Of a stretch of DNA of 43,267 nucleotides, positions 1-43,267 are shown piece by piece (the stretch's first letter is position 1; every line of letters starts with the position of its first letter). This DNA comes from Halobacteriales archaeon SW_7_65_23 (GTDB taxonomy: Archaea; Halobacteriota; Halobacteria; Halobacteriales; Haloarculaceae): NCBI GenBank assembly GCA_003022725.1, contig PXSQ01000004.1, forward strand, positions 1 through 43,267. Direction: 5' to 3'. Position numbers and translations under genes: made by a program. The notes under the pieces were generated by a model. It saw only the letters and a list, made by a program, of their open reading frames with translations, did not search any database and was not told the origin of the DNA.

Positions 1-80
1 TCATGCGTCGGGCTACGACAGTACACCACAAAACTCTTTACGACCGGTCTGACCACAGGAGAAGGTCAAAACCCGGATAT

Positions 81-118
81 TGACATCCTCCCCGCCCTGA
101 AGGACGGGGCTTGCGCTC
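81..118. mobile_element. Orphan hairpin end of an IS1341/IS605-type (TnpB) element
   Basis: The segment has the classic arrangement GACATCCTCCCCGCCCT, then GA, then AGGACGGGGCTT: an imperfect GC-rich stem (90-98 with 101-109, one mismatch). This is the subterminal hairpin typical of IS200/IS605-group elements that carry tnpB. No transposase reading frame lies to its right (nuo genes start at 352), and anything to its left is outside the window. I therefore call it a solo end or scar. Its orientation would place a tnpB on the minus strand to the right, where none exists. Confidence 0.6.
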
Positions 119-128
119 GAAATTCACG

Positions 129-171
129 TTACGTCCGACAGTATGAGTGAAAGAATTACAGCCACCAGTAT
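129..171. repeat. Repeat family X, copy 1
   Basis: This stretch starts with TTACGTCCGACAGTAT, which recurs exactly at 40329-40344 and in inverted form at 40235-40250. It continues into a part whose reverse complement (TGGTGGCTGTAATTCTTT plus ACTCA) matches 40357-40380 with one change. The remaining part of 1-351, up to nuoJ1, holds no convincing gene; short frames there lack haloarchaeal codon bias. I see a possible weak TATA-like stretch GTTTAAC near 286. Confidence 0.6.
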
Positions 172-351
172 CAAACACGGGGTACACCACCGCACGCAGA
201 GTACAGTGCCCATGAGAACGGGACACAACACACTCCCAGTACTGCAGCCTGGGTCGACCCGACGTGGCGGCGGACGCGAACCGCGTTTAACCCCCGTGGA
301 GCGACCGAAAAGGGAATCTTCAAAAGTCAGCCGGTGGCATTTCCGATAACG

Positions 352-615
352 ATGGTACTGGAGCAACTCGCGTTCGGGCTGTTTGCGTTTGTCACGATCG
401 CCAGCAGCCTGGGTGTCGTCCTCGTACGGGACGTCTGGCACGCGGCGCTGTTACTCGGGGTCGCGCTCTCGAGCGTGGCGATCCACTACGTGATGCTCAG
501 CGCCGAGTTCATCGCCGCCATGCAGGTGCTCGTCTACATCGGCGGCGTGCTGATCCTGATCACGTTCGGCGTGATGCTCACGCGGCGCGAGGAACCGGAG
601 GAGGTCGGTGCATGA
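352..615 (+). CDS. nuoJ1: NADH dehydrogenase-like complex subunit J1
   Basis: This is an 87-residue membrane subunit of the haloarchaeal complex-I-like enzyme, equivalent to the N-terminal half of bacterial NuoJ. Two to three hydrophobic helices are visible, with the conserved stretch EFIAAMQVLVYIGGVLILIT in the third, which is the NuoJ core. The frame is open from a GTG at 334, but MVLEQLAFG at 352 matches the family start. Its stop overlaps the nuoJ2 start. J is split into two genes here, as is usual in Halobacteria. What is unusual is the upstream side: nuoI should sit directly before it, but 350 bases of repeat-like DNA are found instead. Confidence 0.93.
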   Translation: MVLEQLAFGLFAFVTIASSLGVVLVRDVWHAALLLGVALSSVAIHYVMLSAEFIAAMQVLVYIGGVLILITFGVMLTRREEPEEVGA

Positions 616-947
616 CCTCGCGGCCACGCCTCATCGACCTGAACAGGAGCCTCGTCCCGGGGCTTATCGCGCTCGGCCTGTTTGCGATCATGGCCGTGAT
701 CTTCCTGACCGCGAACGACACCGGCCCGTTCGAGTCGGCGTTCGAAACGGAGGGCTTCCCGGATGCGAGCGTCATCTTCGGCATCGGTTACGCGCTGATC
801 GGCTCGGCGGGCGCGGCAGGTTCAAAGGCGCTCTACGGCGCGACGGAGAACTTCGTCGTCGCCCTCCTACTGTTGGGCGTCCTCCTCGACGCCGCCCTCG
901 ACGGCGCGCTGATGCTCGCGAAACGCGAGGAGGGAGGTGGGCGGTGA
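612..947 (+). CDS. nuoJ2: NADH dehydrogenase-like complex subunit J2
   Basis: The 111-residue product corresponds to the C-terminal half of NuoJ. A hydrophobic helix lies at about residues 14-33 and two more at about 52-100. A central GIGYALIGSAGAAGSKALYG segment precedes the last helix, which ends in MLAKREEGGGR. It overlaps nuoJ1 by four bases and nuoK by one base, so translation is probably coupled. It acts in the proton-translocating membrane arm. Confidence 0.88.
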   Translation: MTSRPRLIDLNRSLVPGLIALGLFAIMAVIFLTANDTGPFESAFETEGFPDASVIFGIGYALIGSAGAAGSKALYGATENFVVALLLLGVLLDAALDGALMLAKREEGGGR

Positions 948-1252
948 TGGCGGTCGCGATGGAGTTCTACCTGCTGTTGTCGGCGGCCGTCTTCTGTATC
1001 GGCCTGTTCGGCATCCTCGTGCGCTCGAACGCCCTCATGTTCCTGATGTCCGTCGAGCTGATGCTCAACGCCGCCAACATCAACCTGGTGGCGTTCTCGC
1101 TCGCCCACGGCAACCTGACGGGGCAGGTGTTCGCACTGTTTCTGATCGGCCTCGCGGCCGCCGAGGTGGCGGTCGGAATCGGGATCATCCTCGTGTTGAA
1201 CCGTAACTTCGACAACATCGACGTCACGGACGCAGTCTCGATGAGGTGGTAA
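947..1252 (+). CDS. nuoK: NADH dehydrogenase-like complex subunit K
   Basis: A 101-residue three-helix antiporter-like subunit of the membrane arm. Helix 2 contains the conserved glutamate in LMSVELMLNAANINLVAFS, and helix 3 contains the second conserved glutamate in AAAEVAVGIGIILVL; both are key proton-path residues of NuoK. The start at 947 overlaps the nuoJ2 stop (TGATG). An in-frame ATG at 959 is an alternative. The C-terminus DVTDAVSMRW resembles haloarchaeal NuoK ends. Confidence 0.95.
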   Translation: MAVAMEFYLLLSAAVFCIGLFGILVRSNALMFLMSVELMLNAANINLVAFSLAHGNLTGQVFALFLIGLAAAEVAVGIGIILVLNRNFDNIDVTDAVSMRW

Positions 1253-1253
1253 C

Positions 1254-3299
1254 ATGGTGGACGTGTTCAATCTCGCTCCGGCGATTGCGCTGTTCCCCCT
1301 GTTCGCGTTCGTCATCGCGCTGTTCCTCGGTTCGCGGATGCCGAAAGGTGGCGCGCTGGCCGGCATCGCCGCCACCGGCGGCTCGCTCGTGCTCTCGCTG
1401 TGGATGGTCGCCGAGCTCGCCGGCGGGAACGGCCCCTATCAGGAAGAATTGTACACCTTTATCGGCGGCGTCGAAGGGGAGGGTGTCACCCTCTCCTTCG
1501 GCCTGCTGATCGACCCGCTCTCGGCGCTGATGCTCGTCATCGTCTCGCTGATCTCCTTCCTCGTGCACGTGTTCTCGCTGGGCTACATGAACGACGAGAG
1601 CGAAACCGGCCTCCCGCGGTACTACGCCGGCCTCGGCCTGTTCACGTTTTCGATGCTCGCGTTCGTCTACAGCGACAACCTCCTGATGGCGTTCATGTTC
1701 TTCGAACTCGTCGGGCTGTGCTCGTACCTGCTGATCGGCTTCTGGTTCCGCGAGCGCGCCCCCGCCAGCGCCGCCAAGAAGGCGTTTCTCGTGACGCGCT
1801 TCGGGGACTACTTCTTCCTGATCGGCGTCGTCGCCATCTTCGCCACCTTCGGCACCACCGCTTTCGCCGGCGATGAGTCGTTCGTAACCGCTGCGGAGGC
1901 CGTCCTCGACGGCGAGGGTGAGATGAACACCTTCCTCGGCCTCGGCAACCAGGCCTGGATCACCGTCCTGGGCCTGCTGGTGCTGGGGGGCGTGATCGGC
2001 AAGTCCGCACAGTTCCCGCTGCACACCTGGCTGCCCGACGCGATGGAGGGTCCGACGCCCGTCTCGGCGCTGATCCACGCCGCGACGATGGTCGCGGCCG
2101 GCGTTTACCTGGTCGCACGGATCTACGGCTTCTACGCCCTCTCGCCGACCGCGCTGGGGATCATCGCACTGATCGGCGGCTTCACCGCCTTCGTTGCAGC
2201 GACGATGGCGCTCGTCAAGCAGGAACTCAAGCAGGTGCTCGCATACTCGACCATCTCGCAGTACGGCTACATGATGCTCGCGCTGGGCGGCGGGGGGTAC
2301 GTCGCGGGCGTGTTCCACCTGACGACCCACGCCGTGTTCAAGGCGCTTTTGTTCCTCGGCGCTGGCTCGGTGATCATCGCCATGCACCACAACGAGAACA
2401 TGTGGGACATGGGCGGGCTGAAATCGCGGATGCCCGTCACGTACTGGACGTTCCTCGCCGGCTCGCTGGCGCTTGCGGGCATCTTCCCGTTCGCCGGCTT
2501 CTGGTCGAAGGACGAGGTGCTGTACGAAACGCTGATCCACGGCCTCGGCGACAGCCCGCTGCTGCTGGTTGGGTTCGCGTTCGGCCTCCTGGCGGTCGTG
2601 CTGACGGCGTTGTACACGATCAGAATGGTGCTACTCACCTTCCACGGCGATCCGCGGACCGACGTCGCGGAGGACCCCGAGCCGGTGCGCTGGAACGTGA
2701 AGTTCCCGCTTGTGGTGCTTGGCGTCCTCGCCGTGGTCGCCGGCGCGCTCAACCTCGGGACGATCAAGGAGGTCATCGGCGAGGAGAACCTGTTCCTCCA
2801 CGAGTGGCTCGACGGCGCGACCCTCTCCGGCGACCTCGGCGAGGAAGGCGCGCTGTCCGTCCACCACTACGAGGAGGTGCTGGAGGTCCACGCCGGCTAC
2901 GGGGCGGCGGAGTTCCCGGCGCTGGCGAACGGCGCGATTGCGCTGGTACTCGCGCTGGTGGGCGTCGCCGCCGCGTGGTACCTCTACCGCGGCGCAGAGC
3001 CGGCCCCGCACATGGAGAAACTCGGCGGCGTCCGGCAGGTGCTCGTCCACAACTACTACCAGGACGAGTACCAGGTGTGGCTCGCCACCGGGCTGACGTA
3101 CCCGATCGCCCGCGTCGCCAACATGTTCGACCAGGGCGTCATCGACGGGCTGGTCGACGCCGTCGGCACGGCGAGCGTCGTCGCCGGCGAACGGTTCCGG
3201 AAGATCCAGACCGGCGTGGTGACGAACTACGCCGCCCTGCTGGCGCTCGGCCTGGTACTGCTCATACTGGTGTTCGGGCTCGCAGGGGGGTGGTTCTAG
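1254..3299 (+). CDS. nuoL: NADH dehydrogenase-like complex subunit L
   Basis: A 681-residue Mrp-antiporter-type subunit with about 14-16 membrane helices, the normal length for NuoL. Visible hallmarks are FFELVGLCSYLLIGFWF (helix 5 glutamate), GKSAQFPLHTWLPDAMEGPT near residue 248 (helix 7/8 lysine and proline break) and the HAATMVAAGVYL stretch. The C-terminal part after about residue 500 is a lateral-helix-type extension with charged loops. The start lies two bases after the nuoK stop; its stop TAG is directly followed by the nuoM ATG. It pumps protons within the Nuo membrane arm. Confidence 0.97.
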   Translation: MVDVFNLAPAIALFPLFAFVIALFLGSRMPKGGALAGIAATGGSLVLSLWMVAELAGGNGPYQEELYTFIGGVEGEGVTLSFGLLIDPLSALMLVIVSLISFLVHVFSLGYMNDESETGLPRYYAGLGLFTFSMLAFVYSDNLLMAFMFFELVGLCSYLLIGFWFRERAPASAAKKAFLVTRFGDYFFLIGVVAIFATFGTTAFAGDESFVTAAEAVLDGEGEMNTFLGLGNQAWITVLGLLVLGGVIGKSAQFPLHTWLPDAMEGPTPVSALIHAATMVAAGVYLVARIYGFYALSPTALGIIALIGGFTAFVAATMALVKQELKQVLAYSTISQYGYMMLALGGGGYVAGVFHLTTHAVFKALLFLGAGSVIIAMHHNENMWDMGGLKSRMPVTYWTFLAGSLALAGIFPFAGFWSKDEVLYETLIHGLGDSPLLLVGFAFGLLAVVLTALYTIRMVLLTFHGDPRTDVAEDPEPVRWNVKFPLVVLGVLAVVAGALNLGTIKEVIGEENLFLHEWLDGATLSGDLGEEGALSVHHYEEVLEVHAGYGAAEFPALANGAIALVLALVGVAAAWYLYRGAEPAPHMEKLGGVRQVLVHNYYQDEYQVWLATGLTYPIARVANMFDQGVIDGLVDAVGTASVVAGERFRKIQTGVVTNYAALLALGLVLLILVFGLAGGWF

Positions 3300-4868
3300 A
3301 TGCTGATCGAGTTCCTGCTCGGCATCACGCTCGCCTCGGCGCTGCTCGTGTTCATGGCACCCGACAGGATCGCGGGCAAGCTGGCGGCACTGTTGAGCCT
3401 GCTGCCGCTGGGCACGGCAGGAGTCATGTGGCTCGGGTTCGACGCCTCGGGCAACGCACTCCGCGGCGGCGAGATCGCCTTCGAGAGCCGCTTCGAGTGG
3501 TTCGACCTCGGGAGCTACGCGCTGCAGTGGCACGTCGGCGTCGACGGCGTGAGTTTCCCGCTCGTGGCGCTAACGACGGTGCTGACGACGCTTGCGATCG
3601 TCTCCTCGTGGACGCCGATCGACGAGCGCCAGTCGCAGTTCTACGGGCTCATGCTCATCGTGGAAGTGGCGCTGCTCGGCGTGTTCGTCGGGCTGGACTT
3701 TTTCCTGTGGTTCGTCTTCTGGGAGGCCGTCCTGATCCCGATGTACTTCCTGATCGCGATCTGGGGCGGGCCGCGCCGTGAGTACGCGGCGATGAAGTTC
3801 ATCATCTACACCAACCTGGCGTCGCTGCTGATGTTCGTCGGTGTGTTCCTGCTCGTGTTCGGGCTCGGGGACTCGCTGACGACGCTCAGCCTGGTCGACA
3901 TCTCGGCCGGGATCCAGAACGGGCAGCTGGGCGAGCTGGCCGGGTTCGACCCGGCGGTGATCGAGGTCGCGGCGTTCGTCCTGCTGTTCCTCGGATTCGC
4001 CGTGAAGGTGCCGGTCGTTCCGTTCCACACCTGGCTGCCCGACGCCCACGTCGAGGCGCCCTCGCCGGTGTCGGTGATCCTGGCGGGCGTGCTGCTGAAG
4101 ATGGGGACGTACGCGCTGTTGCGCTTCAACTTCACGATGCTAAACGACGTGCTGGACGCGGGCTGGAACGCGGAGATCCTGATGTCCATCGGGCTCGTCA
4201 GCGTCATCTACGGCGCGATGCTGGCACTGGCCCAGCGAGACCTCAAGCGGATCGTCGCCTACTCGTCGATCTCCTCGATGGGGTACGTGATCATCGGTCT
4301 GACCGCGCTGACGCCCCACGGGATGGGCGGCGCGACGTTCCAGATGGTGAGCCACGGGCTGATCTCCGGGCTGATGTTCATGGGCGTCGGCGTGTTCTAC
4401 AACGCGACCCACACCCGGATGGTCGGTGACATGTCCGGGCTGGCCGACCGGATGCCCTGGACGGCCGGCATCTTCGTCGCCGGCGCGTTCGGCTACATGG
4501 GGCTGCCGCTGATGAGCGGGTTCGCCGGCGAGGTGCTGGTGTTCATCGGCTCGTTCAACACGGCGACCGTCGACGGCGCGCCGATCTTCACCGCGCTGGC
4601 GATGTTCGGCATCGTGATCGTCGCGGGCTACCTGCTATGGGCGATGCAGCGCAGCCTGTTCGGACCGTTCGAACTCGAAACCGACTACGAGATCGGCCGC
4701 GCGCCGCTGCACGACCTGGCCTCGCTGGCGGTACTGCTCGGGCTGGTGATCCTGCTGGGCGTCAACCCGGACCTGATCTACGGCGCGATCCAGGACGCGG
4801 TCCAGCCGATCGTCCAGTCCGGTGTGGCCGGTGACGCCGCCAGCGCGTTCCTGGGAGGTGGACACTGA
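3300..4868 (+). CDS. nuoM: NADH dehydrogenase-like complex subunit M
   Basis: A 522-residue antiporter-like membrane subunit, close to the usual length of NuoM. Family hallmarks are FVFWEAVLIPMYFLIAIWGG (helix 5 glutamate) and KVPVVPFHTWLPDAHVEAPS, followed by a helix with LAGVLLKMGTYALL. The next conserved lysine region is LAQRDLKRIVAYSSISSMGY. The gene starts immediately after the nuoL stop and overlaps nuoN by one base (TGATG), which fits a single transcript. Confidence 0.97.
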   Translation: MLIEFLLGITLASALLVFMAPDRIAGKLAALLSLLPLGTAGVMWLGFDASGNALRGGEIAFESRFEWFDLGSYALQWHVGVDGVSFPLVALTTVLTTLAIVSSWTPIDERQSQFYGLMLIVEVALLGVFVGLDFFLWFVFWEAVLIPMYFLIAIWGGPRREYAAMKFIIYTNLASLLMFVGVFLLVFGLGDSLTTLSLVDISAGIQNGQLGELAGFDPAVIEVAAFVLLFLGFAVKVPVVPFHTWLPDAHVEAPSPVSVILAGVLLKMGTYALLRFNFTMLNDVLDAGWNAEILMSIGLVSVIYGAMLALAQRDLKRIVAYSSISSMGYVIIGLTALTPHGMGGATFQMVSHGLISGLMFMGVGVFYNATHTRMVGDMSGLADRMPWTAGIFVAGAFGYMGLPLMSGFAGEVLVFIGSFNTATVDGAPIFTALAMFGIVIVAGYLLWAMQRSLFGPFELETDYEIGRAPLHDLASLAVLLGLVILLGVNPDLIYGAIQDAVQPIVQSGVAGDAASAFLGGGH

Positions 4869-6382
4869 TGGCGACAATCGCGACGCTCCCTGAGTGGGCG
4901 GCGCTGGCGCCGGCGCTGACGTTCGCGGCTGCGGCGTTCCTGCTGCTGTTGGCTGACGCCGTCTCACCCGAGGAGGGCAACCCCGTCGCGCTGGCCGGAA
5001 TCTCGCTTTCGGGCGCGCTGGTCTCGCTGGGCTTTACCGTCTGGTACGTCGTCGAGGGCACCGGCCAGCCCAGGGAGGGCGACCCGAGCGACGCGGGCGC
5101 GATCGAGCTGTTCGACGCTACCCTCGTCGTCGACGGGATGTCGCTGTTCTTCTCGGCGATCATCGCCAGCGTCGTGGTGCTGGTGGTGCTCGCGAGCTAC
5201 GACTACCTCCAGGACCACCCCTACCAGGCGGAGTACTACTCGCTGGTTCTGCTCGCGGCCACCGGCATGACGATGGTGACGGCCGCCAACAGCTTCGTCA
5301 CCGCGTTCATCGCGATCGAACTCGTCTCCTTGCCATCGTACGCGCTCGTGTCGTCGCTCAAGCACAACCGCGGCAGCGTCGAAGCGGGGCTGAAGTACTT
5401 CCTGATCGGCGCGCTCTCCTCGGCAATCTTCGCCTACGGTATCTCGCTGGTGTACGTCACGACCGGTTCGCTGCAGTTCGACGCCGTCACCTCCGTCGTC
5501 GAGGGCGGCGAACTCGGCGGGATCTTCGGCCTCGGCGTGCTGATGATCCTCGGCGGGATCGCGTTCAAGATCGCCGCAGTACCGTTTCACTTCTGGGCGC
5601 CCGAGGCGTACGAGGGAGCGCCGGCGCCGATCTCGGCGTTCATCTCCTCGGCGTCGAAGGCCGCGGGGTTCGTCCTCGCGTTCCGGGTGTTCGTCGACGT
5701 GTTCACCTGGGAGTTCGTCGAGCCGACGATCGACTGGGTGGTCGCGATCCAGATCCTGGCGATCGTCACGATGACGGTCGCGAACTTCGCGGCGCTGAAA
5801 CAGGAGAAGGTCAAGCGGATGCTGGCGTACTCTTCGGTGGGCCACGCCGGTTACGTCCTGATCGCGCTGGCGGGGCTGACGGCCGGCGCCGACCACGCGT
5901 TCGTGCTGGGGTCGGGGATGGCACACCTCCTCGTGTACGGGTTCATGAACACCGGCGCGTTCCTGTACGTCGCGCTGGCGGAGTACTGGGGCGTTGGCCG
6001 CCGGATTGAGGACTACAACGGCCTCGGCGCACAGGCGCCGTTCGCCAGTGCTACGATGACCGTCTTCCTGTTCTCACTGGCGGGCCTGCCGATCGGCGGC
6101 GGCTTCGTCTCGAAGTACTACCTGTTGCTCGCCTCCATCGAGGGCGAGGTGGCGCTGCTCGCCATCGCACTGATCGTCAACAGCGTCGTCTCGCTGTTCT
6201 ACTACACCCGCGTCCTCTGGGCGATCTGGGCAGAGAACCCCGCGGCCGACCTCGAAATCGAGCAGTACCCCACCGGGCTGTACGCAGCGCTCGCGCTCGC
6301 GGCGCTGGCGACGGTGCTGCTGCTGCCCGCGTTCGGCCCAGTCGTCGACCTGGCCAACACTGCTGCCGAGATGCTGGTCTGA
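4868..6382 (+). CDS. nuoN: NADH dehydrogenase-like complex subunit N
   Basis: A 504-residue third antiporter-like subunit. It has FIAIELVSLPSYALVSSLKH (helix glutamate), FKIAAVPFHFWAPEAYEGAP and the LKQEKVKRMLAYSSVGHAGY lysine region, all typical of NuoN. It is the last gene of the nuo run. No nuoE, F or G is seen, in line with haloarchaeal complexes that lack the NADH-oxidising module and take electrons from another donor. Confidence 0.97.
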   Translation: MATIATLPEWAALAPALTFAAAAFLLLLADAVSPEEGNPVALAGISLSGALVSLGFTVWYVVEGTGQPREGDPSDAGAIELFDATLVVDGMSLFFSAIIASVVVLVVLASYDYLQDHPYQAEYYSLVLLAATGMTMVTAANSFVTAFIAIELVSLPSYALVSSLKHNRGSVEAGLKYFLIGALSSAIFAYGISLVYVTTGSLQFDAVTSVVEGGELGGIFGLGVLMILGGIAFKIAAVPFHFWAPEAYEGAPAPISAFISSASKAAGFVLAFRVFVDVFTWEFVEPTIDWVVAIQILAIVTMTVANFAALKQEKVKRMLAYSSVGHAGYVLIALAGLTAGADHAFVLGSGMAHLLVYGFMNTGAFLYVALAEYWGVGRRIEDYNGLGAQAPFASATMTVFLFSLAGLPIGGGFVSKYYLLLASIEGEVALLAIALIVNSVVSLFYYTRVLWAIWAENPAADLEIEQYPTGLYAALALAALATVLLLPAFGPVVDLANTAAEMLV

Positions 6383-6529
6383 AACCGCGCTTTTCCGCCA
6401 CTTCCCTACCCTGGTTCTGGCATTCCGGCTTTCTGTTGGTTTCCGGCTGACGACACAACCACCGAGTAGCTACTGTCGGCACAAGCATCGGATTGCTGCC
6501 GGCGACACTAGCACCGTCCCTGGCGGACT

Positions 6530-6630
6530 GAAAGGGCGAGGCGCGGTCGATCCCTCCCGGCCGCAGTAAGCACCGCAACGGAGTGAGGAGCGCAGCAAGG
6601 CCCGGAGGGTCGAGCGCGGCGAGGGCTTTC
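6530..6630. repeat. Long imperfect palindromic element between nuoN and mvaD
   Basis: The 337-base gap 6383-6719 holds no gene. Its centre is bounded by GAAAG (6530) and CTTTC (6626) and contains a long stem: bases 6541-6562 pair, with few mismatches, with 6599-6618. The loop (about 6563-6598) contains the short GCACCGC and GAGGAGCGC words. I have an impression of similar GAAAGGGCGAGG to GAGGGCTTTC elements in other haloarchaeal intergenic DNA, but cannot verify it here. It could be a structured RNA, a bidirectional terminator or a repeat. Confidence 0.5.
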
Positions 6631-6719
6631 GAAATCAAGAACGCGACGGTCCTCTCGACGGCCGAGAACGCAAATAACGCTTCAAAACAGCCAAGTGGGC
6701 CGGGGGAAACCTACCCGGT

Positions 6720-7700
6720 ATGAAAGCGACGGCGACGGCCCACCCCATCCAGGGACTGGTCAAGTACCACGGGATGCGCAACGAGGAGCTCCGGATGCCG
6801 TACCACGACTCGATCAGCGTCTGCACTGCACCGAGCCACACGAAGACCACTGTCGAGTTCGACCCGGACCGCGACGCCGACCGCTACGTCGTCGACGGCG
6901 AGGTCGTCGACGGCCGTGGGGCCGAGCGGATCCGGACCGTCGTCGACCACGTCCGGGACCTCGCTGGGATCGACCACCGCGCGCGCCTGGAATCGGAGAA
7001 CTCCTTCCCGACGAACATCGGTTTTGGCTCCTCGGCGTCAGGCTTTGCCGCCGCTGCCGTCGCGCTCGCCGACGCAGCGGGGATGGATCGCACCCACCCT
7101 GAGCTATCGACGATCGCACGGCGCGGCTCCGCCTCGGCGGCGCGGGCCGTTACCGGCGGCTACTCGCACCTCCACACCGGCCTCAACGACTACGACTGTC
7201 GCTCGGAGCGCATCGACGTCGCCGACGAACTCGAATCGGACCTCCGGATCGTCGCCGGGATGGTCCCAAGCTACAAGGAGACGGACGACGCCCACAGCGA
7301 AGCCGCCGAGAGCCACATGTTCGACGCGCGGATGGCGCACATCCACGGCCAGATCGCCGACGTGCGGGACGCGCTGCGGGCCGGCCAGTTCGACCGCACC
7401 TTCGAGACCGCCGAGCACGATTCGCTGTCGCTGGCTGCGACGACGATGACCGGACCCTCGGGCTGGGTGTACTGGCAGCCCCGGACGATCGAGATCTTCA
7501 ACGCCGTCCGCGAACTTCGGAGCGAAGGGGACATCCCTGTTTACTTCTCGGTCGACACCGGCGCGAGCGTCTACGTCAACACCACCGCCGAGTACGTCGA
7601 CCGCGTGGAAGCGGCCGTCGCCGACTGTGGCGTCGATACCCGCGTCTGGGAGGTTGGCGGCCCCGCGCGGGTCCTCGACGGAGGCGAGGCGCTGTTCTGA
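6720..7700 (+). CDS. mvaD: Phosphomevalonate decarboxylase (MvaD, GHMP family)
   Basis: A 326-residue GHMP-fold enzyme. It carries the phosphate-binding loop ENSFPTNIGFGSSASGFAA near residues 93-111, matching the diphosphomevalonate decarboxylase signature, and SVDTGASVYV near 280-290, where the family has its catalytic aspartate region (DAGPN in eukaryotes). Haloarchaeal members of this family (Haloferax) were shown to act on mevalonate 5-phosphate and give isopentenyl phosphate in the alternative mevalonate pathway, so I prefer that role over diphosphomevalonate. The product feeds the isoprenoid lipids and the carotenoids encoded at 17018-19893. A possible TATA-like AAATAAC lies near 6671-6677. 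Confidence 0.9.
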   Translation: MKATATAHPIQGLVKYHGMRNEELRMPYHDSISVCTAPSHTKTTVEFDPDRDADRYVVDGEVVDGRGAERIRTVVDHVRDLAGIDHRARLESENSFPTNIGFGSSASGFAAAAVALADAAGMDRTHPELSTIARRGSASAARAVTGGYSHLHTGLNDYDCRSERIDVADELESDLRIVAGMVPSYKETDDAHSEAAESHMFDARMAHIHGQIADVRDALRAGQFDRTFETAEHDSLSLAATTMTGPSGWVYWQPRTIEIFNAVRELRSEGDIPVYFSVDTGASVYVNTTAEYVDRVEAAVADCGVDTRVWEVGGPARVLDGGEALF

Positions 7701-7766
7701 GGGCGCGAGCCCCGCTCGTGTGACGACGACCACAACCCCCATGCCCGTCGCACACGGAGCGAGCAC

Positions 7767-10040
7767 ATGGAGGTAGCCGAGCGCCTGCGCCGGGAAGCTC
7801 TCCCGACCAGCGAGCGCCGGCTGCTCGTGCTCGCCGGCGCCCGTTCGCAGTCGCTCTCCCGGAGCAGCGACATCCTCGACGCACTGGGTGTCGAGCCGAC
7901 TGACGCGGCGTACGTCGGTCCCGACGACCCGCTGGACTGCCGTTCGGTCAGCTACCGGCACGCTGACCGGCTCATGGGTACCACCCAGGAGCTTGTGATC
8001 CTCGACTGCCACGAGCGCTGCGAACCGAACGTCCTCGGGCAGGTCACCGGGATGGTCGACGGCGGCGGCTTGCTCGTCCTGCTGACGCCGCCGCTGGACG
8101 CCTGGCCCGAGCAGCGGGACGCCTTCGACGAGACGCTCGCAGTCCCGCCGTTTGCTGTCGACGACGTTTCCGGCCGGTTCCGCCAGCGGCTGGTCGAGAC
8201 ACTCCGAGCACACCGGGGAATCGCCATCGTCGACGTGGATTCCGGAACTGTCGAACGCGACGGGCTAACGAACCCGGCACCGCGGCTGGTCGGCAGGGAG
8301 CACTCGTCGGGGCCGGCAAGGCACCGGAGTACTGCAACGGAGGAATCTGGATTCCCCGCAGCCGCCTACGAGGCGTGTCTGACCGGGGACCAGGCGGAGG
8401 CAGTCGGCGGTCTGGAACAGCTCCGTGACCCTGACCAGGCCGTCGTCGTCGAGGCACACCGGGGCCGCGGCAAGTCCAGCGCCGCTGGGATCGCAGCGGC
8501 TTGCCTCGCGGCCGAGGGCCACGACGTGCTCGTGACGGCGCCAGGCTACCGCAACGCGGCCGAACTGTTCGAGCGCGCGGTGGAACTGCTCGACACGATG
8601 ACGGTGGCCCACAGCGTCGACGACGAGAACGAACCAAAGCGGGTTGACGTCGATGCCGAACGCGACTCAGGCTGCGTGCGGTTCAGCAGGCCAACCGCCG
8701 CGGCGGAACTGCCGGGCAACCCCGATCGGGTGATCGTCGACGAGGCGGCTGCCCTCCCCGTACGGCTGCTGGAATCGCTGCTTGCTGCCACGAGCATCGC
8801 ATTCACCACCACGATACACGGCTACGAGGGAGCTGGTCGCGGATTCTCGGTCCGCTTCCGGGATCACCTCGCGGAAAGCGAGTCCACCGTCACGGAACGG
8901 TGGCTCTCGGAGCCGATCCGGTACGCGCCGGCCGACCCCGTCGAGGTGTGGTCGTTCCGGGCGCTGGGGCTGAACGCTGGCCCGCCACCGGACCAGGTGG
9001 TCGCGGATGCCACCCCTGAGACGGTCAGCTATCGCGAACTCGACCCAACCGAGCTGGTCGGCGACGAACACTTGCTGCGGGAGGTGTTCGGCCTGCTCGT
9101 GCTCGCCCACTACCGGACAGAGCCGAACGACTTTGCGCGGCTGCTCGACGCGCCGAACGTCTCCGTCCACGCGCTCTTGGCCGACGATCACGTCGTCTCT
9201 GTCGCGCTGTTGGCGCGTGAGGGCGGCCTCCCGGCCGACCTGCGGTCACGGATCTACGACGGCGAGCGCGTCCGCGGGAACCTGATCCCGGACCTCCTGA
9301 CCAGTCAGCTCCGCGACGAAGCGGCTAGCGAGCCTGTCGGCGCACGCGTGATGCGCATTGCAACCCACAGTGCGGTCCGCGGGCGCGGCCTCGGGTCGCG
9401 GCTGCTGGCGGAACTCCGCGAGCAGGCTGCCTCGACTGATCTCGACTGGATCGGCGTCGGCTACGGCGCGAGGCCGGAGCTGGTCCCGTTCTGGCGGAAA
9501 AACGGCTACGGCGCAGTCCATCTGGGCATCTCCCGCAACGAGCGGAGCGGCGAACACTCGGTCGTGATGCTCCACCCGCTCTCACCCACAGGTGAGCAGC
9601 TTCACAACCGCCACACGCGATGGTTCCTGCGGCGGTTCCCCGATACGCTGGCAAACGCGCTCTCGGAAATCGAGCCAGACAACGTCCGGGCTGTCTGCCG
9701 TTCGATCGACGGGACGCCGGCGTTCGAGCCGACAGACTGGGAGTGGCGGATCCTGGAGGGCATTCCCAATGGAACGGCGATCTTCGACACTGCTCCGGGG
9801 CCCGTGACACTGCTCGCGTTCCGGTATCTGACCGACGGCTCCGTCGACGCTGAGGAGCGGCTCGCACCCCGCCAGGAGCGGCTGCTGGTTCGGAAGACGC
9901 TCCAGGCCCACCCGTGGGACGAGGTTGCGGCTGAGCTGGACTACGTGTCCGCCTCGGCGTGCATGCGTGCGCTCGGTGAGTGTATCGATCGGCTGCTGTC
10001 GCTGTACGGGCGCGAAACTGGGAGCGTGGGGGGACACTGA
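7767..10040 (+). CDS. tmcA: tRNA(Met) cytidine acetyltransferase TmcA
   Basis: A 757-residue enzyme of normal archaeal length that makes N4-acetylcytidine in tRNA and rRNA using ATP and acetyl-CoA. Domains in order: an N-terminal DUF1726-type region (about 1-200), an RNA-helicase-like ATPase with Walker A HRGRGKSS (231-238) and Walker B VIVDEAAALP (about 322-331), then a GNAT acetyltransferase with the acetyl-CoA loop RGRGLGSRLL (538-547), and a C-terminal tRNA-binding helical region. The ATG at 7767 has no upstream in-frame alternative that extends a recognised domain. It stands alone between mvaD and a DUF456 gene. Confidence 0.96.
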   Translation: MEVAERLRREALPTSERRLLVLAGARSQSLSRSSDILDALGVEPTDAAYVGPDDPLDCRSVSYRHADRLMGTTQELVILDCHERCEPNVLGQVTGMVDGGGLLVLLTPPLDAWPEQRDAFDETLAVPPFAVDDVSGRFRQRLVETLRAHRGIAIVDVDSGTVERDGLTNPAPRLVGREHSSGPARHRSTATEESGFPAAAYEACLTGDQAEAVGGLEQLRDPDQAVVVEAHRGRGKSSAAGIAAACLAAEGHDVLVTAPGYRNAAELFERAVELLDTMTVAHSVDDENEPKRVDVDAERDSGCVRFSRPTAAAELPGNPDRVIVDEAAALPVRLLESLLAATSIAFTTTIHGYEGAGRGFSVRFRDHLAESESTVTERWLSEPIRYAPADPVEVWSFRALGLNAGPPPDQVVADATPETVSYRELDPTELVGDEHLLREVFGLLVLAHYRTEPNDFARLLDAPNVSVHALLADDHVVSVALLAREGGLPADLRSRIYDGERVRGNLIPDLLTSQLRDEAASEPVGARVMRIATHSAVRGRGLGSRLLAELREQAASTDLDWIGVGYGARPELVPFWRKNGYGAVHLGISRNERSGEHSVVMLHPLSPTGEQLHNRHTRWFLRRFPDTLANALSEIEPDNVRAVCRSIDGTPAFEPTDWEWRILEGIPNGTAIFDTAPGPVTLLAFRYLTDGSVDAEERLAPRQERLLVRKTLQAHPWDEVAAELDYVSASACMRALGECIDRLLSLYGRETGSVGGH

Positions 10041-10115
10041 CGAGGGATCAGCCTGAGCGCGAACCCGCCGAAGGATCGAAGTGACAGCGGCCAGTAGTGA
10101 CGAGGCAAAGTCCCC

Positions 10116-10598
10116 ATGGTGTCACTCCTCACGGCCCTCGTGATCGGGCTGCTCGTCGCCGGCGTCGGTGCGTACAGAGTTCCGAAGGTCCCCGGCCCGC
10201 TGGTGTCGCTGTCGGGTGTCTACCTCCACTGGTGGGACACCGGCTTCGCCGAACCGGGAACACTCACGCTGATCGTGCTCACGCTCGCTGGCCTGCTGGC
10301 AGTCTCCGGCGGGATCATCCGCCCAGTCGTGGTTTCGCGGGTCGGCGGCGTGGCGACGAAGTCCGCCGCGATCGGATCGTCAGTCGGTGCCGTTCTCTCG
10401 ATCTTCTGGGGCACTGCGGGGTTCATCGCCGGCTTGATGGTAACCGTCTATATTCTGGAGTTTCTGCGCGGTCGCGACGCGCTGGGGAGCCTGAAGGCGG
10501 CGCTGGTGGTCGCGCTGGCCCGCCTCGCCGACAAACTGGTGACGGTCCTCCTGACGGTCGCGATACTGGTCACGATGCTGCTCGTGATCTTCCTCTGA
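10116..10598 (+). CDS. DUF456 family small membrane protein
   Basis: A 160-residue, almost wholly hydrophobic protein with about five membrane segments. The order (N-terminal helix, then VPGPLVSLSGVYLHWW, then glycine-rich SKSA/GTAGFIAG-type segments) matches DUF456 proteins, whose function is unknown. It follows tmcA after 75 bases with no obvious TATA box, so it may be co-transcribed. No catalytic motif is visible. Confidence 0.75.
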   Translation: MVSLLTALVIGLLVAGVGAYRVPKVPGPLVSLSGVYLHWWDTGFAEPGTLTLIVLTLAGLLAVSGGIIRPVVVSRVGGVATKSAAIGSSVGAVLSIFWGTAGFIAGLMVTVYILEFLRGRDALGSLKAALVVALARLADKLVTVLLTVAILVTMLLVIFL

Positions 10599-10679
10599 TT
10601 TCTGCGGTGGATCGACCGTCCGTCTCCAGGAGTGAAACCGTGCACAAAGCTTTTTGAAGCATCACCTGACGGTAAAACT

Positions 10680-11063
10680 ATGAGTGAGCAACGCTCCGAA
10701 TCGGGAGCGACGTTGACCGACGGCCTACTCCCGCCAATTCTGGGGGTCGCCTACCTCCTTGTCGGCGTCGGGCTGTTCGCCAGCCTGGCGATCGGCTCGA
10801 TCACGCTGATCGCTGCCGTCCTCGTCGGGATCCTGGGGGTGATCCTCGTCTCCCTCGCGCTCGTCGTCTATCAGGAGGGGCTGGTGACCCCGGAGAACAA
10901 AATCATCGCTGTCTTCGTCCTGCTGGCGATGGGCTTGCTGTTCGGTCTCTCACAATTCACCGAGCTTCCCTCGGAAGTCGTCTTCGGAGCGGTGTTCCTC
11001 GTCAGCGTGCTCGTTCCGCATCTTCTGATCGAATACACCGGGGTCGGAACCACGGCGGGATAG
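10680..11063 (+). CDS. Small membrane protein of unknown function
   Basis: A 127-residue protein with a short polar N-terminus (MSEQRSESGATLTDG) followed by four hydrophobic segments. I do not recognise the family. A T-rich CTTTTTGAAG about 28 bases before the ATG is well placed as the TATA region of a leaderless transcript. It stands just ahead of the MITE-derived DNA at 11088. Confidence 0.65.
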   Translation: MSEQRSESGATLTDGLLPPILGVAYLLVGVGLFASLAIGSITLIAAVLVGILGVILVSLALVVYQEGLVTPENKIIAVFVLLAMGLLFGLSQFTELPSEVVFGAVFLVSVLVPHLLIEYTGVGTTAG

Positions 11064-11087
11064 CAGCTCCGGCGAGCTACACCATTA

Positions 11088-11229
11088 ATACTGATTGTTG
11101 TGACTCTTTACCGCCGGGTACTCCTCATAGTGATTGTTGTGATTATTTTCGGAGTCGCATCGCATTTTTGGGAGCTTCACGGGCTGACACCGGAGTCTGA
11201 TGGGTCGACAGCGGTAAAGACTCACACCG
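11088..11229. mobile_element. Composite or degenerate MITE (family B, copy 1)
   Basis: Bases 11127-11229 align along their length with the complete MITE at 18821-18931: ATAGTGATTGTTGTGATT at the left, a shared GGAGTCTGATG word in the interior, and GGTAAAGA-CTCACA at the right, where the last bases of the terminal repeat have decayed. Just before it, 11090-11118 is the reverse complement of the MITE right end (ending CTGATTGTTGTGACTCTTTA). Two ends thus lie head to head, suggesting a nested or partly deleted second copy. It stops four bases before the ATG at 11233. Confidence 0.75.
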
Positions 11230-11232
11230 AGT

Positions 11233-11409
11233 ATGGAGTGTAGCGAGGAAGGCTGCGAGAGCGAAGCCACCTTCCAGCTGTACATTCCGTGGGCCGAGAA
11301 CAGACGGGTCTGTGCCGGGCACGCGCGAGTCTACGGGCAGAAAGACGGGATCGTCGCGGATCCGCTGGCCTCGGCCGACGAGGAGTTGCCCGACGGGGCG
11401 AGCAACTAG
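11233..11409 (+). CDS. Small zinc-finger protein (58 residues)
   Basis: The reading frame encodes MECSEEGCESEATFQLYIPW and continues to ADEELPDGASN. It has C3-x4-C8 and C27-x2-H30, a plausible single zinc site, and a composition typical of the many small haloarchaeal zinc-binding proteins. Codon choice is strongly GC3, unlike chance frames here. The start codon lies four bases after the MITE at 11127-11229, so its promoter or leader is probably mobile-element DNA. Its TAG overlaps the stop of the converging GNAT gene by two bases. Function is unknown. Confidence 0.75.
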   Translation: MECSEEGCESEATFQLYIPWAENRRVCAGHARVYGQKDGIVADPLASADEELPDGASN

Positions 11410-12152
11410 AGCTGCACCGCCATCATCACTTCGTCCACGTACGTACCGTCCATCTTGTAGTGGTCCTCGCGGACCGCCTCGACTTCCCAGCCCCGCTCAT
11501 CGAGGAACTCGATCGCTTTCTCGTTGGTCGCGGGTAGTGCGTTCTCGATCTTCTCGAAGCCCTGCTTTGTGGCCCACTCGAGGCCGCGCTCCAGGAGGTG
11601 ACTCCCGATGCCGTGGCCGCGGTATTCCTCGAGCACGCCGACAGTCAACTGCGCGGTGTGGGTGAGTTTGGCCAGATCGACGTGCCGGAGGTGGACCCAG
11701 CCGACCACCTCCGAGTCGACGGTCGCGACGAAGAAGATGCGCGACTCGATCTCGTTGTGCCGGAGCAACACGCCCTCGTTATCGACCACGTCGGCGACAG
11801 TCTCGGCGCGGGCGTACTCGCCGCTGCCGATCGCCTGCCTGATCGCACCGACGAGCCCGGTCAGGTCCTCCTCGCGAGCCTGCCTGATCGTAAAGGAGAC
11901 GTCGTCCGTCTCGTACTCCTCTTCGGCCCCGGCCTCGTAGGCGACGCGGAGTTTGCTATCCCGCTCCTCGAGAATGTTGTCGCGCTTGAGAATCGCCATG
12001 TGGTGCCCGAACGGTCGCGGCTCCAGTCCCAGTGCCTTGCGTACCTCGTCGGGCCGCATCGCGCCGTTCCGTTCGACGTACTCGTAGATGTCGCGTCGAT
12101 CTTTGTGGTCGAACGACGGCTTCTCCAGTCCCTCCATGCCCACTGCTACCAC
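11406..12152 (-). CDS. GNAT acetyltransferase with N-terminal winged-helix-like domain
   Basis: A 248-residue protein. Residues about 10-75 (DRRDIYEYVERNG, RPDEVRKAL, GHHMAILKRDNILEER) look like a winged-helix DNA-binding domain. Residues about 85-245 form a GNAT domain with the acetyl-CoA loop VLEEYRGHGIGSHLLERGLE. The fusion suggests a regulator that senses or uses acetyl-CoA, or an acetyltransferase recruited to DNA. The start may be the second methionine (MEGLEKPSF, 12137). AT-rich TTTATAATTG at 12160-12169 is upstream on this strand and can serve as the TATA box. Substrate is unknown. Confidence 0.8.
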   Translation of the reverse strand: MVAVGMEGLEKPSFDHKDRRDIYEYVERNGAMRPDEVRKALGLEPRPFGHHMAILKRDNILEERDSKLRVAYEAGAEEEYETDDVSFTIRQAREEDLTGLVGAIRQAIGSGEYARAETVADVVDNEGVLLRHNEIESRIFFVATVDSEVVGWVHLRHVDLAKLTHTAQLTVGVLEEYRGHGIGSHLLERGLEWATKQGFEKIENALPATNEKAIEFLDERGWEVEAVREDHYKMDGTYVDEVMMAVQL

Positions 12153-12213
12153 ACGCCGATTTATAATTGTTTGCGCGGATTCCCCGAAAATAATTACCCT
12201 CGAAGGAACCCGT

Positions 12214-12585
12214 TTAGCGTTCCGGAACGCCGGTGAGGATCTGAGCGACGTCCTTGATGTTGTGGGTGTCGATCAGCAGTTCGGCGGCTTTCCGGAGCGC
12301 GACGTCGGACTCGATGTCGACGCCGTAGCAGGCGGCGTACAGTTCAAACCAGTCGTTCATCGCGTTCTCCAGCGCGTGATACTGATCGGGCGGGAAATGC
12401 ACCATCCGCCCGCCCGTACGCGCCTCGACGTACAGGGAGACCGCTGGCCCGGCACCTTCCCGGAGGTACGACATCGCCTGCTCGTCGGCAGGCGGATCGG
12501 CCGGCGGCTCGAACGCCGCACAGTCGGCCGTCGCCCGATCGGCGAGGTCGGCGATCCGGTCCGCGAACGACGCGTCGGTGGCCAT
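12214..12585 (-). CDS. Conserved haloarchaeal protein of unknown function in the ETF operon
   Basis: A 123-residue soluble acidic protein, MATDASFADRIADLADRATA at the N-terminus, with helices and a GGRMVHFPPDQYHALENAMN segment. I do not recognise a domain. It begins directly after the fixC stop codon on the same strand, the last gene of etfB-etfA-fixC-unknown, so a role tied to electron transfer flavoprotein or its quinone oxidoreductase is plausible but only inferred from position. Confidence 0.7.
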   Translation of the reverse strand: MATDASFADRIADLADRATADCAAFEPPADPPADEQAMSYLREGAGPAVSLYVEARTGGRMVHFPPDQYHALENAMNDWFELYAACYGVDIESDVALRKAAELLIDTHNIKDVAQILTGVPER

Positions 12586-14244
12586 CTATCCCTGTTTGAA
12601 CTCGACGCCCTTGCCGCCGCTGGGGTGCTCCCAGTGGGTGTCCGCGACGACCGCGCAGGTCCCGCACTCGACACAGGGCTGGGTGTCGAGGCTGACTTTC
12701 TTCTCCTCGTGGCCGTTCGTCTCGACTGTCTCCTCGCGGTAGCAGCCGCCGCCGAAGTCCTTCGCGCTGACTGGGCAGGCCGTGACGGCCGTGCCGCTGG
12801 CCTCGAAGCTGTTGTCGAGTACCTCGATGTGCGGGTCGTCGACGTCGTAGGTCAGGTCACCGATCCGGTCATCGAGCGCTGGCGGCTCGACGTCGTTCTC
12901 GTCGTACACCGGGTCCCCGAGCACCTCGGCGATGCGCGTGGGGACGGTCACGTACGAGAGCTTGGTGTCGGGGATCATCCCGAGCACGAACGGCGAGTTG
13001 AACGACTTCTCCAGCAGGCCGTCGAACAGCTTGATCCCGGCCGTGCCGACCGCGGAGTCCAGCAGACTGGAGCCGATGCTGTTGACGGCGTCGCTTTCCG
13101 AGAGGAACCGCGTGGCGCGGTACCGGGTGGGCCGCAGCTGGTCCATCACGCCCTCGCTTTCGAGCTTCTGCTGGTACAGCGTCCCAGCGGCCTCCTCGTT
13201 GCCGCGGCTCTTTGCCTCGGCGAACGCCTCCGCAGCGAGTCCGCCGGCGGTCACCGCGTGGTTCATCCCTTTGATGATCGGCCCCTGGGCCTGCATCTGC
13301 CCGGCCGCGTCGCCGACGAGCAGCAGGCGCCCGCGGTGGGGCGAGGGATGTGCGACCTTCTTCGAGTCAGGCACCAGTTTGGCAGCGTACTCCCGTTCGT
13401 GATACTCGCCCTGGAACCACTGGGCGAGCAACGGGTGCGTGAGCAGGCTGTCGAGCAGTTCGTGGGGCTCGGCGCGCTCGACCGAAAGCGAGTCGAGGTG
13501 GAACACCGTCCCGATCGACAGCGAATCCTCGTTGGTGTAGAGGAAGCCGCCGCCGCGGACCCCCTCGAACAGGTCGCCCGAGAACAGGTGGGCGACGCCC
13601 TCGTCGTCGGCGACGTCGAACCGCTCGTTGATCGCCTCGGGTGGCATGTCCACGACCGCTTTCACGCCCTGGAACCAGTCTTCGGGCTCCTCCCAGTCCA
13701 TCAGGCCCGCGTCGCGGGCGAGTTCGGAGTTGACGCCGTCGGCGGCGATGATGACGTCGGCCGTGATCGGGTCGAGTTCGTCGAACGTGACGCCGACGAT
13801 TTTGCCGCCCTCCCGCAGGAGCCCGTTCGCGCGGACGCCCGTGAGGAGGCCGCCGCCCGTCTCGCGGGTCATCTCGTGGACCCGCTCGGCGAGCCAGGAG
13901 TCCATCTTCCGCCGGAGCACGGCGTCGCACCACTCCGTGTCGTGGTGGTGGATGTCGTGCAGGTCGAACGTCTCGACCTTCTCGCCGGCGATGTTGTGGA
14001 TGTAGTACTCGTCGACCGGCCGCTCGGCCGCCCCCTCGCGGAAGCCGGGGAACAGCTGGTCGATCGTGTACGGCGCCGACTCCTCCGCGTAGATCAGGCC
14101 GCCCGAGACGTTCTTGGAGCCGGCGTCGGCGCCGCGCTCCAGAACCAGTGTCTCGACGCCGTGCTGTGCCAGTGTCGCCGCCGCGGCCGCGCCGCCGGGG
14201 CCAGCCCCGACGACGACCGCCTCGTAGTGTTCGTGCTCAGTCAT
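12586..14244 (-). CDS. fixC: Electron transfer flavoprotein:quinone oxidoreductase, FixC fused to FixX
   Basis: A 552-residue flavoprotein. The N-terminus has the FAD Rossmann motif VVVGAGPGGAAAAATLA (about 9-25). GRLLLVGDAAGQMQAQGP in the middle is the second FAD motif. The last about 90 residues carry a ferredoxin-like part with CPVSAKDFGGGC and CVECGTC plus the typical HWEHPSGGKG ending, equivalent to a separate FixX. It should pass electrons from reduced ETF to menaquinone at the membrane. Its start overlaps the etfA stop by eight bases. Bacterial FixC alone is about 430 residues, so the fusion resembles full-length mitochondrial ETF-QO. Confidence 0.92.
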   Translation of the reverse strand: MTEHEHYEAVVVGAGPGGAAAAATLAQHGVETLVLERGADAGSKNVSGGLIYAEESAPYTIDQLFPGFREGAAERPVDEYYIHNIAGEKVETFDLHDIHHHDTEWCDAVLRRKMDSWLAERVHEMTRETGGGLLTGVRANGLLREGGKIVGVTFDELDPITADVIIAADGVNSELARDAGLMDWEEPEDWFQGVKAVVDMPPEAINERFDVADDEGVAHLFSGDLFEGVRGGGFLYTNEDSLSIGTVFHLDSLSVERAEPHELLDSLLTHPLLAQWFQGEYHEREYAAKLVPDSKKVAHPSPHRGRLLLVGDAAGQMQAQGPIIKGMNHAVTAGGLAAEAFAEAKSRGNEEAAGTLYQQKLESEGVMDQLRPTRYRATRFLSESDAVNSIGSSLLDSAVGTAGIKLFDGLLEKSFNSPFVLGMIPDTKLSYVTVPTRIAEVLGDPVYDENDVEPPALDDRIGDLTYDVDDPHIEVLDNSFEASGTAVTACPVSAKDFGGGCYREETVETNGHEEKKVSLDTQPCVECGTCAVVADTHWEHPSGGKGVEFKQG

Positions 14245-15865
14245 CGCTTGCCTCCGCGATCGCTGCGCCGAGTTTACCCTCCGCCAGCGCTTCGGTCAGC
14301 CGCGGGAGCACCTCGAAGAGGTCCCCCTCGATGAAGTAATCCGAGAAGTCCCGGATGTCCGCCTCGGGATCGGTGTTGATCGCGACGATCGTGTCGGACT
14401 CGTCCATGCCGACCTTGTGCTGGACGGCGCCGCTGATCCCGGCGGCGATGTATAGCTCCGGCTCGACGACCTGGCCGGACTCGCCGATCTGTCGCTCCTC
14501 GGTGATGTACTGCTCGACGTGGCCGCCGAACTCGTAGGAGGCGGTGATCACGCCCCGGGAGAGCCCGAAGCCCGCGTCCTCGAACTGGTCGGTCAGCTCC
14601 AGCCCGAGTTCGATCCCCTTCGTTGGATCGACGCGGTCGATACCCCGGCCCATCGCGACGATGACGTCGTGACCCGTGAGGTCGACGCCCTCGTCGAGCT
14701 GGTCGTACTCCGTCACCGTGGTCTGGAACCACTCCTCGGGCAGATCGAGGTCGTGTTCGACGACCTCACCCTCCGGTTCGGGCTCGGCTTCGGGGATCTC
14801 GAAGCTCCCCGGGATGACCGAGGCGCCCTGCGGGTGGAAGTCCCGGTGGGGCTTGTCGATACACAGGATCGTCGAGTACTCGAACCCGGAGAAGTCCGGG
14901 CGCTTCATGTGCAGGATCTTCTCGAACGTCTTCGTCTCGCCGGGGCGGCCCGTCTTTGCCGGGTTCGAGATGTCCGCGCTCTCGATGTACAGTCCGGAGC
15001 AGTCCGAGGCCAGCCCGGAGTCGAGTTCGCCCTGGACGAGCGCCGAGAGGTCACGGCCGTTGTTCGTCGCCGGGAACACCGTGTACCGCGGCTCGTGGTA
15101 GTCGCGCCAGTCGGCCTCCCAGTCGCGGCACATGTGGCAGAAAATTTCCGTGTACGGCGCGTGCTGGAACCGCGTGAGCTGCTCGTCGTCGTGGTAGACG
15201 ACGCGGTCAGCGCCATAGGCGAGACACTCCTCGGTGAGGTCGTCGACGCCGTCGCCGATCAGCACCGCGATGACGTCCTCGTCCTCGTCGTAGTCGTCGT
15301 TGTACCCGTCCATCAGCTCCCGGGTCTTGCCGAGCATCTCCCGGGAGACGTCGAGCAGTTCGCCCTGCTGGGTCTCGCAGTACACCCACATGTCCCGGTA
15401 CTCGCCGTCAACGGTCCCCTCGACGTACAGCTTGTCCGCTGTGGGGTGCTTGAGGTCGGGGTGTTTCTCCTCCGGCGGGACGTACTCGACCTCCTCGCGG
15501 TCCTCGTCGTCCTCCTCGAGGTTGTTGATCTTCTTCTCGAGCTGCGATTTGGCGCCTTTCCGGTCTTTGCCCTCTTTCTCGCGTTCGAGGATGTCCCGCA
15601 GGACCTCGATGTCCTCGACGTCGCGGATCATGTTGGCGATGTCCGCGATCGTCATGTCGGTGAGGTCGGCCTCGCTCGGGTCGGCGTCCTCGTCCTCGCC
15701 GCCCACTTTCTCGAGGCGGTCCTCGATGAGGGTGATCACGGGGGCGCGACCCTCGCCGCCTTTCTCCATGGCGAGCATCTCCTCGAGTTCCTGCTCGTCG
15801 TCGATGTCCTTGATCTTCGGGCCCAGTTCGGCGATGTCGTGCTCAGTGGGATCGATTTCGGGCAT
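14237..15865 (-). CDS. etfA: Electron transfer flavoprotein alpha subunit with repeated N-terminal extension
   Basis: A 542-residue protein, much longer than the usual about 320. Residues about 140-540 are ETF-alpha: a domain with LIGDGVDDLTEECLAYGADRV, then the FAD-binding signature RQIGESGQVVEPELYIAAGI and SGAVQHKVGMDESDTIVAIN, ending FEVLPRLTEALAE. Residues 1-130 hold two similar helical acidic modules (about 10-55 and 70-115), each with an I-x-D-I/V-D/E-D-x-x-x-L-x-x-x-L pattern, and an acidic linker. It heterodimerises with EtfB (start three bases after the etfB stop) and transfers electrons to FixC. Confidence 0.93.
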   Translation of the reverse strand: MPEIDPTEHDIAELGPKIKDIDDEQELEEMLAMEKGGEGRAPVITLIEDRLEKVGGEDEDADPSEADLTDMTIADIANMIRDVEDIEVLRDILEREKEGKDRKGAKSQLEKKINNLEEDDEDREEVEYVPPEEKHPDLKHPTADKLYVEGTVDGEYRDMWVYCETQQGELLDVSREMLGKTRELMDGYNDDYDEDEDVIAVLIGDGVDDLTEECLAYGADRVVYHDDEQLTRFQHAPYTEIFCHMCRDWEADWRDYHEPRYTVFPATNNGRDLSALVQGELDSGLASDCSGLYIESADISNPAKTGRPGETKTFEKILHMKRPDFSGFEYSTILCIDKPHRDFHPQGASVIPGSFEIPEAEPEPEGEVVEHDLDLPEEWFQTTVTEYDQLDEGVDLTGHDVIVAMGRGIDRVDPTKGIELGLELTDQFEDAGFGLSRGVITASYEFGGHVEQYITEERQIGESGQVVEPELYIAAGISGAVQHKVGMDESDTIVAINTDPEADIRDFSDYFIEGDLFEVLPRLTEALAEGKLGAAIAEASDD

Positions 15866-15867
15866 AC

Positions 15868-16785
15868 TCAGTCACCTACCGCGTACTGATTCAGTTCCTC
15901 GAAGACCTCTTCCATTCCTTCGTCGTCGTCCGGTTGGATCATCGTCGCCTCGCGCTCGGAGGGTGCTTTCGGGATCGGGTCGACGCCGGCGACGATCGTC
16001 GGCGAGCCGTCCAGGCCGATGTAGTCCGGATCGAGGTTCAGTACCTCGTGGTTCCACATGTGGAAGTCCTCGTACTCGGTCGGTTCCTTGTCGGTGTCGT
16101 CGGCCAGGTACTCCCCGAACTCCGCAGCACGTTGCTGGGTTTCGTCGCGGAAGTCCTTGTGCCGGAGGCGGTGCTCGGCGCGGCGGTAGTTGGCCTCGAA
16201 CTCGGGATCAGTAACGATGAACGCCGGCAGGTCAGCCTCTATCGTCTCGATCTCGGAGACGTCGCCCTCGACGAGGCGCTTGGCACGGACCGTTCCCGCC
16301 TCCTCGTCCACGTCGAGCGCGACGACGTGCGTGATCAGCGGATAGTCCGGCATTGCGTCGTTAATGTCCAGACACCACTTGGTCTGCGGGCCGGTGTGGC
16401 CCGTCTCGCCGTCGGCCGTCTTGAAGCCCGCAAAGATCAGATCCGGCGTCTCATCAAGGTGTTCCAGCCCGGTCGAGACGGTCATCGCCGTCGCCCAGGT
16501 GTCGGCAGCACCCATCTCGCGGTCGCTGAGGAGGTAGAGGTCGTCGGCGTACACGTCGTCCATCCCTTCCTGGAGGATCTCCGCGTACCCCGGCGGGCCC
16601 ATGCTCATCAGCGAGACTGTACCCCCGTGCTTTACCTTCGACTGCAGCGCCGCCCGCAGCGCCGTCTTGTCGTTCGGGTTCATCACCGTCGGCGTCTTCC
16701 CGCGCTCCAGGTGCCCGTCCTCGTCGAAGGACACCTTTCCCTCGCGAAAGTCGGGGACGCCTTTGGTAAGTACGACCATGCGCAT
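15868..16785 (-). CDS. etfB: Electron transfer flavoprotein beta subunit
   Basis: A 305-residue ETF-beta. It has the nucleotide-binding start MRMVVLTKGVPDF, the VMNPNDKTALRAALQ segment and the FAGFKTADGETGHTGPQTKW stretch in the family position, followed by LITHVVALDVDEE. The open frame extends to 16986, but that part has no family similarity and would cross the promoter, so I choose MRM at 16785 (MVV at 16779 is possible). AT-rich bases near 16840-16856 can be its promoter. It is the first gene of the four-gene ETF operon and diverges from lyeJ. Confidence 0.92.
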   Translation of the reverse strand: MRMVVLTKGVPDFREGKVSFDEDGHLERGKTPTVMNPNDKTALRAALQSKVKHGGTVSLMSMGPPGYAEILQEGMDDVYADDLYLLSDREMGAADTWATAMTVSTGLEHLDETPDLIFAGFKTADGETGHTGPQTKWCLDINDAMPDYPLITHVVALDVDEEAGTVRAKRLVEGDVSEIETIEADLPAFIVTDPEFEANYRRAEHRLRHKDFRDETQQRAAEFGEYLADDTDKEPTEYEDFHMWNHEVLNLDPDYIGLDGSPTIVAGVDPIPKAPSEREATMIQPDDDEGMEEVFEELNQYAVGD

Positions 16786-16970
16786 TTCTATCACTACCCT
16801 ACCGGTGTTGCAGGGGCACGGCGTCCTAAGTGTTTCGTAATCTATCATGCAAAAAAGACGTAGACGCCGGACGAAAGCCATCTCCGCCGTCAGTTTCTCC
16901 GTCCGCGTCGACCCGGTCGTTCCGGGGGGGCTCCGCCATCGGACGCCAGCCACTGGCGGCAAGCCAGGTG

Positions 16971-16981
16971 AAAAATAAAAA
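16971..16981 (+). promoter_or_regulatory. TATA region of the lyeJ-cruF operon
   Basis: AAAAATAAAAA stands out in GC-rich DNA 37 bases ahead of the lyeJ ATG and is the right distance for an archaeal TATA box with a leader of about 10 bases. It lies in the divergent gap to etfB. Confidence 0.5.
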
Positions 16982-17017
16982 CCCACAAACCACTCGATCC
17001 CTCACACCTAGCCAGCC

Positions 17018-17902
17018 ATGACAGACGTGGCCGGTCGTCTTTCGTCGATCGCCCCGTCGGAGCGGAACCTGCCGGGGTACCTGTTCTGGCTCTCGCGGCC
17101 GCGGTTCTGGCTGTACCTGGCCGGCCCTGTGATCGTTGGCGTCGTCTACGGCGCCTCGACGACCGCCGAGTTCGTCAGTCCGGTCACCGTCGCGCTGTTT
17201 CTGTACTTCCTGATCCCGGCGAACCTCTTTCTGTACGGCGTCAACGACATCTTCGACGCCGACATCGACGAGATCAACCCGAAGAAATCGGACGAGGGCC
17301 GCGAGGTGCGGTACACCGGCAGCCGTGCAGTTGCGGCCGTCGTCGTCGCCGCTACCGCGCTCGGTGCGGGGTTCCTGCCGCTGTTGCCGCCAGAGGCGCT
17401 CGCTGCGCTGGCCGGGTTCTACCTGCTCGGGGCCGCCTACAGCGCGCCGCCGCTGCGGTTCAAGACGACGCCGCTGCTCGATTCGCTCTCGAACGGCCTG
17501 TACGTGCTGCCCGGCGTGGTCGCCTACGCCACGCTGAGCGGATCGTTCCCGCCGCTCGTCGCGGTCGCTGGCGGCTGGATCTGGGCGATGGGGATGCACA
17601 CGTTCTCCGCGATCCCGGACGTCGAGCCGGATCGCGCTGCGGGCATCCGGACGACAGCGACGCTGCTGGGCGAGCGCCGGACGCTAGCGTACTGCGCCGG
17701 CTGCTGGGTCGTTGCCGCCGGGCTGATGGCGACGCTCCATCCGTTCCTCGGCAGCGTGTTCGCGATCTTCCCGGTGTTCATCGCTGGGATCGTCGCCGCG
17801 AACGTCGCCATCTCGCGGGCGTACTGGTGGTTCCCGCTGGTGAACACCGTCGCCGGGATGGTGCTCACGCTCGGTGGCATCTGGAGGCTCGTGTATGCCT
17901 GA
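17018..17902 (+). CDS. lyeJ: Lycopene elongase/1,2-hydratase (UbiA prenyltransferase)
   Basis: A 294-residue UbiA-superfamily membrane prenyltransferase with about nine helices. The two aspartate-rich motifs are VNDIFDADID (75-84) and IPDVEPDRAAG (199-209), which bind Mg-diphosphate of the prenyl donor. In haloarchaea this enzyme adds C5 units to lycopene on the way to the C50 pigment bacterioruberin. The assignment to LyeJ, rather than a menaquinone enzyme, rests on the overlap with cruF (8 bases) and nearby crtB. The usual partner crtD (3,4-desaturase) is not adjacent here. Confidence 0.9.
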   Translation: MTDVAGRLSSIAPSERNLPGYLFWLSRPRFWLYLAGPVIVGVVYGASTTAEFVSPVTVALFLYFLIPANLFLYGVNDIFDADIDEINPKKSDEGREVRYTGSRAVAAVVVAATALGAGFLPLLPPEALAALAGFYLLGAAYSAPPLRFKTTPLLDSLSNGLYVLPGVVAYATLSGSFPPLVAVAGGWIWAMGMHTFSAIPDVEPDRAAGIRTTATLLGERRTLAYCAGCWVVAAGLMATLHPFLGSVFAIFPVFIAGIVAANVAISRAYWWFPLVNTVAGMVLTLGGIWRLVYA

Positions 17903-18797
17903 CAGAGCGGGGGAGCCGGTGGGCGAGGAGTCGGCTGCAATCCCGACTGGCTGGGACGGGCTACGGCGGGCTCTGCGGGACCGCGGGGCGTTCGAGCGCT
18001 TCATCGACCGGCTGGTCGCGAACAACCGGTTTACGATCGCCGTCGTGTTCCCGGTAACGGGCGCGATGCTCCTGCTCGCAAGCGCCGAGGGGCTGGTACC
18101 AGAGCCGCTGTCGTTCAACCCCTACCTCGTGCTGTTCGGCGTTGCCGTGATGCGACTGCCGCTGGTCTCCGGGCTGGCTCCCCTCGTCGACCGGCGTGTT
18201 GCCGGTGCCCTCCCGGCCCTCGTCGCGTACTCGTACGCGATCGAGTACGTGGGGGCGACGACCGACATCCCCTACGGCGAGTTCAGCTACCAGATACCGC
18301 TGGGACCGATGCTGTTCGGGACGATCCCGCTCGGGCTGCCGGTGTTTTTCATTCCGCTCGCGCTGAACGCCTACCTTCTCTGTCTGCTACTGCTCGGGCC
18401 GCGAGCGGACAGGGCGCTCCTCCGCATCCCGTTCGTCGCAGCAACAGTGGTCGCCGTCGACGTGGTGCTGGATCCCGCGGCCGTCGCGCTCGGGTTCTGG
18501 TCGTTCGGCGAGGGCGGCTTCTACGGCGTCCCACTGTCGAACTACGCGGGCTGGATCCTCAGTGCGGTCGTCGCGACCGTCCTGCTGGACGTCGCCTTCG
18601 ACCGGGTGTCGCTCTGTGAACGCGTCGAGACCTGCCCGTACGTGCTCGACGACATGGTGAGTTTCGTGCTGCTGTGGGGGCTCGTCAACGCGGTCTACGG
18701 CGCGTGGATTCCCGTCGCCGTTGCTGGCCTGTTCGCCGCCTGGCTCGTCCACGTCGACAGATTCGACTTCGCGGTGCGACCGTCCTGGCTCAGCTAA
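17895..18797 (+). CDS. cruF: Bisanhydrobacterioruberin hydratase CruF
   Basis: A 300-residue membrane protein with about seven helices of the carotenoid 1',2'-hydratase CruF family (DUF422 type). Visible family segments are YAIEYVGATTDIPYGEFSY, LNAYLLCLLLLGPRA and DVVLDPAAVALGFWSFGEGG. It adds water to the C30 ends of bisanhydrobacterioruberin to finish bacterioruberin. The ATG at 17895 overlaps the lyeJ stop, giving translational coupling; a frame extension to 17874 exists. Its stop lies 23 bases before a complete MITE. Confidence 0.9.
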   Translation: MPDRAGEPVGEESAAIPTGWDGLRRALRDRGAFERFIDRLVANNRFTIAVVFPVTGAMLLLASAEGLVPEPLSFNPYLVLFGVAVMRLPLVSGLAPLVDRRVAGALPALVAYSYAIEYVGATTDIPYGEFSYQIPLGPMLFGTIPLGLPVFFIPLALNAYLLCLLLLGPRADRALLRIPFVAATVVAVDVVLDPAAVALGFWSFGEGGFYGVPLSNYAGWILSAVVATVLLDVAFDRVSLCERVETCPYVLDDMVSFVLLWGLVNAVYGAWIPVAVAGLFAAWLVHVDRFDFAVRPSWLS

Positions 18798-18820
18798 GCT
18801 GGCGCCCAAAAGCAGCAGTC

Positions 18821-18931
18821 ATAGTGATTGTTGTGATTGTTTTCGGCGCTACATCGCACTAACGGCGGTTTCACGGCCTGAAACTGGAGTCTGATGAATG
18901 CCCGGTGGTAAAGAGTCACAACAATCACTAT
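18821..18931. mobile_element. Complete MITE (family B, copy 2) with target duplication
   Basis: A 111-bp non-coding element with terminal inverted repeats: it starts ATAGTGATTGTTGTGA and ends with the exact reverse complement TCACAACAATCACTAT. It is flanked by CAGTC on both sides (18816-18820 and 18932-18936), a 5-bp target duplication. The interior contains no reading frame. A diverged relative is at 11127-11229. The mobilising transposase is not in this window; a 5-bp duplication would suit ISH3-type elements, but that is an inference. Confidence 0.88.
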
Positions 18932-19893
18932 CAGTCGGGCGAGGGAACACCGCGGTCCGGGCCGCGGGTCGCCGTCTCGTCGGGCGGGGCCTCCTCCGTC
19001 GGGACGGCGCTGACGCGGCGGAAGACGGTGACCGGGTCGCGGTAGCGCCGCCAGTTCCACCAGGTCCGGGCGATCAGCCAGAGCTTCCGCGGCCGGGAGA
19101 GCGAGGGCCGCTCGGAGAGCACGTCGAACTCCTGGGCCCGGATCAGCCGATGATGCTCGGCGTACAGCACCGCTGCCTGCAGGACAGCGAACTGGCAGTC
19201 CGCGGGGAGGTACTCGATCCCCTGGATGCCGCGGCGGTAACACGCTTCGGCCCGGGCGAGTTCCGACTGGACCGCCCGCCGGAACCCCGGCGTCACCGCC
19301 GCCCGTTCGAGCTGGTCGACCGTGACGTCGTGACGCCGGAGCGTCTCCAGCGGGAGGTACACGCGGCCCAGCTCCTCGATGTCCTCGCGCACGTCGCGGA
19401 TGAAGTTCGTCAGCTGGAACGCCTCCCCCAGCGCCATCGCGTGGGGTCGGGCTGTTTCCGGCTGGTCGGGGTCCATGATCGCGGTCATCATGTTCCCGAC
19501 CGCGGCGGCAGATCCCCGCATGTACCCCTCCAGCTGCTCGTACGTCTCGTAGCGGTCGGTGTCGATGTCCGCGATCATCGCGTCGATGAACGCGTCGACC
19601 TCCTCGTCGGCAATCCCCGTCTCCTCGCGGATCTCGGAAAACGCCTCGATGACCGGATCGTCGGCCGGTTCCCGGCCGAGCGCGGCCGCGCGGATCGCCT
19701 CCAGCCGGGCGCGCTGGTCGCCCGGCTCCATCCCGCTACTGTCGTCGACGACTTCGTCTGCGATGCGAAAAAACCCGTAGAGGACGTAGGTTTGCTCCCG
19801 GATCCGCTCCGGCAGGAGCCGTGTCGCGTAGTAGAACGTTTTACCGGTCTCCCTGTGTATCGCCTTGCCTCTTTTGCGCTGGGAGTCGTTCAC
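18931..19893 (-). CDS. crtB: Phytoene synthase (squalene/phytoene synthase family)
   Basis: A 320-residue enzyme condensing two geranylgeranyl diphosphates to phytoene, the first step to bacterioruberin. Both Mg-binding aspartate motifs are present: ADEVVDD (45-51) and DVREDIEELGR (167-177), with YLPLETL after the second. The start codon is GTG at 19893. The end is odd: the codons GAC TGA TAG TGA run from gene sequence into the terminal repeat of the MITE at 18821-18931, so the mobile element supplies the stop codon, and the native C-terminus may have been longer. It converges on cruF. Confidence 0.95.
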   Translation of the reverse strand: MNDSQRKRGKAIHRETGKTFYYATRLLPERIREQTYVLYGFFRIADEVVDDSSGMEPGDQRARLEAIRAAALGREPADDPVIEAFSEIREETGIADEEVDAFIDAMIADIDTDRYETYEQLEGYMRGSAAAVGNMMTAIMDPDQPETARPHAMALGEAFQLTNFIRDVREDIEELGRVYLPLETLRRHDVTVDQLERAAVTPGFRRAVQSELARAEACYRRGIQGIEYLPADCQFAVLQAAVLYAEHHRLIRAQEFDVLSERPSLSRPRKLWLIARTWWNWRRYRDPVTVFRRVSAVPTEEAPPDETATRGPDRGVPSPD

Positions 19894-19910
19894 AGGCTGG
19901 ATTGGAGTGG

Positions 19911-19924
19911 TTTATTCTTAAAAC
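19911..19924 (-). promoter_or_regulatory. TATA region of crtB
   Basis: On the minus strand this reads GTTTTAAGAATAAA, centred about 22-25 bases before the GTG start at 19893. The spacing predicts a leaderless crtB transcript. Confidence 0.6.
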
Positions 19925-20111
19925 TGCGGCCTTACAGAGTGGGTACAGCCCTCGTAACTCGGGGACGGGTCGAATGTACTACCCTACTACTGACACACCG
20001 GAACGGGAGGGCGTTCGCTGCCCGTCAGCCCGGCAGTTTCCTGGCTGCAGAGAAGTGTTGGAAAATCGAACTGTCGGCACGAATCGGATCAACGGGGCCG
20101 GGGCGCCCCGA

Positions 20112-20780
20112 TCAGTCCGTGGCGTAGCCCAGCGCGGCATCGATCCGGCCGAGTTCGGGGCCGGTCGTCCGTTCGCCGACGATGTACCCGGCGTCGTTGG
20201 CGACCAGCCCGGAGCCGACCAGCGGGCCACCGTAGTTGATGGTCCCGATGTCGGCGGGCACACCCATGTGCTCGGCCAGTTCGTCGAGTTGCTCGTCCGT
20301 CGATTTGGGGTGACAGAGGATACCGCGGTTGGTGACCACCGCCGCAGTGCCGACGGTCTGGACGCCGGCCAGCGTCCCGCGAAGTACGGGAACGTCGAGG
20401 CCGTCCCTGATGGCCTGGACGGCCTCCCGCGGGAGGTCAGGGTGAACGAACGCTCCGGTGTCGTTGGCGAGAACCACGTTGCCGGCGGCGTTAATGCGGC
20501 CCGGCAGCTCCGTGATGGGTCGGTCGACGGCGTCCTGTATTCGGTTCCGTTCGCGCTCGCGGATCCTGCTACTGACGAGCAGGCCGGCCCCGTTGCCGGT
20601 AGCGAGCGCCCCGACGGTGCCGGAGCCGTCGACCGTCGTCGGGACTGCGGGAACCCCCAGTTCCTCGGCGCAGGACTCGCGGAGGTCGGCGTCGACGTCC
20701 GGGCGGATCAGCAGACAGTCGTCGGTCGCCCTGGCGAACACGCCGACGTACGGCGATCCGGAGAAGGCCGCGCGGAGCAA
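20112..20780 (-). CDS. eif6: Translation initiation factor aIF-6
   Basis: A 222-residue pentein-fold factor that binds the large ribosomal subunit and blocks premature joining. Repeats of the fold are visible as [52 protein letters not shown] and [13 protein letters not shown], spaced about 45 residues apart as in aIF6. It follows rpl31e after two bases in the conserved archaeal order rpl39e-rpl31e-eif6. Elsewhere in archaea the run often continues with rplX-pfdA-ftsY; here those genes are 13 kb away. Confidence 0.95.
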
Positions 20781-20782
20781 CG

Positions 20783-21061
20783 TTACTCGGCGACTTCGGC
20801 CTCGACGACGCCTTCGCCTTCCTCCTCGAAGCGCGCCGCGCGGACCCTGATCTTGCTCGGCGGATTCGAGCGCCCGCGCGACCAGATCTCCTCGTTGATC
20901 GAGGGGTCCAGCCGCACGGCCTCCTCGGCGACCGAGAAGTGTTGCGAGAGGTGCTCGCGCACCAGCGTCATGGCCCTGTCAGCCGCCGTGGTTTGCGAGC
21001 CGGCGTTCACGTCGCGAAGCGGGATCGTCATGACCCGCTCCTCGAAGTCACTCGCGCTCAT
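20783..21061 (-). CDS. rpl31e: Large ribosomal subunit protein L31e
   Basis: A 92-residue ribosomal protein. [20 protein letters not shown] near the N-terminus and [20 protein letters not shown] are L31e hallmarks. The acidic C-terminal tail ([14 protein letters not shown]) is normal for halophiles. The ATG overlaps the rpl39e stop in ATGA, indicating coupled translation. Confidence 0.96.
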
Positions 21062-21210
21062 TCGTCGGTGTTACTCCGCCGCCACTGGCGGCGCTTGGGG
21101 TTCCGCGTCACCTCTCGGTCCGTCTTGACGATGACCCAGGCCGGGACGCGGCTGTTCTGGTTCTCCAGCTTTGCCAGCCGCTTTTTCTTCGCTTTCGATT
21201 TCTTACCCAT
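21058..21210 (-). CDS. rpl39e: Large ribosomal subunit protein L39e
   Basis: A 50-residue very basic protein beginning [20 protein letters not shown] and containing [20 protein letters not shown], then QWRRSNTDE: a full-length L39e that lines the exit tunnel. Its small size hides it in automated frames; a larger frame on the same strand is spurious. It heads the rpl39e-rpl31e-eif6 operon. CATTTATG (minus strand, 21236-21243) is a good TATA box about 27-30 bases before the ATG. Confidence 0.96.
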
Positions 21211-21235
21211 AGTACCCGTCTGTACCCCGCGGTCG

Positions 21236-21245
21236 CATAAATGTG
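21236..21245 (-). promoter_or_regulatory. TATA region of rpl39e-rpl31e-eif6
   Basis: The minus strand reads ACACATTTATG here, in otherwise GC-rich DNA, about 27-30 bases before the rpl39e ATG, which fits a near-leaderless transcript. Confidence 0.55.
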
Positions 21246-21341
21246 TGTTCCTTTCGCCGGAGCCCCGCTCCCACCTGCTGTCCCGATTCGGCCGAAACCG
21301 TCCCGGAGCTGGCCTCCTTCAGTATTTGCGACTGGCATGAA

Positions 21342-21593
21342 ATGAGCGAGATGCTAGCAGATCAGCGTTTCACCACCGAAGAGCAGTTCCCCAGTATCGC
21401 GCTACGCAACGAACAGCGGGACGTCTACGAGGCCGAGATGCCCACCGACGACGGCCGGTACTCCATCGAGTTCGACGGCACACACTACTTTATGATCGAT
21501 TACTCGAACTACGGGCGCAGCCTGCAGGTGGCTGACACAGCCGACCCGATCCAGGTCACCGTCGGGCTCGAAGTCGTCGAGGACCGGCTTTAG
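21342..21593 (+). CDS. Small acidic protein of unknown function
   Basis: An 83-residue soluble protein (start MSEMLADQRF; MLADQ at 21351 also possible) with a beta-rich pattern: EAEMPTDDGRYSIEFDGTHY, FMIDYSNYGRSLQVAD and ITV-type strands. I do not recognise the family. The frame has strong haloarchaeal codon bias from the chosen start onward but not before it. Its TAG overlaps the converging thpR stop by two bases. Confidence 0.65.
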   Translation: MSEMLADQRFTTEEQFPSIALRNEQRDVYEAEMPTDDGRYSIEFDGTHYFMIDYSNYGRSLQVADTADPIQVTVGLEVVEDRL

Positions 21594-22141
21594 AGGTCGA
21601 ACTCCTCCACGGTGGAGTACTCGGGCCCGGACTGTGTGAGCTCCGACTCCATTAGCCGGACCGCGTCGACTGTCATCTCCCCGACGTCGGGGTCACGCTC
21701 GCTGACGACCGACTGGACGAGTTCCTTCCCGCCGGCGTGGTCCATTCGCGCGAGCGTGACGTGTGGAGTGAACTCGTGTTCCTCCGGGTCGAATCCCATC
21801 GCCGTGGTCCGGTCCTCGATCGCTTCGTGGAGCCGGACAAACGACTCGCTGCCCTCGGGGACGCCGAGCCATACCACGCTGATGTAGTCGAGACTCGGGA
21901 ACACGCCGAGGCCGCTGAACTCGGCGCGGAACGGCTCCACACCGCTTTCCTCGACGGCCAGTTCGAGTTCCTCGGTGAGCGCCGGCACACGATCCGGGTC
22001 GGTGTCACCGAGGAATTTCAGGGTGAGGTGAGCCTGCTCGGGGTCAGTCAGGCGGAGGCCGCTCGCATCCGCAAGGAGGTCCTGGACGCGCTCGACGTCC
22101 GCGGCGAGTCCGTCGAGGTCGACGCTGACGAACAGTCGCAT
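21590..22141 (-). CDS. thpR: RNA 2',3'-cyclic phosphodiesterase (2H family)
   Basis: A 183-residue 2H phosphoesterase. The two catalytic H-x-T motifs are HLTLKFLGDT (about 38-47) and HVTLARMDHA (about 127-136), and the N-terminus MRLFVSVDLDG is typical. The family hydrolyses 2',3'-cyclic phosphates in RNA ends and reversibly joins tRNA halves in vitro; the role in archaea is unsettled. It stands alone, divergent from the TPR gene. Confidence 0.9.
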   Translation of the reverse strand: MRLFVSVDLDGLAADVERVQDLLADASGLRLTDPEQAHLTLKFLGDTDPDRVPALTEELELAVEESGVEPFRAEFSGLGVFPSLDYISVVWLGVPEGSESFVRLHEAIEDRTTAMGFDPEEHEFTPHVTLARMDHAGGKELVQSVVSERDPDVGEMTVDAVRLMESELTQSGPEYSTVEEFDL

Positions 22142-22193
22142 ACGCGTCGGTTGGTGACGCAGCCCTTAATGCTACGCCCCGGTAAGGGGAGGT

Positions 22194-22949
22194 ATGACCG
22201 AAGAACCCCGGGACCACGAGTTCTCGGACGGGCAAGGGTTCGGCGATCCCTACGACGAGTTCGACCTCGATCCCCCGGAACTCTCCGTCGGGACCGACGA
22301 GATCGATCCGGTCGACGCCCACGCGCTGGCCGACCAGCTGGACGAAGAGCAGATCGCCTCCGACGACGTCGACGCGGAGACGCTGCTCGACGTGGCCCTG
22401 GAGTACGTGCGGATCAACCGCCACGAACAGGCGACCGAGGCGTTCGAACGGACGGCGCGGTACGCCGACGACGAACGCGTCGAGCAGGAGGCGTGGGTCA
22501 ACAAGGGGGTGGCTCACGCGGAACTGGAGGAGTACGACGCCGCGATCGGCGCGTATCGCGAGGCGCTCGACATCGACGACGAGTCCGAGCACGCGGCGAC
22601 GACCGAGACGAACCTCGCGTACGCGCTCTGGGAGTTCGGCCGGACCGAGGAGGCCCTCGAACACGCCGAGCGCGCCGTCGAGATCGACCCCCGCTTCGCC
22701 CAGGCCTGGTACAACCGCGGCTTCTTCCTCAACGAGCGCGGGCTCGCGGAAGACGCACTCACGGCGTTCGACAACGCGATCAGGCTCGGCTACCGGAGCG
22801 CCGATCTGCTGGAGGAGAAGGCGATCGCGCTCGAACAGCTCGGCGAGGACGAGCGCGCCGAGGAAGTCGCCGAGGAGGCCGAACAGCTCCGCTCGGAGAA
22901 CGAAGAACAGCTGATGGACGCGGCAGACAACCAGCGGCTCAGGGAGTGA
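22194..22949 (+). CDS. Tetratricopeptide-repeat protein
   Basis: A 251-residue soluble protein. After an acidic N-terminus (1-60), TPR motifs follow at about 64-97, 99-132, 137-170 and 172-205; clear ones are AWVNKGVAHAELEEYDAAIG and AWYNRGFFLNERGLAEDALT. A coiled-coil-like acidic C-terminus (EEVAEEAEQLRSENEEQ) closes it. No catalytic domain is present, so it is probably a protein-protein scaffold. It is followed after one base by the DUF424 gene. Confidence 0.85.
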   Translation: MTEEPRDHEFSDGQGFGDPYDEFDLDPPELSVGTDEIDPVDAHALADQLDEEQIASDDVDAETLLDVALEYVRINRHEQATEAFERTARYADDERVEQEAWVNKGVAHAELEEYDAAIGAYREALDIDDESEHAATTETNLAYALWEFGRTEEALEHAERAVEIDPRFAQAWYNRGFFLNERGLAEDALTAFDNAIRLGYRSADLLEEKAIALEQLGEDERAEEVAEEAEQLRSENEEQLMDAADNQRLRE

Positions 22950-22950
22950 C

Positions 22951-23250
22951 ATGACGGAGCTGCTGTTGAAGGAGCGCGAGACGCCGAAGGGGCGGCTGGT
23001 GTCGATCTGTGACGCCGACGTACTCGGCGAGGAGTTCGAGGCCGGGGAGGTGTCGCTGTCGGTCACGCCGGAGTTCTACGACGGCGAAACCGCAGACGAG
23101 CAGCGTGTCGTCGAGAGTCTCGCCCGCTGCAGCGTCGCCAACCTCGTCGGTAGCCGCGCGGTCGGCCTCGCGATCGAACATGGGTTCGTCGACGAGGAGA
23201 ACGTTCTCGACTTCGAGGGGACGCGCCACGCACAGCTGCTCTGGATGTGA
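22951..23250 (+). CDS. DUF424 family protein
   Basis: A 99-residue protein matching DUF424, an archaeal family of unknown function often near translation or RNA genes. Visible family pattern: LVSICDADVLGEEFEAGEVS, then the helix ARCSVANLVGSRAVGLAIEH and GFVDEENVL. It starts one base after the TPR gene stop and is surely co-transcribed with it. Confidence 0.82.
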   Translation: MTELLLKERETPKGRLVSICDADVLGEEFEAGEVSLSVTPEFYDGETADEQRVVESLARCSVANLVGSRAVGLAIEHGFVDEENVLDFEGTRHAQLLWM

Positions 23251-23306
23251 CCGGCACGGAGCACCGTCGTAAGGGGCCGGGGCCGTTGTCGGCGCAGTCG
23301 GGAATT

Positions 23307-23322
23307 TTTCGGTAAACCGAAA
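23307..23322. promoter_or_regulatory. Palindromic operator candidate ahead of sufS
   Basis: TTTCGGT-AA-ACCGAAA is a perfect 7+7 inverted repeat 34-49 bases before the sufS ATG. It overlaps the likely BRE/TATA region (GAAATAC, 23319-23325), a position suited to repression by a dimeric regulator. Confidence 0.5.
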
Positions 23323-23355
23323 TACAGTTGGTCGTTGCGTCCCTGTAGTTTTGTA

Positions 23356-24603
23356 ATGGCAACGACAGAGCCCCAGATACTGGACGTCGAGGGGATCCGC
23401 GAGGACTTCCCGATCCTCCAGCGGGAGTTCGGGGGCGAACAGCTGGTGTATCTGGACAACGCGGCGACGGCACAGACGCCGAACCAGGTCATCGACGCGA
23501 TGAGTGACTACTACCGGGAGACGAACGCGAACGTCCACCGGGGGCTCCACCATCTCAGCCAGGAGGCATCCATCGCGTACGAGGACGCACACGACCGCCT
23601 CGCCGAGTTCGTGGGTGCGAGCGGCGGCCGCGAGGAGATGATCTTCACCAAGAATACCACCGACGGCGAGAACCTCGTGGCGTACTCCTGGGGGCTCCAC
23701 GAGCTCGGCCCCGGCGACGAGGTGGTCACGACGGAGATGGAGCACCACTCCTCGCTGGTGACCTGGCAGCAGATCGCCAAGCGGACCGGCGCCGAGATCA
23801 AGTACGTCCGGGTCGACGACGACGGTCGCTTGGACATGGATCACGCAAAGGAACTGATCACCGACGACACGGGGATGGTCAGCGTGGTCCACGTCTCGAA
23901 CACGCTCGGGACAAAGAACCCGGTCGGCGCGCTGGCGGAGATCGCCCACGATCACGACGCGTACATCTTCGTCGACGGCGCGCAATCCGTGCCGACGATG
24001 CCGGTCGACGTCGAGGAAATCGGCGCCGACTTCTACGCCTTTTCGGGGCACAAGATGGCCGGTCCGACCGGGATCGGCGGGCTCTACGGCCGCAAGGAGC
24101 TGCTTGAGGGGATGGAGCCGTTCTACTACGGCGGCGGGATGATCCGGAAGGTCACCTACGAGGACTCCAAGTGGGCCGACCTCCCCTGGAAGTTCGAGGC
24201 TGGAACGCCGCCGATCGCCGAAGGGATCGGCCTGGCCGCGGCCGCGGACTACCTCGACGACATCGGGATGGAGCGGATCGAGCGCCACGAGAACGAACTG
24301 GCACAGTACGCACTCGAGCGACTCGCCGAGTTCGACGACATCGAGATTTACGGCCCGCCGGCTGGCGTCGAGCGCGGCGGCCTCGTCTCGTTCAACCTCG
24401 AAAGCGTGCATGCACACGACCTCTCGGAGGTGCTCAACGACTTCGCCGTCGCGGTCCGCGCGGGCGACCACTGCACCCAGCCACTGCACGACAAACTGGG
24501 CGTCGCCGCCTCCACGCGCGCCTCGTTCTACGTTTACAACACCACCGACGAAATCGACACAATGGTCGACGCCCTCGACGCCGCTCGAGAACTGTTCGCC
24601 TGA
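23356..24603 (+). CDS. sufS: Cysteine desulfurase, SufS type
   Basis: A 415-residue PLP enzyme releasing sulfur from cysteine for Fe-S clusters. Features: YLDNAATAQTP at about 35-45, NVHRGLHHLS, the PLP lysine in AFSGHKMAGPTG (near residue 230), and the active-site cysteine in RAGDHCTQPLH (near residue 372), as in class II desulfurases. The expected scaffold gene (sufU/iscU) is not the next gene. A palindrome at 23307-23322 overlaps its promoter. Confidence 0.93.
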   Translation: MATTEPQILDVEGIREDFPILQREFGGEQLVYLDNAATAQTPNQVIDAMSDYYRETNANVHRGLHHLSQEASIAYEDAHDRLAEFVGASGGREEMIFTKNTTDGENLVAYSWGLHELGPGDEVVTTEMEHHSSLVTWQQIAKRTGAEIKYVRVDDDGRLDMDHAKELITDDTGMVSVVHVSNTLGTKNPVGALAEIAHDHDAYIFVDGAQSVPTMPVDVEEIGADFYAFSGHKMAGPTGIGGLYGRKELLEGMEPFYYGGGMIRKVTYEDSKWADLPWKFEAGTPPIAEGIGLAAAADYLDDIGMERIERHENELAQYALERLAEFDDIEIYGPPAGVERGGLVSFNLESVHAHDLSEVLNDFAVAVRAGDHCTQPLHDKLGVAASTRASFYVYNTTDEIDTMVDALDAARELFA

Positions 24604-24645
24604 GCCGGGGCGACCCTGCCTTCCGTCCGCTCGTCGGAGCACTCA

Positions 24646-24740
24646 CAATCTATAATCGGGTGCCAGTCACAGCTAGGGCATGGACGTCACGGATCCCACG
24701 ACGGTGCGGACCCGATTTCTCGATACGTACCGAAACGGTT
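24646..24740 (+). pseudogene. Truncated gene start, copy 1 (MDVTDP family)
   Basis: An ATG at 24680 opens MDVTDPTTVRTRFLDTYRNG and then loses similarity and codon bias. About 34 bases before the ATG are also shared with the second copy at 26306-26400 (CTATAATCGGGTGCCAGTCAC here against AGATAATCCGGGTGCCCGCGAC there). So a gene start together with its promoter is present twice, both broken. The two fragments bracket the GIDE gene as direct repeats. Confidence 0.65.
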
Positions 24741-24785
24741 CGAGACGGCGACGTGATGCGGGAGCGGCGGGCCGACCGCGCGGCC

Positions 24786-26135
24786 CTACGCCAGCCCCAG
24801 CGAGAACAGGAGGCCAGCGAGGCAGCCGGCACTGACCAGCAGCCCGAAACCGATGTACAGCGGCCCCCGCCGGGTGTAGCCGGAGACGATGCCGTCCTCG
24901 CCGAGGTCGGTGACGATGAACTGTTCTGTAACCGACTCCTCGCCGAGTTTCAGCCGGTCGGCGTTCGAGCCGAACGCCGCGTCCCGCGGCTCCGCCTCGC
25001 CGAACACGTGCACCTCCTCGTCGACCGGGAGTACCTCGTGGGAGTAGCGGCGTCTGTTGTAGCTCCCCCTGCTCGCACTCCCGCCGAGGAACGTGCTGGA
25101 CGCGGACGGGCTGCCGAGCCTGCCGCCGCTGGCTTTGTAGAGTCCCTGCTGGACGATCGCCTCGCCGAGCGAGTTCCCCGTGCCGAGCGTCCCCGCCGTC
25201 CCCGTGCCGCCGAGTTCCTCGACGACGTCGGGTGTCCCGTCGTCGGCTGTCCCACTGTTGCCGGCGACATCGTCTGCGACGCCCGACTCACCGTCTGAGT
25301 CGGCGCCAGACTCGTCGAGACCGCCGCCGCGCAGCTGATCGAGGATCTCGGTCGGTCCATTGGCCATCGCCTCCTGGTCCATGGCGCGCTGGAGCTCCTC
25401 GTCGGAAACGTCCTCCCGAATCGACCCGTCCTCGTTCAGTATCTCCTCGTCGAAATACTGCTGCGTTATCTGTTTCTGGTGGCGCTGGCTGGTCGCCTCG
25501 GGGTCGTCACTCTCCTCCATCTCCTCGACCATGCTGCCACTGCCGAAGGCGTCAGCGACGCCGCCGAGCCCCGGTACCTTGCCGATCATGTCGGCGGTAT
25601 CGCTCAAACTCGGTTCGTCGCCCGAGAACGACTGGACCTCGGGCGGCGGCTCCTCGCCGCGGCCGACCGTCGCCGAGTACGTGTTCCCGTCGGAAATCTC
25701 GAACGTCGGCGCCTGCGTCGTGTCGACGAGCACTCGTCCGGTCCCGTCCTCGACGTAGAACGGGGCGACGTCGGTCCCGCTGTCGACGACGACCCAGTCT
25801 TTGCTGTTGTCGTCGGCATCCGAGTCCTTCTGGTACTCCTCGACCTGCCAGTGGCGATACACGCATTCGCCGTCGCTGTATGGCTGCTCGTAGGTGAGGC
25901 CAGCATCCCGGGCCCGTCCGTCGAGTTCCGTCCTGCCGACAGCCGCCGAGTGGGCCCGCTCGACCGGCGTGTTCTTGATCAACCGGGCGATGCGCCACTT
26001 CTTCGCTCCGAGGTAGACGAGTCCGAGCCCGATCACGAACCCGATACCGAGGATCGCCAGCGTGTTCGAGTCGCTACCGCCGTGAGAAGACAGCGGTCCG
26101 AAACTGTTCCACAGGAGGAACGACCGGACGCTCAT
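24786..26135 (-). CDS. GIDE-domain membrane protein with acidic insert
   Basis: A 449-residue protein from MSVRSFLLWN (26135; the frame is open further up but has no earlier ATG near the domain). One helix lies at about 24-43. Then comes a GIDE-like domain (the membrane domain of MULAN/MAPL-type E3 ligases, also found in prokaryotes): TPVERAHSAAVGRTELDGRA, GECVYRHWQVEEYQ and VAPFYVEDGTGRVLVDTTQA. A low-complexity acidic/glycine insert of about 200 residues follows, then EEVHVFGEAEPRDAAF, VTEQFIVTDLGEDG and a C-terminal helix. There is no RING, so it is not a ligase by itself. AT-rich DNA at about 26250-26275 may hold its promoter. Function unknown. Confidence 0.72.
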   Translation of the reverse strand: MSVRSFLLWNSFGPLSSHGGSDSNTLAILGIGFVIGLGLVYLGAKKWRIARLIKNTPVERAHSAAVGRTELDGRARDAGLTYEQPYSDGECVYRHWQVEEYQKDSDADDNSKDWVVVDSGTDVAPFYVEDGTGRVLVDTTQAPTFEISDGNTYSATVGRGEEPPPEVQSFSGDEPSLSDTADMIGKVPGLGGVADAFGSGSMVEEMEESDDPEATSQRHQKQITQQYFDEEILNEDGSIREDVSDEELQRAMDQEAMANGPTEILDQLRGGGLDESGADSDGESGVADDVAGNSGTADDGTPDVVEELGGTGTAGTLGTGNSLGEAIVQQGLYKASGGRLGSPSASSTFLGGSASRGSYNRRRYSHEVLPVDEEVHVFGEAEPRDAAFGSNADRLKLGEESVTEQFIVTDLGEDGIVSGYTRRGPLYIGFGLLVSAGCLAGLLFSLGLA

Positions 26136-26305
26136 GGTTGCCGTCGCCACCTCCCCGGTCGGTCCACTGTGATTGGCGTTGCTCCCCGCACTAGCTCCGT
26201 CGTGACCGATGGTAGCATGCTCATGTGCCCGTGCCCATCTATCATGTATGTTGCTAACACAAAAAGGATAATCGCTATCCACTTAGCGACGGGACAACTG
26301 TGGGA

Positions 26306-26566
26306 AGCCTACAGATAATCCGGGTGCCCGCGACAGGGGAGACATGGACGTGACGGACCCCGGGACAGTCCGGACCGGATTTCTCGACACCTACGCCGGA
26401 CCGGACCGTCCCCACCCCTACCGTGAGTACGAGCAGTACGCCCTCGTCGTGGATCACCGCGAGCGTTACCCGCGCATGGCCGCTGCCACCGGGACCCACA
26501 GGGTCGGACTCCCGCCGTGCCTCGCGGTTGCGCCGTCGCCGGTCCGCCGCTGGTTCGCCGACATTT
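26306..26566 (+). pseudogene. Truncated gene start, copy 2 (MDVTDP family)
   Basis: The ATG at 26344 opens MDVTDPGTVRTGFLDTYAGP, continues through HPYREYEQYALVVDHRERYP and reaches SPVRRWFADI, like an HTH-containing haloarchaeal protein. It then runs into repeat family X at 26566 and on into unrelated frame. Compared with copy 1 it keeps about 75 codons, but the part around residues 45-60 looks disturbed. It is most likely a 5' remnant, not a functional gene. Confidence 0.55.
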
Positions 26567-26583
26567 ATTCTTTTACTCACCAG
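26566..26583. repeat. Repeat family X, copy 3 (partial)
   Basis: ATTCTTTTACTCACCAGT is an exact 18-base match to 40369-40386. It sits at the point where the truncated MDVTDP gene loses similarity, so it may mark a breakpoint. A small stem GTCTC/GAGAC follows it. Confidence 0.5.
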
Positions 26584-26645
26584 TCTCTGCTCTCTGCGGA
26601 GACAGACCTCTTCCGCCTGGATTCTCAATTCGGGCCTCGGCCGTG

Positions 26646-27356
26646 TTACCTCACCGGATTCTCGGGCCCACGGCCGAGGAATTCCGCGAGGAATGCCCGG
26701 ACTGTCTCCACATCGGAGGAGTCCATCTCAAGTTTGTTGCGCCACGCGGTCAGGACGTACGCAGCGTCCGGATCGGCGTTGGGGTTCGGGGCGACGATGA
26801 CGCTCCGCCAGGGCCCGATGTGAGTTTCCGCAAACTTGCGAAGGCTCTCCTCCGCGTCGTCCGTCATCTGCGCCGGGTCGTAGTAGATCACGACGGCACC
26901 GTGCTCCAGTGAATGGACGAGTTCGCCGAGCGGGGGCGTCTCAGTGTAGAAGCCGGCGCTCGCGGCGGACTGATAGTGCGGCCCCGACACGGGCGGCATA
27001 GTCTCGTACTCGATATCCGTCCCCGCCGAGACGTGCTGATTCCCCTCGGAGGGGAACGACTCCACGTCCGTGAGCAGCGACTCGTCGCCGCTGTCCGGGA
27101 GCGGCTCACCTTCGATGCCGTCGGCCGAGCTTCCGCCGAGCGCGAAAAAATACACCATCGCACCGAGCGCGGCGACGATAGCCACACCGATCGCGATGGC
27201 TGCCAGCGGGAGATCGGTTTTGTCGTTCCCCTCCTGTTGTTTCACGCGACGTCTATCCACCCTGCTCAGTTCGTCCTCGTCGTGTTGATCGCGGAGGTGT
27301 TCGACGTACTCCGCCTCGCCATCGAACGACTCCCCACAGTACGTACAATCGGGCAT
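26646..27356 (-). CDS. DUF3105 membrane protein with N-terminal C2H2 finger
   Basis: A 236-residue protein. Residues 4-25 form a C2H2 zinc finger (C-x2-C-x12-H-x4-H: CTYCGESFDGEAEYVEHLRDQH region). A single membrane helix is at about 49-73. The rest is an extracytoplasmic DUF3105 domain: MPPVSGPHYQSAASAGFY, LGELVHSLEHGAVVIYYDP and HIGPWRSVIVAPNP. The His-rich SLEHGAV and SGPHY motifs suggest metal binding, but the family has no known function. The finger would be cytoplasmic. Confidence 0.82.
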   Translation of the reverse strand: MPDCTYCGESFDGEAEYVEHLRDQHDEDELSRVDRRRVKQQEGNDKTDLPLAAIAIGVAIVAALGAMVYFFALGGSSADGIEGEPLPDSGDESLLTDVESFPSEGNQHVSAGTDIEYETMPPVSGPHYQSAASAGFYTETPPLGELVHSLEHGAVVIYYDPAQMTDDAEESLRKFAETHIGPWRSVIVAPNPNADPDAAYVLTAWRNKLEMDSSDVETVRAFLAEFLGRGPENPVR

Positions 27357-27390
27357 GGTGAACAGCGATAACCTGATCGGGGGATTAGGT

Positions 27391-27407
27391 GGGATATATC
27401 ATAATCC
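27391..27407 (-). promoter_or_regulatory. TATA region of the DUF3105 gene
   Basis: The minus strand reads GGATTATGATATATCCC, 35-51 bases before the ATG at 27356; the TATA core GATATATC is palindromic. The rest of the gap 27408-27640 shows no feature other than a TTTATAG near 27600 that suits the next gene. Confidence 0.55.
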
Positions 27408-27646
27408 TTTTGAAAAGAGTGGCGCAGCGTCGTGGGGACGGCGACAGCGGATCGGAGGACACTCGATGACGTCCCGACCGATGGGAAAGTCACGGTGCAG
27501 TTGTCGCGAAGCCACAGTTTCCCGACCCAGATCAGCGGAATTACGACCCCACCATCGGCCCGAAAGTGAAGGATATTGTGATACGGTCGTTCGTGATTCT
27601 TTATAGAGCCCGAGGGTTTTTACTGTCACAGTCGGATGTTTCAACT

Positions 27647-28063
27647 ATGATACGTCGCCGTTTCCTGTCCATCGCAGGTGGACTATTCCCGTTACTCATC
27701 CCTTTGACCTCGAGTACGACCGATGAGCATCCCGACGATGACCTCAACGACGACCCGGATGGTTGGGGGCCACCTGACAGAAAGTTACACCTCGACAGGC
27801 TTCGGCCGAGCGAAGTCGATCAAGCCGTCGAGATCATAACCTCGGAGGAACTTGTCGAACAAACCGAGGTTCCCCGTTCAGAAGTCAGCGCCTTACTCAA
27901 GTTCGCTAAAGAATACCTCGGTTATGTGGGCGGGTCATACTACTACACGCAGCAACCCGGTGTTCCTGACTTGTTTAGTAAAGTACACGAGAACCAAGAC
28001 TCCGTTTTAATCGATGTCGAGGAGGGAGTTTTGAGGATCAATCATAACTGGTTCCCCGCCTAA
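27647..28063 (+). CDS. Secreted protein of unknown function, lower GC
   Basis: A 138-residue protein with a signal sequence MIRRRFLSIAGGLFPLLIPL, which is Tat-like (RRRFL). The mature part is acidic and contains EHPDDDLNDDPDGWGPPDRK, a helical LRPSEVDQAVEIITSEELVE and YVGGSYYYTQQPG. I recognise no domain. Base composition and codon third positions are clearly less GC-rich than in neighbours, pointing to recent acquisition. TTTATAG at about 27600-27606 is a suitable promoter. It is flanked by about 220-290 bases of gene-free DNA on each side. Confidence 0.65.
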   Translation: MIRRRFLSIAGGLFPLLIPLTSSTTDEHPDDDLNDDPDGWGPPDRKLHLDRLRPSEVDQAVEIITSEELVEQTEVPRSEVSALLKFAKEYLGYVGGSYYYTQQPGVPDLFSKVHENQDSVLIDVEEGVLRINHNWFPA

Positions 28064-28283
28064 CCGCCCGCCTGCTCCGACACAGCTTGAATCCCAGGCA
28101 GAGGATTTGTGCCTACTCCTCGGCGGTGACGCGCCACGCCCATGCGCCGCGCGAGCGCGGCCTCGCGAGCGACTTCGCGCGATCAGACGAACACCGGAGC
28201 GATCTTCGATTACCCAACTTCACCAAATTACCAACGCTCCCGGAACGAACAGCGATTAGTCGCGGGAACCCCGAGCCCCGGTC

Positions 28284-29465
28284 ATGGAGACGACCGACGC
28301 GTTCGCCGGCCTTCGATGCATGGCGTGCAACGGCCAGTTCGACCCCGAGACGGCGGGCCGCTGTCCCGACTGCGGCGGCCCTCTGGCACCCACGTACGAC
28401 AATCTCGCGAGCGCACACGGGACAGTGTTCGAGGACGCCGGGATTGGCAGCGACCTCGGCCGTTTCGCGCCGGTGCTGCCGTTCCCCCGGGAGTTGCTCG
28501 TCACTGCCGGTGAAGCGTCGACCCCCCTCGTCGACGCGCCGACGCTGGCCGACGACCTCGGCGTCGGCGAGGTGCTGGTGAAAGACGAGGGCTGCAACGG
28601 GACCGGCGGGATCGCCGACCGCGAGATGGCAGTCGCCGTCGCCGCCGCCCGCGAGCACGGCGCCGACGCAGTCGCGCTGCCGACGACCGGCAACGGCGGC
28701 CAGGCCGCGGCCGCCTACGCCGGGCGCGCGGGCCTCGAATCGCACAGCTTCGTCCCCTCGCGGACGACGTTCGCCAACAAGGCGATGATCAACGTCCACG
28801 GCGGCGACATGACCGTCGTCGGTGGACGCTACCCCGACGCCCGCGGCGCGTTCGAGGACGCCATCCCCGGCGAGTCCTGGCACTCACTGGCGCCGTTGGC
28901 CGAACCCTACCGCTACGAGGGGGACAAGACGGTCGCCTACGAACTCGTCGAGACGCTCGACGGGGCACCCAACGCGGTCGTCATGCCCGTCAGCCACGGC
29001 CTCGCACTGGTGGGGCTCGACCGCGGCTTCCGCGAACTCGCAGCCACGGGGTGGATCGACGAACGCCCACGGTTGTACGCCGCCCAGGCCGCGGGCTGTG
29101 CGCCGATCGCTGACGCCTGGGCGGAGGGCGCCGGGACCGTTACCCCGGTCGAACACCCCGACGCCATCTGCGGCCCGCTCGAGGTTCCCGACCCCGCGGG
29201 GGGCAACGTAGTACTGGACGCGCTCGGCGCGAGCGACGGGGGCGCAGCAGCGACGTCAGACGATGGGATCCTCCAGGCTGCCGTCGACCTTGCGGGCGCC
29301 GGCGTTCCCGCAAGTGCGACCGGCGGTGCGGCGGTCAGCGGTGCCCGCTCGCTCGCCGCTGATGGCGCGTTCGAGGCGAGCGAGACGGTCGTGCTGCTCG
29401 ATCCAGCGACGGTAAACCGGGAAGCGGACATCCTCCGGAGTCACCTGATGAAACAGGGCATCTGA
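28284..29465 (+). CDS. Threonine-synthase-like PLP-fold protein lacking the PLP lysine
   Basis: A 393-residue protein. The N-terminal zinc ribbon has C12, C15, C27 and C30. The rest follows the threonine synthase fold: TTGNGGQAAAAYAGRAG (substrate/phosphate loop) and VVMPVSHGLALVGLDRGFRE. Where the family has KDEG-x-NPTGSFKDR, this protein reads KDEGCNGTGGIADREM: the Schiff-base lysine position (residue 111) is alanine, and the DNA codon is GCC. It therefore cannot form the usual internal aldimine. It may be a pseudoenzyme or use another chemistry. It stands alone. Confidence 0.8.
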   Translation: METTDAFAGLRCMACNGQFDPETAGRCPDCGGPLAPTYDNLASAHGTVFEDAGIGSDLGRFAPVLPFPRELLVTAGEASTPLVDAPTLADDLGVGEVLVKDEGCNGTGGIADREMAVAVAAAREHGADAVALPTTGNGGQAAAAYAGRAGLESHSFVPSRTTFANKAMINVHGGDMTVVGGRYPDARGAFEDAIPGESWHSLAPLAEPYRYEGDKTVAYELVETLDGAPNAVVMPVSHGLALVGLDRGFRELAATGWIDERPRLYAAQAAGCAPIADAWAEGAGTVTPVEHPDAICGPLEVPDPAGGNVVLDALGASDGGAAATSDDGILQAAVDLAGAGVPASATGGAAVSGARSLAADGAFEASETVVLLDPATVNREADILRSHLMKQGI

Positions 29466-29494
29466 GCGGCGCTTTTCGACCTCCCGGTATCGGA

Positions 29495-30787
29495 CTACGG
29501 CTTCGCCACGCCCGCCCGTCGCTTGCGGACGTACAGTGTGAGGGCGCTGAGGAGTGCAACGCCGGCGGCGGCGGCAGTGATGGCAAACGCGACCCGGTAG
29601 CCAAACTCGGTGTAGACGACGCTGCCGGCGACGGTGTCGTCGGTCTGGTAGCGGTCCAGCACCACCCCCATCGCAGTCGGGAGCACCGTGGCACCGACGA
29701 ACCCCCACGTGTTGACAGTCGCGGTGGCCACGCCGCTGGCCTCGGGCGGGTACTTCTCCTTGACGATGGACATCGACAGCATGACGAACCCGATCGCGGA
29801 GCCGATGACGAAGTACGAGGCCGCGACGGCCGGCAGCGGCGGTTTGCCGAGGGTCGGCACCAGCAGTAGTGCGACCAGGAACGCGCCGAGGCCGGCGATC
29901 ATCGGCACCATCCGCCGGCCGAGGCGGTCCGAGATCCACCCGACTGCGGGGCCGCCGATGAGGATGCCGATCGAGCCGAACAGCGTGTACGTCGAGGCCG
30001 TCGTGACGCTGAGGTCGTACACTACGACGAGGTACGGCACCCCCCAGAGGCCGATCACTGTCAGGACGGTCCCGTTCGCGGCGAAAAAGACGATCGACAG
30101 CAGCCACTGATCGACGTCGGCGAGCAGTTCACGGAGGTACGTGCCCGTCTCCTGGAGCGTCACAGAGGGCTGATCCGGGACGTTCTCGATCGGGTCGAGT
30201 CCCGCATCTGTGGGGGACTTCCGGGCGAGCAGAAAGACGAGGACGCCGGCGACGAAACCCACCACGCCGAGCACGGTGAGCGTCGGCCGCCAGCCCACGC
30301 GGTCGATGGCGACTGCCAGCGGCGTCGTCGCGAAGATGGCTCCGAGGCCGGCGATGCCCGCGGTGAGTCCAGTCATCGTACCGAACTCGTCGGTCCGATA
30401 CCAGTTTGCGCAGAATCGGAGGATCGTGACGAAGATGACGCTGCTGCCGAGGCCGATGAGTGCCCGGGAGAGAAACGCCGCGAGGTAGCCGTTACTGGCG
30501 ACGAAGCCGAGCGCACCGACGCTGAGGACGACCGCCCCGCCGCTGCCGACGTACCGAGGGCCGTACCGATCAGCCAGGACCCCGCTAGGGACCTGCGTGA
30601 GCGCGTAGATGATGAAAAAGGATGCGTGCAGCGTCCCGAGCTGGGCTGCGGTGATCCCGAAGTCTGCGGTCAACTGCTCGGAGAGGACCGCTGTGGACAG
30701 CCGGTGGATGTTGACCAGCAGGAACACGAGTGCGAGCGCAGCCCAGGCCAGCCAGCGTCGCTTCGTGGGGTCGCCGAGCAGTGTCAC
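29495..30787 (-). CDS. Major facilitator superfamily transporter
   Basis: A 430-residue carrier with 12 predicted helices. Visible MFS marks are the loop 2-3 motif GVLADRYGPRYVG and its repeat WISDRLGRRMVP in the second half. NIHRLSTAVLSEQLTADFGI after helix 1 resembles nitrate/oxalate-type or hexose-phosphate-type MFS starts. I place the start at the GTG at 30787 (VTLLGDPTKRRWLAW); the open frame upstream to 31426 is spurious. The substrate is unknown. It diverges from the DUF5799 gene. Confidence 0.85.
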   Translation of the reverse strand: MTLLGDPTKRRWLAWAALALVFLLVNIHRLSTAVLSEQLTADFGITAAQLGTLHASFFIIYALTQVPSGVLADRYGPRYVGSGGAVVLSVGALGFVASNGYLAAFLSRALIGLGSSVIFVTILRFCANWYRTDEFGTMTGLTAGIAGLGAIFATTPLAVAIDRVGWRPTLTVLGVVGFVAGVLVFLLARKSPTDAGLDPIENVPDQPSVTLQETGTYLRELLADVDQWLLSIVFFAANGTVLTVIGLWGVPYLVVVYDLSVTTASTYTLFGSIGILIGGPAVGWISDRLGRRMVPMIAGLGAFLVALLLVPTLGKPPLPAVAASYFVIGSAIGFVMLSMSIVKEKYPPEASGVATATVNTWGFVGATVLPTAMGVVLDRYQTDDTVAGSVVYTEFGYRVAFAITAAAAGVALLSALTLYVRKRRAGVAKP

Positions 30788-30932
30788 GGCGCTCCCTTGC
30801 TCGCCTCGTCGTGTAAGGATTTGGGTTCCTGTGGCTCCAGCGACTGGTTGAAGATTTCGGCTTCGCCCCGGTCGAAACGTGTCCAATCGCGGACCGGAAA
30901 CGCTGAAAGGGGTGCCCTCCGTAGAGGGGGGT

Positions 30933-31379
30933 ATGGACAAGGAGTGGACAGACAAGCTCGCGGGCGCGCGAATGCAGGTTGACCAACAGTTCAACGACCG
31001 GGTGCTGAACTCGCAGTTCAGCAACCAGCAGTGGGGGCTGATCATGACTGCCGTGGAGTTCGATATCGAGAACCCGGAAAACCCCGAGCAGGCCACCCTC
31101 GTCGCCAACACGGAGAAGATCGACCAGATCCTGCCGGAACTCGACAAGGTCGACCAGGGGATGGGCGGTATGGCGGGCGGCGGCGGCAGCGACTCCTCGG
31201 GCGGCGGCCTGCTCGACTCGCTGGGGAACCTGCTGCCCGGCGGTGGCGGCGGGGACTCGGGCGTCGACCAGGAGCGCAAGGAAGCCGCGATAGCACTCAC
31301 CGCCGAGTACGCCACCGAACTACAGCAGTATCTCGAGAAACAGGGCCGGTGGGCCGCCATCTGCGAGAGCGCCGTCTGA
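30933..31379 (+). CDS. DUF5799 family protein
   Basis: A 148-residue soluble protein. MDKEWTDKLAGARMQVDQQF and SQFSNQQWGLIMTAVEFDIE at the N-terminus fit DUF5799, a haloarchaeal family without known function. A glycine-rich linker (about 76-108, GGMAGGGGSDSSGGG) separates it from a C-terminal helix EYATELQQYLEKQGRWAAIC. The ATG at 30933 begins after the divergent promoter region shared with the MFS gene. Confidence 0.75.
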   Translation: MDKEWTDKLAGARMQVDQQFNDRVLNSQFSNQQWGLIMTAVEFDIENPENPEQATLVANTEKIDQILPELDKVDQGMGGMAGGGGSDSSGGGLLDSLGNLLPGGGGGDSGVDQERKEAAIALTAEYATELQQYLEKQGRWAAICESAV

Positions 31380-31463
31380 TCCCCGGCCTGACGGTTAATC
31401 GCCCTTGCAGGGAGGGAAGTTCGCATTCATTCTTGCAGAAGGAAGCTGCATGCAGCGATCCCC

Positions 31464-33053
31464 TCACAACCCTCCATCGCGCTCTCGCTCGCGGAGCCGT
31501 TCGACGCGTTCACGAATCTCGGCCAGCGCGCCGCTGTCGCGCTTGTCGTCGACGTGGCCGTACATCAGCCCCATCCGGTGGTTGCTCCGAAGGTCGTCCT
31601 CGTTCCTGGCGAGGAAGTCCCAGTACAGCGCGTTGAACGGGCACGCGTCCTCGCCGGTGTCGCGGTCGGGGTCGTACCGGCAGCTCTCGCAGTAGTCGCT
31701 CATGCGATTGACGTAGTTCGCCGAGGAGACGTACGGTTTCGTGGCGAAGATACCGTGAGCGTACTGGCCCATCTCGATCACGTTCGGGGTCGTCACCCAG
31801 TGGTAGGCGTCGACGTAGGTCGCGTGGAACCACTCGTTGAGTTCGGCGGGCTCGACGCCCCACAGCGTCGCGAAGTTCGCCAGCACCATCAGTCGCTGGA
31901 TGTGGTGGGAGTACCCCCGTGTCTGTACGTCGCCGACGGACTCCGAGAGACACTCCATTCCCGTCTCGCCGGTCCAGTAGAACTCCGGAAGGGCACGTGT
32001 CGCGCCGAGCTGATTCGCCGTCGCCAGCTCCGGCATCGCGTGGCGGTACACGTGGCGCATGAACTCCCGCCAGCCCAGTAGCTGTCGGATGACCCCCTCC
32101 ACCGAGTTCAGCGGCAGGTTCGGATCGTCCTCGGCGGCGTCCTCGATGGCGGTGATGGCCTCCCAGGGGTGGAAGTGCCCGAGGTTGATGCTCGGGCTGA
32201 GCAGGGAGTGTGCCATCGCCCAGTCGCCGCGGCGCATCGCGTCCTGATAGGGACCGAACGCCGGCAGGCGCTCCTCGACGAAGTGCTCCAGGCGTGCGAG
32301 GGCGCCCTCGCGTGTGACCGGCCAGACGAATCCGCTGTCCGAGCCGCTTCCAATCCCGGGGTCCCCCCACGGATCGAACGTCTCGCCGACCCATTCGCTG
32401 ACGGCTCTCGTCAGATCGTCGGTGTCGGGGTCGCAGGTGGCCGGCGGCTCCCAGTCTTCGGGCGGGAACTCCCGGTTCTCCTCGTCGAAGTTCCACTTGC
32501 CGCCGACGGGATCGCTGCCGGCCATCAGCACGCCCGTCTTGCGCCGCAGCCAGCGATAGACGTTTTCGTGTGTGAACGGATCGACGTCCGCGTCGTTCGC
32601 CCAGTCGTCGAACGCCTGTCGGGTACTGACGAACAGCTCGTTCTCGACGACGTCGAGCGATCCGCCGGCGACCTCGGCCAACTCCTGGAGCCGTTCGGCG
32701 CTTCCGTGGCTCGGCGAGCGCATCGCGACGAGCATCGAGTCGGGATACTGCCGGAAATACCTGGCGAGGCCATCTGCGAACGTCGGCGCCTGCACGTACT
32801 CGACGTCGTACCCGCGGTCCCGAAGCTCGTCCCGGAACTGTCGCATGCTGCTGAACAGCAGCGTGAGCTTCTGGTGGTGGTACGGTTTCCGTGCCGCGAA
32901 CTCGCGGGCCTCGATCATGAGGACACGGCTCCCCGCTGGCGCGCGACCCAGCGGGCCGACTTCGGGATGTAGCTGTGTCCCGAGCACCCACGGAATGCGC
33001 TCCTTACCGTCGACCTCGTAGCCCTCGGCGCTTCCGACGACTGGCCCTGTCAC
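31464..33053 (-). CDS. Iron-sulfur bacterial cryptochrome/photolyase (FeS-BCP, PhrB-type (6-4) photolyase)
   Basis: A 529-residue flavoprotein. The N-terminal domain (WVLGTQLHPEVGPLG, PYHHQKLTLLFSSMRQF) is that of photolyase-related proteins. The C-terminal FAD domain holds QLLGWREFMRHVYRHAMPEL and THP-type NVIEMGQYAHGIFATKPYVS. Cysteines at 368, 455, 458 and 471 have spacing 87, 2 and 12, which matches the [4Fe-4S] ligands of Agrobacterium PhrB. It should repair (6-4) UV photoproducts with blue light, which suits a sun-exposed halophile. Confidence 0.9.
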   Translation of the reverse strand: MTGPVVGSAEGYEVDGKERIPWVLGTQLHPEVGPLGRAPAGSRVLMIEAREFAARKPYHHQKLTLLFSSMRQFRDELRDRGYDVEYVQAPTFADGLARYFRQYPDSMLVAMRSPSHGSAERLQELAEVAGGSLDVVENELFVSTRQAFDDWANDADVDPFTHENVYRWLRRKTGVLMAGSDPVGGKWNFDEENREFPPEDWEPPATCDPDTDDLTRAVSEWVGETFDPWGDPGIGSGSDSGFVWPVTREGALARLEHFVEERLPAFGPYQDAMRRGDWAMAHSLLSPSINLGHFHPWEAITAIEDAAEDDPNLPLNSVEGVIRQLLGWREFMRHVYRHAMPELATANQLGATRALPEFYWTGETGMECLSESVGDVQTRGYSHHIQRLMVLANFATLWGVEPAELNEWFHATYVDAYHWVTTPNVIEMGQYAHGIFATKPYVSSANYVNRMSDYCESCRYDPDRDTGEDACPFNALYWDFLARNEDDLRSNHRMGLMYGHVDDKRDSGALAEIRERVERLRERERDGGL

Positions 33054-33097
33054 GCGAGGTAGATAGGACTGCCGCTACTTAGCTTCCCGTCCTGTTG

Positions 33098-33495
33098 TTA
33101 CAGCGTCCTCCGAAGACACGCTGCAGAGTCGGGACAGAGATCGGAAAACTCGGTGGTGTTGCGGATTTCCCCGGGCGCCTCCTCCCGCGCCGCTTCCTCG
33201 TAGCCCCGCGCGTCGAAGAACTCGGCGGCAGTGTCGCCTTCTCGCAGGGCACACACACGCTGGACGAAAGCGACGACTTTATCGAACAGGCCAAGCCCGG
33301 CTACCACCCGATGGGTGGCACCAGAATGGGCACCGACCCAACTCCCACCCGCTCGCCATCCTGCACCGCGACGAAAAAACAGTCCGGTTTCGACCGGACG
33401 TCCCCAGCGGGGAGGCCGTTCTCCGCCAGCAACTGTTCGACGTACTCGAGATCGTCGGCCTGTTCCAACCGGAGGGTCACGCTGGCATCGCTCAC
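33098..33495 (-). pseudogene. Decayed GNAT acetyltransferase gene
   Basis: The N-terminal part (MSDASVTLRLEQADDLEYVE, ending GERVGVGSVP) and the C-terminal part (TAAEFFDARGYEEAAREEAP, TTEFSDLCPDSAACLRRTL) belong to one small haloarchaeal GNAT family, but they lie in different frames. The first ends at a stop at 33301. The acetyl-CoA loop (R/Q-x-x-G-x-G/A) that should lie between is absent; the bases there encode an unrelated stretch. Frame change plus loss of the cofactor site means the gene is dead, or was assembled wrongly. Confidence 0.7.
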
Positions 33496-33534
33496 AACGT
33501 GGCCATCGAACGGCGCGATAAAAACGCTGGCGGG

Positions 33535-34857
<1,323 letters not shown>

Positions 34858-34866
34858 GGCGCGGGC

Positions 34867-35334
34867 TTACTCGTCTTCTTGCTGCTGTTGCTGCTGTTGC
34901 TGCATCTGCTGCATCTGCTGCATCTGCTGGGCCTGGAGCTCCTCGGCGCGGTCCTGGAGCTTCTCGGTCTCAGTGTCGATCTCGGCGATCTCCGAGCGGA
35001 GTTCCTCGATGCGACCGTCGATGGTTTCCTTTTTGGATTCCAGCGAGCTGACTGCACCCTCCCGGTCGCGCTCTGCGGAGTAGTCGGCGCCGAGGTCGAC
35101 GATCACTTCGTCGATGTCGGCGATTTCCGCGCGGACGTACGCGCCGCCGCCCAGCGGCACCTGGACGGTCCCGCCGGTTTCGAGGTTCTCGACGGCCTCG
35201 ATGGCGTCGTCGACGTCGCGTTTCTGTTCCTGGAGCTGCTCGATCTCCTCTTCCAGCGCCGCCTGGTGCTGCTGGAGTTCCTCGATCTGCTGTTGGATCT
35301 CCTGGGCCTGGCCTCCGCCACCACCGAGGCTCAT
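34867..35334 (-). CDS. pfdA: Prefoldin alpha subunit
   Basis: A 155-residue chaperone subunit with two long coiled coils (about 8-50 and 95-135) around a beta hairpin (TVQVPLGGGAYVRAEIADID), the prefoldin-alpha layout. The start MSLGGGGG at 35334 overlaps the rplX stop in ATGA; a longer frame to 35478 would cover rplX and is rejected. The C-terminus is unusual: QAQQMQQMQQMQ followed by eight glutamines and EDE, encoded by tandem CAG/CAA and 9-base units. Confidence 0.93.
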   Translation of the reverse strand: MSLGGGGGQAQEIQQQIEELQQHQAALEEEIEQLQEQKRDVDDAIEAVENLETGGTVQVPLGGGAYVRAEIADIDEVIVDLGADYSAERDREGAVSSLESKKETIDGRIEELRSEIAEIDTETEKLQDRAEELQAQQMQQMQQMQQQQQQQQEDE

Positions 35335-35504
35335 GCCGACACCTCCTGGATCTCGACCTGCGTGCGCTGGAGGCCGTGCTTGGAGCCGAAATTCGAGTAG
35401 ACGTACTCGGCTGCCACGTCGTCGTTCTCCGCCTCGACCGTCTTCTCGAAGGGCTGCCAGCCGTCCCGCGCTTTCCACTTACCGGTGACAGTGTACTTGT
35501 CCAT
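35331..35504 (-). CDS. rplX: Large ribosomal subunit protein LX (L18a/L20a)
   Basis: A 57-residue protein starting MDKYTVTGKWKARDGWQPFE, with YVYSNFGSKHGLQRTQVEIQ near the end. This is the archaeal LX protein, homologous to part of eukaryotic L18a. It is short and lies in a frame different from the larger spurious frame covering it. It heads rplX-pfdA-ftsY, with a four-base overlap to pfdA. Confidence 0.94.
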   Translation of the reverse strand: MDKYTVTGKWKARDGWQPFEKTVEAENDDVAAEYVYSNFGSKHGLQRTQVEIQEVSA

Positions 35505-35590
35505 GCTTATCGGTGGGATGCGTAGTCGGAAGAATCTTCCTACTTATACTCCGGACGAAGATTTTCACCGCTGGAGTCCAACTGGAAGCT

Positions 35591-36230
35591 ATGTCAGCGT
35601 ACGTCACCGGACGAACTCTCGACGAGCATGGTGACCCGATCCAGGGCACAGGGTTCGAGGTCGAGGAGGGGAGCTGGCTGGAGGGCCGGCTTCGCGACCG
35701 GACGGGACCGATCAACTCTCACCCGACAGGGCGACGGGCCGATCCGAACGGTCAGCGTGTTCGGCCCCGGCTACGATGGCCCGCCGGCACACTACCACGA
35801 GCAGAGCATCGAACTGTTCGAACTCGAGGCGGGGTCGTTGACCATGACCCTCGACGGCGAGGATCGGCCGGTTTCGGCCGGCGAAACGGTGACCGTCGAC
35901 ACCGGGGTCACGCACAGCTTTCGCAACGAGACCGACGAACGGGCAATCGTCGTGACGGAGATCCGTTCCCCGGGGCGGCTCCGTCAGGTGCTCCCCACGC
36001 TCGGCGGGCTCGCTCACGACCGCTCGCGCAGTGCGGACGATCCGCTCCAGCAGGTGCTCGTCGCCGACGTTCTGGACGGGAACACGGTGTTCGTCCGTGG
36101 TGGGGCGCTGGCCGGGTCGGCGGCCAGCGCACTCGCACCCGTCGCCAGGCTGGCCGGCTACCAGGGCGCGTACGCGACGTACACGCAGCCGGCGTTCTGG
36201 CGCCAGCACGTCGAACAGCCCGCGGTCTGA
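35591..36230 (+). pseudogene. Cupin-domain protein, frameshifted
   Basis: The start MSAYVTGRTLDEHGDPIQGT at 35591 is in one frame up to about 35700. From about 35725 the conserved part, GPIRTVSVFGPGYDGPPAHY then HEQSIELFE, is in another frame. The metal-binding cupin motif H-x-H-x4-E is intact, as is the second motif GVTHSFRNETDE. A frame starting at 35628 would give an Arg/Ser-rich N-terminus, typical of reading the wrong frame here. One base gained or lost between 35700 and 35745 explains this; it may be real or a sequencing error. Confidence 0.7.
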
Positions 36231-36460
36231 GCGGGGCCCTGGAAGCCGTATTGAGCCACCGATCCGGTCTACTCGCCAGCATCGCTCCGCGCCCCGTCAC
36301 AGCGTACCACGCGATAGCGGCTTCGAAAGCGCTTTAGGGGAAGATGGGCCACTTTAGGGTACAGCCTGTGCGGGGTTGATGATGCTCCCAGCCACTATAG
36401 GATTCGACGGTCGTCGTCGCTGACGGCGATCAACGGCGGGGGAGTGCGAGCCCGCGCACA

Positions 36461-36468
36461 GGAGGTGA
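36461..36468 (+). promoter_or_regulatory. Strong Shine-Dalgarno site of rpl7ae
   Basis: GGAGGTGA lies eight bases before the rpl7ae ATG (36477). Most genes in this window look leaderless, so a full-strength site implies a transcribed leader. The leader region (about 36375-36476) includes TGATGA (36378) and CTGA (36419), the words of a C/D-type kink-turn, which L7Ae binds. Confidence 0.65.
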
Positions 36469-36476
36469 ATACAACC

Positions 36477-36839
36477 ATGCCAGTGTACGTTAACTTCGAC
36501 GTTCCAGCGGATCTCGAGGACGACGCGCTCGACGCCCTCGAGGTAGCGCGGGACACAGGAACGGTAAAGAAAGGAACCAACGAAACGACGAAAGCGGTCG
36601 AACGAGGCAACGCGGACCTCGTATACATCGCCGAGGACGTCCAGCCGGAGGAGGTCGTGATGCACCTGCCCGAACTCTCCGACGAGAAGAACGTCCCGTT
36701 CATCTTCGTCGGCGCGCAGGACGACCTGGGGCACGCGGCGGGCCTGGAGGTCGGCAGCGCCGCCGCGGCGATCACCGACACCGGCGACGCCGAGGACGAG
36801 GTCGAGGACATCACAGAGAAGCTCGAGGAGCTTCGCTGA
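36477..36839 (+). CDS. rpl7ae: Ribosomal protein L7Ae
   Basis: A 120-residue kink-turn-binding protein of the large ribosomal subunit, also part of box C/D and H/ACA RNPs and RNase P. Family segments: [40 protein letters not shown] and [20 protein letters not shown]. It begins the conserved archaeal cluster rpl7ae-rps28e-rpl24e-ndk. It has a leader and a strong Shine-Dalgarno site, unlike its neighbours. Confidence 0.97.
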
Positions 36840-36911
36840 GGTGACCACGGATGAGTACGCTAAGATATTCCTGCTCGCGTCTCCGACGCTGCGCGGGCTG
36901 TGACTTATCAC

Positions 36912-36944
36912 CTCACGCTCACCACCAGGGGTGGTTCGCGTGAG
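36912..36944 (+). promoter_or_regulatory. RNA hairpin over the rps28e start codon
   Basis: CTCACGC (36912-36918) pairs with GCGTGAG (36938-36944) and ACCACC (36921-36926) pairs with GGTGGT (36930-36935), separated by a TC/TC internal loop, with loop AGG. The GTG start codon of rps28e (36940-36942) is in the 3' arm of this 13-pair stem, so folding would hide it. A TATA-like AAGATATT near 36861 would place this hairpin in the transcript. Confidence 0.6.
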
Positions 36945-37116
36945 CGCTGAGGAATCTGAAGACGGCGGCTCCACGCCCGCTGAAGTCATCGAACTCGTGG
37001 GCCGGACGGGGATGCACGGCGAGGCCATGCAGGTCAAGTGCCGCATCCGCGAGGGCTCGAACAAGGGCCGGATCATCACCCGGGAGGACAATAATGCCCC
37101 GAGAACGGCGCTGTGA
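36940..37116 (+). CDS. rps28e: Small ribosomal subunit protein S28e, 3' end aberrant
   Basis: Residues 1-48 ([20 protein letters not shown], then [20 protein letters not shown] and GRIITR) are normal S28e. After GRIITR the family continues N-x-x-GPVREGD-x-L-x-L-RETEREA for about 25 residues; here the frame reads [10 protein letters not shown] and stops at 37116, inside rpl24e. The missing stretch looks deleted so that IITR joins directly to the rpl24e Shine-Dalgarno region (GGGAGGAC). The start is GTG at 36940. This is either a real truncation of a normally conserved protein or an assembly deletion. Confidence 0.8.
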
Positions 37117-37708
37117 CTTCTGCGAGAGCCAGATCGAACCCGGTACCGGCACGATGTTCGTCCGCACCGACGGGACGACGATCCACTTCTGCTCCTCGAA
37201 ATGCGAGAACAACGCCAACCTCGGCCGCGAGAGCCGCGACCTCGAATGGGCCGGCCAGGAAGTCGAGGCACCCGAGGGAGAGGAGGGCGAGGACGAAGAA
37301 GCTGACGAGGAAGAAGCGGCTGAATCCGAGAAAGCAACGGAACAAGTGGTGGAGAGCGTAGACGAAGCGGAAACGGCCGAAGCGGCTGAAGAAGAGGCGG
37401 AAGCTGACGAGGAAGACACCGAGGAGGAGGCCGAAGAAGCTGACGACGAGACGGAGTCCGACGAGACGGGGGAAGCCGAGGCTGACGAGGAGACGGAGGA
37501 CGCCGGGGAGACGGAGGACGCCGGGGAGACGGAGGACGCCGGGGAGACGGAGGCCGACGAGGCCGACGACGAGACGGAGGGCGACGACGAAACGGAGGGC
37601 GACGAGGCCGACGAGGCTGACGAGGAGACGGAGGACGCCGAGGCCGACGCCGCTGAGGACGAGACTCAGGACGACGAGGACGGCGAGGAGACGGAGGCCG
37701 AGGCATGA
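37094..37708 (+). CDS. rpl24e: Large ribosomal subunit protein L24e with long acidic tail
   Basis: Residues 1-60 are a full L24e zinc-binding domain: C7, C10, C33, C37 ([33 protein letters not shown]). Normal haloarchaeal L24e ends soon after. Here about 140 further residues follow, made almost only of E, D, A, T and G, including three exact EDAGET repeats encoded by an 18-base tandem repeat at about 37490-37550. The tail is in frame up to the ndk overlap (ATGA). Its start overlaps the aberrant rps28e end by 23 bases. Confidence 0.92.
37490..37553 (+). repeat. 18-base tandem repeat within rpl24e
   Basis: Three and a half copies of GAGACGGAGGACGCCGGG run head to tail and encode EDAGET units in the acidic tail. 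Related GACGAGACGGAG words surround it, suggesting growth by slippage or unequal recombination. Confidence 0.85.
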
Positions 37709-38169
37709 GCGAGTACGAGCGGACGTTCGTGATGGTCAAGCCCGACGGCGTCCAGCGGGGGCTGATCGGCGAGGTCATCTCTCGGCTGGAGGACCGCGGC
37801 CTGACGCTCGTCGGCGCGAAGTTCATGCAGATCGACGAGGACCTCGCCCACGATCACTACGCCGAACACGAGGACAAGCCCTTTTTCGACGGCCTCGTGA
37901 GCTTCATCACCGCCGGTCCGGTGATGGCGATGGTCTGGGAGGGCCAGGACGCGGCCCGGCAGGTCCGGCGCATGATGGGCGCGACCGATCCGGCGGAGGC
38001 CCAGCCCGGCACCATCCGCGGCGATCTGGGCCTGGACCTCGGGCGGAACGTCATCCACGGCTCCGACCACGAGGACCCCGGTGCGAACGAGCGCGAGATC
38101 GACCTGTTCTTCGACGACGACGAACTCGTCGGCTGGGAACAGATCGACGAAGGCTGGCTCTACGAGTAG
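37705..38169 (+). CDS. ndk: Nucleoside diphosphate kinase
   Basis: A 154-residue enzyme that balances nucleoside triphosphates using [23 protein letters not shown] at the N-terminus and the phospho-accepting histidine in [11 protein letters not shown] (H118) are intact. Its ATG overlaps the rpl24e stop in ATGA, the conserved archaeal arrangement. The usual next gene, infB, does not follow; gene fragments do. Confidence 0.97.
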
Positions 38170-38196
38170 AATCGTCTCCAGCGGACGTGCTTTTCA

Positions 38197-38406
38197 CTCT
38201 ACAACGGGTACCGGGAGTTCGAACCCGATGAAGGGTACAAAAAACGCCGTGCAGTCTACTACTTCGCGACGCTGCTCTGGCGGATGGCCGGCTTCGAGGC
38301 TGCCTTCGCCGACTTCTCGGAACTCGCCAAAGGGCGTGCCGAGGCACGTTTCCGCCAGCAGTTCGACCAGCTTGCGAGCGCACTTCCGACAGAAGACGAG
38401 GAGTGA
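38197..38406 (+). pseudogene. C-terminal gene remnant (possibly a phosphotransferase)
   Basis: An open stretch encodes LYNGYREFEPDEGYKKRRAV, then YYFATLLWRMAGFEAAFADF and a helical end to PTEDEE and TGA. Codon bias is clearly haloarchaeal, but there is no start and the preceding bases belong to the ndk end. The pattern resembles the last helices of aminoglycoside/choline phosphotransferase-like proteins; that is a guess from pattern only. It is a 3' gene end without its front. Confidence 0.5.
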
Positions 38407-38472
38407 GGCCAGCGTCCGATCGAGCAGTGGCCACCGGGACACCGCGAGACGGACCGCCTCGCGGTCAGCGAG

Positions 38473-38769
38473 CTATCCGGGGACGCAGAGCCGCATCGAC
38501 CGCCGCCAGACGGATTGCCAGAGCCTGACGTTCGCGTCCACCGTTTCCTTGAGCGAGCGGCAGGACCGGGCCGTCAGGGAGGGCGTGGAGTCAAAGCGGG
38601 GCCGAACCGTGATCTCCGTGTCACAGGACGGGCAGAGATACCGTGTCGCAGCGCGAGCGTCCACGACGTGCCACTCCTCGTCGTACCGGCTGTGGTGCCC
38701 ACAGTCCGGACAGAACAGCACCGCCTTATCCGGCGCGTCGCTGCTCGGCTGGGGATTGACCATGTTCAT
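38473..38769 (-). CDS. Small zinc-ribbon protein
   Basis: A 98-residue protein. AVLFCPDCGHHSRYDEEWHV and RYLCPSCDTEITVRPRF give a CPxCG ... CPxC zinc ribbon, a pattern common in small haloarchaeal proteins; MVNPQP (38763) is the likely start. The C-terminal third (from about residue 60) is Arg/Ser-rich and may be a read-through extension past the normal end. Upstream DNA 38775-38870 is AT-rich with TATA-like words and a palindrome at 38841. Function unknown. Confidence 0.65.
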   Translation of the reverse strand: MNMVNPQPSSDAPDKAVLFCPDCGHHSRYDEEWHVVDARAATRYLCPSCDTEITVRPRFDSTPSLTARSCRSLKETVDANVRLWQSVWRRSMRLCVPG

Positions 38770-38840
38770 TATGCAAGCTCAAATATGGACCGACGTAGAA
38801 AGTATCTTTCTATTATTGATTGCTTATCCACCAAACCGGG

Positions 38841-38858
38841 CTAAAATACCTATTTTAG
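38841..38858. promoter_or_regulatory. Perfect AT-rich palindrome
   Basis: CTAAAATA-CC-TATTTTAG is an 8+8 inverted repeat about 70 bases ahead of the zinc-ribbon gene, in the only strongly AT-rich stretch nearby. It could be an operator; it is too AT-rich for a GC-rich terminator. Confidence 0.4.
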
Positions 38859-38889
38859 CTTAGTTCTGGACAGCATTAATCATTACGAA

Positions 38890-39162
38890 TTTCGGGCCCC
38901 CCACAGGAGGGAGCAACGTGTAGCCGTCGCGCCTAAGTACGCGACTCCCGAGTGCGACTACGACGCAGTCGAGGTGACCCTCAAAGGCTGGGCGTCGCGA
39001 GGCGGATCGATGTGGAACTACCGCGAACTCCTGCTGGTCACCGATCCCGACGAGTCCGTCGTCGTGATCAACACCGGCGCCGGCTGCAAGACGCCGGACA
39101 AGCTCGGGAAAGCAGCCCGGGAGCGCGCGGACGATGGCGACGGCGACGGGAGCGACGCCTGA
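38890..39162 (+). pseudogene. C-terminal gene remnant, possibly PLP-fold enzyme
   Basis: From about 38890 the plus frame has haloarchaeal codon bias and encodes ECDYDAVEVTLKGWASRGGS, then YRELLLVTDPDESVVVINTG and AGCKTPDKLG, ending at TGA 39162. A GTG at 38974 could start it, but the similarity-like coding bias begins earlier without a start codon. VVVINTGAGCKTPD recalls the C-terminal glycine motif of threonine-synthase-like enzymes; this is tentative. I treat it as a 3' fragment. Confidence 0.4.
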
Positions 39163-39257
39163 ATCCGGCGACATAATCAGCCCCCGAGCCCGTCGAAATC
39201 CAGCGTCTGACCTGTGTCTGACGGGTAGTTTTGTGGGTTAGTCACGAAGTAAACGCC

Positions 39258-40235
39258 ATGACCAGCCTGTCCGAGGTCTACGAGGGGGGGGTCAGGACTG
39301 TGGTCGATCGCCGACAGCGGTGGCTCGGCATGACGCTGTTCGCCGTGGGCGCGTCGATGGTCGTCGCCGCGATCACCGTCGCGACGACGGATCTCTCGAC
39401 GTGGTTCGGGTTCGACGTGATCAAGGCGCGCTGGCACGCCGGCGTGCTAGCCGGAGTCGGCTTACCAGCTACCTTCGTCGGCATTTTCGTCGTCCTGCCG
39501 GCGAGCGGCGCGACGCGCGCCGCGGCGGCGATCGGCGCCAGCCTCGCCATGTTCGGCGTCGTGCTGTTCGCCTACGCCTACCCGCGGCGGTGGCTCTCGA
39601 ACGATCCGACGTTCGCGCTCGGGACGATCGTCCTGTACTCCGTCGGGACGTTGCTCACGTTCTGGTGTCTATTCGTCGCCATCGCGACGTTCAAGACCCG
39701 CAACGATCCCGGCGGCACCGCACGCATCGAGATCACCGAGGAAGGGAAGGTCCGCGTAATCAACGCCGGCCCGGCCGACCCCGAACCCGAGCCCAAACTG
39801 TCGGGCTCGCGGCCCTCGATCCCGGGCTTCGGGAGCGTCGGCCTGTTCGGCAACGATCCCGACGGGTCGGTTCCGACCCAGACGAACGCCACGGGGTCGA
39901 CCGCCTCGTCCTTCTCGTCGCCCGAACGGACCGACGACGGCATCGTCATGACGGAACCGGCGAGCGACGGCGGCACCGCGATCACCGGCGACGGCGGGGA
40001 CAGCGCCGTTACCGGCGACAACCAGGCCGACGTGTCCGGCCCCGACGCGGAGATCCTCGACGCTGCCGAGGAGCGCGGCCAGCCCGACCGCTACTGTGGC
40101 AACTGCACGCACTTCGAGTACGTCCAGGTCGACGGCGAGATCGAACCCTACTGTGGACTCTACGCGGACCTGATGGACGACATGGACGCCTGCCGGGAGT
40201 GGGAGGAGCGCGAGTCAGGATCGCTCCCGCGCTGA
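39258..40235 (+). CDS. Membrane protein with C-terminal cysteine cluster
   Basis: A 325-residue protein starting MTSLSEVYEGGVRTVVDRRQ at 39258. Four hydrophobic helices span about 25-150. A cytoplasmic acidic, Gly/Ser/Thr-rich region of about 110 residues follows. The end has CGNCTHFEYVQVDGEIEPYC and CGLYADLMDDMDACREWE, a probable metal site. Haloarchaea have conserved proteins of this layout without known function. Its TGA is shared with the first base of the inverted repeat at 40235. Confidence 0.75.
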   Translation: MTSLSEVYEGGVRTVVDRRQRWLGMTLFAVGASMVVAAITVATTDLSTWFGFDVIKARWHAGVLAGVGLPATFVGIFVVLPASGATRAAAAIGASLAMFGVVLFAYAYPRRWLSNDPTFALGTIVLYSVGTLLTFWCLFVAIATFKTRNDPGGTARIEITEEGKVRVINAGPADPEPEPKLSGSRPSIPGFGSVGLFGNDPDGSVPTQTNATGSTASSFSSPERTDDGIVMTEPASDGGTAITGDGGDSAVTGDNQADVSGPDAEILDAAEERGQPDRYCGNCTHFEYVQVDGEIEPYCGLYADLMDDMDACREWEERESGSLPR

Positions 40236-40344
40236 TACTGTCGGACGTAATTTCGTGGAGTCACGCGTCACGGTCAGCCGTTCACCCGTGCGAATACAGC
40301 CTGGAGAGTGTCACGATGTGACACAGAGTTACGTCCGACAGTAT
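40235..40344. repeat. Inverted-repeat element of family X, copy 2 (possible MITE)
   Basis: A 110-bp segment bounded by perfect 16-base inverted repeats ATACTGTCGGACGTAA and TTACGTCCGACAGTAT. Inside is a perfect hairpin GTGTCAC-GAT-GTGACAC (40308-40324). No target duplication is visible. The right terminal sequence also occurs at 129-144. Confidence 0.65.
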
Positions 40345-40352
40345 GAATTGTC

Positions 40353-40387
40353 ATATTGGTGGCTGTAATTCTTTTACTCACCAGTAT
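40353..40387. repeat. Second inverted repeat next to the family X element
   Basis: ATATTGGTG (40353-40361) and CACCAGTAT (40379-40387) form an inverted repeat with one mismatch around GCTGTAATTCTTTTACT. Parts of it recur at 147-171 (opposite strand) and 26566-26583. Confidence 0.55.
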
Positions 40388-40481
40388 CACGATCTCCGAA
40401 GAGACACGGCTCGATCGACACCAGACTGACCCGACAGTAACGGGACGATCGACGGACGTCTCGGGGACATTCGAAAACCAG

Positions 40482-40490
40482 CCTTTTAAC
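40482..40490 (+). promoter_or_regulatory. TATA region of the tfs operon
   Basis: CCTTTTAAC is 27-35 bases before the tfs ATG at 40517, the spacing expected for a leaderless transcript. Confidence 0.55.
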
Positions 40491-40516
40491 TCCGGGTGGG
40501 TGCAACGTGGTGTATC

Positions 40517-40837
40517 ATGGAGTTCTGTGACGACTGCGGTTCGATGATGAAGACGGAAAACGGGGCGTGGGTCTGTGGCAGCTGTGGGTACGAGAAGCCG
40601 CGCGACGAGGCGCGCGAGGAAGGGATGGTGACGACGACGGGCCAGGAGAAGACCGAAATCGTCGACGTGACCGAGACGGAGGATCAGGGCCGGCCCAGGA
40701 CGACCGCGCAGTGTCCCGAGTGCGACAACGACGAGGCGTACTGGTACATGCAGCAGATCCGCGCCGCCGACGAGAGCGAGACCCGGTTTTTCGTCTGCAC
40801 CGAGTGCGACCACAAGTGGCGCGAGGACGACCACTGA
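40517..40837 (+). CDS. tfs: Transcription factor S (TFIIS-like cleavage factor)
   Basis: A 106-residue archaeal TFS. The N-terminal zinc ribbon has CDDCGSMM and CGSCGY. The C-terminal TFIIS-type ribbon has CPECDNDEAYWYMQQIRAAD, then ESETRFFVCTECDHKW; the acidic DE pair in AADESE is the one that reaches the polymerase active site to restart arrested complexes by RNA cleavage. Both ribbons are complete. It is followed six bases later by an unknown gene. Confidence 0.95.
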   Translation: MEFCDDCGSMMKTENGAWVCGSCGYEKPRDEAREEGMVTTTGQEKTEIVDVTETEDQGRPRTTAQCPECDNDEAYWYMQQIRAADESETRFFVCTECDHKWREDDH

Positions 40838-40843
40838 CCGGCG

Positions 40844-41461
40844 ATGGCGAGCGACCCCGATCCCCTGGAACTGCCCGAAGACCAGCGGGAAGCCGGGGGC
40901 TGGGAACCCGTCGAAGAATCGGTCGAGACCCTGTTCGAACTGCCCGGCGTCCGCGTGCGCGGGACGATGCGCCGGTACGAGGACGAGCGGACCCGGGCGG
41001 CGCTTCGCGAGGCCACTGACGGGGCGATCGATCACCAGGTCCGGTTCGTCGCGACGACCCGATTGGGGTTCGAGCCGCCGTTGCCGCCCGCCACGTTGCC
41101 GGCAATGCTGCTCCCGACGCTGCTGCCCGAGGCGCGGGGCTCCTTCGCCGACCGGCTCCGCGACCGCGGGCTGACCGACGTTTCCCGCGACGGGACCGAA
41201 CGGATCCGGGGCGACGGCCGCAGCCGGATCCGCCTGACGCGCTACCGCGCGACCGATCCGATGCCGGGAGTCGACCGGGAGCTCCCCCTGGAGTGCTGGC
41301 TGGCGGTCTGGCCCGGCGACCCGATCGCCGTCGTGACGACCGGGTACCCGGCGACGCCGCTCGCGTCCCGGTTCGACCTCGACACCAAGGAGCCGGCGCT
41401 GACGAGGGGTGGCAACGACTACCGCCAGGCGTTTCTCTCGTTGCTCCGAGCGCTGGCATAG
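40844..41461 (+). CDS. Conserved protein of unknown function, partner of tfs
   Basis: A 205-residue soluble protein. Patterns include ELPGVRVRGTMRRYEDERTR, FVATTRLGFEPPLPPATLPA and LECWLAVWPGDPIAVVTTGY; it looks like an alpha/beta fold with no motif I can name. It starts six bases after the tfs stop, so it should be co-transcribed with tfs. Role is unknown. Confidence 0.75.
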   Translation: MASDPDPLELPEDQREAGGWEPVEESVETLFELPGVRVRGTMRRYEDERTRAALREATDGAIDHQVRFVATTRLGFEPPLPPATLPAMLLPTLLPEARGSFADRLRDRGLTDVSRDGTERIRGDGRSRIRLTRYRATDPMPGVDRELPLECWLAVWPGDPIAVVTTGYPATPLASRFDLDTKEPALTRGGNDYRQAFLSLLRALA

Positions 41462-41512
41462 TCGTTCCCGAAACTGTTTGGGGGATAGAGCTGATACCGG
41501 CCGGTCAACAAT

Positions 41513-42241
41513 CTACGGCAAGCGGGCGAACGTCAGGTAGCCGGTGTGACCCACCCCGGCAGTCGAGGGACGGGAGCCCCGGTTGTCGAAATCCATCCCG
41601 CGCTGGATCGTCTCCAGCGTCCGGACGTCCTCTAGGCCGATTTCGTGCGCCTGCTCGACGACCTCGCGGGTGTCCTCGACGAACGGGGAGTAGACGGCGA
41701 CGAAGCCGCCACGGACGAGCAGGTTAGGCGCATGCGCGACGACGTCGGCCGCGTCCTCGGTATCCAGTGTCAGGACGTCGAACCCCGACAGCTCCACGAG
41801 GTGGTCGGTGAGGTCGTCAGTGCGGACCTCGACGGCGTCGTCGACGCCCGCGAGGCGCATGTTCTCCCGGGCCGTCTCCGCAAACTCCGGATCGCGCTCG
41901 TAGGTGACGACCGACGCGCCGATCCGGCCGAGCGCGGCGGCGAGTACGCCCGTGCCGGTGCCGGCGTCGAGCACGCGGTCGTCGCTGCCGATGCCGGTGT
42001 GGCCGATCACGAGGCCGACGTCGCGGGGCATCATCGGCGCGCCAGTGCGTTCGAGGTGATGAAACAGGTCCGGGCCCCGCAATCGACGGGCCGTGAACGT
42101 CGTTCCGAGATGCGTCTGGACCGTGTCACCCGGTTGGACATCCTCGGGGACCTCCAGAATTCCGAGATCAGTTTCGAGGGTGTCACCCGGCGCCAGCAGG
42201 TACTCCCGGCCTTCTGCCTCGTGGACCAACAGCAGCGACAC
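41513..42241 (-). CDS. trmI: tRNA (adenine-N1)-methyltransferase, TrmI type
   Basis: A 242-residue SAM-dependent enzyme. The N-terminal small beta domain is followed by PMMPRDVGLVIGHTGIGSDD and the SAM loop VLDAGTGTGVLAAALGRIGA (about 90-110), then TYERDPEFAETARENMRLAG (motif II). TrmI methylates A57/A58 in the T-loop of archaeal tRNA. It begins one base after the nac stop codon on the same strand, a conserved archaeal pair. Confidence 0.9.
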   Translation of the reverse strand: MSLLLVHEAEGREYLLAPGDTLETDLGILEVPEDVQPGDTVQTHLGTTFTARRLRGPDLFHHLERTGAPMMPRDVGLVIGHTGIGSDDRVLDAGTGTGVLAAALGRIGASVVTYERDPEFAETARENMRLAGVDDAVEVRTDDLTDHLVELSGFDVLTLDTEDAADVVAHAPNLLVRGGFVAVYSPFVEDTREVVEQAHEIGLEDVRTLETIQRGMDFDNRGSRPSTAGVGHTGYLTFARLP

Positions 42242-42242
42242 G

Positions 42243-42647
42243 CTACTCGCTCAGGCGCTGGATGGCGTCCAGCGGCATGCCGTCGGTCGCCTCGAGGGCC
42301 TCGCGGGCCTCCGCCTCGCTCACGCCCGCGCGCTCGGCGACCATCTCGACGTCCTCCTGGGGGATGCCGTCGCCCCCGTCGTCGCTCGCGTCGTCCTCGG
42401 CCTCCGCTGTGCCGCCGCCGGAGCCACCCTCGCCGCGGGGGCGGTGCTCCGGCGAGCCGACGACGTTGTACGTCTCCTGGCCCTGGGCGTCCATGCGCTG
42501 GACGTCGGCGTCGGTGAACACGAGGTCCTCCTCGGCCGTCCGGATGATCACTTCCTCGGCATCGATCTCGTCGATGTCGATGCCCATTTGCTCCATCATT
42601 TGCTGCATTTTGCGTGGGTCGAGTCCGCCGCCGCCTCCTCCAAACAT
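42243..42647 (-). CDS. nac: Nascent polypeptide-associated complex protein
   Basis: A 134-residue archaeal [23 protein letters not shown] begins the protein, followed by the NAC beta domain ([20 protein letters not shown]) and a C-terminal UBA helix bundle ([31 protein letters not shown]). An acidic/glycine linker joins them. I choose MFGG at 42647 because the family starts there; the frame goes on to 42674. It binds nascent chains at the ribosome exit. Confidence 0.93.
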
Positions 42648-42734
42648 ACCTTCCGCTTCTCGCCTCGCCATCAAAAGGGCTACGCCCGCGTTCCGGAGGG
42701 TGCGTGGACAGCACGTCCGACTATCCGACGGCCT

Positions 42735-43267
42735 TCACTCCGTAGACGGGTCGGTCAGCGCGTGCAGACTGTACTCGTCGCCGACGACGTACAGCGATCC
42801 GTCGGCGACGATCGGCGGGCCCTGCAGTTCGTCGTCGGCGTCGTAAGTCCACCGTTCGCGCCCGTTGGCCGTGCTCAGCGCACGGATGCGGCTGTTCCTG
42901 TCGACGAGGTACACCGACCCGTTCGCGACCACGAGGGCGTCGTCGACGGCCGCGCCGAGATCCTGGCGGCCCCACAGCGGGCTCCCGTCGGCCGGCGTTT
43001 CGGACCCTGGATCCGGATCCGCATCCGGCGGCTCGCCTCCCGATGCTCGTGTCTCCAGCTGATCGGCGGGCCGGGCCTCCCCGCGTCCGGCGCCCGTCGC
43101 GGCCGCCCCGGCGGAGCCGACCCCGATCGCAGCCGGGATCGCCTCGTCCGTCGGTCCGCCCGCGTCGAAGAGCACGGCGAGTTTGAACGCGTAGGCGGTC
43201 GGATACCGGTCGCGGGGTTCGGCGGCCAGCGCCGTCGACAGCGCCGGCCCTGCCGCGTCGAGGGGCT
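42735..43267 (-). CDS. C-terminus of a probable protein kinase with PQQ-type beta-propeller (partial)
   Basis: The frame runs out of the window. Its start here, PLDAAGPALSTALAAEPRDR followed by YPTAYAFKLAVLFDAG, resembles subdomain XI of Hanks-type Ser/Thr kinases (conserved Arg in RDRYPTA). A low-complexity linker follows. The end has beta-propeller repeats of PQQ type: LGAAVDDALVVANGSVYLVD, STANGRERWTYDADD and GPPIVADGSLYVVGDEYSLH. Only about 176 residues are visible, so the kinase call is inferred. Confidence 0.6.
   Translation of the reverse strand, partial: PLDAAGPALSTALAAEPRDRYPTAYAFKLAVLFDAGGPTDEAIPAAIGVGSAGAAATGAGRGEARPADQLETRASGGEPPDADPDPGSETPADGSPLWGRQDLGAAVDDALVVANGSVYLVDRNSRIRALSTANGRERWTYDADDELQGPPIVADGSLYVVGDEYSLHALTDPSTE

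Follow-up and report, generated by a model that had tools for sequence, protein, structure and literature searches.

The short ribosomal protein S28e gene of a haloarchaeal draft genome is probably a local assembly error

In the draft genome of Halobacteriales archaeon SW_7_65_23, the gene for the ribosomal protein S28e leaves its reading frame after 48 normal codons. We consider this short S28e to be a local assembly error and not a real feature of the organism, with a probability of about 0.93. The assembler or scaffolder would have directly joined two pieces at a weak point and dropped 73 bp that the organism has, and rps28e would then run out of frame and end 10 codons further on, inside rpl24e. 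The reads would be expected to contain the missing 73 bp, and S28e is very probably normal in the living cell. We prefer an assembly loss on account of similar losses in further housekeeping genes of this draft. The DNA analysed, here called the window, is the stretch of 43,267 nucleotides at positions 1 to 43,267 of contig PXSQ01000004.1. The whole draft has 2.63 Mb in 115 contigs and is 79% complete by a tool estimate.

The assembled rps28e gene and the missing 73 bp

The features around the joint of rps28e and rpl24e are the following.

36940..37083, plus strand: rps28e, 48 normal codons with a GTG start; PF01200 positions 4-40 of 64, E 2.8e-14
37083..37084, no strand: joint without the 73 bp found in the sister drafts; 1 bp overlap, from the alignment to the sisters
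37084..37116, plus strand: ten out-of-frame codons and a stop (37114-37116), read through the leader and start of rpl24e
37083..37087, plus strand: GGAGG, the likely Shine-Dalgarno sequence of rpl24e; in the sister copies it lies within the last S28e codons
37094..37708, plus strand: rpl24e, open frame with a long acidic C-terminal extension; PF01246 at residues 3-53 of 204, E 1.7e-19

The preliminary description had S28e cleanly cut into the leader of rpl24e, and this was confirmed. The 48 normal codons end in GRIITR and are followed by the Shine-Dalgarno region and the ATG of rpl24e (37094, inside the shifted rps28e frame), which are read out of frame and bring the total reading to 58 amino acids. 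The 48 codons agree with the copies of the sister drafts QS_4_66_20 (G008) and SW_10_66_29 (G011), save for two fewer glycines. With 53.3 bits, the 58-residue reading passes the curated cut-off of PF01200 (25 bits), and its first 48 residues match the S28e/eS28 family. It differs from the family in that profile positions 41-63 are absent from the assembled sequence. The full-length domain of about 60 of the 64 positions is not reached, Pfam matching 4-40 here versus 4-63 in the sister copy. Among solved structures, archaeal eS28 chains match residues 16-77 of the intact sister S28e used as query. The S1-like OB fold would probably need the lost third of S28e, and a real loss of positions 41-63 would probably abolish this fold.

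When the draft was aligned to G008 and to G011, 73 bp were gone at 37083/37084 in both cases. The alignment breaks at 37083 and one base (G) is shared at the joint. A loss of 73 bp is not a whole number of codons and changes the frame. The preliminary description had estimated that roughly 75 bases were lost; the loss itself stands, and its exact size is 73 bp. In the closest sister copies, S28e ends in GGQ and its stop codon overlaps the start of rpl24e. A deletion between long direct repeats was considered and rejected, as the joint shares 1 bp only.

A sister stretch of 106 bp was then searched against the draft. Its two flanks matched at the rps28e joint (20 and 14 bp, 100%) and the remaining 39 of the 41 rows were weak matches of 14-33 bp elsewhere in the draft. 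The missing 73 bp were not found at any other place in the draft. The segment is present at the same place in the close relatives and is cleanly lost here.

The acidic extension of rpl24e (window 37253-37705) comprises about 151 residues beyond the L24e domain, 87 of them Asp or Glu. The G008 copy is extended as well; that of G011 has 63 bp less of the extension.

S28e in the Halobacteria

Exactly one match to PF01200 per genome was found in 391 of 391 Halobacteria genomes. The E-value was at most 4.3e-27 in the 390 other genomes versus 2.4e-13 in this draft, the full length of S28e in all 390 being read from the E-values and not from match ranges. The difference between the short match of this draft and those of the other genomes is far beyond chance.

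Within the genus, 17 of the 18 genomes had PF01200 with one match each, and G014 had none. By its sequences, the genus appears to hold cultured Halovenus, because its members have S28e and the flanks in common with named Halovenus records. Judged by S28e and its flanks, the MAGs QS_4_66_20, SW_10_66_29 and QH_2_65_14 (G009) are the closest relatives. A short S28e as a trait of the clade was rejected. The nearest relatives carry the full gene, and the short match of G010, which is without its start (positions 21-63), adjoins a run of 70 N.

The preliminary description had proposed an alignment with related S28e and a search for another rps28e, and both were run. G008 and G011 carry the full gene with 73 bp more, and no second PF01200 match was found in the draft. 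It had also offered a second gene copy as an explanation. An intact rps28e would then lie in the unassembled part of the genome, where the incompleteness of the draft could have hidden it, and the copy described here would be a pseudogene. We consider this exceedingly improbable, given the single match in every one of the 391 genomes and at most one in each genome of the genus. The present copy also adjoins rpl24e, as the sisters' only copy does.

Clean losses elsewhere in the draft and in its sisters

The window and 20 other stretches of the draft (427 kb in all) were compared with stretches of the sisters, 80 from G008 (1.31 Mb) and 20 from G011 (0.30 Mb). Against G008, 155,694 draft bases were aligned at a mean identity of 88.8%, and against G011, 49,706 bases at 90.6%. 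Over the comparisons of the draft, G008 and G011, 60 clean breaks were listed. Rows were left out (14 of 60) if the lost segment had more than 3 hits in the sampled DNA and so counted as multi-copy, or if it contained N; 46 were kept. A 112-bp gap in locus L182 failed the stricter joint rule and was also left out of the count. The draft was without 8 single-copy segments of G008 (46, 47, 55, 66, 67, 73, 76 and 100 bp) and without 6 of G011 (47, 72, 73, 79, 102 and 462 bp). The 47- and 73-bp losses are the same sites in both comparisons, which gives 12 distinct single-copy sites of 46-462 bp, scattered over unrelated genes, and 8 of these losses change the frame. This strongly supports the option, already named in the preliminary description, that bases were lost in assembly. 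The four in-frame losses could be true differences, and some of the frame-changing ones could be real mutations.

For 7 of the 8 frame-changing losses, the intact sister frame was recognised by Pfam. The tblastn halves listed are the two halves of the intact sister protein, as matched in this draft.

Oxidored_q6 (NuoB): 55 bp lost; tblastn halves in different frames
ThiF-family enzyme: 76 bp lost; interrupted frame seen
YGR210-like GTPase with TGS domain: 79 bp lost; tblastn halves in different frames
Zinc alcohol dehydrogenase: 47 bp lost; tblastn halves in different frames
M50 protease: 100 bp lost, just before the matched domain; interrupted frame seen
DeoC-family aldolase: 67 bp lost; broken frame follows from the size of the loss
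S28e: 73 bp lost

The eighth, a 46-bp loss in locus L173, lies near the C-terminus. The tblastn match passes through it almost to the C-terminus, and it was not counted as a broken gene. Coding frames were chosen by acidity, from a complete list of frames, and by running Pfam on the intact frames of the sisters. For NuoB, the ThiF enzyme, the M50 gene and the aldolase, the acidity-based choice gave the antisense and the sense frame was picked by hand. An automatic frame choice was dropped; it was often antisense in the GC-rich DNA, and both flanks matched in only 4 of 10 and 3 of 8 of the draft's own losses.

The two sister drafts were also compared with each other, with 140,345 bases aligned at 96.5% identity. 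G011 was without 18 single-copy segments of G008, 12 of them frame-changing, and G008 was without 4 of G011, 3 of them frame-changing. In the kept rows against this draft, G008 was without 6 segments and G011 without 4. Judged by reading the residues, the genes hit in the sister drafts presumably include those for a threonine synthase, UvrC, a MenD-like enzyme, an adenosylhomocysteinase and a 2'-5' RNA ligase. With so many freshly broken core genes, evolution is not credible as the cause.

Two sister losses correspond to places in the window where the frame is unbroken. At window 32066 (L208 position 5604, G011:C21), a frame of 536 aa has lost 88 bp in G011, where its two halves are in different frames. 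At window 21773 (L202 position 11068, G008:C8), G008 is without 91 bp of a frame that G011 also has intact. From its residues, we take this gene to belong to the 2'-5' RNA ligase family.

For a control, the break caller was applied to 45 loci of cultured strains, covering the rps28e neighbourhood only. The 27 pairs used had at least 86% identity, covered 71,360 aligned bases and were not independent of each other; no break (0) was called in them. The analyst had sorted the loci into cultured strains and MAGs by their record titles. Among 35 MAG loci of the same neighbourhood (6 non-independent pairs, 17,896 bases), 1 break of 82 bp was called, which fits the reading as assembly loss.

Gaps of 111 bp made up 5 of the 60 rows and were considered as a signature of the assembler. 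This was rejected: three of them were multi-copy (25, 96 and 96 hits) and two were not. The presence or absence of dispersed repeats therefore partly explains the differences between the genomes. The window itself has a dispersed MITE-like repeat of about 113 bp at 40233-40346, whose 16-bp ends (40235-40250 and 40329-40344) are perfectly inverted. The draft has at least 39 more copies of it with 94-98% identity (40 of 297 candidates scored), and copies also occur in G008 and G011. Another dispersed repeat, about 66 bp long (26567-26632), has at least 39 further copies in the draft with 92-97% identity (40 of 176 candidates scored); G008 and G011 also contain many of them. No Rfam family matched at the gathering score in the whole window.

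Origin of the draft and competing explanations

The sampled 427 kb of the draft contain 8 runs of N, and the draft is therefore a scaffolded assembly. No N run is present at the 37083/37084 joint. The right end of the window (43267) directly abuts a run of 94 N in the contig, a scaffold gap. An excerpt of a study of Atacama salt crusts at the sites Sw, Qh and Qs describes 100-base paired reads and assembly with IDBA_UD (PMC5532433). The names of the sister drafts fit these sites, and from its relatives we infer that the present draft comes from the same study and hence from IDBA_UD. According to excerpts of two further papers, idba-ud assemblies commonly contain short deletions (PMC4384745), and local assembly errors are suspected of being especially prominent in assemblies of this type (PMC7111523). 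The short local deletions described there are like the losses observed here, which are clean, short and unrelated to gene function. They differ in that they were identified by read mapping; here the losses emerged from alignment to the sister drafts, and the assembler was inferred.

If the deletion were real and fixed, the organism would have a 58-residue S28e without its last third, or would live without a working S28e. The clean joint without N and the short match as the sole S28e of the draft agree with such a deletion. However, the matches of all other genomes (390/390) are typical of the full protein, the kept 48 codons look normal, and six other recognisable genes are broken alike in the sampled part of the draft. 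That the organism lives with a 58-residue S28e, as the preliminary description had considered, is very unlikely, because these six genes would need the same clean break. The place of the protein in the ribosome also argues against a fixed deletion. According to an excerpt of a structural study of the archaeal 30S subunit, eS28 forms one side of the Shine-Dalgarno duplex chamber together with uS7, h28 and h37, one wall of the exit chamber; uS11 contacts eS28 (PMC7005279). It is hard to credit that this haloarchaeon has ribosomes in which S28e truly ends after residue 48, that the chamber wall is absent or substituted in them, and that rpl24e starts through its overlap with the shifted frame. 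Alternatively, a real deletion present in some cells of the natural population might have entered the consensus, other cells keeping the full gene. Judging from its relatives, the draft was probably assembled from a metagenome, and mixed strains are therefore possible. Such a deletion would nevertheless leave the similar losses in many genes and in the sister drafts unexplained, and we regard it as highly improbable.

With a local assembly error as the preferred explanation, the short S28e is ordinary as biology. The draft and its two sister drafts represent their species in the genome set searched, and many stretches of some tens to several hundred bases are cleanly missing from them, a good share within housekeeping genes. 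A core gene reported as lost or shortened on the basis of such a draft needs read support.
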